A stretch of 64,000 nt of DNA from Tepidiformaceae bacterium (GTDB taxonomy: Bacteria; Chloroflexota; Dehalococcoidia; Tepidiformales; Tepidiformaceae), in NCBI GenBank assembly GCA_958295975.1, contig OY282446.1, forward strand, positions 1,279,289 through 1,343,288. The letters are read 5' to 3'. How positions within the stretch are numbered: position 1 is the first letter of the stretch; each line of letters begins with the position of its first letter. The notes below the pieces were generated by a model that did no database searches, was not told the origin of the DNA, and was given only the letters and a program-made list of their open reading frames with translations. The translations under genes were made by a program, and so were the position numbers. This document shows, in pieces, positions 1 through 64,000 of this stretch.

Positions 1-546
1 GGTGGTGGCGATGTAGACGGGCACGCCTTCCTCGCGCCAGGGCTGCAGCTGGCAGGAGGCGTTCACGAGCTTGAACCAGCCCGGGCTCTCGTGCGTCACC
101 TCCTCGCCCCGCAGCAGCCGCAGCACCACCCCCAGCCCCTCGTCCAGCCGCGGGCGCAGCTGCGTCGCCGTCAGCCCCAGCTGCGCGGTGTCCGGCGGCG
201 TCGCCCCCGGCCCCACGCCCAGCATCACGCGCCCGCGCGTCAGCTGGTCCAGCAGCAGGATGCGCTCCGCCAGCATGTAGGGATGGTGGTAGGGCAGCGA
301 AACCACGCCCGTGCCCAGCCGGATCGATTCCGTCTCGCGCGCCACGTGCGCGATGAACAGCTCCGGGCTGGAGATCGGCTCCCAGCCCGCCGAGTGGTGC
401 TCGCCGATGAAGGCCTCGTCGTAGCCCAGCTCGTCCAGCCACTGCAGCGTGCGCACGTCGCGCCGGATGGTCAGCCCCATGCTCTCGCGCACGGGGTGGT
501 AGGGGGCCATGAAGATGCCGAACCTGAGCCGCCAGGGGAGGTCCAT
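1..546 (-). CDS. LLM-class flavin-dependent oxidoreductase (3' end outside window)
   Basis: The first 182 residues of a luciferase-like TIM-barrel oxidoreductase; the frame stays open to the window edge, so the C-terminal part is missing. Visible family marks are FGIFMAPYHPV near the start, GYDEAFIGEHHS (the EHH loop), a TGVVSLPYHHP strand-loop and GRVMLGVGPG. Such enzymes use FMN or F420 for oxidation or monooxygenation of small molecules in the cytoplasm; the substrate cannot be read from sequence. ATG 546 is chosen because a TAGACT hexamer lies nine bases upstream (556-561), implying a leaderless message. It is one of three LLM genes in the window. Confidence 0.85.
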   Translation of the reverse strand, partial: MDLPWRLRFGIFMAPYHPVRESMGLTIRRDVRTLQWLDELGYDEAFIGEHHSAGWEPISSPELFIAHVARETESIRLGTGVVSLPYHHPYMLAERILLLDQLTRGRVMLGVGPGATPPDTAQLGLTATQLRPRLDEGLGVVLRLLRGEEVTHESPGWFKLVNASCQLQPWREEGVPVYIATT

Positions 547-555
547 CGCGCGCCC

Positions 556-561
556 AGTCTA
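556..561 (-). promoter_or_regulatory. -10-like TAGACT of a leaderless start
   Basis: The hexamer TAGACT ends nine bases before ATG 546 on the minus strand, so transcription would begin at or next to the start codon. No Shine-Dalgarno sequence fits between them. Confidence 0.45.
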
Positions 562-608
562 CGCGCCCGCGCTTGCCGTCGCGCCCCGCGCCCGCCATGA
601 TCGCGGCC

Positions 609-1097
609 ATGCCCGACTTCGCCGCCGCCGCCCCCGTCGAGCCCGCGAAGCGCGACGCCGTGCACGAACGCGGGACGCGCCCGCCCGCCCCCGCCGACCG
701 CCATGGCGTCGCGCGGCTGCTCCTGCTCGTGGCCGTGGGGGCGCTCCTCGGCGCGGCCCTGCTCGCGCTCGCCTTCCAGTCGCGCGCCAGCTGGGCGGAG
801 GCGCGCGATTGGGTCGTGCCCGTGACCGTGCCCCTTTACGCCCTCGGCGGCGTCGCCCTCGCCTCGCTCGCACTGCGCCGCGCCTGGATGGCGGCGTCGG
901 GGGGCCTCGTCTTCCTCGGCCTCGCCGTCGCCCTCACCGGCTTCAACCTCTGGCGCGCGGCCCTCACGAGCGGCCCCGACGGCCTGCGTGACGGCCTCTC
1001 CATCGCCGCCGCCGTCTGTCTGACGCTCGCCATCGCCGCCTTCCTCGGGGCCGCGGCCTGGGTGGAGACGCGCCGCCCCGCGCCTCCGCCCGCGTAG
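609..1097 (+). CDS. Small multi-pass membrane protein, unknown function
   Basis: An approximately 162-residue protein with four likely membrane segments: LLLLVAVGALLGAALLALAF, a segment after DWVVPVTVPLY, GGLVFLGLAVALTGF and LSIAAAVCLTLAIAAFLGAAAWV. No family was recognised. ATG codons at 573, 597 and 609 are all in frame; 609 (MPDFAAAA) is preferred because it gives a compact N-terminus, but no clear ribosome site decides it. DUF2277 follows three bases downstream on the same strand, so the two may be cotranscribed. Confidence 0.6.
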   Translation: MPDFAAAAPVEPAKRDAVHERGTRPPAPADRHGVARLLLLVAVGALLGAALLALAFQSRASWAEARDWVVPVTVPLYALGGVALASLALRRAWMAASGGLVFLGLAVALTGFNLWRAALTSGPDGLRDGLSIAAAVCLTLAIAAFLGAAAWVETRRPAPPPA

Positions 1098-1099
1098 CC

Positions 1100-1309
1100 G
1101 TGTGCCGCAGCATCAAGCGCCTGCGCGGCCCCGACGGCATCGCCGGGGACGACGCCGTGCGCGAGGCCGCGCTCCAGTACGTGCGCAAGGTGAGCGGCTT
1201 CCGTGCCCCCGCGCGCCGCAACGCCGACGCCTTCGAGCAGGCCGTCGCGGAGGTGGCCGGGACGACGCGCCGCCTGCTGGAGGCCGTCAGCCCCCCGCCC
1301 CGCCCGTAG
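1100..1309 (+). CDS. DUF2277 family protein
   Basis: A 69-residue protein matching the small DUF2277 family over its whole length: it opens MCRSIKRLR, continues with DDAVREAALQYVRKVSGF (the family's AALQFVRKVSG-type core) and ends in EVAGTTRRLLEAV. The function of the family is unknown. It starts at GTG 1100, just behind the membrane-protein stop. Its 3' end overlaps the end of lipB on the other strand by 23 bases, a tail-to-tail arrangement. Confidence 0.85.
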   Translation: MCRSIKRLRGPDGIAGDDAVREAALQYVRKVSGFRAPARRNADAFEQAVAEVAGTTRRLLEAVSPPPRP

Positions 1310-1973
1310 CGGGGACCGTCTCGCAGTCCAGCGCGCGCGCGAACTGGCGCGTGAACGCCTCCGCCGCCTGCGCCACCGTCACGGGCCGGCCCGCCTCCGC
1401 CGACAGGCTCGTCATCTCCGCGTCCGCCAGCCCGCAGGGGTTCATGAGCGCGATGTGCCCCATGTCCGGGGCCACGTTCAGGGCGGCCCCGTGCATGGAG
1501 ACGAAGCGCCGCACGTGCAGCCCCACGGAGCCGATCTTGCGCCCGCCCGTCCACACGCCGCGCGCGCACTCGTGCCGCCCCCCTTCCACCCCCCACTCCG
1601 CCAGCGCCCCGATCATCGTCTCCTCCAGCGCCGCCACGTAATCCACCACGCCCACGCCCCAGGCGCGCAGGTCGATGATGCCGTAGGCCACCAGCTGCCC
1701 GGGCCCGTGGTAGGTGATGTCGCCCCCGCGCTCCGTGCGCGCCAGCGCGATGCCGCGCGCCCGCACCTGCTCCACCGGCGCGCGCAGGCTCGGCTCGGGG
1801 CGGTTCCGTCCCAGCGTGAACACGGGCCGGTGCTCCGTGAGCAGCAGCGTATCGGCGCCCTCGCCGCGGACGCGCTCCGCCTGCAGCCGCCGCTGCAGCG
1901 CGTGGACCTCGTCGTAGTCGGTGAGCCCCAGGTCGCGCACCACGACGCGGCGGCGGGAAGGCGCGGACGGCAT
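1287..1973 (-). CDS. lipB: Octanoyltransferase LipB
   Basis: Transfers octanoyl from acyl carrier protein to the lipoyl domains of 2-oxoacid dehydrogenases or GcvH, the first step of endogenous lipoate synthesis in the cytoplasm. The 228 residues carry the family signature RGGDITYHGPGQL (82-94), the conserved lysine in GGRKIGS (Lys146) and the catalytic cysteine in NPCG (Cys180). Length is normal for LipB. ATG 1973 is preceded by TACGCT seven bases upstream. No lipA is visible nearby. The 3' end overlaps the convergent DUF2277 gene. Confidence 0.95.
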   Translation of the reverse strand: MPSAPSRRRVVVRDLGLTDYDEVHALQRRLQAERVRGEGADTLLLTEHRPVFTLGRNRPEPSLRAPVEQVRARGIALARTERGGDITYHGPGQLVAYGIIDLRAWGVGVVDYVAALEETMIGALAEWGVEGGRHECARGVWTGGRKIGSVGLHVRRFVSMHGAALNVAPDMGHIALMNPCGLADAEMTSLSAEAGRPVTVAQAAEAFTRQFARALDCETVPATGGAGG

Positions 1974-2008
1974 GGCTCCAAGCGTACCGAATGCGCCCGC
2001 GCCCGCGC

Positions 2009-2836
2009 TCAGCCGCCCGCCGCCTCCGCGCCGTCGCCCTCAATGGCGGCCCAGTCCTCCGCCCGCAGCGGCTGTAGCTCCCCCTTGCGGTACTGGTCGT
2101 AGAGGCGGAAGAGCGCGTCCTTGTGGGGCCGCACGCGCCCGATGGGGCACGCCTCCCAGTCCGCCTCCGACTCGTCGCAGTAGCCCGTGCGCAGCTCCCC
2201 GCACTTGGGCTGCAGGTAGCGTCCCAGCTCCGGCTCCACGCGCGCCACCTCGGCGCGCAGCAGCGCCGCCACGCGCCGGAACTCCCACTGCGCGCGCGTG
2301 CACAGGCGCAGGTCGCAGATGTGGAGCAGGCTGGCGAAGTTGACGGTCACCTTGAAGTTCGTGCCCGTCGCGTTCGGCAGCAGGAAGCGCGCGTCCTCCG
2401 CCGGCACGCCCGCCTCGATCATGGCCTCGTAGAGCGCCCCCGTCTGCGCCAGGTGCGCCGCCATCGCGTCCCCCATGTCCGCCCGCTCCACGCTCTTCGG
2501 GATGGCGTAGGGGAACTCCCCGCCCTTGTAGGTCACGTAGCGCTGGCTCTGCTGTTCGAAGGAGATGCCCACGCGGTGCCGCACGAACTGGTGGCTGAAG
2601 GCGCGCGACACGCCGGAGATGGCGAACTCGAACCACACCTGCTCGAGCGGGCTGGCGTGGCCCGTCTTCAGCCGCTCCGTGATGAACGACCGCATCGTCT
2701 CGCGGGGGATGCGCTCGTCCTCGATGCGCGCCGCGATCTGCTGGGGCGTGAGCGCGCTGTAGCACGTGCGGTAGGCCAGGTAGAGCGACCGCAGCGGGTC
2801 CTCGGTATGCGAAAGAAGGGAGACCTCGATGGCCAT
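2009..2836 (-). CDS. thyX: FAD-dependent thymidylate synthase ThyX
   Basis: Makes dTMP from dUMP using methylenetetrahydrofolate and reduced FAD, replacing classical ThyA. The 275 residues contain the ThyX signature RHR-x7-S (RHRVGISFEQQS, Arg86 to Ser97). Later NATGTNFKVTVNFASLLH and HICDLRLCTRAQWEF fit the nucleotide-binding C-terminal half. A TATAAC box upstream (2867-2872) suggests a short leader before ATG 2836. It lies 35 bases upstream of lipB on the same strand; both are housekeeping genes without an obvious functional link. Confidence 0.95.
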   Translation of the reverse strand: MAIEVSLLSHTEDPLRSLYLAYRTCYSALTPQQIAARIEDERIPRETMRSFITERLKTGHASPLEQVWFEFAISGVSRAFSHQFVRHRVGISFEQQSQRYVTYKGGEFPYAIPKSVERADMGDAMAAHLAQTGALYEAMIEAGVPAEDARFLLPNATGTNFKVTVNFASLLHICDLRLCTRAQWEFRRVAALLRAEVARVEPELGRYLQPKCGELRTGYCDESEADWEACPIGRVRPHKDALFRLYDQYRKGELQPLRAEDWAAIEGDGAEAAGG

Positions 2837-2909
2837 GCGCCCCGCCCGTGCCGGTGGTGGGCCCCTGTTATACCGCGTTGGCCCGCCCCGCGCTTGCCCG
2901 CCGCCGCCG

Positions 2910-3482
2910 CTAGCTCGCCAGAACGATCGCCGTGACGATCCCCAGGGCGGCGAGGCCGAGTGCGAGTCCGCCGGCGATCATTCCGCCCACGCGGACCATC
3001 AGGCGCTGTTCCCGCTCGCCCATCTCCGAGCGGATGGCCTGGAACTCGGCCCGCATGGCCGCGAACCCGGCCTGCGTGCGCTCGTCGATGGCCTGCATTT
3101 CGGAGCGGACGGCGCGGAATTCGGCCTGCGTGCGCTCGTCGATGGCGTGCAGCTCGGCGCGGATGGCCGCGAACCCGACCTGCGTGCGCTCGTCGGATGC
3201 CTGCATCTCGGAGCGGACGGCGCGGAATTCGGTCTGCGTGCGCTCGTCGAGGGCGTGCAGCTCGGCGCGGATGGTTGCGAACCCGACCTGCGTGCGCTCG
3301 TCGGATGCCTGCATCTCGGAGCGGACGGCGCGGAATTCGGCTTCGATGTCGGCCTTCGTCGCCAGATTCTCCCCGACGCCCTCCGCGAGCGTGGAGACGA
3401 GGACGCCAGCCTGCTTCTCGCTGAAGCCCGCCTCGTCCTGCAGCCGTTTGGCCGCCTTGAGCGTGTCGAACGCCACCGGCAT
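2910..3482 (-). CDS. Coiled-coil protein with C-terminal membrane anchor (DUF1640-like)
   Basis: A 190-residue protein. The N-terminus (FDTLKAAKRLQDEAGFSEKQAGVLVSTLAE, then ATKADIEAEF) resembles DUF1640/CCDC90-type proteins. Residues 50-139 are five 18-residue repeats of the type F-R-A-V-R-S-E-M-Q-A-x-D-E-R-T-Q, a predicted long coiled coil, and the protein ends in a single hydrophobic segment (GGMIAGGLALGLAALGIVTAIVL). It is probably tethered to the inner membrane; role unknown. ATG 3482 follows TAGGAT by six bases, a leaderless-type start. Confidence 0.75.
   Translation of the reverse strand: MPVAFDTLKAAKRLQDEAGFSEKQAGVLVSTLAEGVGENLATKADIEAEFRAVRSEMQASDERTQVGFATIRAELHALDERTQTEFRAVRSEMQASDERTQVGFAAIRAELHAIDERTQAEFRAVRSEMQAIDERTQAGFAAMRAEFQAIRSEMGEREQRLMVRVGGMIAGGLALGLAALGIVTAIVLAS
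3066..3335 (-). repeat. Five tandem 54-bp coding repeats
   Basis: Within the DUF1640-like gene the DNA repeats in 54-bp units (18 codons), with a stronger 108-bp period because alternate units are most alike. The units encode the F-x-x-(I/V)-R-(A/S)-E-(M/L) coiled-coil repeat. High nucleotide identity between units suggests recent expansion by slippage or unequal crossover. Confidence 0.7.
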
Positions 3483-3580
3483 ACCGCCATCCTACGCCGC
3501 CCCGCCCCCGCGCGCGACCGCCCGCGCCAGCCTTGACCGGCGCGCCGTCGCCCGCCTACGCTCACCGCGAGGGCCCGCCC

Positions 3581-4069
3581 ATGCGTCTCCCGCTCCTCGC
3601 GCTGCTGGCCGTGACCGCCGCCGCCGTCGCCGTCGCCGCCCTCCCCTCGCGCGCCCAGCCCCCCGCCTTCCCCGAATTCACCACCGTCTACGGACGCGCA
3701 CTCATCGACGGGGTGAACCTCCAGCCCCCCGCCCAGCCCCTCGTCGCCTTCGTCAACGGACGCGCCTGCGGCTGGACCAGCGCCCGCCTCGCGCAGGCCG
3801 ACGACGGCGACGGCGCCCCCGACCCCGACGCGGGTCGCACCGTCTACGCCGTCGATGCGCGCTCCGGCGGCGACGGCCTCTACCAGATTCCCGGCTGCGG
3901 CCAGGCGGGCGACGCCATCCGCTTCTACCTGCCCCGCAGCGGGCGCATGGCTGTGGAGGAGGCGCGCTTCGGCGGCGACGGGGCCGTCCGCGCCGACCTC
4001 TCCTTCGCCGTCGACCTGTCCTGGCGCCTGCGCGCCCCCCAGCTGGCCAACGACGGCGCGCTCCCCTAA
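3581..4069 (+). CDS. Secreted protein of unknown function
   Basis: About 162 residues starting MRLPLLALLAVTAAAVAVAALPSRAQ, a clear Sec signal peptide with likely cleavage after the SRA site. The mature part reads FPEFTTVYGRALIDGVNLQP, with later TVYAVDAR and GCGQAGDAIRFYLP, looks beta-rich and has two cysteines. Similar small secreted domains precede adhesion or cell-wall modules in other bacteria, but no family was recognised with confidence. ATG 3581 is chosen because it begins the signal peptide. Confidence 0.65.
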   Translation: MRLPLLALLAVTAAAVAVAALPSRAQPPAFPEFTTVYGRALIDGVNLQPPAQPLVAFVNGRACGWTSARLAQADDGDGAPDPDAGRTVYAVDARSGGDGLYQIPGCGQAGDAIRFYLPRSGRMAVEEARFGGDGAVRADLSFAVDLSWRLRAPQLANDGALP

Positions 4070-4749
4070 TCCCCCGCGCGGAAGGCGTCGCGCCCCTCGA
4101 CGCCGATGACCGCCAGGTAGCGCCCCGCCGCCGTGGCCCGTCCCGCGGGCGTGGCCAGCAGGCGGCGCGCGTCCGCGGGCGTGTCCAGATCGAGCGCCAG
4201 CGCCGGAGCGTCCGCGTGGCGCACGGCCATGCCGGACGCGCGCGCGGCGGCCTCGTGGCGGTCCGCGCTGCCCGGCCCGTAGGCCAGCGCGAAGCGCCCC
4301 GGCGGGCGCAGCAGCAGCGCGTTCGTGCCCCCGTCGGCGCTGCGCGCGAGCGTGGCCGAGGGCGCGGGCGGCGCCTGCCCGACGAAATCGCGCAGCGCCC
4401 CCGCCGTGGCCAGCGGCAAATCCGCGTGCAGGATCAGCAGCTCCGCGCGCGCCAGCGCCGCCGCCGCCCGCTCCAGCTGCGCGCTCAGCCCCTCCGCGTC
4501 GGGCCGCTCCGCCAGCGCGCGCGTGCCCGCCGGCAGGCTCGCGCGCAGCCCCGCGTCGGCGCTCAGCACCACCGCCTCCAGCCCCGCGCCCGCCGTCGCC
4601 TCGAGCACGGTCGCGAGCGTGCGGCGGACCAGCCCGGCGCGCTCCTCCGGCGCGAGCAGCGCCGCCAGCCGCCCCTTCGCGCGGTCCAGCCGGTTGACGG
4701 GGATGAGGACCGCCGGCCCCGCCGCCGCTAGGCGATCCTGCCGTGGCAC
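4066..4749 (-). CDS. cofC: 2-phospho-L-lactate guanylyltransferase CofC
   Basis: Activates a phospholactate-type three-carbon acid with GTP in coenzyme F420 synthesis. The start VLIPVNRLDRAKGRLA is the CofC nucleotide-binding opening; LLILHADLPL and DGGTNALLLRPPGRFALAYGPGSADRH are the other conserved blocks. About 227 residues. There is no ATG near the true N-terminus; the nearest plausible start is GTG 4749, which overlaps the last codons of secA and gives 13 extra residues before VLIPV. This implies translation coupled to secA. F420-using enzymes occur elsewhere in the window. Confidence 0.85.
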   Translation of the reverse strand: MPRQDRLAAAGPAVLIPVNRLDRAKGRLAALLAPEERAGLVRRTLATVLEATAGAGLEAVVLSADAGLRASLPAGTRALAERPDAEGLSAQLERAAAALARAELLILHADLPLATAGALRDFVGQAPPAPSATLARSADGGTNALLLRPPGRFALAYGPGSADRHEAAARASGMAVRHADAPALALDLDTPADARRLLATPAGRATAAGRYLAVIGVEGRDAFRAGD

Positions 4750-7358
4750 TTCTTGTACTTGATGCCGCTCCCGCAGTGGCAGGGCTCGTTGCGTCCGATC
4801 TTCCCGCCGCCCGCGCGCGCCGCGCCCCGGCCGCCGCGGGCGCGTCCGCCCGCCGCCGCCAGCGCCGGTTCCGCCGCGGGCGCGCCCGCCCTTCGCCGCC
4901 CCGCGGCCCCGTTGGATCCCGCGCCCGCGCCCGTCGGAAGCGGGGGAGGCGGCGGCAGGTCCCGCGCGCGCATCTTCAGCACCGTCTGCGCCACCTGCCG
5001 CCGGATGTTCTCCTGCAGCTGCTGGTACATGTCGTAGCCCTCGCGCTTGAAGGCCACCAGCGGGTCCACCTGCGCGTAGGCCTGCAGGCCGATGCTCTGG
5101 CGCACGTCCTCCACCGCCGTCAGGTGCTCGCGCCAGTGGTAATCGATGGACTCCAGCAGCAGCCACTGCTCCAGCCCGCGCGCCAGCTCCGCGCCCAGCG
5201 TCTCCTCGATCTCCTCGTAGCGATCCTCGATGCGGTCGAGGGCCACGTCGGCGGCGGCGGCCGGGTCCGCCTCGATCTCCTCGATCGCGGGCAGGATGTC
5301 CGGCGGCATGATCTCCCCCAGCTCCGTGCGCACCAGCCCCGCGTCGAAGCCGTCCCCGCGGTTGCGCTCCACGATGCCGTCCACCTCCGCCGTCACGAAG
5401 GCGAACACGTTCTCGCGCACGTCCGCCCCCTCCAGCACCTTGTCGCGCTCGGCGTAGAGCACGGCCCGCTGCTCGTTGATCACGTCGTCGAACTCCACCA
5501 GCCGCTTGCGGATGTCGAAGTTGTGCCCCTCCACCTTCTGCTGCGCCTGCTCGATGGCGCGCGTGACCATGCGCGACTCCAGCGGCATGTCCTCCGTCAT
5601 CCCCATCTTCTCCATCATGCCCGGCACCCAGTCGGGGGCGAAGCGCTTCATGATGTCGTCGCCGAAGGAGACGAAGAAGCGGCTCGAGCCGGGGTCTCCC
5701 TGCCGCCCCGAGCGCCCCCGCAGCTGGTTGTCGATGCGCCGCGACTCGTGCCGCTCCGTGCCGATCACGTGCAGCCCCCCCGCATCCGCCACGCCCTCCT
5801 CCAGCTTGATGTCCGTGCCGCGCCCGGCCATGTTCGTGGCGATCACCACCGCCCCCCGCTCGCCCGCGCCCTCCACGATGTTCGCCTCGCGCTCGTGCTG
5901 CTTGGCGTTCAGCACCTCGTGCGCGATGCCCCGCCGCAGCAGCAGCGACGCCAGATACTCCGATTTCTCGATCGAGGTCGTGCCCACCAGCACCGGACGG
6001 CCCTGCCCGTGCATCTCCGCGATCTCCTCCACCACCGCCCCGAACTTGGCCTTCTCGTTGATGTAGACCACGTCCGCGTGGTCCTCCCGCACCATGGGCC
6101 GGTTGGTGGGAATGGCCACCACGTCCAGCCCGTAGATCTTGGCGAACTCCTCCGCCTCCGTCTCCGCCGTGCCCGTCATCCCCGCCAGCTTCTCGTACAG
6201 CCGGAAGTAGTTCTGGAAGGTGATGGTCGCGTAGGTCAGCGACTCCCGCTGGATGGGCACGTTCTCCTTCGCCTCCACCGCCTGGTGGATGCCGTGGCTC
6301 CAGCGCCGCCCCGGCATCATGCGCCCCGTGAACTCGTCCACGATCACGATCTCGCGGTCGCGCACCACGTAATCGCGGTCCGGACGCTTCAGGTACTCCG
6401 CGTCCAGCGCTGCCTCCAGGTGCCGCGCCAGCCGCGGATCCCCCCCGAACACGTTCTCCACCTTCAGCGCCCGCTCGATCTTGGCGATGCCCGTCTCCGT
6501 CGGCGCCACGTGCTTCGCCTTGTGGTCGATGGCGTAGTCCAGCTCCTCGTGCAGCCCGCGCACCGCCCGCGCGAACTGCTGATAGGTCCCGCTCGCCTCC
6601 TCCGCCTGCCCGCTGATGATGAGCGGCGTGCGCGACTCGTCGATGAGAATGTTGTCCACCTCGTCCACGATCGCGTAGGCCAGCGGGCGCTGCGTCTTCC
6701 GCTCCGTCTCCCGCACCATGTGGTCCCGCAGGTAGTCGAACCCGAACTCGTTGTTCGTGCCGTACGTCACGTCCGTGCGGTACACGTCCGCCCGTTCGCA
6801 GGGGCGCAGGTCCGCCAGCCCCCCCTCGCCGTCCTCCCCCGGCCGGTAGCCCGGCTCGTACAGGTACTGCACGTGGTTGTTCTGGATGACCCCCACGCTC
6901 ATCCCCAGCGCCGTGAACACGGGGCCGTACCAGGCCGCGTCGCGCCGCGCCAGGTAGTCGTTCACGGTCACCAGGTGCGCCCCGCGCCCCGCCAGCGCGT
7001 TCAGATAGAGCGGCGCGATGGCGGTGAGCGTCTTGCCCTCGCCCGTCTTCATCTCCGCGATCTTCCCCTGGTGCAGCGCCAGGCTCCCCATCAGCTGCAC
7101 CGCATAGGGGCGCTGGCCCACCCGCCGCCAGGCCGTCTCGCGCACGGCGGCGAACGCCTCCGGCATCAGGCCGTCCAGCGTCTCGCCCCGCGCCAGCCGC
7201 TCGCGGAACCCCTCCGTGACCGACGCCAGCTGCGCGTCCGTGCGCGCCGCGAATCCCTCCGCCAGCGCCTCCACGGCCTCGACCGCGGCGGCCAGGCGTT
7301 TCACCTCGCGCTCGTTCGAGCCGCCCACCACGCGACCGATGAAGCCAAGCCTGGGCAT
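4728..7358 (-). CDS. secA: Preprotein translocase ATPase SecA
   Basis: The motor that drives unfolded preproteins through SecYEG. The 876 residues show the Walker A segment MKTGEGKT (GEGKT at 106-110), the DEVDNILIDE Walker B region, GRGTDIKL and the QLRGRSGRQGDPG motif of the second helicase domain. The C-terminal zinc finger is complete: CHC at 860-862 and CH at 871-872, after a low-complexity Ala/Gly/Pro linker. ATG 7358 follows TACACT by six bases, so it may be leaderless. cofC overlaps its 3' end. Confidence 0.98.
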   Translation of the reverse strand: MPRLGFIGRVVGGSNEREVKRLAAAVEAVEALAEGFAARTDAQLASVTEGFRERLARGETLDGLMPEAFAAVRETAWRRVGQRPYAVQLMGSLALHQGKIAEMKTGEGKTLTAIAPLYLNALAGRGAHLVTVNDYLARRDAAWYGPVFTALGMSVGVIQNNHVQYLYEPGYRPGEDGEGGLADLRPCERADVYRTDVTYGTNNEFGFDYLRDHMVRETERKTQRPLAYAIVDEVDNILIDESRTPLIISGQAEEASGTYQQFARAVRGLHEELDYAIDHKAKHVAPTETGIAKIERALKVENVFGGDPRLARHLEAALDAEYLKRPDRDYVVRDREIVIVDEFTGRMMPGRRWSHGIHQAVEAKENVPIQRESLTYATITFQNYFRLYEKLAGMTGTAETEAEEFAKIYGLDVVAIPTNRPMVREDHADVVYINEKAKFGAVVEEIAEMHGQGRPVLVGTTSIEKSEYLASLLLRRGIAHEVLNAKQHEREANIVEGAGERGAVVIATNMAGRGTDIKLEEGVADAGGLHVIGTERHESRRIDNQLRGRSGRQGDPGSSRFFVSFGDDIMKRFAPDWVPGMMEKMGMTEDMPLESRMVTRAIEQAQQKVEGHNFDIRKRLVEFDDVINEQRAVLYAERDKVLEGADVRENVFAFVTAEVDGIVERNRGDGFDAGLVRTELGEIMPPDILPAIEEIEADPAAAADVALDRIEDRYEEIEETLGAELARGLEQWLLLESIDYHWREHLTAVEDVRQSIGLQAYAQVDPLVAFKREGYDMYQQLQENIRRQVAQTVLKMRARDLPPPPPLPTGAGAGSNGAAGRRRAGAPAAEPALAAAGGRARGGRGAARAGGGKIGRNEPCHCGSGIKYKKCHGRIA

Positions 7359-7364
7359 GCCCCC

Positions 7365-7370
7365 AGTGTA
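7365..7370 (-). promoter_or_regulatory. -10-like TACACT of secA
   Basis: TACACT ends six bases before the secA ATG at 7358 on the minus strand. The spacing puts the transcription start at the start codon. Confidence 0.5.
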
Positions 7371-7394
7371 GCGCGCCGCCGCCGCTCGCGCGGG

Positions 7395-7742
7395 CTACTC
7401 CGCCTTCACCAGCCCGATGCAGTTGCCGTCCGGGTCCGCGAAGAGCGCGAAGGTGACCGCGCCGGGCACCTCCGTGACGGGCACGATCACGCTCCCGCCC
7501 CGCGCCTCGATCTCGTCCAGCTTCGCCTGCGGGTCCTCCACCTCGATGTAGAAGGTGGCCATGGGCGGGCCCTGCGCGGCGGCGATGCCGCCCGCGATGC
7601 CCGTCCCCCCGCCCGTATCGACCATGCCGTAGCCCATCGGGTTGTCGGCGTCGATGCTCCAGCCGAACAGCTCGCCGTAGAACGCGCGCGTGGCCGCCGC
7701 GTCCGTGCCGTTGATCTCGAAATGCACCACCGGTGCGCCCAT
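7395..7742 (-). CDS. VOC (glyoxalase/bleomycin-resistance fold) family protein
   Basis: A 115-residue metal-dependent-fold protein with paired beta-alpha-beta-beta-beta modules: VVHFEINGTDAAATRAFYGELFGW, then MATFYIEVEDPQAKLDEIEARGGSVI and a final FALFADPDGNCIGL. This is the usual layout of small glyoxalase-like dioxygenase or resistance proteins; substrate unknown. ATG 7742 is chosen because GAGGAGGGA lies just upstream. It sits 31 bases after the UGSC selenoprotein gene on the same strand, probably one operon. Confidence 0.85.
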   Translation of the reverse strand: MGAPVVHFEINGTDAAATRAFYGELFGWSIDADNPMGYGMVDTGGGTGIAGGIAAAQGPPMATFYIEVEDPQAKLDEIEARGGSVIVPVTEVPGAVTFALFADPDGNCIGLVKAE

Positions 7743-7773
7743 GTCCGTCCCTCCTCGCGCCGTCAAACCGCCG

Positions 7774-8292
7774 CTAATCGACGAGCGCCGCGATCACTTC
7801 GTCCACGATCGCGTCCGCCTTCTCCCGCATCTCCGCGTCCGTCGCGTCCTGGATGGGGTGGGGCACGAAGAGGCGGCGCACCTCCGGCAGCCCCAGCGTC
7901 TCCGCCTGCGCCGCCGCCGCGTCCACGAACCCGTCCGACGCGATGAACACCGAGGGCGTGCCGTTGATCTCGAACCAGGTCGCGTCGTGCACACTGCACG
8001 TCGTGCACGACCCTCAGTCGGCCAACCCCTCCACCACGAAGTCCGCCTCCTGCGCCACCTCGCGCCGCAGCCCCTCCGGGGCCGGCTTCGTGAACGTGGG
8101 CTTGGCGTAGCGCCGCACCTCCACCTCCGGCAGGCGCTCGCGCAGGCGCGTCTCCAGCCGGTCCAGCAGCACGTCCCCGCGCGGCTTCGAGATGTCCAGC
8201 AGCGCCACCGTCCCCCGAATCGCCTCCGGCCTGCGCGCCAGCGACCGGCGCACCGGCCTGCGCTCGTCCGTGGGGTCCAGAATCGTCGTCAT
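7774..8292 (-). CDS. UGSC-family selenoprotein (in-frame UGA = Sec)
   Basis: A 172-residue product if the in-frame TGA at 8014-8016 is read as selenocysteine. The first part (MTTILDPTDERRPV, GTVALLDISKPRGDVLLDRLE, VEVRRYAKPTFTKPAPE, ADFVVEGLAD) runs straight into U-G-S-C-T-T-C-S-V-H-D and FEINGTPSVFIASDGFV. The Sec-Gly-Ser-Cys motif at exactly this point defines the UGSC (seleno)protein family, otherwise found with Cys. A 9-bp perfect hairpin sits directly after the UGA. GGGAGG precedes ATG 8292 and TATACT (8327-8332) lies further up. The biochemical role of the family is unknown; a thiol/selenol redox function is inferred. Reading it as two short genes would break one conserved protein. Confidence 0.88.
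7984..8011 (-). promoter_or_regulatory. Putative bacterial SECIS hairpin in the UGSC gene
   Basis: Starting three bases after the UGA, GTCGTGCAC pairs perfectly with GTGCACGAC around the 10-base loop GACGTGCAGT. A stem-loop with a G-led apical loop about 12 bases past UGA matches where bacterial SECIS elements recruit SelB. The loop opens at base 12 after the UGA. Confidence 0.7.
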
Positions 8293-8326
8293 GGGACGCC
8301 TCCCGCGGCAATCGCGCCGCCCGCCC

Positions 8327-8332
8327 AGTATA
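8327..8332 (-). promoter_or_regulatory. -10 element TATACT of the selenoprotein-VOC operon
   Basis: TATACT lies 34 bases before ATG 8292, leaving a short leader that carries the GGGAGG ribosome site. It sits between the stop of the glycosyltransferase gene and this operon. Confidence 0.4.
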
Positions 8333-8347
8333 GCGCCGCCGCGCGCG

Positions 8348-10831
8348 CTACCGCTCCGGCGCGAACTCCACGCTCCAGAGTTCGCCGCCGTCGCCGTACT
8401 GCCCCGTGCGGACGCCGGCGATGGCGTAGTCGGGGAGGGGCATGGCCGCCACACACCGCCCGTCGAAGCGCATGCCACGCAGCGTGAAGCGGAAGTCCAG
8501 ATTGTCGAACCCGTGCCGCCGGCGCTCGCTGGGCAGATCGCCCGTGTCAACGGGCGTCAGGTGCAGGAAGAACCAGTCCCGCGTGTCTTCTGGAGCGCAC
8601 TGCTCCCGCACGTAGACCAGCTGGTTCTCGATGGCGTAGAGGTCGAAGGTCGAGCGGGCGACGGGGACGCTGGCCACGGCCTGCTCGTACGCCGTGCGCA
8701 GGAACCCGGCGAGGCCGGGCACGAACTCCACGCTCCAGACCATGCCGTCGTCCGTGTACTGCCCCGTGCGGACGCTGGCGATGGCGTAGTCGGGGAGCCC
8801 CACGGAGGCCACGCATCTCCCGTCGAATCTCGCCCCGCGCGCCCCGAAGCGAAAGTCCAGGTTGTCGAACCCATGCCGTCGGCGTTCATCGGGCAGGTCG
8901 TCCCGGTCAAACGGAACCGGATGCAGAATGAAGATTCCAGCCGTGTCCTCGGGAGCGCAGTGCTCCCGCACGTAGACCAGCCGGTCTTCACTGGAGTAGA
9001 TGGTGAAATTCGATCTGACGTCCGGCTCGCGGGTGATGGCTCGTTCGTATGTCGCGCGTAACGAATCGATGGCGCGATCCATGGGATCCCCAAAGGGCAC
9101 TCGATAGATCGCCCAGCGATACCTGCCGGGGGTGGGAGATCCGTCGTCAATGGAGACGTGTGGCGTTCCCTGTTGAAGAAATCCCGCCAGCGTGCGCGCA
9201 TGTGACAGAATTGCATAATCTTCCCTTCCCGATATACTCTGGTGGACATCCAGGAAATCGAGAAGGGTATCTTCCCGGACATAATTCACGAAGTAGTATT
9301 GCTTCCCGGGATTATCGGGAGGAAAGCGATGAAGTGCATCCGGAGAGGAAGAAAAAGAAATAGCAAGAACATCGGGCCAGCCCTTCCAGGTCAAGGTTTC
9401 ACGATCATCTCCACGAAAGAAAGGCTGATATTCCGTGAAGTATCGAAACAGGGAGTATTCCTGTTCGACATCGCTGGTGAATCCGTGGCTGTATACGTAG
9501 TTTCTTTCTTCGGGGAGTCGGGAAAGTTCCGCGAGAATGGCACTGTCGGCACTCCGGGCACTGTGTTGAAACAGCGTCTGACTTGAAAAATTATAGTAAT
9601 TGATCGCAAGAAAAAAAACAATGAAAGATAGGATCGCAGAGGATACGGCTCTGGATATCCACGGAGAAAAACACCGCGAATAGATTATGATGTATTTCAC
9701 GGAAAACGCCATCATCAGTGCCAAACCCGGCAGTATGGGATACCAGTAGCGCAGAGTTATATCCCAAAATGAGAAAATGGTAACGAAGTAAATCGACACC
9801 ACCTGTCCAATGAGAAACAAGAGAAAAAGAGTTTCTCCATCACGCCTTCTCCTGAAGAACCTGATAATGGCGGCCATTGCTGCCATCCCCGTGAGAAGCA
9901 AAAAGACAGCGGTAACTAGGAGAGAGGTCTCTGCCTGAAATAACCCTAGGAAAACAAACTCCGCATGGCTGGTGAACGATCCGGAAGAAACCCCGGAATC
10001 GTAATTTCCAGAAGCAACGTATACCCTGAAGGACGTGAAGGCGAAGAGAAAAACGAGTGGTATCGCCCCAATGAGCTTTCTTCTCCTGCCGGTACTGATG
10101 CAGACATACACGATATACGCAAGCATGATCCAAAATGCGACCGCCAGATTGACTTCCTTGGAGAGAACGAGACCGGTGTAACCGAGCAGGAACAGGCTGT
10201 ACTTCATGCCGCCCGATCGTATCCATCCCTTGACTTCCCCGCCTTTCAGCGTGAGGGCAACCGCCAGCGTGCAGATGCCGAGAAAAAAGACCGTGTAAAC
10301 TTCCTGGGGTGACAGACGGGAAGCGGGAGAGTTGGGAAAAAACAGCCAGACGTAAACCAGAAACGCCATCGGAATTGCCGGAAGCATCCAGGTCCTGTCG
10401 GTTCCCCCCTCTCCTTTCGCACTGGCAAACTGGAGGAAGGCCGCCGCGAACATGAAGATCGCCGCGAAATGGAATATCCATCTGCTCAGGTGATGCAGCC
10501 AGGGGTTGGTTCCGAAAACGCTCCACGCCGCCGCATTATAGAAATCCCAGAATGGCCGGTACCGCAGGACATCCGTGCCCAGAAACGTGAAATCGATCCA
10601 GTCCCGAAAAAGAGCGGGACTGGTGAAAATGACGCTGTATTTCCAGTCCGCATAGTCGTCAACCAGAGCAAAGGGGGTATCCAGCGAATACCGAAGAACG
10701 GGGATGAACAGCAGCGCGGCGGGGGTAAAAAACGCAATTGTCAGGATGCGGGCGCCGTGCCGGCGGCCCCACCGCGTCAGTGCCGCTTGCATACCGGCGG
10801 GATGGTACGACAGGCCGCGCGCGTTCGCCAT
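8348..10831 (-). CDS. GT-C-type membrane glycosyltransferase with two C-terminal repeat domains
   Basis: An 827-residue polytopic protein. Residues 30-420 hold about ten membrane segments, with an acidic first loop (LVDDYADWKYS) as expected for polyprenol-sugar-dependent GT-C enzymes. A soluble section follows, and the C-terminus has two copies (about 598-708 and 717-827) of a domain with the pattern YVRE-x-C, HGFDNLDF, FDGRCVA and LPDYAIA-x-VRTGQY. The same pair ends the glycosyltransferase at 44.5 kb. The membrane half is clearly AT-richer than the repeat half. ATG 10831 follows TAGCAC by six bases; ATG 10792 is an alternative. Probable role: surface glycosylation. Confidence 0.75.
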   Translation of the reverse strand: MANARGLSYHPAGMQAALTRWGRRHGARILTIAFFTPAALLFIPVLRYSLDTPFALVDDYADWKYSVIFTSPALFRDWIDFTFLGTDVLRYRPFWDFYNAAAWSVFGTNPWLHHLSRWIFHFAAIFMFAAAFLQFASAKGEGGTDRTWMLPAIPMAFLVYVWLFFPNSPASRLSPQEVYTVFFLGICTLAVALTLKGGEVKGWIRSGGMKYSLFLLGYTGLVLSKEVNLAVAFWIMLAYIVYVCISTGRRRKLIGAIPLVFLFAFTSFRVYVASGNYDSGVSSGSFTSHAEFVFLGLFQAETSLLVTAVFLLLTGMAAMAAIIRFFRRRRDGETLFLLFLIGQVVSIYFVTIFSFWDITLRYWYPILPGLALMMAFSVKYIIIYSRCFSPWISRAVSSAILSFIVFFLAINYYNFSSQTLFQHSARSADSAILAELSRLPEERNYVYSHGFTSDVEQEYSLFRYFTEYQPFFRGDDRETLTWKGWPDVLAISFSSSPDALHRFPPDNPGKQYYFVNYVREDTLLDFLDVHQSISGREDYAILSHARTLAGFLQQGTPHVSIDDGSPTPGRYRWAIYRVPFGDPMDRAIDSLRATYERAITREPDVRSNFTIYSSEDRLVYVREHCAPEDTAGIFILHPVPFDRDDLPDERRRHGFDNLDFRFGARGARFDGRCVASVGLPDYAIASVRTGQYTDDGMVWSVEFVPGLAGFLRTAYEQAVASVPVARSTFDLYAIENQLVYVREQCAPEDTRDWFFLHLTPVDTGDLPSERRRHGFDNLDFRFTLRGMRFDGRCVAAMPLPDYAIAGVRTGQYGDGGELWSVEFAPER
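8351..9040 (-). repeat. Two tandem copies of a ~110-residue C-terminal domain
   Basis: Copies at about 8351-8683 and 8710-9040 share HGFDNLDFRF, RFDGRCVA, LPDYAIA and VRTGQY. They are the GC-rich end of an otherwise AT-richer gene. Confidence 0.7.
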
Positions 10832-10837
10832 CGCGCC

Positions 10838-10847
10838 GTGCTACCAT
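10838..10847. promoter_or_regulatory. Overlapping divergent -10 boxes sharing one TA
   Basis: On the minus strand TAGCAC (10838-10843) precedes the glycosyltransferase ATG by six bases. On the plus strand TACCAT (10842-10847) precedes ATG 10854 by six bases. The two hexamers share bases 10842-10843, so the two promoters could not be occupied at once. Confidence 0.4.
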
Positions 10848-10895
10848 GCCCCCATGCCCACCCGCGAACGGTTTCGCGCCGGAGAGGAGCTCCCC

Positions 10896-11147
10896 ATGGC
10901 CCGGCAGCGGCTCGCCATCTCCATCACCTACTGCGTCCCCTGAAACTACACCGCACGGGCCGCGTGGACGGCCCACGAACTGCTGGACGCCTTCGCCGAC
11001 CAGACCGCCTCCCTCACGCTCGTGCCCGGCGCGGGCGGCGCCTTCGAGGTGGAAGTCGACGGCGACCTCGTCTTCTCCAAGCACGCCGAGGGGCGCTACC
11101 CCGAACTGCAGGAGCTGAAGGAAGCCATCGCCGCCCGCCTCGCCTGA
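10896..11147 (+). CDS. SelW/Rdx-family selenoprotein (CxxU)
   Basis: A small thioredoxin-fold redox protein of the SelT/SelW/SelH (Rdx) family, 83 residues if the TGA at 10941-10943 is read as selenocysteine. The N-terminus is ISITYCVPU, the CxxU redox motif after the first strand, followed by NYTARAAWTAHELLDAFA and the diagnostic LTLVPGAGGAFEVEVDGDLVFS. It closes with EGRYPELQELKEAI. GGAGAGGAG stands six bases before ATG 10896; the in-frame ATG 10854 is an alternative. Terminating at the TGA would leave a useless 15-residue peptide and an orphan conserved tail. Family members are proposed antioxidant thiol-selenol proteins. Confidence 0.88.
10957..10974 (+). promoter_or_regulatory. Candidate SECIS hairpin in the SelW-like gene
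   Basis: Fourteen bases after the UGA, GGGCCG pairs with CGGCCC around the loop CGTGGA. Position fits a bacterial SECIS; the stem is shorter than in the UGSC gene. Confidence 0.45.
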
Positions 11148-11214
11148 GACGGGCGCTTGCGGCGCGCCAGCGGCGTCCCCACAATCCCCGCAACCACCGC
11201 GAGGGAGGCCCTCC

Positions 11215-11559
11215 GTGCCCTACGTGCTCGTCCGCCTGCAGTGCCGGTACGGCAAGACCGAGGAGTTCCAGGAGATCATGTCCCACCTCGTCCCCGTCCT
11301 CGAGGACCGGGGCTGGCGGCTCCACGGCGCCTACCAGAACCGCATCGGCCGCCTCAACAAGTGCTACGACCTCTGGGAGATGCCCGACGCCAACCACGTC
11401 AGCTCCGTCCTCGCCCTCGCCCGCGAGGATCCCGAATTCCGCGAGTGGGCCGTCGGCCTCCCCGACTGCCTCGAGGAGGAGGAGCTGGAGTACATGAACG
11501 AGCTGCCCTACTCCATCGCCGCCCGCGAGCGCCGCGCCGCCCGCGCCGCCGGGGACTGA
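11215..11559 (+). CDS. NIPSNAP-like dimeric alpha-beta barrel protein
   Basis: A 114-residue protein that begins MPYVLVRLQCRYGKTEEFQEIMSHLVPVLEDRGWRL and continues LHGAYQNRIGRLNKCYDLWEMPDANHV, the usual pattern of NIPSNAP/Dabb-type ferredoxin-like proteins. They often act as small ligand-binding or isomerase-like proteins; nothing here specifies a substrate. GAGGGAGG precedes GTG 11215. It follows the SelW-like gene by 67 bases on the same strand. Confidence 0.65.
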   Translation: MPYVLVRLQCRYGKTEEFQEIMSHLVPVLEDRGWRLHGAYQNRIGRLNKCYDLWEMPDANHVSSVLALAREDPEFREWAVGLPDCLEEEELEYMNELPYSIAARERRAARAAGD

Positions 11560-11626
11560 TCGCGCCCCGAACGCAAAGATTCGCGCACGGCTCGCCCGCC
11601 CCGCTCCCCGCGCGGGCGCGGGGCCG

Positions 11627-11632
11627 TAGACT
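11627..11632 (+). promoter_or_regulatory. -10-like TAGACT of dcd
   Basis: TAGACT ends nine bases before ATG 11642; no ribosome site intervenes, so the message is probably leaderless. Confidence 0.45.
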
Positions 11633-11641
11633 GCGCGCCCC

Positions 11642-12838
11642 ATGAGCGAACGGACCGCCGCCCTGGCGGAGCAGGCCGCCGCCCCCTGGCGTCCCCCGCC
11701 GTCCCCCGCCCCCGTCTGGCCGGAGCGCTGGGACGTTCCCCCGGGGGTTCTGCCCGGCCAGCGTCTGCGCGAGGCCGGGCGCTTGGGCATCGTCACCACC
11801 AGCGCCTACGAAATCCCCGACGACAGCTTCCAGCCCGCCAGCCTCGACCTGCTCCTCGGCCCCGTCGCCCACCGCATCGCCACCAGCTTCCTCCCCGGCG
11901 ACCGCACCGTCCGCGAACGCCTCGACGAACTGGGGCTGGACAAGGGCATCGACATCCGCTCCGGCGGCATCCTCGAACCGCGCCGCCCCTACCTCATCCC
12001 CCTCATGGAGGGCCTGCGCCTGCCCGCCAACGTGCGCGCCTTCGCCAACCCCAAGAGCTCCACCGGCCGCGTCGACGTCTTCACGCGCGTCGTCACCGAC
12101 CGCTCCCACCGCTTCGACGACATCGCCGCCGGTTACGAGGGCGGCCTCTGGCTGGAGGTCTTCTCCCGCTCCTTCCTCGTGAAGGTGCACGCGGGCATGG
12201 CGCTCAACCAGCTGCGCCTCATCGTCGATGATCCCCCCGCCCCATCCGGCGACGCGAACGGCGCGCCCCCCGCCCCCGCCGTCCCCGGCACGGTGCGCAT
12301 CCAGCTGCGCCCCGCCTCGCGCGATCCCGCCCCGGCGGACGCCAACGGCCCCGCCCCCGTCGGCTTCAAGGCCCGGCGCAACAACAGCGCCCTGCTCGAC
12401 CTCTCCCGCGCCGACCACGTCCCCCGCGATTTCTGGGAACCCGTCTGGCCCGCCCGCCAGCTCGTGCTCGAACCGGAGGAGTTCTACCTGCTCCGCTCCC
12501 GCGAGCGCATCGCCATCCCTCCCGCCCTCGCCGCCGAGATGGTCGCCTTCGAGCCCACCAGCGGCGAGCTGCGCACCCACTACGCCGGATTCTTCGACCC
12601 CGGCTTCGGCGGAACCGTTGGCGACGGCCTCCCCGCCGTGCTCGAGGTGCGCGCCCACGACGTGCCCTTCATGCTGGAGGACGGGCAGGAAGTGGCCCGC
12701 CTGCGCTACCAGCGCCTCGCCGAACCCCCCGACCGCCTCTACGGGCGCGACACCGGCTCGCACTACGCGGGCGACCGCCAGTGGCGCTTCCTCAGCAAGC
12801 ACTTCCGCCCCTGGGGCCAGCTCCCCCTGCGCTTCTGA
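11642..12838 (+). CDS. dcd: 2'-deoxycytidine 5'-triphosphate deaminase (long form)
   Basis: Converts dCTP to dUTP, supplying dUMP for ThyX. The 398 residues are about twice the classical Dcd because two trimeric-dUTPase-like halves are fused, the layout of the long dCTP deaminase family. Half one shows DDSFQPASLDLLLGP and LPANVRAFANPKSSTGRVDVF; half two shows RERIAIPPALAAEMVAFEPTSGELRTHYAGFFDPGFG. An Ala/Pro-rich segment joins them. ATG 11642 follows TAGACT by nine bases. dapA follows 70 bases downstream with its own ribosome site. Confidence 0.88.
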   Translation: MSERTAALAEQAAAPWRPPPSPAPVWPERWDVPPGVLPGQRLREAGRLGIVTTSAYEIPDDSFQPASLDLLLGPVAHRIATSFLPGDRTVRERLDELGLDKGIDIRSGGILEPRRPYLIPLMEGLRLPANVRAFANPKSSTGRVDVFTRVVTDRSHRFDDIAAGYEGGLWLEVFSRSFLVKVHAGMALNQLRLIVDDPPAPSGDANGAPPAPAVPGTVRIQLRPASRDPAPADANGPAPVGFKARRNNSALLDLSRADHVPRDFWEPVWPARQLVLEPEEFYLLRSRERIAIPPALAAEMVAFEPTSGELRTHYAGFFDPGFGGTVGDGLPAVLEVRAHDVPFMLEDGQEVARLRYQRLAEPPDRLYGRDTGSHYAGDRQWRFLSKHFRPWGQLPLRF

Positions 12839-12908
12839 TTCAGCTACGCCGCGGGCCATTCCCAGCGCGTCCCCGCCGCGCTAGACTGGCGCTCGCCGCG
12901 GAGGCCCC

Positions 12909-13805
12909 ATGCCCGACATCGGCCGCCTGCTCACCGCCATGGTCACCCCCTACGATGCCGCGGGCGAGGTGGACTACGCCCGCGCCCGCCGCCTCGCCGC
13001 CGCCCTCGTGCGCGCCGGCAACCACGGCGTCGTCGTCACCGGCACCACCGGCGAGGCCCCCCTCCTCGGCGACGACGAGAAGGTCCGCCTCTGGGAGGAG
13101 ACGAAGCAGGAGCTGGGCGCGGACGCCACCGTCGTCGCGGGCGCGGGCACCAACGACACGCGCCACTCCGTCGCCCTCGCCCGCCGCGCCGAGACCGCCG
13201 GGGCCGACGCCATCCTCGCCGTCGCCCCCTACTACCTGCGCCCCCCGCAGGACGGCATCGTCGAACACTTCCGGCGCATCGCCGAAAGCGTGAACCTGCC
13301 CGTCATCGTCTACAACGTGCCCGCGCGCACCGGCGTCAACCTCTCCCTCGAAACGCTCCTGCGGCTCGCCGAAATCCCCAACGTGGCCGGCGACAAGGAG
13401 GCCAACGGCGACCTCCACGCCGCCGCCCGCCTGCTCGATGCCGCCCCGCCCTCCTTCCGCCTCTGGAGCGGCAACGACAACGACAACTTCCACCTCTGGT
13501 CCATGGGCGCGTGGGGCGCCGTCAGCGTCACCTCCCACATCGTCGCCGGACGCCAGCGCGCCATGCTCGAGCACGTGCTCGCGGGCCGGCTGGCGCCCGC
13601 TGCCGCCATCCACCGCGCCCTCGTGCCCCTCACCGACGCCTGCTTCCGCGGCGGCAGCCCGGGCACCATCCGCCACGTGCTGCGCCAGCTGGGCGTGGAC
13701 ATCGGCGAGCCGCGCCTGCCCGTCGTCGAACCCGACGCCGCCACCGGCGCCGCCGTCATGGCCGAGGTGCGCCGCCACCGCCTCGACGCCCTCGACCTCG
13801 CCTGA
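12909..13805 (+). CDS. dapA: Dihydrodipicolinate synthase family aldolase (DapA-like)
   Basis: A class I aldolase of the DHDPS/N-acetylneuraminate lyase superfamily that condenses pyruvate with an aldehyde, most simply aspartate semialdehyde in lysine and diaminopimelate synthesis. Motifs in 298 residues: TGTTGE (44-49), Tyr135 in YNVPARTG and the Schiff-base lysine Lys163 in GDKEAN. Length is typical. GGAGG precedes ATG 12909. Other members of the superfamily act on different sugar acids, so the exact substrate is likely but not certain; no other lysine genes are adjacent. Confidence 0.85.
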   Translation: MPDIGRLLTAMVTPYDAAGEVDYARARRLAAALVRAGNHGVVVTGTTGEAPLLGDDEKVRLWEETKQELGADATVVAGAGTNDTRHSVALARRAETAGADAILAVAPYYLRPPQDGIVEHFRRIAESVNLPVIVYNVPARTGVNLSLETLLRLAEIPNVAGDKEANGDLHAAARLLDAAPPSFRLWSGNDNDNFHLWSMGAWGAVSVTSHIVAGRQRAMLEHVLAGRLAPAAAIHRALVPLTDACFRGGSPGTIRHVLRQLGVDIGEPRLPVVEPDAATGAAVMAEVRRHRLDALDLA

Positions 13806-13884
13806 TCGCGCCGCCGCCGCCCGTCCGCGCCGTTTGGCGAGCCCCGCGGCTGGGTGATACCGTCAGCCCTCCTGGAGTGCGACG

Positions 13885-14640
13885 ATGAGCGGCCTGGGCA
13901 TCGGGGAAGCGCTGATCCGGGCCCGCACGGCGCGCGGCCGCACGCTCGACGACGCCGAGCGCGACACCCGCATCTCCCGACGCTATCTGCAGGCCCTTGA
14001 GGACGAGCGCTTCGACCTCATCCCCGCCCCCGTCTACACGCGCGGCTTCCTCCGCTCCTACTCCCAGTACCTCGGCCTCGAGGCGGCCCCCCTCCTCGCC
14101 CGCTTCCCCCCCGGGGACGCCGCCCCCGGCGCGGCCTCCCTCGCGGGCGGCGCCTCCGCCGACCCCGCCGCGCGCCTCTTCCCCCCGCGCGAACCCACCA
14201 TCGGCGTTGACATCGGCCTCGCGGGCGGCGGCGGGCTCCTGCGCCGCGGACCGCTCCCCGGCGCGCGCGCCGCCACCGTCGCCCTCGTCGCCATCTTCGT
14301 CACCGCCGTCGTCGTCCTGCTCGCCTTCGTCATCGCCAGCCTCGGCGGCGGCGAGGGCGCCGCCGTCCCCGCCACCCCCGTCGCCACGCCCGCGCCCGGC
14401 CCCGACGCGGCGCCCGCGTCCAGCGGCCTCGAAACCGAGGTCGGCATCGTCCCCGACGTCGTCGGCCAGTCCGAGGACGTCGCTCGCCTGGCCGTGCGCG
14501 AGGCGGGCTTCGAGGCCAACGTCGTCACCGAGCGCAACGAGCAATACCCGCGCGGCACGGTCTTCGAGCAGGCCCCCGCCGCGGGCGTCCGCCGCGAGCC
14601 CGGGCGCAGCGTCTTCATCGTCGTCAGCGCCGGTCCCTGA
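13885..14640 (+). CDS. RodZ-like helix-turn-helix membrane protein with PASTA domain
   Basis: A 251-residue single-pass protein. Residues 1-75 are the RodZ/HTH_25-type domain (GEALIRARTARGRTLDDAERDTRISRRYLQALEDE, then PVYTRGFLRSYSQYLGL). One membrane segment follows (AATVALVAIFVTAVVVLLAFVIASL). The outer part has a short Ala/Pro linker and one PASTA repeat (PDVVGQSEDVARLAVREAGFEANVV to GRSVFIVVSAG). RodZ links MreB to the wall machinery, and PASTA domains bind muropeptides, so a cell-shape or wall-sensing role is inferred. TGGAG precedes ATG 13885. Confidence 0.8.
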   Translation: MSGLGIGEALIRARTARGRTLDDAERDTRISRRYLQALEDERFDLIPAPVYTRGFLRSYSQYLGLEAAPLLARFPPGDAAPGAASLAGGASADPAARLFPPREPTIGVDIGLAGGGGLLRRGPLPGARAATVALVAIFVTAVVVLLAFVIASLGGGEGAAVPATPVATPAPGPDAAPASSGLETEVGIVPDVVGQSEDVARLAVREAGFEANVVTERNEQYPRGTVFEQAPAAGVRREPGRSVFIVVSAGP

Positions 14641-14653
14641 CCCCGCCGGCCGC

Positions 14654-14659
14654 TAGTAT
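14654..14659 (+). promoter_or_regulatory. -10-like TAGTAT deciding a GTG start
   Basis: TAGTAT overlaps the ATG at 14658 and ends seven bases before GTG 14667, which makes the GTG the better start of the sugar dehydrogenase. Confidence 0.4.
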
Positions 14660-14666
14660 GGCGACC

Positions 14667-15863
14667 GTGTTCGCGGTTCCGCGCCTGCCCCGCCTCGCGC
14701 CTCGTGCCATCCACATGTTCGCCCTCGCACTCGTGGCGAGCATATGTTCGCTCACGTGCGGGGGAGGGGGGACGCCCCCATCCTCCATCAACCTCGTGCC
14801 CGCCTTCCCCGGGCTCCCTTCTCTGGAGCGCCCCGTCGGGCTCGTCGAAGTCCCCTCGCACGACCTCTTCCTCATCGTCCTGCTGGATGGGCGCCTGCTC
14901 GCCATCCCCCGCGACGGTCCCTGGGATCAGCCGCGCACGGTGCACGACCAGCGCCCGAAAACGGTCACGGGATGGGAACGCGGGCTCCTCTCCATCGCGC
15001 TCGATCCCGATTTCGACCGCAACGGCTACGTCTACGCCTACTACAGCTCCGCCGAACAACGGAACCGGCTCGTACGCTTCGGGACCACCGGCAAAGGGGA
15101 TTCGTTCGCCTTCGACCCCGCCAGCGAACTCCTCATCCTCGAAGTGGCCAGGCACCAGAGGAATCATAACGGCGGCGCCCTCGCCTTTGGCGCGGACGGC
15201 ACGCTCTGGCTCTCCGTTGGCGACGGCGGCGCCGAATGGGACGCACAGGATCGGACGACGCTGCCGGGAAGCATCGTGCGCATCGACGTGCGCGGCGCCA
15301 CCGCCGGGTCCCCCTACCGCATTCCGCCCGACAATCCCTTCCTCGACCGCGAGGACGTGCGCCCCGAGATCTGGGCCTGGGGACTGCGCAATCCCTGGCG
15401 CATGAGCATTGACCACGAGACCAGCCTCGTCTGGACGGGCGACGTCGGCTGGGACTCCTGGGAAGAGATCAACGTCGTGCGCGCGGGCGGAAACCACGGC
15501 TGGCCCCTCCTGGAAGGACCGGACTGTCGTCGGCCCGGGGCGTGCAATCCCGACCGCTTCATCGCGCCCGTCCATGAATACGGCCACTCTTGGGGATGCG
15601 CCGTCATCGGCGGCCATGTCTACCGCGGCGAAGCCTTCCCCGCCCTGCGCGGCTGGTACCTGTTCAGCGACTTCTGCAGCGGTCTCATCTGGGCGCTGAA
15701 CGCCGCGGACGCCGCATCCGGGCGGTCCGTCGAAGCGGCCCTCCTCGACGTGGGCGGATACGAACTCCCCGGCGTCATCGCCGCCTTCGCCGAGGACTCC
15801 CGCGGCGAACTCTACGCCGTCAGCTTCGACGGGAAGCGCATCTACCGCGTCGCGCCGCCCTGA
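14667..15863 (+). CDS. GSDH-type (PQQ-dependent) sugar dehydrogenase lipoprotein
   Basis: A six-bladed beta-propeller of the glucose/sorbosone dehydrogenase family, about 398 residues. After a hydrophobic leader with a possible lipobox (SLTCG), the propeller shows GLLSIALDPDFDRNGYVYAYYS, NHNGGALAFGADGTLWLSVGDGG, ALRNPWR-type sequence GLRNPWRMSIDHETSLVWTGDVG, EEINVVRAGGNHGWP and a final GELYAVSFDGKRIYRV. Family members oxidise aldose sugars in the periplasm or at the cell surface, usually with PQQ; no pqq genes are in view. GTG 14667 is preferred over ATG 14658 because TAGTAT overlaps the latter. A close paralogue lies at 17.1 kb. Confidence 0.8.
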   Translation: MFAVPRLPRLAPRAIHMFALALVASICSLTCGGGGTPPSSINLVPAFPGLPSLERPVGLVEVPSHDLFLIVLLDGRLLAIPRDGPWDQPRTVHDQRPKTVTGWERGLLSIALDPDFDRNGYVYAYYSSAEQRNRLVRFGTTGKGDSFAFDPASELLILEVARHQRNHNGGALAFGADGTLWLSVGDGGAEWDAQDRTTLPGSIVRIDVRGATAGSPYRIPPDNPFLDREDVRPEIWAWGLRNPWRMSIDHETSLVWTGDVGWDSWEEINVVRAGGNHGWPLLEGPDCRRPGACNPDRFIAPVHEYGHSWGCAVIGGHVYRGEAFPALRGWYLFSDFCSGLIWALNAADAASGRSVEAALLDVGGYELPGVIAAFAEDSRGELYAVSFDGKRIYRVAPP

Positions 15864-15897
15864 CGCGCCCCTCGCTGGCCCACGGCGCTCCAGCCGT

Positions 15898-15903
15898 TAG
15901 CAT
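15898..15903 (+). promoter_or_regulatory. -10-like TAGCAT of the aminotransferase
   Basis: TAGCAT is followed by GGCGGC and then ATG 15910, a leaderless-type arrangement. Confidence 0.45.
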
Positions 15904-15909
15904 GGCGGC

Positions 15910-17081
<1,172 letters not shown>

Positions 17082-17085
<4 letters not shown>

Positions 17086-18485
17086 GCGCGCGCCGCTGGC
17101 GTCCGCTCGCGCCCGCCAGCCTCCTCGCCGCCATGCTCATCCTCGCCTGCGGCGGCTCGACGCCCCCGCTTGATGCGCCGCCCGCGCCCGCCGCGCCCAC
17201 CCCCGCCGCCACGGCCACCGCCACGGCCACCGCAACCGCGCCAACGGGCGGCCCCGCGGTCACGCCCGCCCCCACGCCGCCCCCGGCCACCGCCACGGTC
17301 GCCGCGGAGCCGCCCGCCATCGCCCTCGTTCCCGCCTTCCCGGGGCTGCCCCGGCTGGAGAATCCGGTGGCGCTGGTCGAGGTTCCCGAACACGACCTGT
17401 TCCTCATCGTGCTGCAGGAGGGCCGCGTGCTCGCCGTCCCGCGCGGCGGCCCCTGGAACGCCCCGCGCACGGTCCACGACCAGCGCCAGCGCACCAGCAC
17501 GGTCTACTACGAGGAGGGCCTGCTGGCCGTCGCCCTCGACCCCGATTTCGCCCGCAACGGCTACGTCTACGCCTACTACAGCGCCAATCCCGAGCCCGAC
17601 GCCTACACCTCCCGCCTTGTGCGCTTCGGGACCACGGGCGAGGGCGCGGCGTTCGCCTTCGACGCCGCCAGCGAGATGCTCATCCTCGAGGTCGGGCAGG
17701 TCAACGGCTACCACAACGGCGGCGCGCTCCTCTTCGGCCCCGACGGGATGCTCTACCTCGGCCTCGGCGACGGCGGCACCATCGGCGGACCGCAGCCGAC
17801 GGCCTCCGCCATCAAGGGCGATCCCCGCGGCCACGGGCAGAACCCCGGCACGCTCCTCGGCGCCGTCGTCCGCATCGACGTGCGCGGCGCGACGGAGGAC
17901 GCGCCCTACGCCATCCCGCCCGACAACCCCTTCCTCGACCGCGAGGACGCGCGCCCCGAGGTCTGGGCCTACGGCCTTCGCAACCCCTGGCGCATGAGCT
18001 TCGACCGCGCCACCGGCCTCCTCTGGGCGGGCGACGTCGGCGAGTCCCACCGGGAGGAGATCAACGTCGTGCGCGCGGGCGCGAACTACGGCTGGAACGT
18101 GACCGAGGGCACGCTTTGTTTCTCGCCGGAAGAGGGCTGTGACCGCGCCGGGCTCACGCCGCCCGTGAGCGAATACGGCCATGCCGACGGCTGCTCCATC
18201 ACCGGCGGCTACGCCTACCGCGGCGAGGCCATGCCCGACCTGCGCGGCTGGTACGTGTTCACCGACTACTGCCACAGCCGCATCCGCGCCATCCCCGCCG
18301 GGCGCGCCGCCGCCGGCGAAGCCGTGGAGCCCGTCCTGCTCTGGGAGGGCGTCCCCACCACCACCGTCGTCTCCTTCGCCGAGGACGCCGCCGGCGAGCT
18401 CTACGTCGTCAGCCACCAGGGGGTGCGCATCTACCGCGTCATCGCCGACCCCGCCGCCAGCGGGGCGCCAGACTCGCCGGAATGA
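17082..18485 (+). CDS. GSDH-type (PQQ-dependent) sugar dehydrogenase lipoprotein, second copy
   Basis: A 467-residue paralogue of the product at 14667. The GTG start overlaps the aminotransferase stop. The leader ends in the lipobox LILACGG, followed by about 70 residues of Ala/Thr/Pro-rich stalk before the propeller. Conserved blocks are VALVEVPEHDLFLIVLQEGRVLAVPRGGPW, YHNGGALLFGPDGMLYLGLGDGG, GLRNPWRMSFDRATGLLWAGDVGES and EEINVVRAGANYGWN. It carries a GHGQNPGTLLG insertion absent from the first copy. Expected to be anchored outside the membrane and to oxidise sugars. Confidence 0.85.
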
Positions 18486-19315
18486 ACGCCGAGGCGCTCC
18501 CCTACACGCTGCTCGTCATCCTCGTCGAGCTGGCCGTCGGCGCGCTCTGGGTCACGCTCGCTGCCGACCTGCGCGGGGGTGTCACGCGCGGCTTCGTCCT
18601 CACCATGGCCCTCGCCGCCGCCATCGTCGCCGCCCTCGCCTGGTGGGCCGCCACGGCCATCGACCTCGGCCCCGACGTGGACGGCTACCCGCTCGACGCC
18701 GCCTGGTTCGCGCCCATGCGCCGCGCCCTGCTCGTGGTGCTGGGCACGTCCGCCGCCTACGCCCTCATGGTGTTCATGGGCTGGGATCCGGTCGGGCGCA
18801 TCGCCGCCATCGGCGGGTCCGTCGCGGGCCTCCTCGGCGTGGCCTTCCTCGCGGCCATGCTGGCCCCGCCCGTCTGGGGCTACGCGGGCGCGTTCCTGGC
18901 GCTCTTCGCCGGCACCCTCGCCATGGGCGCCGTCTCCACCTCCATGACCTGGGGCCACTGGTACCTCACGGAGGGCTCCCTGCCGGGCCGCCCCATGCGC
19001 GAGCTCGCCTGGATCCTGATTGCCGCCATCCTCCTGCAGGCCCTCCTGCTGGCCGTCAACGCCGCCGTCCCCGAGCGTGTCACGCCCATGCCCGCCAACC
19101 CCGTCGAGGGCGGCCTGCTGGGCAACCCCCTCTTCTGGTTCCGCGTGGGCGTGGGCATCGCCTTCGCCCTCACGCTGGCCGTTCTCGCCCTGCTCACCGC
19201 CCGCATCCGCTCCATGCAGAGCGCCACCGGCCTCCTCTACATCTGCATGGGCGCCGTCTTCACCGGCGAGGTGCTCGCCCGCGGCGTCCAGTTCCTCACC
19301 GCCCATCCCGTCTGA
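18482..19315 (+). CDS. Polytopic membrane protein, unknown function
   Basis: A 277-residue protein with about seven or eight hydrophobic segments, among them LLVILVELAVGALWVTLAA, LTMALAAAIVAALAWWAA, ALLVVLGTSAAYALMVFMG and FRVGVGIAFALTLAVLALL. It is coupled to the upstream sugar dehydrogenase by an ATGA overlap at 18482-18485. No catalytic motif or known family was recognised. The layout (electron-yielding sugar dehydrogenase plus membrane partner) would allow a link to respiration, but that is speculation. Confidence 0.7.
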   Translation: MNAEALPYTLLVILVELAVGALWVTLAADLRGGVTRGFVLTMALAAAIVAALAWWAATAIDLGPDVDGYPLDAAWFAPMRRALLVVLGTSAAYALMVFMGWDPVGRIAAIGGSVAGLLGVAFLAAMLAPPVWGYAGAFLALFAGTLAMGAVSTSMTWGHWYLTEGSLPGRPMRELAWILIAAILLQALLLAVNAAVPERVTPMPANPVEGGLLGNPLFWFRVGVGIAFALTLAVLALLTARIRSMQSATGLLYICMGAVFTGEVLARGVQFLTAHPV

Positions 19316-19371
19316 CGCCGCCCGCGCGCGCGCGCCGCGGTGGTAGGATGCGCCCGCGGAGGAGGAGCGCC

Positions 19372-19929
19372 ATGCAGCGGGATCGCGCCTGGGAGATTCT
19401 CGGCGAATTCGCGCGGGAGGAACGCACCCGCCGGCACGGCGTCGCCGTCGAGGCCGTCATGCGGGCCTATGCGCGCAAGCACGGCCAGGACGAGGAGAAG
19501 TGGGGCATCGTCGGCCTCCTCCACGACTTCGACTGGGAGATCCACCCCACCGAGGAGCTCCATCCGAAGGAAGGCTCGAAGCTGCTCGCCGCGCGCGGCG
19601 TGCCCGAGGACGTCCGCTACGCCATCCTCTGCCACGCCCCCTTCCTCGGCCTCGCCTACACGCAGGACATGGACCGCGCCATCTACGCCGCCGACGAGAT
19701 GGCGGGCTTCGTCATCGCCTGCACGCTCGTGCGCCCCGACAAGTCGCTCGCCTCCCTCAAGCCCTCCTCCGTGAAGAAGAAGATGAAGGACAAGGCCTTC
19801 GCGCGCAGCGTCAGCCGCGACGACCTGCGCAACGGGGCCGCCGACCTCGGCGTCGATCTGGACGAGCACATCCTCTTCGTGGCGGAGGCGCTCGCCCCCG
19901 TGGCCGGGCAGCTGGGGGTGAACCCGTGA
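19372..19929 (+). CDS. HD-domain phosphohydrolase
   Basis: A 185-residue protein with the metal-binding HD pattern: RRHGVAVEAVMRAYARKHG (His22), GLLHDFDWE (His51-Asp52), LCHAPFLG and AIYAADEMAGF. This fits HDIG-type hydrolases acting on nucleotides or other phosphates. A GGAGGAGG ribosome site decides ATG 19372 over the in-frame ATG 19348, and TAGGAT lies just upstream of that. glpX overlaps the stop codon by four bases, so the two are translated together. Confidence 0.8.
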   Translation: MQRDRAWEILGEFAREERTRRHGVAVEAVMRAYARKHGQDEEKWGIVGLLHDFDWEIHPTEELHPKEGSKLLAARGVPEDVRYAILCHAPFLGLAYTQDMDRAIYAADEMAGFVIACTLVRPDKSLASLKPSSVKKKMKDKAFARSVSRDDLRNGAADLGVDLDEHILFVAEALAPVAGQLGVNP

Positions 19930-20906
19930 GCGACGCCATCGAGCGCAACATCTCCATGGAGCTGGCGCGCGCCACCGAGGCCGCCGCCCTCGGCGCCGTC
20001 CCCTGGACCGGGCGCGGCGACAAGAACGGGGCCGACGGCGGCGCCGTGGACGCCATGCGCGCCATGCTCAACACCATCGACATCGACGGCGTCGTCGTCA
20101 TCGGCGAGGGCGAAAAGGACGAGGCGCCCATGCTCTTCAACGGCGAGCGCGTCGGCTCCGGCGCGGGCCCCGAGGTGGACATCGCCGTCGACCCCATCGA
20201 CGGCACCACGCTCCTCTCCCTCGGCCGCGCCAACGCCGTCAGCGTCATCGCCGCCGCCGCGCGCGGGGCCATGTACAACCCGCGCGACATCTTCTACATG
20301 GAGAAAATCGCCGTCGGCCCCGAGGCGCGGGGCCGGATCGACCTCGCCGCGCCCGTCCGCTGGAACCTCGAACAGGTCGCGCGCGCGCGCGGCATCCCCC
20401 TCACCGAGGTCACCGTCACCCTGCTCGACCGCCCCCGCAACGACGCCCTCGTGGCCGAAATCCGCGACGCCGGCGCGCGCATCATCTCCATCACCGACGG
20501 CGACGTGGCCGGGGCCGTGATGGCCGGCATGGACGGCACCGGCGTGGACGTGCTGCTCGGCATCGGCGGCTCCCCCGAGGGCGTCTCCGCCGCCTGCGCC
20601 ATGAAGGCCCTCGACGGCGACATGCAGTGCCGCCTCTGGCCGCGCCACGACGGGGACCGCGCCCTCGCCGACGAACGCGGCCTCGACCTCGACCGCGTGC
20701 TCACCCTCGACGACCTCGTCGCCGGCGACGACTGCTACTTCGCGCTCACGGGCATCACCACCGGCTACCTGCTGCGCGGCGTGGAGGTCACCCGTTCGGG
20801 CGCGCGCACGCACTCCCTCGTCATGCGCGGCCGCACGCGCACCATCCGCACCATCGAGGCCGAGCACCACACCCACAAGGTCGAGCGCTACCTCTCCCCC
20901 GAATAG
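19926..20906 (+). CDS. glpX: Class II fructose-1,6-bisphosphatase
   Basis: Hydrolyses fructose 1,6-bisphosphate in gluconeogenesis; GlpX-type enzymes may also accept sedoheptulose bisphosphate. The 326 residues carry AAALGAVPWTGRGDKNGADGGAVDAM, VIGEGEKDEAPML, the metal-site EVDIAVDPIDGTT, GIGGSPEGVSAACAMKALDG and the C-terminal TGITTGYLLRGV. It begins at GTG 19926 inside the stop of the HD-hydrolase gene. Length is normal and all key motifs are present. Confidence 0.93.
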   Translation: MSDAIERNISMELARATEAAALGAVPWTGRGDKNGADGGAVDAMRAMLNTIDIDGVVVIGEGEKDEAPMLFNGERVGSGAGPEVDIAVDPIDGTTLLSLGRANAVSVIAAAARGAMYNPRDIFYMEKIAVGPEARGRIDLAAPVRWNLEQVARARGIPLTEVTVTLLDRPRNDALVAEIRDAGARIISITDGDVAGAVMAGMDGTGVDVLLGIGGSPEGVSAACAMKALDGDMQCRLWPRHDGDRALADERGLDLDRVLTLDDLVAGDDCYFALTGITTGYLLRGVEVTRSGARTHSLVMRGRTRTIRTIEAEHHTHKVERYLSPE

Positions 20907-20970
20907 CGGCGGAGCGCGCGCGAACGGAGCGAATGTTCTATCCTGTGCTCGTCCAGTTGGGGGGAGCGTC

Positions 20971-22635
20971 ATGGTTGCGAGCGCACAGGCTCGTCTCGCG
21001 TCGCTGGAGACGGAGGCTGTCAGGGGGATGAGTACGGCTGCCGGCGTTGTTCGCGACGAGGCGATGCTGGCCGGGCTGGCTCGATCGCTGGGCGCCGCGA
21101 CCGTTCCCTGTTCGCCGCGTGACGGGGCGCTGCTGCCGGATGCGGGTGGGGATGCCCCCCCGGAGCTCGTGGCCGCCGCTCGCGAAGGGATTGAGAACGG
21201 GCTGGACCCGCTCGGTGAGGCGTTTTGCGCCCTCCGCTCGCCCATGCGGCGTCGACAGGATGGAGCCGTCTACACGCCTTCGGCCATCGTCAAGGCGATG
21301 CTCTCCTGGGCGGAGTCCGTGGGCGAGCCTGATCGCGTGATCGATCCGGGCTCCGGTTCGGGGCGCTTTCTGCTGGAAGCGGGCCGGATGTTCCCGCGCG
21401 CCAGACTGGTGGCCATTGAGCGGGATCCGCTGGCCGCGCTCACCGTTCGCGCCAATCTGGCCGTTTCGGGCATGGCGGATCGCGCCGTGGTGCGCGTCGA
21501 GAATTTCCTCGCATCCGAACTGGGTGGCTTCGCGGGACGGACGCTCTTCGTGGGCAATCCGCCGTATGTGCGCCATCACCAGGTCCCCGCGAAGTGGAAG
21601 GCGTGGCTGAAGACGCGGGCGAGGGAGGTGGGACTCGGTGCGAGCGCGCTCGCGGGGCTGCATGTGTACTTCTTCCTCGCGATCGCCAGCCGTGCGCGGG
21701 AGGGCGACTATGGCGCTCTCGTCACCGCATCCGAATGGCTTGACGTGAACTATGGGCAGCTGGTGCGCGATCTGTTTCTGGCCCGACTGGGGGGGCGCGC
21801 CATTCACATGATCGAACCCGAGGCCCAACCGTTTCCCGGCGCTGCCACGACGGGCGCGATCACGACATTCACGATTAACGAGCCGCCGTCGACGGCGCGC
21901 TTCGCCCGGGTCGGGGAACTCTCCCGGCTCGGGAAGCTGGATGGCGGACGCCCCGTCGGACGCGAGCGGCTGCGGACCGCGTGGCGGTGGTCGCACTTCA
22001 GCCGCACGCCCGTCGACATTCCCCGGGGCTATATCGAGCTGGGCGAACTGTGCAGGGTGCACCGCGGGCAATCCACTGGCGCGAACCGCGTCTGGATCGC
22101 GGGGGAGCACAGTGCGGGACTGCCCGACGACGTGCTGGTTCCCACCGTGACGCGCGCGCGCGAACTGATACGGGCCGGTCCCGTCCTTGATGACGCCGCC
22201 CCGCTTCGCAGGGTCATCGATCTGCCGGATGATCTTTCCGGTCTGGACGAGAGAACCCGCGCCACGGTCGAGCGGTTCCTGGCGCTCGCCGAGCAGATGG
22301 GCGGCAGGGACTGTTACACGGCGCGGCAGCGGAGCGCCTGGTGGTCCGTCCGGCTGCGCGCGCCCGCGCCGGTTTTGGCGACCTACATGGCCCGACGGCC
22401 TCCCGCCTTCGTTCTGAACAAGGTTGGCGCACGTCACCTGAACATCGCCCATGGCCTCTACCCCCGCGGGGAACTGGCGAGCGGTGTGCTTGCCGCCCTG
22501 GTGGCGTACCTGCGACGCTCGGCATCGACGGAGGGCGGGCGCGTTTACGCGGGCGGCCTGACGAAATTCGAACCCAGGGAAATGGAACGCATCCCCGTGC
22601 CCGAACCGGCGCTGCTGCTGGAAATGGCCACGTGA
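20971..22635 (+). CDS. N6-adenine DNA methyltransferase of a XamI-type RM system
   Basis: A 554-residue SAM-dependent DNA methylase. The SAM site is DPGSGSGRFLLEAGRMFP (motif I, 125-131) with acidic RLVAIERDPLAAL behind it, and the catalytic motif is GNPPYVRHH (NPPY 196-199), which marks adenine-N6 or cytosine-N4 methylation. The long C-terminal part is probably the target-recognition region and has the LARFLNS-like NKVGARHLNIAHGLYP found in TaqI/Eco57I-like enzymes. A GGGGGGAG ribosome site precedes ATG 20971. The endonuclease gene overlaps its stop (GTGA). Confidence 0.87.
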   Translation: MVASAQARLASLETEAVRGMSTAAGVVRDEAMLAGLARSLGAATVPCSPRDGALLPDAGGDAPPELVAAAREGIENGLDPLGEAFCALRSPMRRRQDGAVYTPSAIVKAMLSWAESVGEPDRVIDPGSGSGRFLLEAGRMFPRARLVAIERDPLAALTVRANLAVSGMADRAVVRVENFLASELGGFAGRTLFVGNPPYVRHHQVPAKWKAWLKTRAREVGLGASALAGLHVYFFLAIASRAREGDYGALVTASEWLDVNYGQLVRDLFLARLGGRAIHMIEPEAQPFPGAATTGAITTFTINEPPSTARFARVGELSRLGKLDGGRPVGRERLRTAWRWSHFSRTPVDIPRGYIELGELCRVHRGQSTGANRVWIAGEHSAGLPDDVLVPTVTRARELIRAGPVLDDAAPLRRVIDLPDDLSGLDERTRATVERFLALAEQMGGRDCYTARQRSAWWSVRLRAPAPVLATYMARRPPAFVLNKVGARHLNIAHGLYPRGELASGVLAALVAYLRRSASTEGGRVYAGGLTKFEPREMERIPVPEPALLLEMAT

Positions 22636-23570
22636 TCGCCCCGCCGATCTGGTCCCGTGATCAGCTCGACGGAGCCAGTGCGCGCGCCCGCGAGCACTTC
22701 CGGCAGGGACGCCATACGGAACCGCTGGACATCTACCTCGACCTGTTCGACGAGTACCGGGGAATCGTGGAAGAGGTGCTCGAACAAACCGTCGACCTCA
22801 CTCTCGTTCGCGACGCGCTCCCCGACCTGCTGGATGATCGCCGCAAGCAGGAGGCGCTCCGCTATTTCTCCGGGCCGCCCGTCTCCCTCGACGATCTCAA
22901 GGTGTTGGCGCAGCTGGAATCGGTGGCGGCGAAGCGCATTGCATCCGACGCGGAGGCGCGGGACCGGCTGCTCGCCTTTCTTCGGGACTGGCACGACCGG
23001 CGGCGGTTCCCCTGGGTGATTGAGAATCGCATGCCCGACGAGTCCGAAAGGGCCGCTGCCGTGCTCGCGACGGCGGCCCTGCTGGCGATGCGTCGCACCG
23101 AGACGCTTCGTCGCACGCGGAGTTCAGCCATGCAGGAGCAGCTGGTCGCCGGGCAGCTACGGCGGTCGGGATTCACGCAAGTGGCAACGCGGAAGGTGGG
23201 CACGCTGCGGGACGCCCCGGAGCCCGGCCGTTTCTGCCGGGAGTCCATGTTGGGGTCGCGTAAGGCGGACTTCATCATCGGACTTCCGGATGGGCGGACG
23301 ATGGCGCTCGAGTGCAAGGTCTCCAACTCTTCGACCAACTCCATCAAGCGGCTCAACAACGACGCCGCAGTGAAAGCGGAGGTGTGGAGACGCGAATTCG
23401 GAACGGAACAGGTCGTCACCGCCGCAGTGCTTGATGGCGTCTACGCGCTGCGAAACCTTATGGCCGCGCAGGACAAGGGGCTGACGATCTTCTGGGCGCA
23501 CGACCTCCAGGCAATGCTCCAGTGGATGCGCGACACTGGAGCGAACGCAAACGGAGGGACAGGACCATGA
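22632..23570 (+). CDS. XamI-family type II restriction endonuclease
   Basis: A 312-residue nuclease resembling the XamI family, which as I recall cuts GTCGAC. The PD-(D/E)xK active site is visible as SRKADFIIGLPDGRTMALECK, with Asp213, Glu227 and Lys229. The N-terminal half is helical (YRGIVEEVLEQTVDLTLVRD, KRIASDAEARDRLLAFLRDW). It starts at GTG 22632 within the methylase stop, so enzyme and antidote are made from one message. The downstream NTF2-like gene overlaps in turn by four bases. Confidence 0.85.
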   Translation: MIAPPIWSRDQLDGASARAREHFRQGRHTEPLDIYLDLFDEYRGIVEEVLEQTVDLTLVRDALPDLLDDRRKQEALRYFSGPPVSLDDLKVLAQLESVAAKRIASDAEARDRLLAFLRDWHDRRRFPWVIENRMPDESERAAAVLATAALLAMRRTETLRRTRSSAMQEQLVAGQLRRSGFTQVATRKVGTLRDAPEPGRFCRESMLGSRKADFIIGLPDGRTMALECKVSNSSTNSIKRLNNDAAVKAEVWRREFGTEQVVTAAVLDGVYALRNLMAAQDKGLTIFWAHDLQAMLQWMRDTGANANGGTGP

Positions 23571-23965
23571 CCGACGATGCCGAACGGAACGCCCTCGCCG
23601 CCTGGGTGCGCGAGTACAGCGACGCCTTCGGGCACGCCTTCCACGCGGGCGACCCCACGCTCATGCGCCCCTACTGCCACGTGCCCGCGCTCGCCATCGG
23701 CGGCGGCGCGGCGCGGCTCATCGCCACCGAGGCCGAATCCGACGCGCGCTGGGCCGCCGCCCACGCCGGGCTCCCCGACGACTACGACCACAGCGTGCTC
23801 CATACCGTCGACGTGACCTTCACGGGCGCCGACGCGGCCTTCGTGACCGTGAACTGCGGGCGCTACACCACGGCGGGCGAGGAGTACGTCAACTTCGACG
23901 CCTCCTACGTCGTGGCGCGCACGAACGACGGCTGGCGCATCACCGTCTGGATCGGCCACCGCTGA
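23567..23965 (+). CDS. NTF2-like (SnoaL/DUF4440-type) protein
   Basis: A 132-residue cone-shaped alpha+beta barrel protein by pattern: AWVREYSDAFGHAFHAGDPTLMRPYCHVPALAIGGG, then VDVTFTGADAAFVTVNCGRY and a closing YVVARTNDGWRITVWIGHR. Such proteins are small-ligand enzymes or binding partners; nothing fixes a substrate. ATG 23567 overlaps the XamI stop (ATGA) and GGAGGGA lies just upstream. Its codon use is more GC-rich than the restriction genes, so it probably belongs to the host background. Confidence 0.75.
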   Translation: MTDDAERNALAAWVREYSDAFGHAFHAGDPTLMRPYCHVPALAIGGGAARLIATEAESDARWAAAHAGLPDDYDHSVLHTVDVTFTGADAAFVTVNCGRYTTAGEEYVNFDASYVVARTNDGWRITVWIGHR

Positions 23966-23968
23966 GGC

Positions 23969-24430
23969 TCAGGCGGGCTTCGTCACGGAGAGGATGCCCT
24001 CGCGGCTGGCCGAGGGCAGCAGCTCCAGCCGCACGCCCAGCGCGCTGTTCACGTAGGAGACGCCCAGCACGCGCGAGCCGTCCTCCGAGACCGTCTCCAT
24101 CTCCAGCTCCGCGCCCTCCGCCGTGAGCCGCTCGACCTCCGCGTCGAGGTCGTCCACGAACGCGCCCAGGTGGTGGATGCGCGAGCCCTCGCCCGCCTCC
24201 CACACGGTGCCCGGCACGGCCTCGATCAGCTCCACGTAGGGCGGCCCCTCGGCGGTGTAGGCGTAGCGCGAGGAGAGCGTCCCCACGCCCGCCGCCGTGC
24301 GCACGCGGATGCTGGCGGCGCCCGGCGGACGCGGCCAGCTGACGCCGAAGCGGCGGGCGATCTCGTCCATGCCCCGCTCGATGTCGGGCACGATGATGCC
24401 CACGTGGAACACGTCCGCGTAATCGATCAT
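23969..24430 (-). CDS. VOC family protein, tandem copy B
   Basis: A 153-residue glyoxalase-fold protein: FHVGIIVPDIERGMDEIARRFGVSW, PYVELIEAVPGTVW and RIHHLGAFVDDLDAEVERLTAEGAELE, where His in the first and Glu in the second block are typical metal ligands. It is a close relative of the neighbour at 24427-24891 and overlaps it by four bases. The pair resembles methylmalonyl-CoA epimerase/lactoylglutathione-lyase-like VOC proteins; the substrate is open. Confidence 0.82.
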   Translation of the reverse strand: MIDYADVFHVGIIVPDIERGMDEIARRFGVSWPRPPGAASIRVRTAAGVGTLSSRYAYTAEGPPYVELIEAVPGTVWEAGEGSRIHHLGAFVDDLDAEVERLTAEGAELEMETVSEDGSRVLGVSYVNSALGVRLELLPSASREGILSVTKPA

Positions 24431-24891
24431 GCCCCTCCGGCCCCCTGCAGCCGCCCCAGCATCCCCTCGCGCAGGCTGGCGGGCAGCAGCTCCTGCCGCA
24501 CGCCGAGGGCGCTGTTCACGTAGGCCGCGGTGAGCAACCTGCCGGTGGTCACGTCGAGCATCGCCTCCACCTCCGCGCCCGCCGCCGTGAGCCGCGCCAC
24601 CTCGTCGTCGAGGTCGTCCACGAAGGCGCCGAGGTGGTGGATGCGGGAGCCGTCGCCCGCCTCCCACGGGGTGCCGGGCACGGCCTGGATCACCTCCAGC
24701 CAGGGCGGCCCCTCGGCGGAGTAGGCGCCGCGGATGGTGGCCATGGCCTCGCCCGCGCCGGTGCGCACGCGCACCTCCGTATGGCCCGGCGGGTCGGGGA
24801 AGGTGACGCCGAAGCGGCGGGCGATTTCGTCCATGTCCCGCTCGATGTCGGGCACGATGATGCCGATGTGGAACACGTCCTCGTAACGCAT
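24427..24891 (-). CDS. VOC family protein, tandem copy A
   Basis: A 154-residue glyoxalase-fold protein, first gene of a two-gene operon produced by tandem duplication. Blocks are FHIGIIVPDIERDMDEIARRFGVTF, PWLEVIQAVPGTPWEAGDGSRIHHLGAFVDDLDDEVARL and the C-terminal YVNSALGVRQELLP, all mirrored in the downstream copy. ATG 24891 is preceded by TACGGT seven bases upstream, a leaderless-type start. It could be a lyase, epimerase or dioxygenase. Confidence 0.82.
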   Translation of the reverse strand: MRYEDVFHIGIIVPDIERDMDEIARRFGVTFPDPPGHTEVRVRTGAGEAMATIRGAYSAEGPPWLEVIQAVPGTPWEAGDGSRIHHLGAFVDDLDDEVARLTAAGAEVEAMLDVTTGRLLTAAYVNSALGVRQELLPASLREGMLGRLQGAGGA

Positions 24892-24931
24892 GGCGCGGAC
24901 CGTACGCCCGCCGCCCCGCCGCCGCAAGGGG

Positions 24932-27412
24932 CTACGGCGCGGGCGCGCCCGTCGGCGTGGCCGTGGGCGCGGGAGTCGCCGTGGGCGTGGGCGTGGCCGC
25001 GGAGGAGGGCGTCGCGGCAGCGGTGGGGGTGGGCGTGACGCTTGCGTCCGCGCCATCCTCCTCCTCCCCGAAGCCGACGCGGGGGGAGAAGGTGACGGAG
25101 ACGTTGCGAGGCCCGTTCATGGTGACGGTGCAGGAGGCACTTGCGCCGCTGTGGGCGCAGTCGCCGCCCCACCGGATCTTGGAGTCGAAGGGGGAGGCCG
25201 TGATCGTGATGCTCGTGCCCGCCCACGGCCAGTAGGTCCTGGGAGCGGGCGAAACGGAGCCAGCGGCCCCAGCCAAACGGGTGACGCTGATCGTCAGCCG
25301 GTAGGTGGGACGGGGCGTGGCGGTTGGTGTGGGCGTGGCCGTCGGCGTGGGCGTGGGGCGGCTCATGAAGTTGGCCGTCAGCGTCAGATCGGTGGAGGCG
25401 ATCCGGGAATTGGATGAGTAGGTGATGCAGCCCTGCTCCCCCTCGACCTCGGATGTCCCCACTATGCCCAGGGAGGGGCTGAATCCGGTGAAGCAGAAGC
25501 CGCTGGAGGCGCGTGCCCAGTAGCGCACGCTGTGCCCGCAGCGTACGACGCCCCCGCCACCCGCGCTTCCGCCGGAGCCCGCGACGACACGCACCGTGCA
25601 GTACTGGACGGGTGTGGGCGTGGGCGGTGGGGCGACCTTGCGCGTGAAGGTGGCGGTGACGGTCTTGGCGGCGTTCATGGTGACCTTGCAGGTGTTGTCG
25701 GTGCTCACGGAGTCGCAGCCCGACCAGCTGCTGAAGGTGTGCGTGCTGCTGGCGGTCGCGGTGATCGAGATGGCGGTACCGGCGGCGAACGTGCCCGTGC
25801 AGCTGACCGTGGTGGTCGCGCTGGTCCGGCAGATGATGCTCCCACCGCTTCCCGGGCTGGCCGTCAGCTTGTGGGTGGTGCGCGCGTAGTTGGCCGTCAC
25901 GCTCACGGTGCTCGCCGTGGCCAGGGCGTGGCAGGGGCCCGTGCCCATCAACGCGCAGGGCGCGCCCCAGCCCGTGAAGACGTAGCCGCTGTTCGCCGGT
26001 GGGGCGCTCACCATCAGGTCTCCGCCGCATGTTCCTGTCTTGCTTACATTGCGGCTGGCTGCTGGTACCGCCGCGAGCGGGTTCAGAATGACATTGAGCG
26101 TGCAGGATGCGGGCGGCGCCGTCGCACCACCGACATTGACCGTGGCCCGGATGCTGGGGCCGTGCGGATGGGGTGTCGTCTGGTAGGCGTCCGTCTCCGA
26201 GACGACCGCGTAGATTCGGTAGCCACTCGGCTCCTGGCTGACCATGATGCTGCTCTCGTCCTCGTTGAGACTGGTTCTCAGCGCTCTCCACACCACTTCC
26301 CCTGTCACCGAATTGAGGTCGTAGCGGAAGACGCCAAAGCGCTTCTCCACGTGAATGCCGTCAGGCGGACCTTCCCATGCGAACTCCACATTGCCCGAAT
26401 TCCCCGAAGTGGAAGCGCTCTTGACGATACTCTTGTCAGCACTATGAGGGATGCGAACGTTGTCGGGTGCATCATCATCAGCGAGGTCCGTAGAACCGAG
26501 TACAGTGTCCGGTTTGTAGGCACGATCATAGGCAAAAATATCTGCGTCTGAAAAGATCGCATCAGGTAGAGTCTTTTCTGGAAGTCGGGCAAGAGAAGTG
26601 CGATATTTAATCGCAGTAATCGTCTCTTTTGCATCTGTAGACCTGGTGTACGTCAAAACACTGCAAGTGGCATGGTCCGCGTAAGGGAACATCAGTGAAG
26701 GGCCAGAGACAGCGCAAGTTTCAATAGCTGGTGCTATTTTTTCCAGCCCGAGATTACAGTCTCCGTGCCTATTTTCTGTATCCCCGTAGTGCGCCAGTCC
26801 TAGAACATGCCCGAGTTCATGGGCTATGGTTGCGACTAGGCCCTCGAAAAATGCTGCATGGGAAGTATGAGATGGCAAGTCAACAGACATTGGATATTCA
26901 GTCAAATCCTTGCCTATCTCGTCTCTAGGCCTGTGTTCTTCTTGAATGAGAATGGGAACCCTTCCCTTAACAGTGCATGCACCGTAGCCGTGAAATTTTT
27001 CCTCGGTGACTCGGGCACACGCTGTGGCTCCGGCAAAACAATTATACATATCTCCGTCGTAGTCCACACCATCTGCTCCAGCGGCAAGAATAATAATGCT
27101 GTGAATCTTGTCTTGAGGAATATCATCCTCATCATCGGGAAGTACACACGCTTCCCAAGTATTTGTAGTATCGCGCTCAAAAACCTTGACTTTCGTGTAT
27201 CCCTGCGTGTGCAGTGCAGTATTGATAATATTGATCGCGATATCAGTGGCCCTCGGGTAATGGCTGCACACCATAATCGTTTCACCGATGATCAGGTTCC
27301 GCGCAATGCGCCCCAAGAACGAGGAGTGGTCGGCGCTTGCGGGCTGCAGGCTGACGACAGCACCGATGACCAAGGCAGCGAGCACCAGCGTGCGCGTCCC
27401 CATCCGCATCAT
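24932..27412 (-). CDS. Secreted metzincin-type metallopeptidase with InlB-like repeats
   Basis: An 826-residue exported protein. A signal peptide (LVLAALVIGAVVSLQPASA) leads to a catalytic domain with the zinc motif HELGHVLGLAH plus downstream Asp and a likely Met-turn (SLMFPYADH). From about residue 430 there are four Cys-containing bacterial Ig-like/InlB B-repeat modules (for example GSGGSIICRTSATTTVSC, FSSWSGCDS, VTMNAAKTVTATF), then Thr/Pro-rich stalks to the end. The catalytic half is visibly AT-richer than the GC-rich repeat half. Its start overlaps the upstream LRR gene stop by four bases, so the protease and LRR protein are coupled. Probable role: extracellular protein or peptide cleavage. 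Confidence 0.8.
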   Translation of the reverse strand: MMRMGTRTLVLAALVIGAVVSLQPASADHSSFLGRIARNLIIGETIMVCSHYPRATDIAINIINTALHTQGYTKVKVFERDTTNTWEACVLPDDEDDIPQDKIHSIIILAAGADGVDYDGDMYNCFAGATACARVTEEKFHGYGACTVKGRVPILIQEEHRPRDEIGKDLTEYPMSVDLPSHTSHAAFFEGLVATIAHELGHVLGLAHYGDTENRHGDCNLGLEKIAPAIETCAVSGPSLMFPYADHATCSVLTYTRSTDAKETITAIKYRTSLARLPEKTLPDAIFSDADIFAYDRAYKPDTVLGSTDLADDDAPDNVRIPHSADKSIVKSASTSGNSGNVEFAWEGPPDGIHVEKRFGVFRYDLNSVTGEVVWRALRTSLNEDESSIMVSQEPSGYRIYAVVSETDAYQTTPHPHGPSIRATVNVGGATAPPASCTLNVILNPLAAVPAASRNVSKTGTCGGDLMVSAPPANSGYVFTGWGAPCALMGTGPCHALATASTVSVTANYARTTHKLTASPGSGGSIICRTSATTTVSCTGTFAAGTAISITATASSTHTFSSWSGCDSVSTDNTCKVTMNAAKTVTATFTRKVAPPPTPTPVQYCTVRVVAGSGGSAGGGGVVRCGHSVRYWARASSGFCFTGFSPSLGIVGTSEVEGEQGCITYSSNSRIASTDLTLTANFMSRPTPTPTATPTPTATPRPTYRLTISVTRLAGAAGSVSPAPRTYWPWAGTSITITASPFDSKIRWGGDCAHSGASASCTVTMNGPRNVSVTFSPRVGFGEEEDGADASVTPTPTAAATPSSAATPTPTATPAPTATPTGAPAP

Positions 27413-28818
27413 CGCGCAATCTCGACATGCGCGGACGCGACCACCTGGTCGATCAACGGCCCGTACTTCGCGGCGCGAGTATCGTTGGCGTAACAGCCCT
27501 CTCGCCCTCCACAGCGGATGGGATATCCATACTCATCGATGGCCTCTCCGTGAATTCTCTTGACAGGGTAGCCACGCCCACACTCCACGCCCGTCTCCAG
27601 ATCGAGACAGAACCAGAATCTGTTATCGTTCTCTCCTGTACCTGCCCCATTAAATATTATCCCCAGCCTCGTTGGACACGCTTCGGGAGTATCGCACAGA
27701 CTCCCGCCTCCCCCTATGCTGCGCGTCTCGATACGCAACCCGGAAGGCACCGTGAAAACGAAACCCTTGTCCTCTCCGATCATCTCGGCGAGGGAGACCT
27801 TGTAAGTGCCCGGCAAAATCGGCTCGTAAAAACCAATTCCGTCGTTCCCATCCCCGATTGTGGCAGCAATACACGTCGTCAGCCCCAAGACGGTGAGGTC
27901 GTGCGTCGTCGCCACCCACAGCGGCCCGGGGATGCAGCCCGTGAACGCATTGCCGCTGGACAGGGCAAGGTCGGTGAGTGCCGTGAGCGCCCCCGCCTGC
28001 GTAGGGATGGCCCCCGTCAGCGTGTTGTCCGACAGGTCCAGCGCCGTCAGCGCCGTCAGGTTCCCCAGCTGGGTTGGGATGGCCCCGCTCAGCGAGTTGT
28101 CCGACAGGTCCAGCGCCGTCAGCTTCGTCAGCGCCCCCAGCTGCGTGGGGATGGCCCCCGTCAGCGTGTTGTCGCCCAGGTCCAGCCGCGTCAGCTTCGT
28201 CAGCGCCCCCAGCTGCGTCGGGATGGCCCCCGTCAGCTCGCTCCCGCCCAGGTCCAGCGTCTCCAGCGCCGTCAGGTTCCCCAGCTGCGTCGGGATCACG
28301 CCGCGCAGGGTCCACTGCCGCGTGTAGTGCTCCGCATCCAGGAAGCGCTGCTGGCGCGCGCTGTACACCTTCGTGCTCTCCCGCGTGTCGCTGAAGTCCA
28401 GCCCCGTCACGCGCAGGGGCGTGCCCCCGAGCGTCACCGCATGCCAGTACCCGAGCGTGCTGCCCGCCGACCAGTTCAGCGGTGAGGCGCGGTCCCACCA
28501 GCTCGGCGTGTCGTAGTCGATCCAGCCGGAGACGCGCAGCGTGGACATGATCGCCAGCAGCGTGTCGCAGTCCGCCGCCAGCCCCGGGTTGGACGCGCGT
28601 GAGACGCCCAGCGTGCGGGCCGTGCACGTCGGCGGGTTCGCCGGCAGCGCGGTGGCGGGCGTTTCGGTCGTGGCCGTGGTGGTGGTCGTCTGCGCCGTCG
28701 CGCCGGGCGTGTCCCCGCGCTGCGTCACGCCGAGCGCCACGGCCAGCGCCAGCACCGCGGCCAACGCCGCCGCCAGCGCCCCCAGGCGCGCGCGCTTCCC
28801 CCGCATCGGTCCGGCCAT
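27409..28818 (-). CDS. Secreted leucine-rich-repeat protein with variable C-terminal domain
   Basis: About 469 residues. After MRGKRARLGALAAALAAVLALAVALG (signal or anchor) comes a Thr-rich linker and a Cys-capped N-terminal domain (DCDTLLAIMSTL, LNWSAGSTLGYWHAVTLGG). Five or six LRRs of the plant-like type follow (IPTQLGNLTALTALDLSDNTLTGA). The C-terminal third (GTYKVSLAEMI, GFVFTVPSGLRIE, to LIDQVVASAHVEI) is AT-richer and related to the ends of the LRR proteins at 37-39.7 kb. GGAGG decides ATG 28818. Translationally coupled to the metallopeptidase, so the LRR may bind the same surface target; inference only. Confidence 0.8.
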   Translation of the reverse strand: MAGPMRGKRARLGALAAALAAVLALAVALGVTQRGDTPGATAQTTTTTATTETPATALPANPPTCTARTLGVSRASNPGLAADCDTLLAIMSTLRVSGWIDYDTPSWWDRASPLNWSAGSTLGYWHAVTLGGTPLRVTGLDFSDTRESTKVYSARQQRFLDAEHYTRQWTLRGVIPTQLGNLTALETLDLGGSELTGAIPTQLGALTKLTRLDLGDNTLTGAIPTQLGALTKLTALDLSDNSLSGAIPTQLGNLTALTALDLSDNTLTGAIPTQAGALTALTDLALSSGNAFTGCIPGPLWVATTHDLTVLGLTTCIAATIGDGNDGIGFYEPILPGTYKVSLAEMIGEDKGFVFTVPSGLRIETRSIGGGGSLCDTPEACPTRLGIIFNGAGTGENDNRFWFCLDLETGVECGRGYPVKRIHGEAIDEYGYPIRCGGREGCYANDTRAAKYGPLIDQVVASAHVEIAR

Positions 28819-28869
28819 ACGGCCTCCTGCGGGCAGTGTGCGCCCCCGTTTCGGGGATTGCAAGCGCCG

Positions 28870-29820
28870 CTAGCCCTCTGCTAGGGCGAGGGCGACGGCG
28901 GCCGCGCCCAGCAGGCCCGCGTCCTCCCCCAGCTCGCTCACGCGCACGGGCGTGGCCGAGGCCGGGCCGTAGGCGCTCGCGGCCATGGCCTCCCGCAACG
29001 ACTCCAGCAGCGGTTCGCCCATGCCCAGCAGGCCGCCGGAGAGCGTCACCACGTCGGGGTTGAGCACGTTCACGAGGCTCGCCAGGCCCACGCCCAGCAG
29101 GTGGCCGCCGTTGCGAATCTCGGCCAGCGCCGCGGTCTCGCCGCGGGCGGCGGCGCGCGCGAGGTCCGCCGCTGCGGGCTCGCGGCCCGCGCAGAGTGCG
29201 GCGAGTACGGGGGCGGCGCCGGTTTCCAGCAGGCGTCTGGCGCGGCGCGCGAAGGCCACGCCGCCCGCCAGCGCCTCGAGGCAGCCGCGTGATCCGCAGG
29301 CGCAGACGGGCCCGGCGGCGTCGATGACGATGTGGCCGATCTCCCCGGCCAGCCCCGCCGCGCCGCGGTGGAGCCGCCCGTCGATGACGATGCCGCCGCC
29401 GATGCCGGTGCCCAGCGTGGCGTGGAGCACGTGGCGCGCGCCGCGGGCCGCGCCGAAGCGGTGTTCGCCCAGGGCCGCGGCGGAGGCGTCGTTCTCGATG
29501 GCGGCGGGCAGTCCCGTGCGCCCGGCCAGGGCCGCGCCCAGGGGCAGGTTGCGGAAGGAGGGGACGTTGGGCGAGACGAGCACCAGCCCGCGTTCGGCGT
29601 CGATCAGCCCGGCGGCGGCGATGCAGGCCGCGACGGGGGCCGCGGCGGCGCCCGCGCGGACGTCGGCGAGCAGCGCGTCCACGCTGGCCAGCGCCTCCTC
29701 CGCCGTGCCCGCGGCGGGGGTGGGGACCTCGCGGCGCGCGAGCACCTCGCCGCTATCGGCCACGAGCGCGGCGCGCAGGTTGGTGCCGCCGAAATCGCCC
29801 GCGATGACGGTGCGCGCCAT
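28870..29820 (-). CDS. ROK family sugar kinase
   Basis: A 316-residue kinase of the ROK family, most likely a glucokinase or N-acetyl-hexosamine kinase. The ATP-binding start is GDFGGTNLRAALVADSGEVL; further marks are ENDASAAALGEHRFGAARG, TLGTGIGGGIVIDGRLHRGAAGLAGEIGH and the ROK zinc-site pattern CACGSRGCLEAL. All catalytic elements are present. ATG 29820 follows TAGAGT by six bases. Only 27 bases separate it from the divergent F420 oxidoreductase start. Confidence 0.9.
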   Translation of the reverse strand: MARTVIAGDFGGTNLRAALVADSGEVLARREVPTPAAGTAEEALASVDALLADVRAGAAAAPVAACIAAAGLIDAERGLVLVSPNVPSFRNLPLGAALAGRTGLPAAIENDASAAALGEHRFGAARGARHVLHATLGTGIGGGIVIDGRLHRGAAGLAGEIGHIVIDAAGPVCACGSRGCLEALAGGVAFARRARRLLETGAAPVLAALCAGREPAAADLARAAARGETAALAEIRNGGHLLGVGLASLVNVLNPDVVTLSGGLLGMGEPLLESLREAMAASAYGPASATPVRVSELGEDAGLLGAAAVALALAEG

Positions 29821-29826
29821 GGCCGC

Positions 29827-29841
29827 ACTCTACGCTACGCT
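29827..29841. promoter_or_regulatory. Back-to-back -10 boxes between two divergent leaderless genes
   Basis: TAGAGT (29827-29832, minus) and TACGCT (29836-29841, plus) each end six bases before a start codon, ATG 29820 and ATG 29848. Both promoters must fit in and around a 27-base gap, so any -35 contacts would lie inside the opposite coding region. Confidence 0.45.
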
Positions 29842-29847
29842 GCGCGC

Positions 29848-30276
29848 ATGGAACCGTGGCAGGAGCGGCTGCTGGAGGAGGCGCGGTCGGGGGCGCTGGC
29901 CACCATCGCGCGCGACGGTCTGCCGCAGCTGGTGCCCGTCTGCTACGCGCTGGCGGAGGGGGCCGTGGCGGTGGCCATCGACGAGAAGCCGAAGCGGGGC
30001 GGGACGCTGGCGCGCGTGCGCAACGTGGCGCGCGACCCGCGTTTCGCCCTGCTCGTGGACCGCTACGAGGAGCGCTGGGAGCGGCTCGCGTGGGTGCGGC
30101 TGGAGGGCGCGGCGGAGACGCTGGCGCGTGGCGCGGAGTGGCCCGCCGCGCTCGCCGCCCTGCGCCGCCGCTATCCGCGCTACCGCGCCATGGCGCTCGA
30201 AACGCGCCCGCTCATGCGCCTGCGCCCGTCGCGCGTCGTGGGCTGGCGCTGGGCGGACGCTGGCGCTGGAGGCTGA
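29848..30276 (+). CDS. PPOX-class F420-dependent oxidoreductase (TIGR03668-like)
   Basis: A 142-residue split-barrel flavin/deazaflavin protein: LLEEARSGALATIARDGLPQLVPVCYALAEGAVAVAIDEKPKRG, RVRNVARDPRFALLVDRYEE and the C-terminal KP-like ALETRPLMRLRPSRVVGWRW. This matches the short PPOX-class F420 family. It would use reduced F420 on an unknown substrate and fits with cofC in the same window. ATG 29848 follows TACGCT by six bases. Confidence 0.83.
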   Translation: MEPWQERLLEEARSGALATIARDGLPQLVPVCYALAEGAVAVAIDEKPKRGGTLARVRNVARDPRFALLVDRYEERWERLAWVRLEGAAETLARGAEWPAALAALRRRYPRYRAMALETRPLMRLRPSRVVGWRWADAGAGG

Positions 30277-30307
30277 GGCTGGTATGATTGCGCCGAGAGG
30301 AGGGATC

Positions 30308-31342
30308 GTGCAGCAGCCGGTCGTCGCCATCGATCTGTTTTGCGGGGCGGGTGGGCTCTCGCGTGGTCTCCAGGATGGTGGCGTGCGCGTCGTCGCGGGA
30401 ATCGATGTCGATCCCGCCTGCAGGTATCCGTACGAAACGAACATCGGGGCCACCTTCGTTGAGGAAGACGTGACCGGCCTCTCGGCGAAGTCCGTGGAGG
30501 CGCTGTTTCCTGCGGACGGCGTCCGCGTGCTCGCGGGCTGTACCCCCTGCCAGCCGTTCTCGACCTATACGCGGACCAAGGGGGCACGGAAGGGCGAATG
30601 GGAACTGCTCGCCAAATTCGGAGAGCTGGTCGACAACATCAGGCCCGAAATCGTGACAATGGAAAATGTGCCGAGACTGGAGAGGCATCAGTCCTTCAGT
30701 GACTACACCAGGAAGCTGGAGGATGCCGGGTACCGTTGTAGCTTCCAGAAAGTTCGGTGCATCCAGTACGGTATTCCCCAGATGAGAGAACGGCTCGTGC
30801 TGCTGGCCTCTACTCTTGGCGTGATTGAACTACTTTCTCCGGAGAAACCAAACACCGTCACTGTCAGGGACGCAATCGGATATCTGCCGCCGATCAAGGC
30901 GGGAGAATCTTCTCCGGATGATTCCGTGCACAAGGCTAGCACGTTGGCAAGCCAGAACATGAAGCGTATCCGAAGGTCGAAGCCCGGAGGGACGTGGCGC
31001 GATTGGGAACCGGACCTTCGTGCGCCCTGTCACCGCAAGCAATCCGGCCAAACGTACCCGGGCGTCTATGGCCGGATGGAGTGGGATGCTCCAGCGCCAA
31101 CGATCACTACCCAGTTCCACGGTTACGGCAACGGACGCTTTGGCCATCCGGAACAACATCGTGCCATCTCGCTGCGCGAGGGTGCGCTCCTGCAGACATT
31201 CCCGGAGGATTACGCCTTCGTTCCCGAAGGTATGTCCGTCCCGGTCTCCTCGATTGCGCGCATGATCGGCAATGCGGTTCCCGTCAGGCTCGGAGAAGTG
31301 ATTGGGCGATCGATTATGGCTCATCTTAGGAATGTCCGATGA
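30308..31342 (+). CDS. DNA (cytosine-5-)-methyltransferase
   Basis: A 344-residue C5-cytosine methylase. Motif I is DLFCGAGGLS, motif IV GCTPCQPFS with the catalytic Cys81, motif VI MENVP (119-122), motif VIII QMRERL and motif X ARMIGNAVP. The gap between VIII and X is the target-recognition region; specificity is unknown. GAGGAGG lies four bases before GTG 30308, so that start is preferred over ATG 30284. The ATPase gene overlaps its stop (ATGA). Its second half is AT-richer than the surroundings, a sign of transfer as a cassette. Confidence 0.92.
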   Translation: MQQPVVAIDLFCGAGGLSRGLQDGGVRVVAGIDVDPACRYPYETNIGATFVEEDVTGLSAKSVEALFPADGVRVLAGCTPCQPFSTYTRTKGARKGEWELLAKFGELVDNIRPEIVTMENVPRLERHQSFSDYTRKLEDAGYRCSFQKVRCIQYGIPQMRERLVLLASTLGVIELLSPEKPNTVTVRDAIGYLPPIKAGESSPDDSVHKASTLASQNMKRIRRSKPGGTWRDWEPDLRAPCHRKQSGQTYPGVYGRMEWDAPAPTITTQFHGYGNGRFGHPEQHRAISLREGALLQTFPEDYAFVPEGMSVPVSSIARMIGNAVPVRLGEVIGRSIMAHLRNVR

Positions 31343-33336
31343 CTGATCCTGATCGCACGTACCGAATGACGCTGAGTCTTAATCTGCTGAATCACTTGGG
31401 CTTGAACTTGTACAGCAATGTTCCGGCTGTGCTCTCGGAGGTGGTTGCCAATGCGTGGGATGCCGATGCTGAAAAAGTGGAAATCGAAATCGATACTACC
31501 GGGAAGATCACTATTACTGATGATGGGCACGGAATGAGCGTGGAAGATGCGAACGAGAGGTATTTGTTGGTTGGGTATGAAAGGCGGAATCACGAGGGTC
31601 GCAGTGAGACCCCAAAGTTCAAGCGGAAGGTGATGGGGCGGAAAGGAATTGGGAAGCTTTCTCTGTTTTCCATCGCCGAGAATATTGAAGTTCACAGTGC
31701 CAAGGATGGAGAATTCCACGGGTTTATCTTGGAAAGCGATGCTATTAAGGAAATTATCAAAGAAGGAAAGGAAGAACAGTATCACCCCAAAGTGGTCTCG
31801 CCCAGTAACATTCAGATACGAAAAGGCACCAGGATCATACTCACAGATGTGAAGCGTCAACTTTATCGCTCGAGTGTGGCTCTGCGGCAAAGGCTTGCCC
31901 GGCGGTTCAGCGTTATTGGGCCAAACCATCAGTTCCGTGTTTTTTTGGATGAAAGGGAAATATTGCCGGAGGATCGAGGGTACCAAGACAAGATTCAGTA
32001 TATCTGGACGTTCGACGAGCGTGGAAACAAGATTCGCGAGAGCGCTAGGAATCTAGCCCGTGATGAAGAGCGCTATCCGGGATTGACTGTCAACGGTCAG
32101 GCTTTCAATATTGGCGGATGGATAGGAACTGCGCGGAAAGCAGGAGATCTAAAGCTAGAGAATGGGGAGAGTTTGAATGGAATTGTTATCTTGGTCCGCG
32201 GTAAGCTGGCTCAAGAGGATATCCTCGAAGAATTCTCGGAAGGAGGAGTGTACAGTAAGTACATCTTTGGTGAAATTCATGCAGATTTCCTTGACGAAGA
32301 TGATCAAGATGATATTGCAACCACCAGCCGACAGAAGATCTTCGAAGATGATCCGAGGTATATAGCTTTGCACAATAAGCTGCAGGGTGAGCTTAGGTAT
32401 ATTGGGAATCATTGGACCGATATCCGAAATGAAGAGGGAATGAAAGTCGCAGAGCAAAGTCAGGCAATAAGGAATTGGCTGCAAGGGCTGAATCCAGAAC
32501 ACCGGAAGATTGCACAGCGATTGTTTGGTAGAATCAATCAGCTACCGGTCGATAGTGATACTGAGAAAAGGCAGCTATTTATTGGGAATATTTTGGCTTT
32601 CGAGAGCCTCCGATTCCGTCATCTTACTGAGCAAATCGAAAAAATAGCCGATGACGACCTCACTGCACTGAGTCGAGTTTTTACCCAACTTGATGATCTT
32701 GAAGCAAGTGCCTATTACCAGATTATTCGTGATAGGCTTGATGTTATTAATAAACTCATTAACCTTGTGGATGATAATGCAAAGGAGAAGGCGATTCAGA
32801 CGCATTTGTTTAATCATCTCTGGCTGCTTGATCCTTCGTGGGAGCGAGCAACTTCTACCGAGATAATGGAGCGTCGCATTCGTTCGGCGCTCGATGCAGC
32901 ATCAAAGCCATTTACCGAGGATGAACTTTACCGTCTTGATATCTACTATATGACAACCGGTGGGAAGCATGTGATTATTGAATTAAAGCGAGCTGGGCGT
33001 GCCTTGCGGACAGAAGATTTGATTTCTCAAATTAGCAAGTACCACGGTGAAGTTTCTAAGGTACTAACCGAAGCTGACCGTCAGAATGAAAGGGTGGAGT
33101 TTGTTTGTGTGGTAGGGCGACAACTGCAAGACTGGTCAAATCCTGGAGGAAGGGAACGGTCTGACAATACACTTGATGGCCAAAATGCCCGCGTTGTCAT
33201 GTATGATCATCTGATTGATAATGCACAAGCTGCTTATCGGGATTATCTGAGCAAGCAGAAGGAAACAGAAAGACTGTCTAAATTGCTCACCGATATTTCC
33301 GAAGAGGATTTCAAAACCTTGAGTCCGGACTCGTAG
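31339..33336 (+). CDS. MORC/MutL-type GHKL ATPase with C-terminal nuclease domain
   Basis: A 665-residue protein coupled to the upstream cytosine methylase. The GHKL ATPase shows the N-box EVVANAWDADA (34-44), G1 DDGHGM (61-66) and G2 GRKGIGK (100-106). A long S5-like and helical middle follows. Near the C-terminus RLDIYYM ... VIIELK (Asp534, Glu548, Lys550) looks like a PD-(D/E)xK nuclease core. Iyer and colleagues (2008) described MutL/MORC-like ATPases fused to or next to nucleases in restriction-modification loci, which fits. It is the most AT-rich gene of the window. Probable role: ATP-driven restriction of DNA lacking the partner methylation. Confidence 0.82.
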   Translation: MTDPDRTYRMTLSLNLLNHLGLNLYSNVPAVLSEVVANAWDADAEKVEIEIDTTGKITITDDGHGMSVEDANERYLLVGYERRNHEGRSETPKFKRKVMGRKGIGKLSLFSIAENIEVHSAKDGEFHGFILESDAIKEIIKEGKEEQYHPKVVSPSNIQIRKGTRIILTDVKRQLYRSSVALRQRLARRFSVIGPNHQFRVFLDEREILPEDRGYQDKIQYIWTFDERGNKIRESARNLARDEERYPGLTVNGQAFNIGGWIGTARKAGDLKLENGESLNGIVILVRGKLAQEDILEEFSEGGVYSKYIFGEIHADFLDEDDQDDIATTSRQKIFEDDPRYIALHNKLQGELRYIGNHWTDIRNEEGMKVAEQSQAIRNWLQGLNPEHRKIAQRLFGRINQLPVDSDTEKRQLFIGNILAFESLRFRHLTEQIEKIADDDLTALSRVFTQLDDLEASAYYQIIRDRLDVINKLINLVDDNAKEKAIQTHLFNHLWLLDPSWERATSTEIMERRIRSALDAASKPFTEDELYRLDIYYMTTGGKHVIIELKRAGRALRTEDLISQISKYHGEVSKVLTEADRQNERVEFVCVVGRQLQDWSNPGGRERSDNTLDGQNARVVMYDHLIDNAQAAYRDYLSKQKETERLSKLLTDISEEDFKTLSPDS

Positions 33337-34296
33337 ATGCGCACCGGCCTGATGATCGAGGGGCAGAACGGCCTCAGCTGGGAGCGCTGGCTCCACGTCG
33401 CCGCGCTCGCCGACCGCCTCGGCTTCCACTCGCTCTTCCGCTCCGACCACTACTTCACGGGCGAGCGGCGCATGGCCTCGCTCGACCCGTGGCTCACCTT
33501 CGCGGCCATCGCGCGCGAACCCCACGGCTACCGCTTCGGCGCGCTGGTCACGCCGATCACCTTCCGCCGCCCCGTGAACGACGCGCGCATGGCCGCGCAG
33601 GTCGACCTGCTCAGCGGCGGGCGCTTCGTGATGGGACTGGGCGCGGGCTGGAACGAGGCCGAGCACCGCGCCCACGGCATCCCCTTCCCGCCGCTGAAGG
33701 AGCGCTTCGACCGGCTCGACGAGGCCGTGCGGCTCATGCGCGCGCTGTGGACGGAATCGCCCGCCGACTTCGCCGGGCGCCACTACCGGCTGGACGGGGC
33801 GGACGGGCTGCCGAAGCCCGCGCGGGGCCGCCCGCCCGTGCTCATCGGGGGCGCGGGCGAGCGCCGCACGCTGCGCATCGCCGCCGAACATGCGGACGAG
33901 TGGAACTGCGTGACCGTGACCGAGCCGGAGGGCTACGCGCGCAAGGTCGCCGCGCTTGAACGCCACTGCGAGGCCGTCGGGCGCGACCCCGCCGCCATCG
34001 CGCGCTCGATGATGGTCTTCGCGCTGGTCGCGCCCAACGAGCGCGCGCTGGCCGCCGTCACGGCCAAAACGATGGCGCACTTCGGGCTCGACGCGGACGC
34101 CGACCCGCGCGTCTTCCGCTCGCGCATGGAGGGCCGCGGCCTCCTCAGCGGGACCACGGACGAGGTGGTGGCGAAGCTGGGCGCGCTGGAGGAGATGGGG
34201 CTGGAGGAGATGGTGTTCCAGCACCTCGACTTCGACTCCGACGAGCTGCCGGAGTACCTGGCCGCCGAGATCGCGCCGCGCGCCGCCGCCCTCTAA
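33337..34296 (+). CDS. LLM-class F420-dependent oxidoreductase
   Basis: A 319-residue luciferase-like TIM-barrel enzyme of the F420-using type (TIGR03560-like). Blocks are GLMIEGQNGLSWERWLHVAALADRLGFHSLFRSDHY, GALVTPITFRRPVNDARMAAQVDLLSGGRFVMGLGAGWNEAEH and PPVLIGGAGERRTLRIAAEHADEWN. Substrate unknown. ATG 33337 abuts the stop of the AT-rich ATPase gene with no gap, and base composition changes sharply there, marking the right edge of the restriction cassette. Confidence 0.87.
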   Translation: MRTGLMIEGQNGLSWERWLHVAALADRLGFHSLFRSDHYFTGERRMASLDPWLTFAAIAREPHGYRFGALVTPITFRRPVNDARMAAQVDLLSGGRFVMGLGAGWNEAEHRAHGIPFPPLKERFDRLDEAVRLMRALWTESPADFAGRHYRLDGADGLPKPARGRPPVLIGGAGERRTLRIAAEHADEWNCVTVTEPEGYARKVAALERHCEAVGRDPAAIARSMMVFALVAPNERALAAVTAKTMAHFGLDADADPRVFRSRMEGRGLLSGTTDEVVAKLGALEEMGLEEMVFQHLDFDSDELPEYLAAEIAPRAAAL

Positions 34297-34323
34297 GCCG
34301 CGTCCGCCCGCCGCCTGTTCCGC

Positions 34324-35085
34324 TCAGGGGGCGTAGTCCACGCCGAGCTTGGCCAGCTCCGACACCAGCGTCTCCTCCACGATGAGGCCCGCGCCCCAGG
34401 CCCGCACCACGCCGTCCGCGTCGATGAAGAACGTGGTCGGCATCCCCGGCAGGCGGTAGTGCAGCGCGATGGCGCCCTCCGCGTCCAGCAGGGCGGGGTA
34501 GGTCGCGCCGAACTCGTCGAGCATCCCGATGGCCTCGTCGGCGGACTGCTCGAGGTTGACGCCGAGGAAGACGACCTCGCCGCCGAGCGCCTCGTAGGCG
34601 GCCTGGAAGTCGGGGATCTCGGCGCGGCAGGGGCCGCACCAGGTGGCGAACCAGTTGAGCACCACGGGCCTGCCGCGGAAGTCGGAGAGGCGCACGACGC
34701 GGTCGGGAGCGCGCGCGTTGGCCAGCGCGAAGTCGGGCGCGGGCCGTCCCACCTCGGGGCGGATGTCGCGGTCGATCACGCCCGTCGCGAGGTCCGCCGC
34801 GCCGATGGGCTCGTCCGCCGCCGCTTCCGTGGCGACGGGCGTGGCGTCCGCGTCGGGGGACGCGGTGGCGGTGGCGGCGGGCGTGGCATCCGCGTCGGGA
34901 GACGCGACGGCGGTGGCGGTCTGCTCGCTGACGGCGGGAGAGGCGGGCGTCGGGTCGTCGCCGTCGCCCGCGGTGAAGAGCCATGCGGCCAGGACGGCCA
35001 CGCCCACCGCCACCGCCGCCAGCACGGCATGGCCGCCGTACCGTCGCGCCAGCGCGAGCGCCCGTTCGCCCGTCGTTCCGTCCAT
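34324..35085 (-). CDS. TlpA/ResA-like membrane-anchored thioredoxin
   Basis: About 253 residues: an N-terminal membrane anchor (AVLAAVAVGVAVLAAWLF), a Thr/Ala/Asp-rich stalk with an imperfect repeat (ASPDADATP), then an AhpC/TSA-thioredoxin domain with PAPDFALANARAPDRVVRLSDFRGRPVVLNWFATW and the redox motif WCGPC (149-153), a cis-proline loop GMPTTFFID and GVVRAWG. It would reduce disulfides outside the membrane, for example in cytochrome c maturation. ATG 35085 is preferred over GTG 35106. Confidence 0.85.
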   Translation of the reverse strand: MDGTTGERALALARRYGGHAVLAAVAVGVAVLAAWLFTAGDGDDPTPASPAVSEQTATAVASPDADATPAATATASPDADATPVATEAAADEPIGAADLATGVIDRDIRPEVGRPAPDFALANARAPDRVVRLSDFRGRPVVLNWFATWCGPCRAEIPDFQAAYEALGGEVVFLGVNLEQSADEAIGMLDEFGATYPALLDAEGAIALHYRLPGMPTTFFIDADGVVRAWGAGLIVEETLVSELAKLGVDYAP

Positions 35086-35157
35086 CGTTCGGCCCCATCG
35101 TGCCACGCCCGCCGCGAACGGGGCGCGGTTGCGGCAAGAAAGGGGAAAGCGCCGCGC

Positions 35158-36126
35158 TCACTCCCCGCGCTTCGGCTCGCGCGGCTCCTCGTCGTCGTGG
35201 AGGACGAGGCCGCGGAGCAGCCGCCGGAGCACGTCGCGCAGGCGCGCCGGTTCGCGCGACGGGTCGTCGTAGTCGCCGCGCATGACGCGGGGGTATTCGG
35301 CGGCCAGCTCCGCGCCCAGCAGGAGCACGTTGGCGCTCACGAACATGAGGAAGAGGAAGGTCACGACCGCGCCGAGGGAGCCGAACACGAGGTCGTAGCG
35401 CGTGAAGGACTGGATGTAGAAGCTGAAGGCCAGCTTCACGGTTTCAAAGAGGAGGGCGGCCAGCAGCGCGCCCGGCCAGACGTGGCGCAGGCGCACGTGC
35501 GTGGCGGGCACCAGCCAGTAGAGGAGGGCGAAGGCGACGCAGGAGATGGCGGCGGGGGCGAGGAAGGAGGCGACGGCCCAGCCGAACCCCAGCTGGCGCG
35601 CGATCTCCCCGAGCACGGGCGCGTCCTCGACCGCCGAGCGCGTCACGCTCAGGGCCGTCGTGGCCCCCAGCGAGAGCAGGAAGAGCGTGCCCAGCATGGC
35701 CAGCATCCCGAAGTCGACCAGCTTCTGACGCACGAAGGGGCGCTTGCCGGAGAGGTCGAAGGCGATGTCGAGGGAGCGGCGGATGACGCCGAACATGGCG
35801 CTCGCGGTCCAGGCCATGCCCACGAAGCCCAGCAGCCCCAGCGCGCCGCTGGAGGGGCCGGTCAGTTCGCGCACCGCGTTCTCCACGTTGCCCGCGCCGG
35901 CGGCGTCCACGGGCAGCAGGCCGGTGAGCTCGGCGATGAGGTCGCGCTGGATGTCGCTGTCGCGCAGCACCAGCCCGAGCACGGCGATGGCGAGGATGAC
36001 GAGCGGGAAGAGGGAGAAGAGCACGTAGTAGGAGATGGCGGCGGCCATCTGCATGCAGTTGTCGTCGGCGAACTCGCGCAGCGTGTGTTGCGCCAGCTGC
36101 CCCACGTGCCGCAGCGCCAGCAGCAT
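35158..36126 (-). CDS. YihY/BrkB-family inner membrane protein
   Basis: A 322-residue protein with about six membrane segments and the family's hallmarks: REFADDNCMQMAAAISYYVLFSLFPLVILAIAV, LLGFVGMAWTASAMFGVIRRSLDIAF, YWLVPATHVRLRHVWPGALLAALLFE and FSFYIQSFTRYDLVFGSLGAVVTFLFLMFVSANVLLLGAELAAEYPR. The family was once called ribonuclease BN in error; its role is uncertain. ATG 36126 follows TAGCAT by six bases. Confidence 0.9.
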   Translation of the reverse strand: MLLALRHVGQLAQHTLREFADDNCMQMAAAISYYVLFSLFPLVILAIAVLGLVLRDSDIQRDLIAELTGLLPVDAAGAGNVENAVRELTGPSSGALGLLGFVGMAWTASAMFGVIRRSLDIAFDLSGKRPFVRQKLVDFGMLAMLGTLFLLSLGATTALSVTRSAVEDAPVLGEIARQLGFGWAVASFLAPAAISCVAFALLYWLVPATHVRLRHVWPGALLAALLFETVKLAFSFYIQSFTRYDLVFGSLGAVVTFLFLMFVSANVLLLGAELAAEYPRVMRGDYDDPSREPARLRDVLRRLLRGLVLHDDEEPREPKRGE

Positions 36127-36132
36127 CGCCTC

Positions 36133-36138
36133 ATGCTA
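36133..36138 (-). promoter_or_regulatory. -10-like TAGCAT of the YihY gene
   Basis: TAGCAT ends six bases before ATG 36126, the leaderless pattern common in this window. Confidence 0.4.
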
Positions 36139-36218
36139 GGCGCGCCTTCGCGCGGGGGCCAACGGCGCGCGCCACCTGCATCTTGCTGATACGAACATGC
36201 ATTCTCATTCTGCCGCCC

Positions 36219-36839
36219 ATGTCGCTTCCCGATGCATCCTTCACGCCCCCGCCCGTGCGCCAGCTGCTGCTCACGCGCACGGCCAACCGCCCCAACCGGC
36301 CCTTCGCGGGCGGGCTCGCCGCCTTCCTCACCATCCACCAGACCGGCAACCGCCGCCGCGGGGCCGACGCCCATGCCCACGCCCGCTGGCTGGCGCGCGC
36401 GGCCCCGTATTCGTGGCACGCCACCATCGACGACCGCGAGGTCTGGCAGTCGCTCGACTGGAGCGAGCAGGGCTGGCACGCGGGCGACGGGCGCGAGGGG
36501 CCCGGCAACACCGGCGCCATCGGCCTCGAAATCTGCATGCACGAGGGCATCGACGCGGCCCGCGCCGACGCCAACGCGGCCTGGCTCGCGGCCCGCCTGC
36601 GCGCGGCCGGGCACGGGCGCTCCGGCATCGTCCAGCACCACCGCTGGACGGGGAAGAACTGCCCGGAGCTGATCCGCGCCGAGCCGGGGCGCTGGGAGCG
36701 TTTCCTGGAGCGCGTGGCCCGCTTCGAGGCGCTGGAGGCGTCCGCCGGCGTGGAGGCGCGGCTGGACGGGTTCGAGCGCCGCCTCGCGGCCCTGGAGGCG
36801 TCCGTCGCTCGAACGGGGGCCCGCGACGCGCTAGGATAG
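36219..36839 (+). CDS. N-acetylmuramoyl-L-alanine amidase (Amidase_2 fold)
   Basis: A 206-residue peptidoglycan amidase. The zinc-site pattern is clear: FLTIHQTGN (first His), GWHAGDG, GAIGLEICMHEG and QHHRWTGKNCPELIR (second His and the Cys). A C-terminal helical tail (ARFEALEASAGVEARLDGFERRLAALEASV) is a short coiled coil. There is no signal peptide, so it resembles phage endolysins or gene-transfer-agent lysins. ATG 36219 begins just before the domain. It stands next to tRNA-Thr and 3 kb from a tail-like protein, which hints at a prophage remnant. Confidence 0.82.
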   Translation: MSLPDASFTPPPVRQLLLTRTANRPNRPFAGGLAAFLTIHQTGNRRRGADAHAHARWLARAAPYSWHATIDDREVWQSLDWSEQGWHAGDGREGPGNTGAIGLEICMHEGIDAARADANAAWLAARLRAAGHGRSGIVQHHRWTGKNCPELIRAEPGRWERFLERVARFEALEASAGVEARLDGFERRLAALEASVARTGARDALG

Positions 36840-36848
36840 GGGGCGCGG

Positions 36849-36924
<76 letters not shown>

Positions 36925-37009
36925 TCCCCCGACTATCCGCGCGCGCCAACGGCGAACCGGCGCGTGGCAACCCCCGTGGCAAGGCGCATACTGGGCGCGG
37001 GGGGACGCC

Positions 37010-37816
37010 ATGCGCGCACGCGACGCCTGGCTCCGGCAGGGGGCGCTGCTGGGGAGCGCCTGCGTCCTGATGCTCGCCGTCGGGTTCGCCGCCAGCGCGA
37101 CCGGGCCCGCGCCCGCGACGGGCTGTACGGAGGCCGCGCTGGGCGGCGCGCGCGCGGAGCACGCGGCACTGGCGGCGGACTGCGACGCGCTGCTGGCCTC
37201 GCGGGCCGCGCTGGCCGGCGCCGGAGCGCTGAACTGGAGCGCGGGTGCGCCGCTCGCGGAGTGGGACGGCGTGACCGTCTCCGGCGAGCCGCCGCGCGTG
37301 ATCGGGCTGGACCTGCGCGCCCGCGGCCTGACGGGTGCCATCCCGCTGCAGCTGGCGGACCTGACGGCGCTGGAAAGCCTCGCCCTTTCCGGCAACATGC
37401 TGACGGGCTGTATCCCCAACGCGCTCTGGAGCGTGGCGGACAAGGACCTGCCGGATGTGGGGCTGGCGGACTGCAATCCGCCTGTGTCCATCGCGCCGAA
37501 CGGTGCACCATTTGGTCCTGGCACGTACAGAATCGAAGGCGTCACCTTCAACGTTCCAGTTGGCGCACACGTCTCAATCCCCTGGATCGAGACCCAGCTT
37601 TGTCCGGAGGAAACGCCATGTAACCCCTTGATCATCATCGATGACGAAAGCAGTGGGTCCTGGATGGCTTTGGACACGAAGACCGGGGCTGAAAATTATC
37701 GTATCATCCAGTCACAGATTGGCGCTAGCGAACAGAACAGCAGCAAAGTTTCAGCCGTCAATTCCCTGTTTGACCATATTGCCAACTCCGCTCGTCTTAC
37801 GATCAGGGTAGACTAA
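37010..37816 (+). CDS. Secreted LRR protein, tandem copy 1
   Basis: 268 residues. A signal-like N-terminus (LLGSACVLMLAVGFAASA) is followed by the Cys-capped domain GCTEAALGGARAEHAALAADCDALL, then LNWSAGAPLAEWDGVTVSG and two or three LRRs (GLDLRARGLTGAIPLQL, LALSGNMLTGCIP). After NALWSVADKDLPDVGLADC the sequence becomes AT-richer and divergent: GTYRIEGVTFNVPVG, SGSWMALDTKTGAE and the ending FDHIANSARL. The N-terminal 130 residues are nearly identical to copy 3. Probably a surface-exposed binding protein. Confidence 0.78.
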   Translation: MRARDAWLRQGALLGSACVLMLAVGFAASATGPAPATGCTEAALGGARAEHAALAADCDALLASRAALAGAGALNWSAGAPLAEWDGVTVSGEPPRVIGLDLRARGLTGAIPLQLADLTALESLALSGNMLTGCIPNALWSVADKDLPDVGLADCNPPVSIAPNGAPFGPGTYRIEGVTFNVPVGAHVSIPWIETQLCPEETPCNPLIIIDDESSGSWMALDTKTGAENYRIIQSQIGASEQNSSKVSAVNSLFDHIANSARLTIRVD

Positions 37817-37836
37817 ATGAAATACTGGCTGGTGGC

Positions 37837-38739
37837 ATGGCCGCACTGATGCGGGGGAAGCGCGCGGGCCTGCTGGCGCTGGGGGCGGCGCTCGCCACGA
37901 TGCTGGCGCTGGGCGTCACGCTGGGCGTGGCGCAGCGCGGGGACGCGCCCACGACGGGCTGTACGGAGGCCGCGCTGGGCGGCGCGCGCGCGGAGCACGC
38001 GGAACTGGCGGCGGACTGCGACGCGCTGCTGGCCTCGCGCGATGCGCTGGCCGGAGCCGGGGCGCTGGACTGGAGCGCTGGCGCGCCGCTCGCGGAGTGG
38101 GACGGCGTGACCGTCTCCGGTGAGCCGTCGCGCGTGACCGGGCTGGACCTGCGCGCCCGCGGCCTGACGGGAAGCATCCCGACACAGCTGGGGAGTCTGA
38201 CGGCGCTGACGGCCCTCGACCTGTCGGACAACGCGCTCACGGGGAGCATCCCGGCTGGGATGCGGGAGCTGCCGCCCACGCTCGCGACGCTCCACCTCGC
38301 CGGCAACTCGTTCACGGGCTGCATCGACGAGCGACTGCGGCTGGCGGAGACGAACGACCTCGCGGCGCTCATGACGGCGCGCAGCCTCGTTTGGTGCCCT
38401 GTGGCAACAGCGCCCAAGGTGCAGCCGCTTGCCGCGGGCACCTATCATATCGACAATGAATTAATTATTGATATTCCAGTGGATGGTCCACAGGTGAAAG
38501 CGTTTGCCATCATCATTGCCAGTGTTAGCGGCGGCGGTGGCGGAATTTATCACTGCCTGTCTGATATTAACGAACAGAGGCAAGTGTGTTTCTCGGCTCA
38601 CACTGGAGAGGAAGGAGTGCGCGGGCCAGCAAATACTACCACACGGCCCGGCGTACCTGACACGAGCACCGCCTCTGTTCCTGCTGGTCTGGATGAAGTG
38701 TTCGACAAAATCGCGGCAACGGCGAGACTCGTGCCATGA
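37837..38739 (+). CDS. Secreted LRR protein, tandem copy 2
   Basis: 300 residues, starting MAALMRGKRAGLLALGAALATMLALG, the same leader as copy 3. The GCTEAALGGARAEHAELAADCDALL domain is followed by three LRRs (IPTQLGSLTALTALDLSDNALTGS, LATLHLAGNSFTGC). From about residue 195 the sequence is AT-richer and unlike its neighbours except for GTYHIDNELIIDIPV and the ending FDKIAATAR. AATACT lies ten bases before ATG 37837. It begins 21 bases after copy 1. Confidence 0.78.
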   Translation: MAALMRGKRAGLLALGAALATMLALGVTLGVAQRGDAPTTGCTEAALGGARAEHAELAADCDALLASRDALAGAGALDWSAGAPLAEWDGVTVSGEPSRVTGLDLRARGLTGSIPTQLGSLTALTALDLSDNALTGSIPAGMRELPPTLATLHLAGNSFTGCIDERLRLAETNDLAALMTARSLVWCPVATAPKVQPLAAGTYHIDNELIIDIPVDGPQVKAFAIIIASVSGGGGGIYHCLSDINEQRQVCFSAHTGEEGVRGPANTTTRPGVPDTSTASVPAGLDEVFDKIAATARLVP

Positions 38740-38787
38740 AACAGGGTGCCTTCGTCGCCGTGGTGCTCGCGCCATGATGCCCACCGT

Positions 38788-38818
38788 CCCCGCGCGACAT
38801 TGGCCGCTTGGCACTGCG
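38788..38818 (+). repeat. 31-bp direct repeat, copy 1
   Basis: A GC-rich segment containing GACATTGGCCGCTTGGC lies upstream of LRR copy 3. The same 31 bases, with one difference, recur at 39673-39703. Confidence 0.75.
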
Positions 38819-38856
38819 TGCGGCGGCAAAGGCGTACACTGCGTACGGAGGCCGCG

Positions 38857-39654
38857 ATGGCCGCACTGATGCGGGGGAAGCGCGCGGGCCTGCTGGTGCT
38901 GGCGGCGGCGCTCGCCACGATGCTGGCGCTGGGCGTGACGCTGGGCGTGACGCAGCGCGGGGATGCGCCCGGCGCGGCGGGCTGTACGGAGTCCGCGACG
39001 GGCGGCGCGCGCGCGGAGCACGCGGAACTGGCGGCGGACTGCGATGCGCTGCTGGCGTCGCGCGACGCGCTGGCCGGAGCCGGGGCGCTGAACTGGAGCA
39101 CGGACACGGCGCTCGCGGAGTGGGACGGCGTGACCGTCTCCGGCGAGCCGTCGCGCGTGACCGGGCTGGACCTGCGCGCCCGCGGCCTGGCGGGCGCCAT
39201 CCCCGCGCAACTGGCGAGCCTGACCGCGTTGACGGCCCTCGCACTGTCCGGCAACGCGCTGACGGGCTGCATCCCCAACGCGCTCTGGAGCGTGGCGGAT
39301 AAGGACCTGCCGGATGTGGAGCTGCCGGACTGTACTCTGCCCATGGCCAAGGGAACAGGTGACTCGGTGTTGGGCTCCGGTACATACAACATCGTAGGGC
39401 TCACGTTCGATGTTCCGTCTGGCGGACGCATTGTCCTCCCCTATATCGAAATCCCCACTTGTGCGGAAGACCAAGGAGAATATTGCCCTTCCACAGTAGT
39501 CGTGATTCGGGACGTGGAGAGCGAATCCAGTCTATTTTTGGACGCAGATAATGGTATGGAATTTGCTCGTCGGATCCGGGCACAAGGTGATGCTGGCGTT
39601 CGTGCTAACGATCTGTTCGATCGCATCGCCAACTCCGCACGGCCATCACCTTGA
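38857..39654 (+). CDS. Secreted LRR protein, tandem copy 3
   Basis: 265 residues. Leader MAALMRGKRAGLLVLAAALATMLALG, then GCTESATGGARAEHAELAADCDALL, LNWSTDTALAEWDGVTVSG, short LRRs (IPAQLASLTALTALALSGNALTGC) and NALWSVADKDLPDVELPDC. The AT-richer C-terminal half has GTYNIVGLTFDVPSGGRIVLPYIE, VVVIRDVESESSLFLDADNG and the ending FDRIANSAR. GGAGG precedes ATG 38857. The 5' two thirds are almost the same as copies 1 and 2, while the 3' part differs, as if ends had been exchanged. Confidence 0.78.
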   Translation: MAALMRGKRAGLLVLAAALATMLALGVTLGVTQRGDAPGAAGCTESATGGARAEHAELAADCDALLASRDALAGAGALNWSTDTALAEWDGVTVSGEPSRVTGLDLRARGLAGAIPAQLASLTALTALALSGNALTGCIPNALWSVADKDLPDVELPDCTLPMAKGTGDSVLGSGTYNIVGLTFDVPSGGRIVLPYIEIPTCAEDQGEYCPSTVVVIRDVESESSLFLDADNGMEFARRIRAQGDAGVRANDLFDRIANSARPSP

Positions 39655-39672
39655 TGTGATTGTGCCAGCCGC

Positions 39673-39703
39673 CCCCGCGCGACATTGGCCGCTTGGCGCT
39701 GCG
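39673..39703 (+). repeat. 31-bp direct repeat, copy 2
   Basis: Second copy of the repeat, now between LRR copy 3 and the tail-like gene. The two copies bracket the whole of LRR copy 3. Confidence 0.75.
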
Positions 39704-39731
39704 CCCACCCTGCGCGCAGCCTCGCCCGCGC

Positions 39732-41708
39732 ATGAAGGCCATCTCCGCCACGCTGCGCGCCCACCAGCGCGGCCCCGCCCGCCTGCCCCACGTGCGCGCC
39801 ATCGCGCGGGCCGAACGCTGGGGCGTCCCCCTGCTGCCCTGGCGGCGGCTGTACCGCGGCGCTGAGCGCGACTGCCCCCACGCGCTGGCGGTGTCCGGCG
39901 GGGCGGTCGTGCGCGCGCGCAACGACGGCGGCGCGCTGGCCGTCTCGCGCGTGGCCAGCCCCGGCCCCGCCTCCGCGTGGGGCGTCTGGAGCGCGCTCGG
40001 CGCGGCGGCGAGCGGTACGGGCGTGGCCCTGGCCGCGCGCGGCGCGGAGGTCCTGCTCCTCTCCGTCGCGCCCGACGCGCGCGCCCTCCAGCTGCGCCGC
40101 AGCGCCGACGGCGGGGCCAGCTGGGGGGCGGCGACGACGCTCGCGCGCGAAACCGCGGCCATCGCCTGGACGGCCATCGCCGTGCGCGCCTCCGACGGCG
40201 ACGCCTGCGCCTTCTACGCGCTGGCCGGGGGCGCGTTGAAGCGCCTGCGCCGCACCGGCGGGCGCTGGGAAACGGCGGGCACGGCCTGGACGCGCGGCGG
40301 CGGCGTCTCCGCCATCGGCGGCGTGGCCGCCCTCCACGACGGCGCGGACTACCGCCTGATCGTGTGCGGACGCGCCCGCTCGCCCGCGACGAAGCACGTG
40401 TGGTCGTGCCTCATGGGCGATGGCGGCTTCCCCGCCGACCGCTGGTCCGGCCTCAACGCGATCGCGGAATCGGACGCCGCCTCCGCGCGCGAGTTCGCGG
40501 GGCCGGGCATCTTCCGCCCGGGCGGCGTCGACCAGCGCGCCTGCTTCGCCGCGCGCGACGCCGGGGCGGACGGGCGCGCCCGCGTCTTCACGAGCCATCC
40601 CCCCGCGCTCACGGGCGGCAACCCCGCGGGCTGGTCCGAGCCGGAGCCGCACGAGGCCGCCTCCGCCCATGGCCTCGCCGTGGCCGCGCCCGACGCCGCC
40701 AACGTCTGGGCCGCCGCCCCCGGCGGCGTCTGGCACGCGCGGCTGGCGGGCGCGATCGACGTGAGCGCGCGCGTGGTCGAGGCCTCTTGGCGGCTGACCC
40801 CCTTCGGTGCCCGCGCGCGGCTCGCGCTCGCCGCCTCCGGCGGCGGCCTCGACGCCCTCGCGCCCGGCGGCACCGTCGAGATCGCGCCCGGCTACCGCTC
40901 CGGCGCGGGCGGCGCGCCCGAATACGGCGCGGCCCTGCACGCCGCCATCGACCGCGTCCTGCGCGAGACGGACGGGACGGGCGCGCGCCTCACGCTCGAA
41001 TGCTCCGGCCACTGGGAGCGCCTCGCCGCCTGGCGCGCCCCGCAGGTCTGGCAGTCGCCCGCGGGCGCGCGCACGCGCGAAGCCCTCTTCCGGCGGCTCT
41101 GCGGGCGCGCGGGCGTGCGCGTCAGCGGCGGGGGCGGGCCGCGCTGGTCCGGCGATCGCCCCGCCTTCGCCCTCGCCCCCGGCGAATCCGGCCTCGCCGC
41201 CGCCCGCCGCCTGCTGGCCGTGACCGACGAGGCCGTCGTCTCCGACGGCGACGGGCTGGCCGTCTCCGCGCCCGCCGCGGCGCCGGTCGAGAGCTACGGC
41301 GCGGGCGGCCACCCCATCGCCAGCCTCGCCCTGCGCGCGGGCGCGCCCGCCGCCAACTGGGTGCGCCTGCGGGGCCCCGACGGCGACGCCGACGCGCACG
41401 ACTTCGCCGGCATCGCCCGCGACGGCGCGCGCCTGCGCCTCGTGCGCGCCCACGCCGCCGCCGGGGCACCCGCTCGCGCCCATGCCGCCGCCGCCCTCGC
41501 GCAAGCGCGCCGCGAGGAGCGCGCGGGCCTGCTCGTGGCCCCCTTCCACGCCGGGCTGGAGCTGTTCGACGCCGTCGCCGTCACGGACGCGCGCCTCGGC
41601 CTGCGCGCCCGCGCCTTCCGCGTCGTGGAGGCGGGCATGGAGTACGTCCGCCGCCCCGGACGCCGCCCGCGCTACGACAGCGTCCTCGGCCTGGGGGCGA
41701 TGGACTGA
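39732..41708 (+). CDS. Large protein with Asp-box motif, phage-tail-hub-like C-terminus
   Basis: 658 residues, no signal peptide, very Ala-rich. The first 330 residues read like a sialidase-type propeller with an Asp-box (RRSADGGASWGAATTLA). The C-terminal half (ARTREALFRRLCGRAGVRVSG, LAPGESGLAAARRLLAVTDEAVVSDGDGLAV, FRVVEAGMEYVRR) has the feel of a tail hub or late-control protein. This assignment is by pattern only and is weak. The small protein downstream overlaps its stop by one base. With the amidase at 36.2 kb it may be the remains of a phage or tail-derived particle. Confidence 0.6.
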   Translation: MKAISATLRAHQRGPARLPHVRAIARAERWGVPLLPWRRLYRGAERDCPHALAVSGGAVVRARNDGGALAVSRVASPGPASAWGVWSALGAAASGTGVALAARGAEVLLLSVAPDARALQLRRSADGGASWGAATTLARETAAIAWTAIAVRASDGDACAFYALAGGALKRLRRTGGRWETAGTAWTRGGGVSAIGGVAALHDGADYRLIVCGRARSPATKHVWSCLMGDGGFPADRWSGLNAIAESDAASAREFAGPGIFRPGGVDQRACFAARDAGADGRARVFTSHPPALTGGNPAGWSEPEPHEAASAHGLAVAAPDAANVWAAAPGGVWHARLAGAIDVSARVVEASWRLTPFGARARLALAASGGGLDALAPGGTVEIAPGYRSGAGGAPEYGAALHAAIDRVLRETDGTGARLTLECSGHWERLAAWRAPQVWQSPAGARTREALFRRLCGRAGVRVSGGGGPRWSGDRPAFALAPGESGLAAARRLLAVTDEAVVSDGDGLAVSAPAAAPVESYGAGGHPIASLALRAGAPAANWVRLRGPDGDADAHDFAGIARDGARLRLVRAHAAAGAPARAHAAAALAQARREERAGLLVAPFHAGLELFDAVAVTDARLGLRARAFRVVEAGMEYVRRPGRRPRYDSVLGLGAMD

Positions 41709-41920
41709 TGGCGGTGCTGCGCGGCAGGCTCGTGCGCTTCGACGGGGCCGCCTGGCGCGCGGTCGTGCGGCTCGACGGCTCCGCCTCCATGGAGCTGGCG
41801 GGCGTGGCCGTGAGCCGCGCCATCCCGCCCGCCGAGCTGCTCGCGGGGCGCGCCGTGCTGGTGGACACGGGCGAGGACGGCGACCCCGCCGAGGGCGTCC
41901 TCACCGCCGTCACGGCCTGA
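41708..41920 (+). CDS. Small protein coupled to the tail-like gene
   Basis: A 70-residue protein (MAVLRGRLVRFDGAAWRAVVRLDGSASMELAGVAVS) with a likely five-strand beta-barrel pattern. It shares one base with the preceding stop (TGATG), so it is cotranslated. It could be a baseplate or spike-like partner, or simply a small OB-fold protein; no family was recognised. Confidence 0.55.
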   Translation: MAVLRGRLVRFDGAAWRAVVRLDGSASMELAGVAVSRAIPPAELLAGRAVLVDTGEDGDPAEGVLTAVTA

Positions 41921-41925
41921 CGCGA

Positions 41926-43482
41926 ATGGCCCGCTGGGGGCGCGCGTGTACACTTGAATCCCATGCCCGCGCGCCCCTTCCGCCGAAACGCCGCCCGGTG
42001 ACGCTTCGCCCACGCACGGCGCGCGCCCCGAACCCCGCGGGGTCCACCTTCGCCTCCCTGCGCGAGCGCGAATTCGCCTGGTACTTCGCGGGCAACGCGG
42101 CCTTCTTCATGGCCATGCAGATGCAGTTCGTGCTGCGCGCGCAGCTGGCCTACGACCTCACCGGCCAGGCCTCCGCGCTGGGCATCGTCACGGCGGGGGC
42201 CTCCATCCCCATGATCTTCATCGCCCCCGTGGGCGGGCTCATCGCCGACCGCGTGAACAAGCGCACGCTCCTGATCGTGACGCAGACGGCGGCGGCGCTC
42301 GTCAGCCTGGCCACCACGCTGCTCATCCTCACGGGCCTGATCGCCTACTGGCACCTCTTCCTGCTGGCCTTCTCGGCGGGCGCCATCTTCTCCCTGAACA
42401 TGCCCGCGCGGCAGGCGCTCGTGCCCCTGCTCGTGCCCCAGCACATGCTCACCAACGCCGTCTCCCTGCAGATGAGCGGCATGAACCTCACGCGCATCCT
42501 CGCGCCCGCCCTCGGCGGCCTCCTCATCGCCCCCCTGGGCGCCATCGGCGCGGGCGCGGGCGGCGGCGTCGGCTGGGTCTACGCGCTCACCTGCGTCCTC
42601 TTCGTGGTCGCCGTCGCCTCCGAGTTCCGCCTGCCCGTGCACGGCATGAAGACGGAGCCCGAGGAGGCCGAGGACTTCCGCACGGGCCTCACCTCCGGCT
42701 TCCGCTTCGTCGCCCGCACGCCCGTCATCGCCATGCTGCTCGTGGCGGGCATGCTCATGCCCTTCTTCGCCTTCCCCGTGCAGGTCATGCTGCCCGTGTT
42801 CGCGGAGGACGTGTTCGGCGTGCGCGGCGGCGGCGGCTTCGGCCTGCTCATGGGCGCGGGCGGCGTTGGCGGGCTCATCGGCACCATCATCTCCGCCAAC
42901 CTCGACCGCCGCCCCCACAAGGGCCGCATCATGTTCGTGGGCGCGCTCATCATGGGCGGCTTCCTCATCGCCTTCGGCTCCACCGGCGTGTTCGCCCTGG
43001 GGCTGCTCTTCATGGCCGCCAGCAACGTCGGCCAGATGCTCTTCATGTCCTCCAACAACACCGCCGTGCAGGCGATCACGCCGGAGGACCTGCGCGGGCG
43101 CGTGATGTCGATCATGCTCATGTCCTTCGGCGTCATGCCCCTCGGCACCGTGCCCCTCACCTTCGCCGCCGACCGCTTCGGCGCGCCCGCCGTCGTCGTC
43201 GTCTCCATGATCGGGATGCTCGCCGTCATCGTCCTCGCCTTCGCGCTCGTGCCGCGCTTCCGCAACCTGCGCCTCGACGTGAGGGAGGACGCCGCCATTT
43301 CGTCCGTGCGCGCGGCGGCGCTGGTGGCGTCGGGCGAGCTCACGCGCGCCGAGGCCGACCGCCTCAGCGGCCGCGTCCGCCGCGCCCCCCTGCCGCGAGG
43401 CACGCCCATCGCCCCCCGCCCCGCCGACCGCGCGGAGCGCCCCGCCCCGCCCGAGGGCGCCGCCCCCGCGCCCCCGCCGTGA
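41926..43482 (+). CDS. MFS transporter (enterobactin-exporter-like, MFS_3)
   Basis: About 518 residues with twelve membrane segments. After a charged N-terminus come FASLREREFAWYFAGNAAFFMAMQMQFVLRAQLAYDLTG, GGLIADRVNKRTLLIVTQ (loop 2-3 motif), NMPARQALVPLLVPQHMLTNAVSLQ, NNTAVQAITPEDLRGRVMSIMLMSFGVMPLG and a Pro-rich cytoplasmic tail. This is the multidrug/siderophore-exporter branch. Start is uncertain: ATG 41926 lies just after the upstream gene, GTG 41998 gives a more usual N-terminus. The LLM gene overlaps its stop. Confidence 0.85.
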   Translation: MARWGRACTLESHARAPLPPKRRPVTLRPRTARAPNPAGSTFASLREREFAWYFAGNAAFFMAMQMQFVLRAQLAYDLTGQASALGIVTAGASIPMIFIAPVGGLIADRVNKRTLLIVTQTAAALVSLATTLLILTGLIAYWHLFLLAFSAGAIFSLNMPARQALVPLLVPQHMLTNAVSLQMSGMNLTRILAPALGGLLIAPLGAIGAGAGGGVGWVYALTCVLFVVAVASEFRLPVHGMKTEPEEAEDFRTGLTSGFRFVARTPVIAMLLVAGMLMPFFAFPVQVMLPVFAEDVFGVRGGGGFGLLMGAGGVGGLIGTIISANLDRRPHKGRIMFVGALIMGGFLIAFGSTGVFALGLLFMAASNVGQMLFMSSNNTAVQAITPEDLRGRVMSIMLMSFGVMPLGTVPLTFAADRFGAPAVVVVSMIGMLAVIVLAFALVPRFRNLRLDVREDAAISSVRAAALVASGELTRAEADRLSGRVRRAPLPRGTPIAPRPADRAERPAPPEGAAPAPPP

Positions 43483-44516
43483 CCGTCCTCGGCGTGCTCG
43501 ACCAGTCGCCCGTGCGCCGCGGCGGCACGGCGGCGCAGGCGCTGGCCGAGACGCTGGCCCTCGCCCGCGCCGCCGAGCGCCTCGGCTACGCCCGCTACTG
43601 GGTGGCCGAGCACCACAACGCGCCCGCCCTCGCCTCCACCGCGCCGGAGGTGCTCATCGACCGCATCGCCGCCGCCACCAGCGCCATCCGCGTCGGCTCC
43701 GGCGGCGTCATGCTGCCCCACTACAGCGCCCTCAAGGTGGCCGAGACCTTCCGCCTGCTGGAGACGCTCCATCCGGGGCGCATCGACCTCGGCGTGGGGC
43801 GCGCCCCCGGCTCCGATTCGCGCACGGCCCGCGCCCTCGCCCCCACGCGCCAGCCCCTGGACCTCAACGCCTTCCCCGACCAGCTGCTCGACTTGTACGG
43901 CTTCCTCGCCGACGACTTCCCGCCCGACCACGAGTTCCACGGCATCGCCGCCATGCCCCGCCCGCGCGCCATGCCCCAGCTCTGGCTGCTCGGCTCCAGC
44001 GACGCGGGCGCGGGCTACGCCGCCGAGCTGGGCTGGCCCTATTGCCACGCCCACTTCATCAACGCCAGCCGCACGGACTCCTCCCTCGACGCCTACCGCA
44101 CGCTCTTCGCGCCCTCGCCCGTGGCCCCCGCCCCGCGCCCCGCCATCGCCGTGCACGCCCTCGCCGCCGACTCCGCCGAAGAGGCCGAGCGCCTCTCCTG
44201 GAGCCGCTGGGGCTGGCGCCTCATGGGCGGCGCGGGCGGCGGCGGCATCCCCTCCCCCGAGGAAGCGCTCGCCTTCGACTACACCGAGCCCGAACGCGAG
44301 TACCTGGAGCTGCTGAAGCGCCGCTCCATCCACGGCACCGCCGCGCAGGTGCGCGAACGCCTGCTGGCCCTGGGCGAACGCCACGGCGTGGACGAATTCG
44401 TGATCGTCACCATCACGCACGACTTCGCCGCGCGCCTGCGCTCCTACGAGCTGCTGGCGGAAGCCTTCGCGCTCGAACCGCGCGCCGCCCCGCCCCGGGA
44501 TGGCTCCAGCGCATAG
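43479..44516 (+). CDS. LLM-class flavin-dependent oxidoreductase (MsnO8 group)
   Basis: A 345-residue luciferase-like enzyme. The opening LGVLDQSPVRRGGTAAQALAETLALARAAERLGYARYWVAEHHN, IRVGSGGVMLPHYSALKVAETFRLLETLHPGRIDLGVGRAPG and PQLWLLGSSDAGAGYAAELGWPYCHAHF are typical of the MsnO8 group. It is coupled to the MFS exporter (GTG 43479 inside TGA), so the pair may modify and export one compound; inference only. Its TAG stop is also the start of the next promoter hexamer. Confidence 0.88.
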   Translation: MTVLGVLDQSPVRRGGTAAQALAETLALARAAERLGYARYWVAEHHNAPALASTAPEVLIDRIAAATSAIRVGSGGVMLPHYSALKVAETFRLLETLHPGRIDLGVGRAPGSDSRTARALAPTRQPLDLNAFPDQLLDLYGFLADDFPPDHEFHGIAAMPRPRAMPQLWLLGSSDAGAGYAAELGWPYCHAHFINASRTDSSLDAYRTLFAPSPVAPAPRPAIAVHALAADSAEEAERLSWSRWGWRLMGGAGGGGIPSPEEALAFDYTEPEREYLELLKRRSIHGTAAQVRERLLALGERHGVDEFVIVTITHDFAARLRSYELLAEAFALEPRAAPPRDGSSA

Positions 44517-44519
44517 GAT
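44514..44519 (+). promoter_or_regulatory. -10-like TAGGAT for the phase-variable glycosyltransferase
   Basis: TAGGAT, whose first three bases are the stop codon of the LLM gene, ends six bases before GTG 44526. Confidence 0.4.
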
Positions 44520-44525
44520 TCCCGC

Positions 44526-44720
44526 GTGATCGCCGCGTCTTCGCTCCGGCGGCTGGGCGCCGCCCACTGGCCCTTCCTCGCCGTCTGCGCCGTCTTCCTG
44601 CTCGTCGGCGCGCTCGTGGTCGACGAATACGGCACCTCGGTGGACGGGCTGGAGCAGCGCAATATCGGGAACGCGGTGCTCGATTATGTTGAGGGGGGGG
44701 GGGGGGGGGAGCGCCTTTGA
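44526..44720 (+). pseudogene. N-terminal fragment of a membrane glycosyltransferase, cut off after poly-G
   Basis: 64 residues from GTG 44526: one membrane segment (HWPFLAVCAVFLLVGALVV), DEYGTSVDGLEQRNIGNAVLDYVE, then five glycines from the G run and a stop. DEYGTSVDGLEQR is the acidic first outer loop expected in GT-C enzymes. The continuation is in the +1 frame from 44692 on. Loss of one G, or gain of two, would fuse this fragment to the 714-residue frame that follows. Off-state of a switch or an assembly error are both possible. Confidence 0.75.
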
Positions 44721-46830
44721 TCGGTTGAGCTATGACCACGACCGCTACTACGGCGCGGCCTTCGAGGCGCCGCTGGCGCTCGTCGAGCGCATCCTCGGGC
44801 TGGAGGACAGCCGGGACGTCTGGCTCAGCAGGCACATGCTTACGCACCTGTTCTTTCTCGTCGGCGGAGTCTTCTGTTACCTCTTGGTCTATCGGACATT
44901 CAACAGCAGAGTCCTTGCGCTCGCGGGGATGGTGCTGTTCGTACTGCACCCGCGCCTCTACGCGAACTCGTTCTTCAACTCGAAGGACCTGCCGTTCGCG
45001 GCCATGTTCATGATCGCGCTCTACCTCACCCACCGGGCCTTCCGGCGGGACGCACTGGGGGCCTTTCTGCTCTGCGGCGCGGGTATCGGCATTCTCGTCA
45101 ACCTCCGCATCATGGGGATCATCCTCTTCGCCGCCGTGCTGGCGTTGCGGGGGCTGGACGTGGCGTTCGCACGCAGCCGGGAGGAGCGCGGGCGCGCCCT
45201 GCTGACGGGGGGAGCGTTCGCGCTGACCGCCGTGCTCACGTACTACGCCTCCTTGCCCGTGCTCTGGCCCGACCCCGGGCGCTTCGTGGAGCTGGTCGAG
45301 ACGCTCGGTGCTCATCCAAACGCGTGGTTGAACCTCTTCCGGGGGGAACGGCTGCCATCCGTGGCCGGGCCTCCGTTCGAGTACGTCCCCGTGTGGGTGG
45401 GGATCACGACGCCGCCCGCCACGCTCCTGCTGGCCGCGCTGGGGGCCGTGGCGCTGGCGTGGCGCGGGCTGCGCCGCCCCCGCGACGTGCTCCGCAACGG
45501 CCCGTCGCGGTTCGGCCTGCTGCTGATCGCCCTGCCCGTGGTCACGGTCGTGGCCGTCGTCGTTCTCGGGAACAACGTCTACGCAGGCTGGCGGCAGCTG
45601 TACTTTCTGTACGCGCCCCTGCTCCTGCTCGCGGTCGCGGGGCTTCACCAGCTGGTGGCGGGCGCGCGCGGTCGGTGGCTGCGCGCGGGAACCTGGACGC
45701 TGGCGGGCGCGGCCGTCGCCGTGACGGTCGTCTCCATGGTGAGGATACATCCGTACCAGGACAACTACTTCACCGTCCTCGTGGATCGGACCACCCCGGA
45801 GCGGCTGAACTCCCGCTACGCGATGAAGTACTGGGACCAGTCCGCCAGGAGCGTTCTGGGCGCCATCGCCGGGGACCATTCAGGGACGCTGTTTGTTGCG
45901 TACCGGGCGGTGTACAGCCGCTGGCTGCTCCACGCGGATGACCGCGCACGGATCACCTACACGCGCGACTTCCGTTCCGGGGAGCGCAACTTCTACGAGC
46001 TTCGCGACGGCCAACCCTGCCCCACTCCCCTCCCGGACGGCGCCTACGTCAGCCGCATCTACGCCACCACGCTCGATTGCTTCGTCGATCCGGTGGCGTA
46101 TTTCGGCGGCTTCCGGCGGGCGGCGCTGGCCATCGAACCGCTGGTCCGCTCCACCTACCGCATCCATCGCGACGGGAGCGAACTGACGTACCTCCGGGAC
46201 GGCTGCCCGGCGGAGGACATCGAAAGGCGCTTCTTCCTGCACGTCTGGCCCGTCGACGCCAGCGACCTGCCCCCCGGCCGCGCGGAGCACGGCTTCGACA
46301 ACCGGAATTTCTCCCTCGATGCCCGCATTGACGGGAACTGCATCGCCACCGCGCGCCTGCCGGACTACCCCATCGCCAGCATCCACACGGGCCAGTTCTC
46401 CGATGCTGGCGCCGACTGGGAAGCGGAGTTCACGTCCGACTGGCGGATCATCACCCCCTCGACGACCGACCTCGCGCGCGCCCGGCGCGAGGCGCTGGCG
46501 GGCGAGCCGCTGGTCCGCTCCGTCTTCAGCGTCTACCGCGACGGACGCGCGCTCACGTACCTGCGGGAGGGGTGCTCCGCGGATGACGCCATCGCGCGCT
46601 TCTTCCTCCACGTCGAGCCGGTCGATGCCGACGACCTGCCCGTGCCTCGACGGGTGCATGGCTTCGAGAACCTCGACTTCACCCTGGGGTGGAGCGGGGC
46701 GCGCGTCGATGGGGACTGCATCGCCGTCGCGCGCCTGCCGGACTACCCCATCGCCAGCATCCGCACGGGTCAGTACGACGGGACGGGTCAGCTCTGGGCG
46801 GTGGAGTTCGCCATCCCCGACGGGGAGTGA
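44686..46830 (+). CDS. Membrane glycosyltransferase body with two C-terminal repeat domains (frameshifted from its start)
   Basis: The main 714-residue frame of a GT-C/GT39-like protein whose true start is in another frame at 44526. About eight membrane segments run from LTHLFFLVGGVFCYLLVYRTF through NSFFNSKDLPFAAMFMIALYL to VAVTVVSMVR. Extracytoplasmic residues follow, then two copies (about 46117-46450 and 46486-46827) of the domain with YLR(D/E)GC, FFLHV-x-PVDA-x-DLP, HGF(D/E)N, DG(N/D)CIA and LPDYPIASI(H/R)TGQ. The same domain ends the glycosyltransferase at 8.3 kb. Reading from the internal ATG 44686 would skip the catalytic first loop. Confidence 0.8.
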   Translation: MLRGGGGGSAFDRLSYDHDRYYGAAFEAPLALVERILGLEDSRDVWLSRHMLTHLFFLVGGVFCYLLVYRTFNSRVLALAGMVLFVLHPRLYANSFFNSKDLPFAAMFMIALYLTHRAFRRDALGAFLLCGAGIGILVNLRIMGIILFAAVLALRGLDVAFARSREERGRALLTGGAFALTAVLTYYASLPVLWPDPGRFVELVETLGAHPNAWLNLFRGERLPSVAGPPFEYVPVWVGITTPPATLLLAALGAVALAWRGLRRPRDVLRNGPSRFGLLLIALPVVTVVAVVVLGNNVYAGWRQLYFLYAPLLLLAVAGLHQLVAGARGRWLRAGTWTLAGAAVAVTVVSMVRIHPYQDNYFTVLVDRTTPERLNSRYAMKYWDQSARSVLGAIAGDHSGTLFVAYRAVYSRWLLHADDRARITYTRDFRSGERNFYELRDGQPCPTPLPDGAYVSRIYATTLDCFVDPVAYFGGFRRAALAIEPLVRSTYRIHRDGSELTYLRDGCPAEDIERRFFLHVWPVDASDLPPGRAEHGFDNRNFSLDARIDGNCIATARLPDYPIASIHTGQFSDAGADWEAEFTSDWRIITPSTTDLARARREALAGEPLVRSVFSVYRDGRALTYLREGCSADDAIARFFLHVEPVDADDLPVPRRVHGFENLDFTLGWSGARVDGDCIAVARLPDYPIASIRTGQYDGTGQLWAVEFAIPDGE
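44693..44709 (+). repeat. Homopolymer of 17 G
   Basis: Seventeen consecutive G inside a coding region, at the junction between two frames of one glycosyltransferase. Tracts of this length slip readily during replication and are the classic basis of on/off phase variation. Confidence 0.9.
46117..46827 (+). repeat. Two tandem copies of the ~110-residue glycosyltransferase C-terminal domain
   Basis: Copies at about 46117-46450 and 46486-46827, related to the pair at 8351-9040. Conserved core: LVRS at the start, FFLH, DLP, HGF, DG-x-C-(I/V)-A and LPDY-x-IAS. Confidence 0.7.
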
Positions 46831-46849
46831 GCGCGGGGCTCCCGCCGGA

Positions 46850-47134
46850 CTAGGCGCCGCCGCCGATCACGACCGTCCATTCGCGCACGCGCCACTCGCG
46901 CACGAGGCCGTTGGCCACGTACGGATCGGCCCGCGCGAACGCCTCCGCGCGCGCGGGGTCGTCCACGCGGAAGACGAAGGCCGCGCCGTCCACGGGATCG
47001 GCCCACGCGCCCGCCAGCAGCAGCTCGCCACGGTCGCGCGCGGCCCCGGCGTGGGCGAGGTGCTCCGCGCGGAAGGGCGCGCGCTTCTCCACGATGCCCT
47101 CGACGTACTCGTAGAACAGGACGCAGTGCGTCAC
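46850..47134 (-). CDS. YCII-related protein
   Basis: A 94-residue ferredoxin-like protein: THCVLFYEYVEGIVEKRAPFRAEHLAHAGAARDRGELLLAGAWADPVDGAAFVF, followed by AEAFARADPYVANGLVREWRVREWTVV. This is the YCII family pattern with the conserved His and the DPY(V)xxGL block; family members are small putative enzymes of unknown reaction. GTG 47134 is preceded by GAGGTGA. It lies four bases after the lipoprotein gene on the same strand. Confidence 0.85.
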   Translation of the reverse strand: MTHCVLFYEYVEGIVEKRAPFRAEHLAHAGAARDRGELLLAGAWADPVDGAAFVFRVDDPARAEAFARADPYVANGLVREWRVREWTVVIGGGA

Positions 47135-47138
47135 GCGC

Positions 47139-47564
47139 TCACCTCGCGGATGCGACGATACAGTCGAAGGCCGCATTGATCCGCGTGATTTCGTCAGGGT
47201 CCGTCGCCAGCACTTCGCGAGATTGCTCACTGCCTTGAGGCGCGTATTCGGATCCCGCCGTGAACAGCCCAAGCCAGGAGCCGCTTGCTTCCTCCGTCAA
47301 CATGACCGACACATCGGTTTCGCCGCCGGGATCGTACACGGTGGCCTGGGCCGCTCCGTCCCAGAGCAGTCGTATCCCCGCTGGTATGTCGAAAACGATC
47401 CCCTCGAGACGCCAGGAACCTTCACCAATGGCCTGATTGAGAGGCACCTTCGCGGGCGCTCCGGGCGTGGCGCACACGATCCCGCGGTCGTCCGGTGACG
47501 AGGCGCAGGCGATGCTCGCCGCGAGCGTCAGGGCGGTGAGGAGAGCGGCGCTTCCGCCGCGCAC
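47139..47564 (-). CDS. Small lipoprotein with the C-terminal domain of the LRR family
   Basis: 141 residues. A leader with lipobox (LAASIACAS) is followed directly by the domain seen at the end of the LRR proteins: GSWRLEGIVFDIPAGIRLLW, VSVMLTEEASGSWLGLFTAGSEY and the ending INAAFDCIVASAR. It has no LRR at all, which shows the domain can stand alone. GTG 47564 overlaps the TPR gene stop by one base. Function unknown; probably at the outer face of the membrane. Confidence 0.7.
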   Translation of the reverse strand: MRGGSAALLTALTLAASIACASSPDDRGIVCATPGAPAKVPLNQAIGEGSWRLEGIVFDIPAGIRLLWDGAAQATVYDPGGETDVSVMLTEEASGSWLGLFTAGSEYAPQGSEQSREVLATDPDEITRINAAFDCIVASAR

Positions 47565-48304
47565 TATCGCGCGCCCGACCCGCGCAACAGCGACAGGAAC
47601 GCCTCGTCGCCGTCGAGCGGGGCCAGCTGGGGGTCGGCGGCGGCTTCTTCGGCGAGGGCGGGATCGAGCCGTAGCGCCTCGCGCAGGTGGTCGAGCGCGG
47701 CCTCGCGTTCGCCCAGCGCCGCCGCCGCGCGCGCCGCGCCGTGGCGGGCGGCGGCGTCCTCCGGCGCAAGCCGCGCGGCCTCCGCGAAACTGGCCAGCGC
47801 CGCCGCGGGGGCGTCCCCGTCGAGCTGCGCCTGTCCGCGGTTCGCCAGCGCCAGCGCGTCGTCGGGCGCGATTGCCAGGGCGCGCTCGAAATCGGCCAGC
47901 GCCTCGGCGGGCTCGGAGCGGTAGAGCCGCACCATGCCGCGGTTGTTGAGCGCGTCGGCGTCGTCGGGCGTGAGATCGAGGGCGCGGTCGTAGTCCGCCA
48001 GCGCCGCCCCGTAGTCGCCCAGCCGCGTGTGCGCGTTAGCGCGGTTGTACCATGCCGCCGCCAGCCCGGGGGCCTCCGCCAGGGCGCGCCCGTAGCGCTC
48101 CGCGGCCAGCCCGTACTGCCCCACGTTGAAGTAGACGTTGCCCTCCTCCAGCCACGATTCGGCGCTCCGTGCGGCCCGCTCCGACGGCGTCGCCGCGTCC
48201 GGTGCGGGCGTGCGTCCCCGCCGTTCGCGCGCGAACTCGCGCCACGCCCACGCCAGCGCCGAGAGCGCCGCCATCGCCGCCAGCGCGCGCAGCGGGCCGC
48301 TCAC
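47564..48304 (-). CDS. TPR-repeat protein with N-terminal membrane anchor
   Basis: 246 residues: a short hydrophobic start (LRALAAMAALSALAWAW), then at least four tetratricopeptide repeats (SWLEEGNVYFNVGQYGLAAERYGRALAEAPG, AAWYNRANAHTRLGDYGAALADYDRALDLTPD, ALNNRGMVRLYRSEPAEALADFERALAIAPD) and a final DPQLAPLDGDEAFLSLL. It is a protein-interaction scaffold on the membrane. GTG 48304 overlaps the stop of the upstream gene (GTGA). Confidence 0.85.
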   Translation of the reverse strand: MSGPLRALAAMAALSALAWAWREFARERRGRTPAPDAATPSERAARSAESWLEEGNVYFNVGQYGLAAERYGRALAEAPGLAAAWYNRANAHTRLGDYGAALADYDRALDLTPDDADALNNRGMVRLYRSEPAEALADFERALAIAPDDALALANRGQAQLDGDAPAAALASFAEAARLAPEDAAARHGAARAAAALGEREAALDHLREALRLDPALAEEAAADPQLAPLDGDEAFLSLLRGSGAR

Positions 48305-48726
48305 GGCGCGTCCTCCTCCTCCTCGCCGCCGTCGCGCTCCAGCAGCGCCTCCGTCACGGCCACCAGCCCGCCGTAGGCGTAGAGCACGTAGTCGCGCGGA
48401 TGGAGCGCGAGCGGGCGCGTCTCCTCCTTGCGCGCCGTCACCGGATCCCACGAGCCGGTCAGCTCCACGGCCTCGTGGTCCACGCCGATCTCCAGCTCGC
48501 GCAGCTCCCCGTCCTCGGTCACCACCACGCAGCCCCGTTCGGGATCGCCGCCCGCGCCGGGGTCGCACTCGATGGCGTTCGTGAAGAAGGCGTTGGGGAA
48601 GGAGGGGAAGGGGCGCAGGGCCGCGCAGGCCTCCCGCAGCAGCAGCTCCAGCTCCGCCGCCGCCCGCTCCAGCGCGCGGTCGGCCCGCGCCTTGCGCCCC
48701 AGATGCTCCCGCCCGGTCGCGTCCAT
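48301..48726 (-). CDS. Hypothetical protein
   Basis: 141 residues, no signal or membrane segment. The sequence (FPNAFFTNAIECDPGAGGDPERGCVVVTEDGELRELEIGVDHE, HPRDYVLYAYGGLVAVTEALLERDGG) was not recognised. It heads a four-gene chain (hypothetical, TPR, lipoprotein, YCII-like) with overlapping or nearly touching ends. ATG 48726 follows TAGCAT by eight bases. Confidence 0.7.
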   Translation of the reverse strand: MDATGREHLGRKARADRALERAAAELELLLREACAALRPFPSFPNAFFTNAIECDPGAGGDPERGCVVVTEDGELRELEIGVDHEAVELTGSWDPVTARKEETRPLALHPRDYVLYAYGGLVAVTEALLERDGGEEEEDAP

Positions 48727-48734
48727 CGCCGCCC

Positions 48735-48782
48735 ATGCTACCCCCGCGCGCCGCGCTCCCGCGACGGGCGGGCCCGTACAAT
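48735..48782. promoter_or_regulatory. Divergent -10 boxes TAGCAT and TACAAT
   Basis: TAGCAT (48735-48740, minus) lies eight bases before ATG 48726; TACAAT (48777-48782, plus) lies ten bases before ATG 48793. Both fit leaderless or near-leaderless starts. Confidence 0.4.
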
Positions 48783-48792
48783 GCGCCGCGCC

Positions 48793-49263
48793 ATGACGCC
48801 CCGCCGCCTCGGCCGCGACGACCTCGACTTCGAGACCTGCTGCTTCGTCTGCGACCCGGCCAACGAGCGCGGCCTAGGCGTGGCCTTCTTCCTCGACGAG
48901 CAGGCGGGCCGCGTCACCGCCGTCTGGACGCCCGCGCCCGCACACGAGGGCGCCCCCGGCATCGTCCACGGCGGCGCCGTCGGGGCCGTGCTCGACGACG
49001 CCATGGCCTGGGCGGTGAACATGCTCACGGACGCGCTCGGCCTCACGCGCCGCGCCGAGCTCGAGTTCATGCGCGCCGTGCGCGCGGGCGAGGGCCACGC
49101 CGTGGCCGCCTGGGTCGAGGAGCGCGCGGACGGGCGCGCGACTGCCGCCGCCGAGCTGCGCGACGCCTCCGATCGCCTCTGCGCCGCCAGCCGCGGGGAG
49201 TTCGTCCTCATCCCCCGCGAGCAGGCGCGGGAGCGCTTCGCCCGCCCCCGCGGCGGCGGCTGA
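48793..49263 (+). CDS. PaaI-type hotdog-fold thioesterase
   Basis: A 156-residue hotdog protein with FVCDPANERGLGVAFFLDE, the hallmark APGIVHGGAVGAVLDDAMAWAV and LTRRAELEFMRAVRAGEGHAVAAW. The HGG and DD(A)M residues are the usual catalytic region. It probably hydrolyses acyl-CoA thioesters. ATG 48793 is preferred because TACAAT covers the in-frame ATG 48781. The alpha/beta hydrolase gene overlaps its stop (TGATG). Confidence 0.83.
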   Translation: MTPRRLGRDDLDFETCCFVCDPANERGLGVAFFLDEQAGRVTAVWTPAPAHEGAPGIVHGGAVGAVLDDAMAWAVNMLTDALGLTRRAELEFMRAVRAGEGHAVAAWVEERADGRATAAAELRDASDRLCAASRGEFVLIPREQARERFARPRGGG

Positions 49264-50015
49264 TGGCGCGCCCGCGGCTCCTGCTGCTCCACGGCTACCT
49301 CTCCGGTCCCGCCGCCTGGGACCCCCTGCGCCGCGCGCTGGCGGGCGAGGCCGAGACCCTCGCGCCCGCCCTGCCCGGCTACGGCGGCGTCCCCGATCCC
49401 CCGGCCTACACGCTCGCGGGCCTCGCCGACGCCCTCGAGGGGACGCTGGCGGAGGCGCGCCCCGACTACCTGCTCGGCCACTCCATGGGGGCCATCCTCG
49501 CGCTGGAGCTGGCCCGCCGCCATCCGGGACGCTTCCGGCGCGTGGGCCTCGCGGGCCTGCCCGTGTTCGCGGGCTTCGCCGAGGGCCGCCGCTACGTGGG
49601 CGCCAACAGCCGCGTGCGCGACCGCTACCTGCGCGACCTCGCCAGCGGTCACGCCCGCTGCGAATGGCTGCGCCGCGCGCGCCGCTTCTGGGCGGCCCCC
49701 GCCAGCCTCTTCCTCGAACCGCGCTTCCGGCCCGTCCTGCTGGCCGCCTTCGACCACAGCGCCGCCGCCCACCGCGGGGGCATCGAATCCATCGTCTTCG
49801 CCGGTCTCGCGCCCGCGCTGGCGGCGGCCACGGACGCGCCCGTCGCCCTGCTCCACGGGGACTTCGACGGCGTGGCCCCGCCGCACGCCGCCGCGGCGCT
49901 GGCGCGGTCGCGCGGCTGGCCCCTGCGCGTCGCCCGCGGGACCACGCACGAGCTCATCTTCACCCACCCGCGCGGCGTGGCCCGCTGGGTCCGCGAACGC
50001 CTGCTCGCGCCGTGA
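49263..50015 (+). CDS. Alpha/beta hydrolase, MenH-like
   Basis: 250 residues: LLLLHGYLSGPAAWDPL (oxyanion HG), the nucleophile elbow LLGHSMGAILALELARR (Ser in GHSMG), LLHGDFDGVAPP with the acidic residue and GTTHELIFTHP with the likely catalytic His. This resembles the MenH/haloalkane-dehalogenase-like small hydrolases. It is coupled to the PaaI thioesterase upstream. Confidence 0.85.
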   Translation: MARPRLLLLHGYLSGPAAWDPLRRALAGEAETLAPALPGYGGVPDPPAYTLAGLADALEGTLAEARPDYLLGHSMGAILALELARRHPGRFRRVGLAGLPVFAGFAEGRRYVGANSRVRDRYLRDLASGHARCEWLRRARRFWAAPASLFLEPRFRPVLLAAFDHSAAAHRGGIESIVFAGLAPALAAATDAPVALLHGDFDGVAPPHAAAALARSRGWPLRVARGTTHELIFTHPRGVARWVRERLLAP

Positions 50016-50068
50016 GCGCGGGCGGCGCTATACTGGTGCGGCCGCGCGCGCGACGGCGGTGCCGCGGC

Positions 50069-50431
50069 ATGGAGAATGCGATGACGACGGAAGCGAACGC
50101 TCCGACCACGCCCGACACGCCTGCGACGCTCGGCGACCTCAACATGATGGCGGAGGCCATCATGACGGAGCTTGGCGGCGTCGAGGCTCGGCTTACCGAA
50201 CGGATCAACGGCGTCGAGGCTCGGCTCACCGAACGGATCGACGGCGTCGAGGCTCGGCTCACCGAACGGATCGGCGGCGTCGAGGCTCGGCTCACCGAAC
50301 GGATCAACGGCGTCGAGACCCGGCTCACCGAACGGATCGACGGCGTCGAGTCTCGGCTGGACAACGTCGAGCAGCGGCTTGGCGGAATCGAGCAGTCGCT
50401 CGCCGAGATCAAGGACGCGCTGGCGCGGTAG
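50069..50431 (+). CDS. Coiled-coil protein with 11-residue repeats
   Basis: 120 residues. A short polar N-terminus (TTEANAPTTPDTPATLGDLNMMAEAI) is followed by six tandem hendecads of the type GVEARLTERIN and a diverged end (LDNVEQRLGGIEQSLAEIKDALA). Such 11-residue periods form right-handed coiled coils, as in tetrabrachion- or tail-fibre-like stalks. Function unknown. TATACT lies upstream near 50028. ATG 50081 is an alternative start. Confidence 0.7.
   Translation: MENAMTTEANAPTTPDTPATLGDLNMMAEAIMTELGGVEARLTERINGVEARLTERIDGVEARLTERIGGVEARLTERINGVETRLTERIDGVESRLDNVEQRLGGIEQSLAEIKDALAR
50177..50374 (+). repeat. Six tandem 33-bp coding repeats
   Basis: 33-bp units at 50177, 50210, 50243, 50276, 50309 and 50342, the first five almost identical, encode the GVEARLTERI hendecad. 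The number of units could vary by slippage. Confidence 0.8.
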
Positions 50432-50458
50432 GGCGCCGGAACCCGAGGAGGCGACCCC

Positions 50459-50998
50459 GTGGAAAACGCCCTGCATGTCATCGCCATCTGGCTCCACGTT
50501 CTCGGCATCGCCCTCTTCGTGGGCCCGCAGTTCTTCCTCGTGCTCGCCTGGCTGCCCGCCTCCCGCGCCATCGACGACCTGCCCACGCGCGTGGCCGCCA
50601 TGCGCGTCATCACCACGCGCTTCGGCTACATCGGGGCCGCCGGGCTGGGCCTCATCTTCGTGGGCGGCGCCTACCTCATCGCCACCTGGCGCTCCTACAA
50701 CGACAACATCATCGGCGACGACGCCGGCTTCCTCGACATCGCCTACGGCCCCATCTTCATCGTCAAGATGAGCGTCCTCATGGTCATGCTCGTGCTCACG
50801 GGGCTGCACATGTTCGTCATCGGCCCCGCCCAGATCGACGCGCTCGAGGAGCGCGCCCGCGGCGGGGAGGTGCCCGACCTGCGCCTGCGCCGCCTGCGCA
50901 TCGCCTCCATGTCGCTGAGCGGCACGGGCCTCCTGCTCACGCTCGTCATCATGGCCCTGGGCGCGGGCCTCGGCTCCGAGTACGCGCTGCGGCCCTGA
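50459..50998 (+). CDS. Four-helix membrane protein (CopD/DUF2269-like)
   Basis: 179 residues with four membrane segments: ALHVIAIWLHVLGIALFVGPQFFLVLAWLP, FGYIGAAGLGLIFVGGAYLIA, YGPIFIVKMSVLMVMLVLTGLHMFVIG and SLSGTGLLLTLVIMALGAGLG. Paired histidines in helices 1 and 3 suggest a copper- or heme-linked CopD-like protein; this is tentative. GAGGAGG precedes GTG 50459. The lipoprotein gene follows eight bases downstream. Confidence 0.75.
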   Translation: MENALHVIAIWLHVLGIALFVGPQFFLVLAWLPASRAIDDLPTRVAAMRVITTRFGYIGAAGLGLIFVGGAYLIATWRSYNDNIIGDDAGFLDIAYGPIFIVKMSVLMVMLVLTGLHMFVIGPAQIDALEERARGGEVPDLRLRRLRIASMSLSGTGLLLTLVIMALGAGLGSEYALRP

Positions 50999-51006
50999 GC
51001 GCACCC

Positions 51007-51825
51007 GTGCGCGCCCCGCTCGCCGCCGCCATCCTCGCGCTCGGCCTGCTCGCGGCCTGCGGCGGGAACGGCGGCGGCGAACCATCGCCCGCGCCGACCG
51101 TCACGCCCGCCCCCGCCACCTCCACCCCCGCGCCCACGCCGGAACCGACGCCCGCGGCCACTCCCACGGCCACGCCGTCCCCGACGCCAACCACAACCCC
51201 GTCCCCCACGCCCACCCCCGCGCCGACCAGCGCCCCTTCCGTGGCCGGGACGCTCGCGGGCGGCGCGGGCTTCTTCCTCTACGAGGCGCGCGGCGGCGAG
51301 ACGCCCGACGCCGTCGCCGCCGCCCTCCGCGTCGATGGCGCGGAGCTGCGCGCGCTCAACCGCATCGGCGACGGCCCCCTCGCCGCGGGCCAGGCCGTCG
51401 CCGTCCCCAACGCCTACGCGGGCGGCGAGCTCGTGCCCGTGGCCGCGCTGGAGGCCCTGCTCGGCGTCGACCGCGACCGCCCCGGCCTGCGCCTCCTGCG
51501 CCCCGGCGCGGACCTCATCGACGGCCTGCTCGGACGGCTCGCCCTCCACCGCCTGCGCCTCGCCCTCCCCGACGGCGCGGACGGCGCGGGCTACCTGCTC
51601 GAATTCGCCCGTACCGACCGCCCCGCGCTCAAGGGCGGCGTGCCCGACCCCGACGCGCGCACGGCGGGGACCGCCTTCGCCGTCGCGGGCGGGGCCCTCG
51701 CGGGCGCGCTGGAGGAGCGGGGCGCGCTCGCCTTCGAGCGCGACGGCTCGCCCTACGCCGTCCTCGCCATCGACCGCGCGGGCCCGTCCGCCGATCAAAT
51801 CGCGGCCCTCCTCGCGGGGGACTGA
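51007..51825 (+). CDS. LysM-like lipoprotein with Thr/Pro stalk
   Basis: 272 residues. The leader ends in the lipobox LLAACGG; a 65-residue Thr/Pro/Ala stalk follows. Then FFLYEARGGETPDAVAAALRVDGAELRALNRIGDGPLAAGQAVAVPN has the LysM pattern that binds N-acetylglucosamine polymers. The C-terminal 170 residues (LRLLRPGADLIDGLLGRLALHRLRLALPD) were not recognised. It probably contacts the cell wall from the membrane. Start GTG 51007. Confidence 0.75.
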   Translation: MRAPLAAAILALGLLAACGGNGGGEPSPAPTVTPAPATSTPAPTPEPTPAATPTATPSPTPTTTPSPTPTPAPTSAPSVAGTLAGGAGFFLYEARGGETPDAVAAALRVDGAELRALNRIGDGPLAAGQAVAVPNAYAGGELVPVAALEALLGVDRDRPGLRLLRPGADLIDGLLGRLALHRLRLALPDGADGAGYLLEFARTDRPALKGGVPDPDARTAGTAFAVAGGALAGALEERGALAFERDGSPYAVLAIDRAGPSADQIAALLAGD

Positions 51826-51839
51826 CGCGGCGCGTGAAT

Positions 51840-52185
51840 TGACTCGTTCGGGGCGCGCTGGTTCACTGGCCGCAGAGGCTGCGACGGAGACACGGAGCGT
51901 TCCGGACCGCGCCCAGCGAGCCCCGTACGGTGGAAGGGGGCGCTGCGGCGGGGCGCGACCATCCCTCCCGAGCTTCCGGCCGAACGCCGGTCCGCCGGTC
52001 AGTAGACCCGGACGGAACGTGCCCGCGCGCGCGGGCCGCCCCCCGTTACCGTGGGCGGGAGCGTGATGGCGCTCCGCGAGCGCCCGCCTCGCGGCGGGAA
52101 GCAGGGTGGTACCGCGGGCCCGCGCCCGTCCCTGTGGGGGCGGGACGCCGCGCGGCCCTCCCGCATCCTCGCCCGGGAGGCCGCC
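51840..52185 (+). promoter_or_regulatory. T-box riboswitch leader of ileS
   Basis: A 350-base non-coding leader. The T-box consensus AGGGTGGTACCGCG is complete at 52103-52116, with the UGGN bulge (52107-52110) that pairs with uncharged tRNA ends. Candidate isoleucine specifier ATC is at 51961-51963. Stems before the T-box (GCGGG...CCCGC) form the antiterminator or antisequestrator. Just before the gene CCTCCCG (52157-52163) can pair with CGGGAGG (52174-52180), hiding the ribosome site, and there is no T-run, so control is probably at translation. Low charged tRNA-Ile would open it. Confidence 0.85.
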
Positions 52186-55550
<3,365 letters not shown>

Positions 55551-55554
<4 letters not shown>

Positions 55555-56294
55555 CCGCCCGCGACGCGCCCCGCCCGCGCGCCGTCCTCTTCGACCTCGA
55601 CGACACGCTGCTGGACTGGCAGACCGCCGTGCACGTCTCCTGGGAGACGGTCTGCGCCGAGGCCGCCCCCCGCCTCGGCGCGGACGCCGCCGCCCTGCGC
55701 CGCGCCATCCAGCGCGAGGGCGCGCGCTTCTGGGCCGACGAGGCGGCGGTCGCCGGCTACCGCGTGCGGCCCCTCGCTTCGCGCCGCGAGATCGTGCGCC
55801 TCGCCCTGCGCGCCGAGGGCCTCGACGAAGCCCCCGCCGATGCGCTCGCGCGCCATTCGCTGGCCGAACTGCGCGAGCGCATCGTCCCCTTCCCCGACGC
55901 CCTCGACACGCTCGACGCCCTGCGCGCCGTGGGCTACCGCCTGGCGCTCGTGACCAACGGCTCCGCCGACACGCAGCGCGCCAAGATCGAGCGCTGGGGG
56001 CTGGAAGCGCGCTTCGAGGCCATCGTCGTGGAGGGCGAATTCGGGCGCGGCAAGCCCGACCCCGCCGTCTTCGCCCACGCCCTCACGGGTACGGGGGCCG
56101 CGCCCGCGGACGCCTGGATGGTGGGCGACAACCTCTACGCCGACATCGGCGGCGCGCAGGCCGCGGGCATCCACGGCGTCTGGATTCACCGCGATCGCCT
56201 GCCCTTCCCCGACGATCCGCCTGCCTGGCCCGGGCGGCGCATCGGCCACCTGGCGGAGCTGCGCGCCGCCCTGGACGCCGCCCCCGCGCCCTGA
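55551..56294 (+). CDS. HAD-superfamily hydrolase
   Basis: A 247-residue phosphatase-like protein. Motif I is VLFDLDDTLLDW, motif II LALVTNGSADTQR, the lysine is in GRGKPDPAVF and motif III WMVGDNLYADIGGAQAAG. The cap is the helical type of YjjG/REG-2-like members. It would dephosphorylate a small metabolite. GTG 55551 overlaps the ileS stop (GTGA). Confidence 0.88.
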
Positions 56295-56357
56295 GCCTGG
56301 CCCGCAGCCGCGCTCCCGCTACACTCGAACGCAACCGCCGCGAGGAGGCCCGCGCCC

Positions 56358-58118
56358 ATGCCCCGACCGAGCGTGATCGCGACCGCGACGCTCGCCCTCA
56401 TGGGCGTGGGGCTGGTCGCCGCCGTGGTCGTGCTCGCCCTTGCGCGCGACGACGGACGCCTCCCCCCGCCCTCCCCCTCCGAGCCCGCCGCCTACACCGT
56501 CGCGCTCGTGGAGGAGGCCCTTGCCTACTACGAGCGCGAGGGCCTCGATGCCGCCCTCGCCCGCTACCGCTCCCCCTCCGCCGTCGATGGCGACTGGTAC
56601 GTGTTCATCGCCGACGCCGCCAGCGGCGACGTCCTCGCCCACTACGACCCGGAGGTCGTCGGCGAGCCCCTCGACGGCCCCCTCGGCGTCGACGTCACCG
56701 GCTACCGCTTCGGCGAGATCCTGCGGGCGGCGGACGAACGGGGCAGCTGGGTCTCCTACGTCTTCGCCAGCCCCCGCAGCGGGGAACCGCAGCGCAAGCA
56801 CGCCTGGGTGGTGCGCCGCGACGGCCTCCTCTTCGGCTCCGGCTGGTACGACCATGCCGCCTTCGCGACGCCCGCGCCGGAGCCGACCTCCGCGCCCACG
56901 CCCGCCCCGCCCGGCAAGGGCTCGCCCGCCGCCTTCACGCGCGCGTTCGTGGCGCAGGCGCTGGCGCTGGTCGAAACGCGCGGCTTCTCCCACGCCCTCG
57001 ACTACTACAACAGCCCCGAAAGCATCGACGGCGACTGGTACGTCTTCATCGCCCAGGCGGGCGACGGAACCGTGCTCGCGCACGCCGCCAGCCCCGGCCA
57101 CGTGGGCCAGAGCCTGCTCGGCCCGCTCGGCGTCGATTCCACCGGCGACCGCTTCGGCCCGCGCCTGCTGGCCGCCACCGCGGAGGGCGTCTGGGTGGAC
57201 TACGTCCATCGCAACCCGCGCACCTGCCACGTGGGCGTCAAGCACGCCTGGGCCGTCAGCCGCGACGGCGTCGTCTACGTCTCCGGCTGGTACGCGGAGG
57301 ACGTGCCCGTGCATCCCCTGCTGCCGGGCAAGTGCGAGCCCGAGGCCTACGCGCACGCCACCCTCCGGCTCGCCGTCGCGCGCTACGACGCCGTGGGCCG
57401 CGAGGCCGCCATCGCCTTCCACGGCGATCCGTCCAACAACGACGGGCGCTGGTACGTCTTCTTCGTGGACCCCGCCGCCGGAACCGTGATCGCCCACCCC
57501 GCCGCCGCCTTCGTCGGCTACGACTTCGCCGCGGGCGACGAGGGCTACGACGACAGCGGCTTCCACTACGCCCCCCTCCTGTCGCGCGCCACGCCCGCGG
57601 GCGTCTTCGTGCGCGGCGTCATCAGCTCCCCCACGCGCGACGAGCTCAACCCCTTCCACGCCGCCGAGGAGGTGAAGCACTACCACGCCGTCCTCCACGA
57701 CGGCATCGTCTTCGCCACCGGCTGGTACGAGCCCGCGCCCGACCCCGTGGCCGACCCGCCCGGCTACGCCCGTCTGCTCGTGGCGCGCGCCCTCACCCGC
57801 TACGACGACCAGGGCCTCGACGCCACGCTCACCTACTACAACTCCCCCGAAAGCGTCGAGGACGGGCGCTACGCCTTCGTGCTCGAGGACCGGGGCCCCG
57901 ACGCCCTTTACACCGTCGCCGACGCCGCCCGCCCCGGGCGCGTGGGCACGGCGGGCGGCTGGGTCGATGCCAGCGGCTTCGACTACGGCGCGGCCTTCCG
58001 CGAGGCCACGAAGGCGGGCGGCTGGGTCAGCCACCTCTCCGCGGAGGGCGCGCCCCGCCGCACCTGGATCGTGCGCCGCGGCGACCTGCTCTTCGGCGCG
58101 GGCTACGACGTCGAGTAG
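56358..58118 (+). CDS. Membrane-anchored protein with four Cache domains
   Basis: 586 residues. An N-terminal anchor (TATLALMGVGLVAAVVVLALA) is followed by four Cache-type domains of about 120 residues each: near 45-155, 190-310, 325-455 and 470-585. Each has the pattern (L/A)-x-YY-x-S-P-E-S-x-D-G-x-WYVF(I/F) early, HA/AH near the middle and KHAW-x-V-x-x-DG-x-(L/V)-x-x-SGWY at its end. Cache domains are extracellular small-molecule sensors. Here there is no kinase, GGDEF or MCP part, so it may bind ligand only. GAGGAGG and TACACT lie upstream of ATG 56358. Confidence 0.78.
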   Translation: MPRPSVIATATLALMGVGLVAAVVVLALARDDGRLPPPSPSEPAAYTVALVEEALAYYEREGLDAALARYRSPSAVDGDWYVFIADAASGDVLAHYDPEVVGEPLDGPLGVDVTGYRFGEILRAADERGSWVSYVFASPRSGEPQRKHAWVVRRDGLLFGSGWYDHAAFATPAPEPTSAPTPAPPGKGSPAAFTRAFVAQALALVETRGFSHALDYYNSPESIDGDWYVFIAQAGDGTVLAHAASPGHVGQSLLGPLGVDSTGDRFGPRLLAATAEGVWVDYVHRNPRTCHVGVKHAWAVSRDGVVYVSGWYAEDVPVHPLLPGKCEPEAYAHATLRLAVARYDAVGREAAIAFHGDPSNNDGRWYVFFVDPAAGTVIAHPAAAFVGYDFAAGDEGYDDSGFHYAPLLSRATPAGVFVRGVISSPTRDELNPFHAAEEVKHYHAVLHDGIVFATGWYEPAPDPVADPPGYARLLVARALTRYDDQGLDATLTYYNSPESVEDGRYAFVLEDRGPDALYTVADAARPGRVGTAGGWVDASGFDYGAAFREATKAGGWVSHLSAEGAPRRTWIVRRGDLLFGAGYDVE

Positions 58119-58126
58119 GCGCGCGC

Positions 58127-59101
58127 CTACGGCTCGAGCACGATCTTGCCGAAGTTGGCGTTCGACTCCATGTGCGCCTGCGCCGCCGCCGCCTCCCGCA
58201 GCGGCCACACGCCGTCCACGGGCACGACGATGCGCCCCGACGCCAGATGCGGCAGCACGCTCGTCTCGAAGGCGCGCGTGGCCAGCGCCTTCTGCTCCGG
58301 CGGGCGCGCGCGCAGGGTGGTGCCGCGCACCTGCAGCCGCTTCGTCAGCAGCGGGCCGAGGCTCGCCCCCTCCGCCACCGCCCCGCCCATCAGCCCCACC
58401 AGCGTCATGCGCCCCTGCCGCGCGAGGGCGCGCAGGTTGCGCTCCCAGTAGGCCGCGCCGATCACGTCCAGGATCGCGTCCACGCCCGCGCCGTCCGTGG
58501 CCGCCAGCGCCGCCTCCGCGAAATCGGCCTCGCGGTAGTTCACGCCGAGGTCGAGCCCGAGGGCGGCGGCCCGCTCCAGCTTCTCCGCCGAGCCCGCCGT
58601 GCCCATGACGAAGGAGGCCCCCATGACCTTCGCGATCTGGATGGCGGCCACGCCCACGCCCGATCCGGCGGCGTGCACGAGCACGCGCTCGCCCGCGCGC
58701 AGTTCGCACTGGCGGAGCGCGTCGTGGGCGGTGATGAACACCTCCGGCACGGCCCCCGCCTCGCGCCAGCCGAGGGCCTCGGGCACGCGCACGGCCAGCC
58801 GCCAGTTCACGCTCACGCGCTCGGCGTAGCCCCCGCCCGCCAGCAGCCCCATCACGCGGTCGCCCGCCGCGAAGTCCCCGGCGCGCGCCCCCGCCTCCAG
58901 CACCTCCCCGGCGAACTCCAGCCCCGGAATCTCGTGCTCCGGCTTCGGCCCGGGCTGCGGGTAGGCCCCCCGCCGCTGCAGCAGGTCGGCGCGGTTGAGG
59001 GCGCAGGCGCGCACCGCCACCAGCAGGTCGTCGGGGCCCGCCAGCGGCTCCGGCACCTCGCGCCAGACGAGCTCGCCGCCCTCGATGACGATCGCCTTCA
59101 C
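58127..59101 (-). CDS. NAD(P)H quinone oxidoreductase, PIG3-like MDR family
   Basis: 324 residues of zinc-free medium-chain reductase: MKAIVIEGGELVWREVPEP, ALNRADLLQRRGAYPQPGP, GLEFAGEVLEAG, the NADPH site VLVHAAGSGVGVAAIQIAK and YWERNLRALARQGRMTLVGLMGG. It resembles the TP53I3/PIG3 subgroup of quinone reductases. Lies 12 bases after fabI on the same strand. Confidence 0.88.
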   Translation of the reverse strand: MKAIVIEGGELVWREVPEPLAGPDDLLVAVRACALNRADLLQRRGAYPQPGPKPEHEIPGLEFAGEVLEAGARAGDFAAGDRVMGLLAGGGYAERVSVNWRLAVRVPEALGWREAGAVPEVFITAHDALRQCELRAGERVLVHAAGSGVGVAAIQIAKVMGASFVMGTAGSAEKLERAAALGLDLGVNYREADFAEAALAATDGAGVDAILDVIGAAYWERNLRALARQGRMTLVGLMGGAVAEGASLGPLLTKRLQVRGTTLRARPPEQKALATRAFETSVLPHLASGRIVVPVDGVWPLREAAAAQAHMESNANFGKIVLEP

Positions 59102-59113
59102 GCCGCCTCCCCG

Positions 59114-59926
59114 TCAGGCGTCGGGCGCGTCCGCGTCCGCGTCGGGCATGGCCATGCCCAGCGTGTGGAAGCCGCCGTCCACGTAGAGCACCTGGCCGCT
59201 CACGTTCGCGCCCGCGTCGCTGGCGAGGAAGACGGCGGCGCCGCCCACGTCCTCGATGGAGATGTGGCGGCGCAGGGGCGTCACGCGCGGGAACACCTTG
59301 TAGAGGTTGCGGAACTCGCCCACGCCCGCCGCCGAGAGCGTGCGCACCGGCCCCGCGCTGACGGCGTTCACGCGCACGCCCCCCGGCCCCACATCCGAGG
59401 CCAGGTAGCGCACCGCCGATTCCAGCGCCGCCTTGGCCACGCCCATCACGTTGTAGCTCGGCATCATCTTCTGCGAGCCGTGGTAGGTGAGCGTGGTCAC
59501 GCTGCCGCCCTCCGTCATGAGGGGGGCCGCCGCGCGCGTCATCGCCACCAGCGAGTAGACGGAGATTTCGAGGGCCAGCAGGAAGCCCTCGCGGCTCGTC
59601 TCGATGAAGGGGTTGCCCAGATCCTCGCGCTTCGCCCCCACCACCCCGTGCGCGAGCGCGTCGATGCCCCCGAAGCGCTCCCCCGCCTTCGCGAAGAGGG
59701 CCGCGATTTCGGCGTCGCTGGTGGCGTCGCAGGGCTCCACGAAGTCGCAGCCGATGCGCTCCGCCAGGGGCCGCACGCGCTTCTCCATGCCCGGCCCGTA
59801 GGAGAGCCCCACGCGCGCCCCCGCCTCGTGCATCGCCTTCGCGATCCCCCACGAGATGGAGCGCTCGTTGGACACGCCGCAGACGAGCGCCGTCTTGCCG
59901 TCCAGCGAACCGGCCGCTCCCGCCAT
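59114..59926 (-). CDS. fabI: Enoyl-[acyl-carrier-protein] reductase FabI
   Basis: Reduces trans-2-enoyl-ACP in the last step of fatty acid elongation. 270 residues: GKTALVCGVSNERSISWGIAKAMHEAGA (NAD-binding), DALAHGVVGAKREDL, the catalytic Tyr/Lys segment YHGSQKMMPSYNVMGVAKAALE and AVSAGPVRTLSAAGVGEF. FabI forms are usually triclosan targets. ATG 59926 follows TAGGCT by six bases. It heads an operon with the quinone reductase and is divergent from lgt, 73 bases away. Confidence 0.93.
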   Translation of the reverse strand: MAGAAGSLDGKTALVCGVSNERSISWGIAKAMHEAGARVGLSYGPGMEKRVRPLAERIGCDFVEPCDATSDAEIAALFAKAGERFGGIDALAHGVVGAKREDLGNPFIETSREGFLLALEISVYSLVAMTRAAAPLMTEGGSVTTLTYHGSQKMMPSYNVMGVAKAALESAVRYLASDVGPGGVRVNAVSAGPVRTLSAAGVGEFRNLYKVFPRVTPLRRHISIEDVGGAAVFLASDAGANVSGQVLYVDGGFHTLGMAMPDADADAPDA

Positions 59927-59932
59927 GCGCCA

Positions 59933-59990
59933 AGCCTACGGGCGCGCCCCCGTGGCGGCAACGCCCGCTAACGGGGCTGCGGCGTAGAAT
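59933..59990. promoter_or_regulatory. Divergent -10 boxes TAGGCT and TAGAAT (fabI / lgt)
   Basis: TAGGCT (59933-59938, minus) is six bases before the fabI ATG; TAGAAT (59985-59990, plus) is nine bases before the lgt ATG. Neither gene shows a ribosome-binding site between hexamer and start. Confidence 0.5.
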
Positions 59991-59999
59991 GGGCCGCGC

Positions 60000-60872
60000 A
60001 TGGACGCCGTGCTCGCCATCACGATCAACATCGATCCCGACATCGGCGGGATTTTCGGCCTCACGCTCACCTGGCACGGCCTCTTCACCGCCGCCGGCAT
60101 CATCGCCGGCGTGCTCCTCGCCGTGCGCCTCGCGCGCGCCGACGGCGTCCCCTCCGAAACCGCGCAGGAGGTCGCCCTCGTGGCCGTCGTCTCCGCCATC
60201 GTGGGCGCGCGCCTCTTCTACGTGTTCGAGCACTGGGACCAGTTCGGGAACGACCTCGCGGGCATCGTGCTCGACATCACGGAGGGCGGCATCACGCTCT
60301 ACGGCGGCCTCATCGGCGGCGTGCTCGGCGGGCTCGTCTACGGCCTCATCCGGCGGCTGCCCATCGCCATCACGCTCGACGCCGCCGCCCCCGGCATGAT
60401 CCTCGGCCAGGGCGTGGGCCGCATCGGCGACCTCATCAACGGCGAGCACCTGGCCACCGCCAGCGACCTGCCCTGGGCCTTCGTCTACGCGCACCCCGAC
60501 ACGCTGGGCGAGCTGGGCGCCTCCGTGCACCCCACGGCGGGCGGCTACGAGCTGCTCGGCGACTTCCTCATCCTCGCCATCCTGCTGTTCGTCGGGCGGC
60601 GCTTCATCAGGGTGCCGGGCTGGACCTTCTGCCTCTACATGGCCCTCTACTCGGTCATGCGCTTCGGCCTCTCCGAGCTGCGCGTGGACGAGCAGACGCT
60701 CGGCGGTGCGCCCGTGCCCCAGCTGGTGGCGGCGGTCATCCTCGGGCTGGCCCTCATCCTCATGGGCGTGCTGCGCCGCTGGCCCGGCCCCATCACGCCG
60801 GAGTGGGAGGACCGCGTGCTCGGCCCGCCCCCCGCCGCCAGCGCCGACGCCGACGCCCCCGCGCGCCCGTGA
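60000..60872 (+). CDS. lgt: Prolipoprotein diacylglyceryl transferase
   Basis: Moves diacylglycerol from phosphatidylglycerol to the lipobox cysteine of prelipoproteins in the inner membrane. 290 residues, about seven membrane segments, with LTWHGLFTAAGIIAGVLLAVRLA, the Lgt signature GQGVGRIGDLINGEHLA, and YSVMRFGLSELRVDEQTLGG. It would process the lipoproteins seen at 14.7, 17.1, 47.1 and 51.0 kb. ATG 60000 follows TAGAAT by nine bases. The glutaredoxin-like gene overlaps its stop. Confidence 0.95.
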   Translation: MDAVLAITINIDPDIGGIFGLTLTWHGLFTAAGIIAGVLLAVRLARADGVPSETAQEVALVAVVSAIVGARLFYVFEHWDQFGNDLAGIVLDITEGGITLYGGLIGGVLGGLVYGLIRRLPIAITLDAAAPGMILGQGVGRIGDLINGEHLATASDLPWAFVYAHPDTLGELGASVHPTAGGYELLGDFLILAILLFVGRRFIRVPGWTFCLYMALYSVMRFGLSELRVDEQTLGGAPVPQLVAAVILGLALILMGVLRRWPGPITPEWEDRVLGPPPAASADADAPARP

Positions 60873-61129
60873 GCGCCCCGCCCCGCCTCACCCTCTACAC
60901 GCGTGCGGACTGCGGCCTCTGCGAACGGGCGCGCGCCCTGCTCGAACGGCTGCGCGCGCCCCTCGGCCTGCCCCTCGACCTCGTCGACGTGGACGCCAGC
61001 GACTCCCTGCGCGCGCGCTACGGCGAGGCCGTGCCCGTGGTCGCGCTCGACGGCGTCGAGATCGCGCGCGCGCCCATCGCCCCCGCCGCGCTGGAGGCGC
61101 GCCTGCGCGAACGCGCCCCTCAACGGTAG
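60869..61129 (+). CDS. Glutaredoxin-like (DUF836-type) protein
   Basis: 86 residues with LTLYTRADCGLCERARALLERL (CxxC redox pair), a central PLDLVDVDASDSL and VPVVALDGVEIARAPI, the short thioredoxin-fold family often found beside lipid or NAD genes. GTG 60869 overlaps the lgt stop. Its 3' end overlaps nadD tail to tail by ten bases. Confidence 0.85.
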   Translation: MSAPPRLTLYTRADCGLCERARALLERLRAPLGLPLDLVDVDASDSLRARYGEAVPVVALDGVEIARAPIAPAALEARLRERAPQR

Positions 61130-61686
61130 AGCCCGCGCTCGCGGACGTGGGCCGCCACCGCCGCGGGCAGCAGGTCGTCCACGGGCTCGCCCGCGCGCAC
61201 GCGCTCCCGCACGAGCGTCGAGCTGATCGCCAGCGGCGGCATCGTCACGACCGTCACGCGCGCGCCCGCCGGGGCTTCCACGGGTTCGCCCGCGCGCGCC
61301 GCCACGGCCAGCCGCGCCAGCGCCACGATGGCCTCCGGCTCGCGCCAGGCGGGCAGGTCCGCCAGCGCGTCGCTCCCGAGGATGAGCACGAGGTCCGTCT
61401 CGCCCTCGTCGCGCAGTTCGCGCAGCGTGTCCACCGTGTAGCTGGGCCCCGCGCGTCCGACCTCGCGCGCGTCCACCTCGAAGGCGGGATTGCCCGCCGC
61501 CGCCCGCCGCGTCATCGCCAGCCGCTCCGCCGCCGGGGTCACGCCGCGCGCGGCCTTGCGCCAGGGGTCGCCCGCGGGCAGCAGGCGGACGCGCGCCAGC
61601 CCCAGCTGGCGGCGCGCGGCCTCGCCCAGCGCCAGGTGCCCCAGATGGGGCGGGTCGAACGAGCCCCCCAGCAGCCCCGCTGGCAT
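61120..61686 (-). CDS. nadD: Nicotinate-nucleotide adenylyltransferase
   Basis: Joins ATP to nicotinate mononucleotide in NAD synthesis. 188 residues: GLLGGSFDPPHLGHL (nucleotide-binding, His14 and His17), LLPAGDPWRK, SYTVDTLREL, LILGSDALADLPAWREPE and the C-terminal ISSTLVRERVRAGEPVDDLLP. Length is typical. ATG 61686 follows TAGACT by six bases. Confidence 0.93.
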   Translation of the reverse strand: MPAGLLGGSFDPPHLGHLALGEAARRQLGLARVRLLPAGDPWRKAARGVTPAAERLAMTRRAAAGNPAFEVDAREVGRAGPSYTVDTLRELRDEGETDLVLILGSDALADLPAWREPEAIVALARLAVAARAGEPVEAPAGARVTVVTMPPLAISSTLVRERVRAGEPVDDLLPAAVAAHVRERGLYR

Positions 61687-61692
61687 GGCCGC

Positions 61693-61709
61693 AGTCTAGC
61701 CGGGATACT
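61693..61709. promoter_or_regulatory. Divergent -10 boxes TAGACT and GATACT
   Basis: TAGACT (61693-61698, minus) serves nadD with a six-base gap. GATACT (61704-61709, plus) lies nine bases before ATG 61719. Only 32 bases separate the two start codons. Confidence 0.4.
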
Positions 61710-61718
61710 GGCCGCGCG

Positions 61719-63293
61719 ATGTCACCCACGAGGAGCGCGCGGATGCCCGCCGCCGTCGCGCTGCTGAAACGATGGGCGCCTCCTCCGCGGTATGGCTGGC
61801 CGCTCGTGTGGCTGGCGCTGGCGGCGGGGTACGCCGCGTACTACTGGTCGAATCCGGTCGGGATCACCCCGGACAGCAGGGGCTATCTGGAGTTTTCCGG
61901 AGGCAGGACGGCGGGCTATCCGCTGTTTCTCGACGCGGTGCTTGCCGTATTCGGCACGGTTGACGCGGTGCCGAAGGTGCAGCTCGGTCTGGCGGCGCTG
62001 TCATTCGCGTTCCTGGGATGGAGCGTCCACCGCGCCTTCGGCGGCGCCATCCTCGCCGTGATCCTCGTCCTCCTGCTCTTCGACCACAACACCCTGGCGG
62101 GGCTTCACGCCACCATCGGGACGGAATCGACGTTCGTCTCGCTGCTGTGCGTGATGGCCGGCGGTCTGGCGCTGCTGGCGGGACGGCCGCGCTGGCAGCT
62201 GGCCGCTGTCTCCGCGTTCGCCTGCGGCCTGGCCATCATGGTGCGGCCCGCCGCGCTCAGCCTTCTGCCGATCTGGCCGCTTGCGCTGTGGTTCGTCTGG
62301 GGCAAGGGCGCCGGGCAACGGACGCGCCTGCTGGCGGCGGTCGTCGTCCCCCTGCTGCTCTGCTTCCTCGCCGAGAACGCGGTCTGGCATCTGAAGCACG
62401 ATGCCGGGCTCGGAGACCGCCCGCTCCTCGCCAACCGGCACGTGTTCGCCAAGGCGCTGGTGCTGGGGCCGGAGCCGGTCGTGGACGCCGCCGCCCTGGC
62501 GCTTGCGGTGGACGCGGGCCGGACGGAGATGGCGCCCGCGCGCGCGCTCATCGCCGGAGCTCCCGACTGGCGGGCGCGGACGCTGTTGCTGCGCCAGTTC
62601 GAGGTCGCGGCCCAATACCCGACCGACTCCCGCGTGTCCGGCGAGGAGCTGCGGGCGATCGCCCGGCGGCGCGGCGTCACCGGGAACGAACTCCAGGGCG
62701 ACGTGGGCTGGGCGGCCATGTTCGGCGCGCCGGGCGACTGGCTCGCGAACGCGCTCACCCACTACCGCGGGCTCTGGAGCGCGTACTGGCTCTTCGACGC
62801 GGATTCCATCGCGCGCTACGAAGCGTACACGGCGGGGCTGGACGACAGCCCGCTCTTCCGCGAGGCGCGCGTGTTCGACCCGCTCGTCGAGTCGGCATCC
62901 TGGCCACCCTGGGAACGTCTCGCGCGCTTCCTGCCCGGGGTGGAGAGCCTCGACTGGCTCCCCACCGTGAACACCACGCGCTGGAAACAGGGAGCGGGAC
63001 TGCTGGCCTCGGCGCTGGCGATCATGCTCGCCCCGTGGCAGCGCCTCCGGCGCGGAACGCGCGGCGCGGACGCACGGCTGGCCGTCGCCGCCCTCGCCGG
63101 CCTGGCGGTGCACGGTCACTTCCTGCTGATCGGCCTTACCGGCGTGGCCACGCCGCGCTATGCTCACGCCATGTGGCCGCTGATGGCGCTGTGCGTCGTG
63201 CTGGTAACCGCGTGGGCGCTCGAACGCGCGCGCGAATGGTGGAACTGGTCCGGGCCGCGCTTCCCCGCCGTCCGCCGGGCGGAACCGGCATGA
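61719..63293 (+). CDS. GT-C-type membrane glycosyltransferase
   Basis: 524 residues with about ten membrane segments (PLVWLALAAGYAAYYW, AILAVILVLLLFDHNTLAGL, LLAAVVVPLLLCFLAENAV, LAGLAVHGHFLLIGLTGV). The first outer loop has NPVGITPDSRGYLEFSGGRTAGYPLF, the acidic site expected of polyprenyl-phosphate sugar transferases, then GTESTF. Acceptor unknown. The GT2 gene overlaps its stop, and a dolichol-phosphate-mannose-synthase-like GT2 would supply the donor. Confidence 0.78.
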   Translation: MSPTRSARMPAAVALLKRWAPPPRYGWPLVWLALAAGYAAYYWSNPVGITPDSRGYLEFSGGRTAGYPLFLDAVLAVFGTVDAVPKVQLGLAALSFAFLGWSVHRAFGGAILAVILVLLLFDHNTLAGLHATIGTESTFVSLLCVMAGGLALLAGRPRWQLAAVSAFACGLAIMVRPAALSLLPIWPLALWFVWGKGAGQRTRLLAAVVVPLLLCFLAENAVWHLKHDAGLGDRPLLANRHVFAKALVLGPEPVVDAAALALAVDAGRTEMAPARALIAGAPDWRARTLLLRQFEVAAQYPTDSRVSGEELRAIARRRGVTGNELQGDVGWAAMFGAPGDWLANALTHYRGLWSAYWLFDADSIARYEAYTAGLDDSPLFREARVFDPLVESASWPPWERLARFLPGVESLDWLPTVNTTRWKQGAGLLASALAIMLAPWQRLRRGTRGADARLAVAALAGLAVHGHFLLIGLTGVATPRYAHAMWPLMALCVVLVTAWALERAREWWNWSGPRFPAVRRAEPA

Positions 63294-64000
63294 CGCCCGA
63301 TTCCGCCGCCGGCTTGGACGTGGCCGTGCTCCTGCCCTGCCGCAACGAAGCGGAGACGATCACCGGCGTGGTCGGGGCGTTCCGCGCGGCGCTGCCCGAC
63401 GCCCGCTGCTACGTCTACGACAACGCATCCACGGACGGCACCGCCGAGGCCGCCGCCGCCGCCGGCGCAGAGGTGCGCTCCGAGCCCGTCGCGGGCAAGG
63501 GCAACGTCGTGCGCCGCATGTTCATGGACGTCGAGGCCGACGCCTACGTCCTCGCCGACGGCGACGGCACCTACGAGGCCGCCGCCGCCCCGCGCATGGT
63601 CGAGCGGCTCGTCGCCGGGAATCTGGACATGGTGGTGGGGACGCGCGTGGACGCCGCGGGCCAGCGCGCCCGGCGCCGCGGGCACGGCCCCGGCAACGCC
63701 CTGCTGGGCTGGCTCGTGCGCGCGCAGTTCGGCGGCGGCTTCACCGACGTCAGCTCGGGCTACCGCGTGCTGTCGCGCCGTCTGGTCAAGTCCATTCCCA
63801 TCACCTCGCGGCAATTCGAGATCGAGCCCGAATTGACGGTCCACTGCGCGCACCTGCGGCTGCCCTGCGCCGAAATGCCCACCCGCTACGTCGAGCGCCC
63901 GCCGGGGGGCGAGAGCAAGCTGGGCACGATGCGCGACGGGCGGCGCGCGCTCCTCGCCATCGCCCTGCTGGTGCGCGACGTGTATCCCATCCGCTTCTTC
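63290..64000 (+). CDS. GT2 family glycosyltransferase (5' part; runs off window)
   Basis: The first 237 residues of a GT-A fold enzyme: DVAVLLPCRNEAETITGVVGAFRAALPDARCYVYDNASTDGTAEAA, the metal motif LADGDGTYEAAAAP, GNLDMVVGTRVDAAG and FTDVSSGYRVLSRR. This resembles dolichol-phosphate mannose synthase-like enzymes that load a polyprenyl carrier. ATGA overlap with the upstream membrane transferase. The 3' end lies beyond base 64000. Confidence 0.85.
   Translation, partial: MTPDSAAGLDVAVLLPCRNEAETITGVVGAFRAALPDARCYVYDNASTDGTAEAAAAAGAEVRSEPVAGKGNVVRRMFMDVEADAYVLADGDGTYEAAAAPRMVERLVAGNLDMVVGTRVDAAGQRARRRGHGPGNALLGWLVRAQFGGGFTDVSSGYRVLSRRLVKSIPITSRQFEIEPELTVHCAHLRLPCAEMPTRYVERPPGGESKLGTMRDGRRALLAIALLVRDVYPIRFF

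Follow-up and report, generated by a model that had tools for sequence, protein, structure and literature searches.

A UGSC-family selenoprotein gene of a Tepidiformaceae bacterium, its SECIS hairpin and its likely relation to the selenocysteine domain of GrdB

The 64,000-nucleotide stretch of Tepidiformaceae DNA analysed here (the window) carries a gene that is a genuine new member of the known UGSC selenoprotein family. Taken together, the comparisons below make it likely that the product is a true UGSC selenoprotein, decoded with the help of a SECIS hairpin and related to the Sec domain of GrdB and PrdB, which would work with a partner domain in a two-component reductase. Membership of the family is in itself ordinary; what is new here is a corrected SECIS, a corrected fold, the relation to GrdB and a near-obligate partner. 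In the ocean, few selenoproteins are more abundant than those of the UGSC family, with ~8% of the selenoprotein genes in one survey (PMC9402790). Should both the relation to GrdB and the near-obligate partner hold, it becomes directly possible to test what this abundant orphan selenoprotein does.

Gene, family and predicted fold

The features of the locus, all on the minus strand, are as follows.

7774..8292, minus strand: UGSC-family selenoprotein gene; Sec is residue 93, stop TAG; matched by NF041046 and PF24696
8014..8016, minus strand: in-frame UGA, predicted to be read as selenocysteine (U93) from TGA in 80 of 80 nearest homologues and the conserved downstream protein
8005..8016, minus strand: UGSC motif (UxxC), with the U93 selenolate and C96 as the presumed resolving Cys; aligns with UG[TS]C of GrdB
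8299..8304, minus strand: Shine-Dalgarno-like GGGAGG, 6 nt before the ATG at 8292, read from the sequence
7395..7742, minus strand: VOC/glyoxalase-superfamily protein adjoining the UGSC gene downstream; PF00903, E 1.7e-11
7986..8000, minus strand: bacterial SECIS hairpin, conserved; 7995-8000 pairs with 7986-7991 around the GUG loop 7992-7994
7984..8011, minus strand: 9-bp stem described earlier, an alternative fold (8003-8011 with 7984-7992) particular to close relatives

The frame from 8292 to 7774 runs from ATG through TGA (8016-8014) to TAG and encodes 172 aa, with U93 within ADUGSCTTCS. The initial annotation had placed a UGSC selenoprotein gene here by joining two frames through TGA 8014-8016 at the U of U-G-S-C, and the join, the position and the identity all hold. 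The window protein scores 160.9 bits against NF041046, the NCBIfam UGSC model (curated cut-off 125), and matches the Pfam UGSC model PF24696 over its full length (E 7.6e-49, 166.6 vs 25 bits). Its start, MTTILDPTDER, gives the same first residues as in most homologues, the UGSC motif is invariant in the homologue alignment, and UGSC was the sole significant family when 38 members were scanned with Pfam. The adjoining VOC protein was ruled out as a functional partner, as neighbour clustering did not find this adjacency in three or more relatives. The 827-aa membrane protein upstream of the UGSC gene (8348-10831, minus strand) ends in a tandem duplication, in which the repeat LVYVRE.CAPEDT...ERRRHGFDNLDFRF occurs twice, with another, partial copy. 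A thioredoxin-like match with an in-frame TGA at 34285-34737 of the window (minus strand) is an ordinary WCGPC TlpA-like protein, and the TGA is its stop.

UGSC proteins have been supposed to be thioredoxin-like, and PMC2398784 files them among thioredoxin-like redox families. Our AlphaFold2 model, built with 38 homologues (pLDDT 93.5, pTM 0.87), shows instead five alternating β-α units, with the Sec where strand 3 meets the following helix. Because these predicted units follow one another strictly, with no β-β hairpin in the order of secondary structures, we rejected the published thioredoxin-like fold, and the model argues for a flavodoxin/Rossmann-like one. Thioredoxin was not among the 50 best PDB fold matches, which proves nothing on its own; the best matches, AzoR, the flavodoxin domain of a flavodiiron protein and lumazine synthase, are generic Rossmannoid proteins and were discarded as clues to function. 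A sequence search of the solved structures with the UGSC alignment gave nothing at E 1 or below, and GrdB likewise gave none.

The selenocysteine half, GrdB and the partner protein

Around its Sec region, the second UGSC protein of the genome marginally matches glycine reductase selenoprotein B. When the UGSC and GrdB profiles were aligned with hhalign, Sec fell on Sec with a probability of 94.5-95.5% and E values of 8e-8 to 1.5e-8; E was 1.7e-5 with the motif masked and 7e-8 when only the part after the motif was compared. Reversed and column-shuffled profile controls scored at most 20.5, compared with 58-63 for UGSC and GrdB. The hhalign match to the PrdB Sec domain was weaker (probability 67, E 5e-5), and the N-terminal half of UGSC showed no profile similarity to GrdB. 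Chloroflexota GrdB genes read through the UGA give UGTCTRCG..KEIERAGIP..HPVGD, parallel to UGSCTTCS..WFEINGTP..HPIQD in UGSC. Judged from these profiles, we regard the Sec half of UGSC as a homologue of the GrdB Sec domain and, less strongly, of the PrdB one. PF07355, the GrdB/PrdB model, matched none of the 38 UGSC members, the window protein included; this model ends just before the Sec of GrdB. No passage on UGSC in the papers searched for the term connects the family with GrdB. Small proteins whose match to the GRDB model is confined to its C-terminal part, and in which reading through TGA gives UPxC, are widespread in Chloroflexota (e.g. L146-L160), and their annotation is probably truncated because PF07355 stops before the Sec. 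At L159, a short PF07355-like protein (matched stretch 1501-1908, plus strand, and just after) reads PAUPIUHQS, in which two in-frame TGAs three codons apart form UxxU, a possible double-Sec motif.

Of the 80 UGSC loci among the nearest homologues, 68 also encode a partner protein of ~530 aa, whose gene in 67 cases immediately precedes UGSC on the same strand. The partner begins with a ResA/TlpA-like thioredoxin domain, in most cases bearing CPTC, and its C-terminal ~350 residues matched no Pfam or NCBIfam model. Size and context suggest that this C-terminal domain is probably the 'Unknown_1' fusion domain described in PMC2398784. Across 400 Chloroflexota genomes it occurs in 41 of the 42 that have UGSC, compared with 1 of the 358 others (p 1e-53), and open frames of 550-670 aa indicate that part of these cases are single-chain fusions. 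The adjacent partner is missing at the window UGSC gene and at 11 close relatives; the host genome has one partner homologue elsewhere (1799408-1800940, 60% identical) and a second, without the thioredoxin domain, beside its other UGSC gene. Profile comparison found no similarity of the partner domain to GrdE, GrdB or UGSC, and in a fold search with the partner protein the match list was filled by its thioredoxin domain. The neighbouring genes in relatives encode acyl-CoA dehydrogenases, type III CoA-transferases, TauD dioxygenases, luciferase-like monooxygenases and MFS transporters, which weakly suggests the catabolism of unusual organic compounds. Three genomes (G122, G137 and G312) hold seven to eight UGSC paralogues each, a number that suggests different substrates.

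The function, which the initial annotation had called unknown, can be narrowed by the profile homology and the co-occurrence to that of a GrdB/PrdB-like Sec subunit with a near-obligate partner. The main competing explanation accepts a true UGSC selenoprotein and sees in it a general thiol/peroxide redox protein of the thioredoxin- or peroxiredoxin-like UxxC kind, with no GrdB-type substrate reductase. Such a role would agree with the UxxC motif, with the thioredoxin-like domain of the partner and with the family's place among thioredoxin-like redox proteins in PMC2398784; we nevertheless hold it to be rather unlikely, as the predicted topology of five strict β-α units is not a thioredoxin fold, the profile homology points to GrdB, and co-occurrence, almost one to one, with a second, non-thioredoxin domain better suits a dedicated enzyme.

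Decoding of the UGA and the SECIS hairpin

We compared the window gene with its 80 nearest homologues in other genomes, drawn from a collection of 84,980 genomes. All 80 have TGA at the U93 codon and read on to the same length with a conserved C-terminus, in which E108, P113, H145, P146 and Q148 are among the conserved residues. The conserved tail claimed for the fused protein is borne out in this set, where no homologue ends at the UGA without the downstream part. Nearly every UGSC family member in the 400 Chloroflexota genomes has one in-frame TGA; among the handful without it, one (L121) has Cys in place of Sec and others have lost the motif. The ocean tally in PMC2398784 is similar, with 255 Sec and 21 Cys forms of UGSC. 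Of the 1,115 TGAs in the window, a simple scan picked out 73 with a suitably spaced 6-bp G-loop hairpin, and nine of these 73 lie between long open frames; TGA plus hairpin alone is therefore not rare in this GC-rich window, and it is the homology (80/80) that lifts the case above chance.

The host genome is a single contig of 2.40 Mb, and all its Sec genes scored above the curated cut-offs: tRNA-Sec with anticodon TCA (69.6 bits), selA (512.7 bits), selB (288 bits, full 620-aa frame) and selD (346.8 bits, which also contains an in-frame UGA). The Sec machinery that the initial annotation had asked for elsewhere in the genome is hence present. The selD gene (L100, genome 1262122-1263051) is itself a selenoprotein gene, its in-frame TGA falling within the active-site loop (SCGG-U-ASKAG). 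The host genome has another UGA-containing UGSC gene at 1723365-1723865. One other UGSC genome, G344, has no selA and two more have weak selA matches only, gaps that are probably due to incomplete assemblies. In G344, a UGA-containing UGSC gene that has a good SECIS (G344:C35:28845-29375, in L127) stands in a genome that is 98% complete with no selA found, where a contig may be missing or another route may exist.

On this converging sequence evidence the UGA at 8014-8016 is decoded as Sec, with incorporation of selenium predicted. Two frames split by a TGA may look by eye like the remnants left by a pseudogene, a frameshift or a sequencing error with the TGA as a real stop, but this reading has next to no probability and is already refuted by the same TGA in 80 of 80 independent homologues with conserved residues on both sides, alongside a covarying hairpin and a complete Sec machinery. 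Equally negligible is a genome-wide reassignment of TGA, for example to Trp, which would account for the open frame and nothing beyond: TGA is the terminal stop in 29 of the 80 homologous genes, which rules out general reassignment as the initial annotation had argued from ordinary TGA stops, the motif is Cys-rich with Cys at the Sec position in the rare homologue L121, and a tRNA-Sec with the TCA anticodon is present.

The earlier description of a perfect SECIS-like hairpin holds in part. In the window the 9-bp stem pairs exactly; its first base is the third after the UGA, and its loop opens with G at +12, but the conserved SECIS is a different, inner hairpin, C-G-U-G-C-A / GUG / U-G-C-A-C-G, whose loop begins 20 nt after the UGA. 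Across 37 diverse members the inner hairpin is 98.2% paired, with 15 compensatory cells and compensatory change in four of the six pairs; its covariation is 0.299, compared with 0.102 for shuffled and at most 0.054 for slid controls, and RNAalifold picks it unaided. The 9-bp stem, 75% paired across 37 members and with covariation no higher than that of shuffled letters, was rejected as the SECIS, being broken in a quarter of the cells and free of covariation. The two structures share the 3' arm and so cannot coexist. Folded in isolation, the 9-bp stem has -15.6 and the inner hairpin -7.4 kcal/mol, and the region of the 9-bp stem has an MFE z of -2.3. Presumably a ribosome positioned on the UGA would keep this codon and the next 12 bases open, and with these held open the inner hairpin is the best fold (MFE) in 35 of the 37 sequences. 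Judged from its compensatory changes, the inner 6-bp GUG-loop hairpin is the conserved SECIS, lying just 3' of the UGA and carrying G in its apical loop. Its opposite arms encode residues 99 and 102, which change together (C/H, W/H, A/A, G/L, S/F), so their conservation is partly a matter of RNA and not of catalysis. An RNA hairpin inside a coding region can dictate residues in this way, which warns against calling residues 99 and 102 catalytic.

Proposed reaction and comparison with known systems

In the reaction proposed for PrdB, the selenolate attacks the α-carbon of a substrate held by the pyruvoyl subunit; a cysteine of PrdB then resolves the selenoether, leaving a selenenyl sulfide for PrdC or thioredoxin to reduce (PMC3091704). 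Homology and genomic context lead us to propose the same logic of attack, resolution and reduction for UGSC. SelB and Sec-tRNA-Sec would read the UGA at 8014-8016, helped by the inner hairpin at 7986-8000. The product, as a stand-alone relative of the GrdB/PrdB Sec domain, would form a two-component enzyme with the partner, whose second, C-terminal domain is the probable holder of the substrate. Attack by the U93 selenolate on an activated carbon or hetero bond of this substrate would give a selenium adduct, which C96 would resolve to a selenenyl sulfide; the partner's CPTC thioredoxin domain, or another thioredoxin, would re-reduce it. In the host genome the partner would be supplied from elsewhere and not from a gene adjacent to the window UGSC gene. 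The host genome has no match to PF07355 and none to PF09338 (GrdE/PrdA), the pyruvoyl partner that is absent from nearly all relatives too; with no GrdB or GrdE in the genome and a partner domain not detectably related to GrdE, the GrdB chemistry may not carry over. More speculatively, UGSC and its partner might constitute a new class of two-component Sec-dependent reductive lyases, derived from the GrdB/PrdB Sec domain, without a pyruvoyl subunit and with the thioredoxin reductant in the partner, which aerobic marine and sponge-associated bacteria would use to cleave recalcitrant organics; we put this forward as a tentative possibility.

Compared with the UGSC family (NF041046/PF24696), the window protein shares the UGA-encoded UGSC motif, the length and the N-terminal ILDPTDER block; the window gene lacks the adjacent thioredoxin-plus-partner gene found in 68 of 80 relatives and is otherwise an ordinary member. 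The UGSC hairpin resembles the E. coli fdhF SECIS in its apical stem, UGCA-(G-rich loop)-UGCA, and in its spacing from the UGA, with a loop that starts 18-19 nt after the UGA in fdhF, but it has a GUG triloop and no bulged U. In the case of GrdB (PF07355, TIGR01917), the likeness covers the Sec at a strand end in U-G-[TS]-C, the helix, the E..G.P strand and the HP..D block, a tail after the Sec of 79 aa in UGSC and 86 in GrdB (436-350, PMC3091704), and a SECIS hairpin at the matching place. GrdB has a UxxCxxC motif (PMC13188914), which the window protein shares (U93, C96 and C99). UGSC is, however, half the size of GrdB, shows no detectable similarity to it upstream of the Sec strand, and occurs here in a genome without GrdE. 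PrdB and the short PrdB-like proteins are likewise small proteins with a related Sec domain and UxxC (Sec 152/242, PMC3091704), although the Chloroflexota members seen have UPxC instead of UGSC, and PrdB works with the pyruvoyl PrdA and PrdC, whereas UGSC would work with another partner.

Follow-up and report, generated by a model that had tools for sequence, protein, structure and literature searches.

A candidate poly-G phase-variation switch in a membrane glycosyltransferase gene of an uncultured Chloroflexota bacterium

Random on/off variation of the cell surface is so far known mostly from animal pathogens. In Campylobacter, tracts are most often of 9-10 G and seldom reach 13-15 (PMC6321876). 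A second behavior is described for Propionibacterium acnes, where the lengths of G/C runs follow clade, suggesting slow change and not switching (PMC4746626). Here we describe a 17-G tract that splits a membrane glycosyltransferase gene in an uncultured bacterium (family Tepidiformaceae, phylum Chloroflexota), and we lean toward the reading that it is a slippage-driven contingency locus of the Neisseria/Campylobacter kind. The window, that is the whole stretch of 64,000 bases that was analyzed, covers positions 1279289-1343288 of a single contig of 2,401,284 bases and has a GC content of 71%. Our searches of an open-license library listed no work that deals with phase variation, either in Chloroflexota or among sponge symbionts.

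A glycosyltransferase gene split by a 17-G tract

The locus comprises the following features, in window coordinates:

44526..44692, + strand: 5' part of the GT-C glycosyltransferase gene, with GTG start, first helix and first acidic extracytoplasmic loop (VVDEYGTSVDG...VLDYVE); from the list of open reading frames, the coding score and ten in-frame paralogues
44693..44709, + strand: 17-G homopolymer, candidate slippage switch, giving glycine codons in every frame; from the sequence, run-length statistics and 18 G at the matching site of a paralogue at 785 kb
44686..46830, + strand: rest of the GT-C glycosyltransferase (PMT_2), from ATG 44686, with the enzyme body from 44713; from the open reading frame, PF13231 and dN/dS
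46135..46432 (limits approximate), + strand: C-terminal repeated domain, copy 1 (EPLVRS...GFDN...LPDYPIASIxTGQ); translation read directly
46504..46827 (limits approximate), + strand: C-terminal repeated domain, copy 2; translation read directly

The frame opened by GTG 44526 encodes a membrane helix and an acidic loop as far as VLDYVE, runs into the 17 G and ends at a stop at 44720 after 64 aa. The remaining enzyme lies in another frame, open through 46830, and the 706 codons 3' of the tract carry no further break. That the tract splits one gene, as a preliminary description of this DNA had claimed, is confirmed by the coding signal, which switches frame at the tract: with a codon-usage score trained on window genes and family genes, the upstream frame is positive in all three 60-nt blocks from 44520 to 44700 and the downstream frame in all five blocks 3' of 44700. 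The frame logic proposed there also holds. One third of tract lengths give a single protein of about 767 aa, from which the assembled length is one unit off, and by frame arithmetic all other lengths run into an early stop 3' of the tract, which leaves a 63-68 aa stub. Two hallmarks of slipped-strand phase variation occur together here, a long coding repeat beyond chance and a repeat length that sets the frame of an otherwise intact gene. The gene stands alone between genes for an LLM-type monooxygenase and a YCII protein, outside any glycan cluster, which we count against a switch.

A switch would work as follows. Replication slippage would add G's to the tract or remove them. At one third of lengths the tract would be read as a short loop of glycines that links the first acidic extracytoplasmic loop to the second membrane helix, and the full GT-C glycosyltransferase of about 767 aa would be made; at the two other lengths translation would stop just after the tract, leaving only the stub. 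In such a population, some cells would have one of the roughly 12 paralogous surface-glycan enzymes and others would lack it. From the letters of one assembled genome we infer slippage in vivo, on/off switching and the rate at which it would run.

The enzyme could instead be made at any DNA length, if RNA polymerase or ribosome slippage yielded some full-length product, or in shortened form by a restart at ATG 44686. At the assembled length this ATG, just 5' of the tract, does share the frame of the downstream part. However, a ribosome-binding motif is not evident before it on direct reading, and its product would go without the first helix and the acidic loop. Transcript slippage, for its part, is best known on A/T runs, and we hold either version to be very improbable.

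The assignment to the membrane GT-C glycosyltransferases made in the preliminary description is borne out by the downstream part, which matches PF13231 (PMT_2) at 29.5 bits, above the curated cut-off of 26.1. In the first extracytoplasmic acidic loop, which would be the site of the catalytic Asp, homologues carry DDYGVSxDE and the window gene VDEYGTSVD. A structure model of the homologue from a Pseudomonadales genome is weak (mean pLDDT 54.3, from 4 sequences), so it is taken only as support for the class; its best matches include chains of ArnT, oligosaccharyltransferase (OST/PglB), AftA, Emb and ALG9, all of them GT-C enzymes. A profile of four homologues matched zero chains among the PDB sequences, and NCBIfam gave no name to any of the three glycosyltransferase proteins tried. 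The likeness to PMT_2/ArnT-type enzymes consists of the Pfam match and the weak homologue model. The difference lies at the C-terminus, where the window family carries a fused domain of some 110 residues in one to several copies (window 46135-46827; L046:4001-6949), which has no name in Pfam or NCBIfam and of which extra copies, matched across residues 559-705, are found elsewhere in the genome. The enzyme would presumably take its sugar from a polyprenyl-phosphate carrier and pass it to a surface glycan or protein.

Long G/C tracts in the same genome

All other G runs in the window, and all its C runs, are at most 7 long. Three minisatellites also lie in the window, at 50176-50358 (unit of 33 bases), 3033-3341 (54/108) and 27980-28296 (72); each unit length is divisible by three. 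Another minisatellite, coding RIAGSPD repeats in two frames, adjoins a 9-G run (L092:1974-2329). Across the 2.40-Mb genome there are 18 G/C runs of at least 9. Eight runs reach at least 12, with lengths of 13, 13, 13, 14, 15, 17, 17 and 18; a first-order Markov model predicts 2.1 genome-wide and extrapolation from shorter runs 0.01-0.43. For runs of at least 17, three are observed against at most 0.006 expected genome-wide under the Markov model. The long G/C tracts are not due to chance. The eight tracts of at least 12 are, in genome coordinates except for the first:

Tract 1, 44693-44709 of the window, + strand: 17 G in the window gene; read from the sequence
Tract 2, 785691-785708: 18 G in a glycosyltransferase paralogue, at the codon that matches tract 1, out of frame too
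Tracts 3-5, 250535, 303260 and 2087661: C runs of 13, 14 and 17, each at codon 4 of a large secreted protein
Tract 6, 87800: 15 C directly before a bacterial sugar transferase
Tract 7, 1960935: 13 C within an unnamed gene, out of frame as assembled
Tract 8, 2360491: 13 G at the 3' end of an unnamed gene

Five of the eight fall at two homologous sites, the glycine loop of the glycosyltransferases and codon 4 of the secreted proteins, and six lie at or near the 5' end of a surface or glycan gene, in three families.

The secreted paralogues are Ig/fibronectin-like, with He_PIG domains in the three tract-bearing copies and fn3 in two. Among the four copies with an N-terminus, three carry a tract of 13-17 C at codon 4, before the signal peptide, and keep 826-843 open codons 3' of it; counted from the upstream start, only the 13-C copy is in frame, the 14-C and 17-C copies being out of frame. 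Reading these tracts as coding depends on where the start codon is placed. All four copies share GGAG, a spacer of 5-6 nt, GTG or ATG, and then AAG. The fourth copy (L100, G000:C1:1921151), at 1921 kb, is tract-less and has no ATG at the post-tract place used by the others, and its start is therefore most likely the upstream GTG. On this ground the alternative that the poly-C tracts lie upstream of the start codon was rejected, as the 1921-kb copy puts the start 5' of the tract; since that copy also loses its own frame after about 110 residues, the upstream start is not firm. If these tracts slip as proposed for the window gene, they would switch secreted Ig/fn3-like surface proteins likewise.

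The sugar transferase beside the 15-C tract matches PF02397 at E=8e-55. The assembled tract length is out of frame from both candidate ATGs; later starts, 3' of the tract, are possible, which makes a switch less certain here. The tract lies between the end of a GT2-like gene and the sugar transferase (L009:2260-3015). Two of the other genomes treated below also have long C runs, 18 C in G393 (L139) and 17 C in G394 (L178), at the end of a similar GT2-like gene. Conservation of the sugar-transferase tract in these two was considered and rejected, since in both the tract closes the GT2-like gene and is followed by a different gene.

The length of 17 G is an assembly consensus call, and it is in long homopolymers that a long-read consensus is most prone to err. 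The tract could then be real with its length wrong by one, the gene being normally in frame with a constant oligo-glycine loop, and both glycosyltransferase tracts are off by the same one unit, as such an error would have it. An error of length nevertheless leaves the excess of long tracts and the sites at which they lie unexplained, and the secreted genes include both in-frame and off lengths; we consider this account distinctly improbable.

Comparison of the 12 glycosyltransferase copies that span the tract site, window gene included, places the tract within its family. At this site ten copies have a short or interrupted run of glycine codons, with pure G runs of at most 7, and read through; in the copy at 779-781 kb, for example, runs of 7, 6 and 4 G are split by single A's and the gene stays in frame. 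A pure long tract occurs only in the window gene (17 G) and the 785-kb copy (18 G). Across homologues and paralogues the oligo-glycine loop tolerates differing lengths.

These paralogues bear on a further explanation, that the window gene is a decaying member of a redundant family which lost its frame as a glycine-codon run expanded, leaving the tract as a neutral scar and no switch. Near residue 392 of the 785-kb copy, away from any tract, lies a second frameshift that makes this copy a probable pseudogene, so that tracts may also grow in dying copies; the decay that the preliminary description had set against a switch is thus seen in part, in this paralogue. The tract-less secreted copy is frame-broken too, and the ten other glycosyltransferase copies could cover the function. 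Against decay, the window gene stays open for all of its codons past the tract, and its pairwise dN/dS (Nei-Gojobori, mosaic gene conversion being possible, and with the 785-kb copy entering only by the part before its second frameshift) is 0.38-0.54 against ten paralogues, like that of three in-frame pairs (0.46-0.63). The three tract-bearing secreted genes likewise keep their long open frames, and tracts recur across unrelated surface genes. We regard decay as unlikely, though the least so of the explanations that dispense with a switch.

The family and its tracts in other genomes

The glycosyltransferase family is absent from the 8 genus relatives at E <= 1e-3 and present in 4 of 393 genomes of a class sample, the source genome included (E <= 1e-20). 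Its named relatives are encoded on MAG chromosomes of Dehalococcoidia (OY282458, 45% identity), Pseudomonadales (OY282455, 44%) and Longimicrobiales (OY282361, 40%). OY282458 appears to belong to the class of the source genome, as class samples built around the two have contig places in common, among them C4:27823 and C24:75845. Tracts of at least 11 number 13 in G280, 12 in G309, 13 in G377, 6 in G393, 42 in G394 and 12 in G395, all genomes bearing the family, against 2, 0, 0 and 0 in G020, G034, G198 and G048, four hand-chosen one-contig genomes of the same class; the same-genus genome G004 has 6. On direct reading, many of the tracts of at least 11 in these genomes look intergenic. Poly-G as a mark of family-bearing genomes alone was rejected as a rule, because tracts of at least 12 occur in 148 of the 393 class genomes, the source genome included, some of them at contig ends and probably artifacts, and the family in only four. 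In the relatives G002 and G003 the contig-end tracts read G outward and look like a two-color sequencing artifact; they were left out of use for this reason, and genomes of this kind are best omitted when tracts are counted. The view in the preliminary description that such a switch would be unusual in this type of organism therefore stands only by half: our searches turned up no report in print, yet tracts of at least 12 do occur in other genomes of the class sample.

Members of the same family carry long in-frame tracts at other loops, 16 G in G280 and 29 C in G394, and in G395 the starts of three neighboring genes, whose translations read like GT-C enzymes, bear 11, 26 and 20 G. G394 also holds three tandem copies (L174:1502-3028) with 739 bases between tracts and poly-G of 17, 13 and 19. 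Copies two and three show 0 differences in the 400 nt before and the 340 nt after the tract, and copy one shows 0 in the 340 nt after it. Such copies, as assembled, support tract instability; consensus error could explain part of the length spread, hardly six bases of it.

A shared leader of about 60-75 bases, ending in ...CTGACGGCGCGCTGTCAGAACATGGGTAC or close variants, stands directly before tracts of G11-G14 at loci L116, L169 (two tracts), L132, L154, L133 and L158 of three genomes (G377, G393 and G309), where it precedes glycosyltransferase-like and secreted-protein-like genes; it could be a mobile promoter or a leader with a built-in tract. At L129, L176, L177 and L222 of G394, the Pseudomonadales record, poly-C of 14-25 lies near the start of small ORFs. 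By reading, three of these encode products that have a KPWSKP-like motif in common and resemble peptide precursors; NCBIfam gave zero matches for the small ORFs L129, L176 and L222.

Dehalococcoidia have been obtained from HiFi reads in a sponge metagenome (PMC12586988), which suggests sponge hosts for MAGs such as these. An accession search turned up no link to that study, and a sponge habitat of the source genome is a possibility only. A wider picture, which we put forward tentatively and hold to be more doubtful than the switch itself, is that several phyla, probably living together in animal hosts (sponges), share laterally moving GT-C enzymes, secreted proteins and tract-bearing leaders that were independently armed with poly-G/C tracts. 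Chloroflexota would thereby gain their first known phase-variable surface system, one that spans a symbiont community.

A candidate phasome and its described counterparts

The case for a contingency locus made in the preliminary description has gained from the seven further tracts of at least 12, most of them 5' in surface or glycan genes, and from the paralogue with a second tract at the matching codon; at the level of one gene it stays a candidate, and for the genome as a whole a candidate phasome is credible. General hypermutability through loss of MutS was rejected, with MutS1 over the cut-off in 12 of the 12 genomes tried; since MutS1 is present in the source genome, a general loss of mismatch repair does not explain instability. 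The benefit of switching would plausibly be variation toward a host, phage or neighbors.

Should the tracts switch, random on/off variation in the sugars and proteins of the surface would extend to uncultured Chloroflexota and to other environmental or symbiotic genomes. It would also explain why these genes are annotated as broken, and existing long reads could then serve to test host recognition and phage escape in such communities.

Two described systems frame this reading. The genome of P. acnes (Cutibacterium) resembles the present one in being GC-rich and in having G/C tracts that break gene frames, surface-protein genes among them; tract length follows clade there (PMC4746626), whereas here we have the assembled lengths of one genome. 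From the intragenic poly-G/C phase variation of Campylobacter, Neisseria and Helicobacter the locus differs in its longer tract (17 G against a mode of 9-10 G), in its GC-rich Chloroflexota host and in that the switch is a candidate; as Campylobacter tracts are mostly of 9-10 G, one of 17 G may be less tuned than a classical switch. It shares with these systems a G/C homopolymer in the 5' part of a gene for a surface glycan or surface protein, of whose possible lengths one third are in frame.
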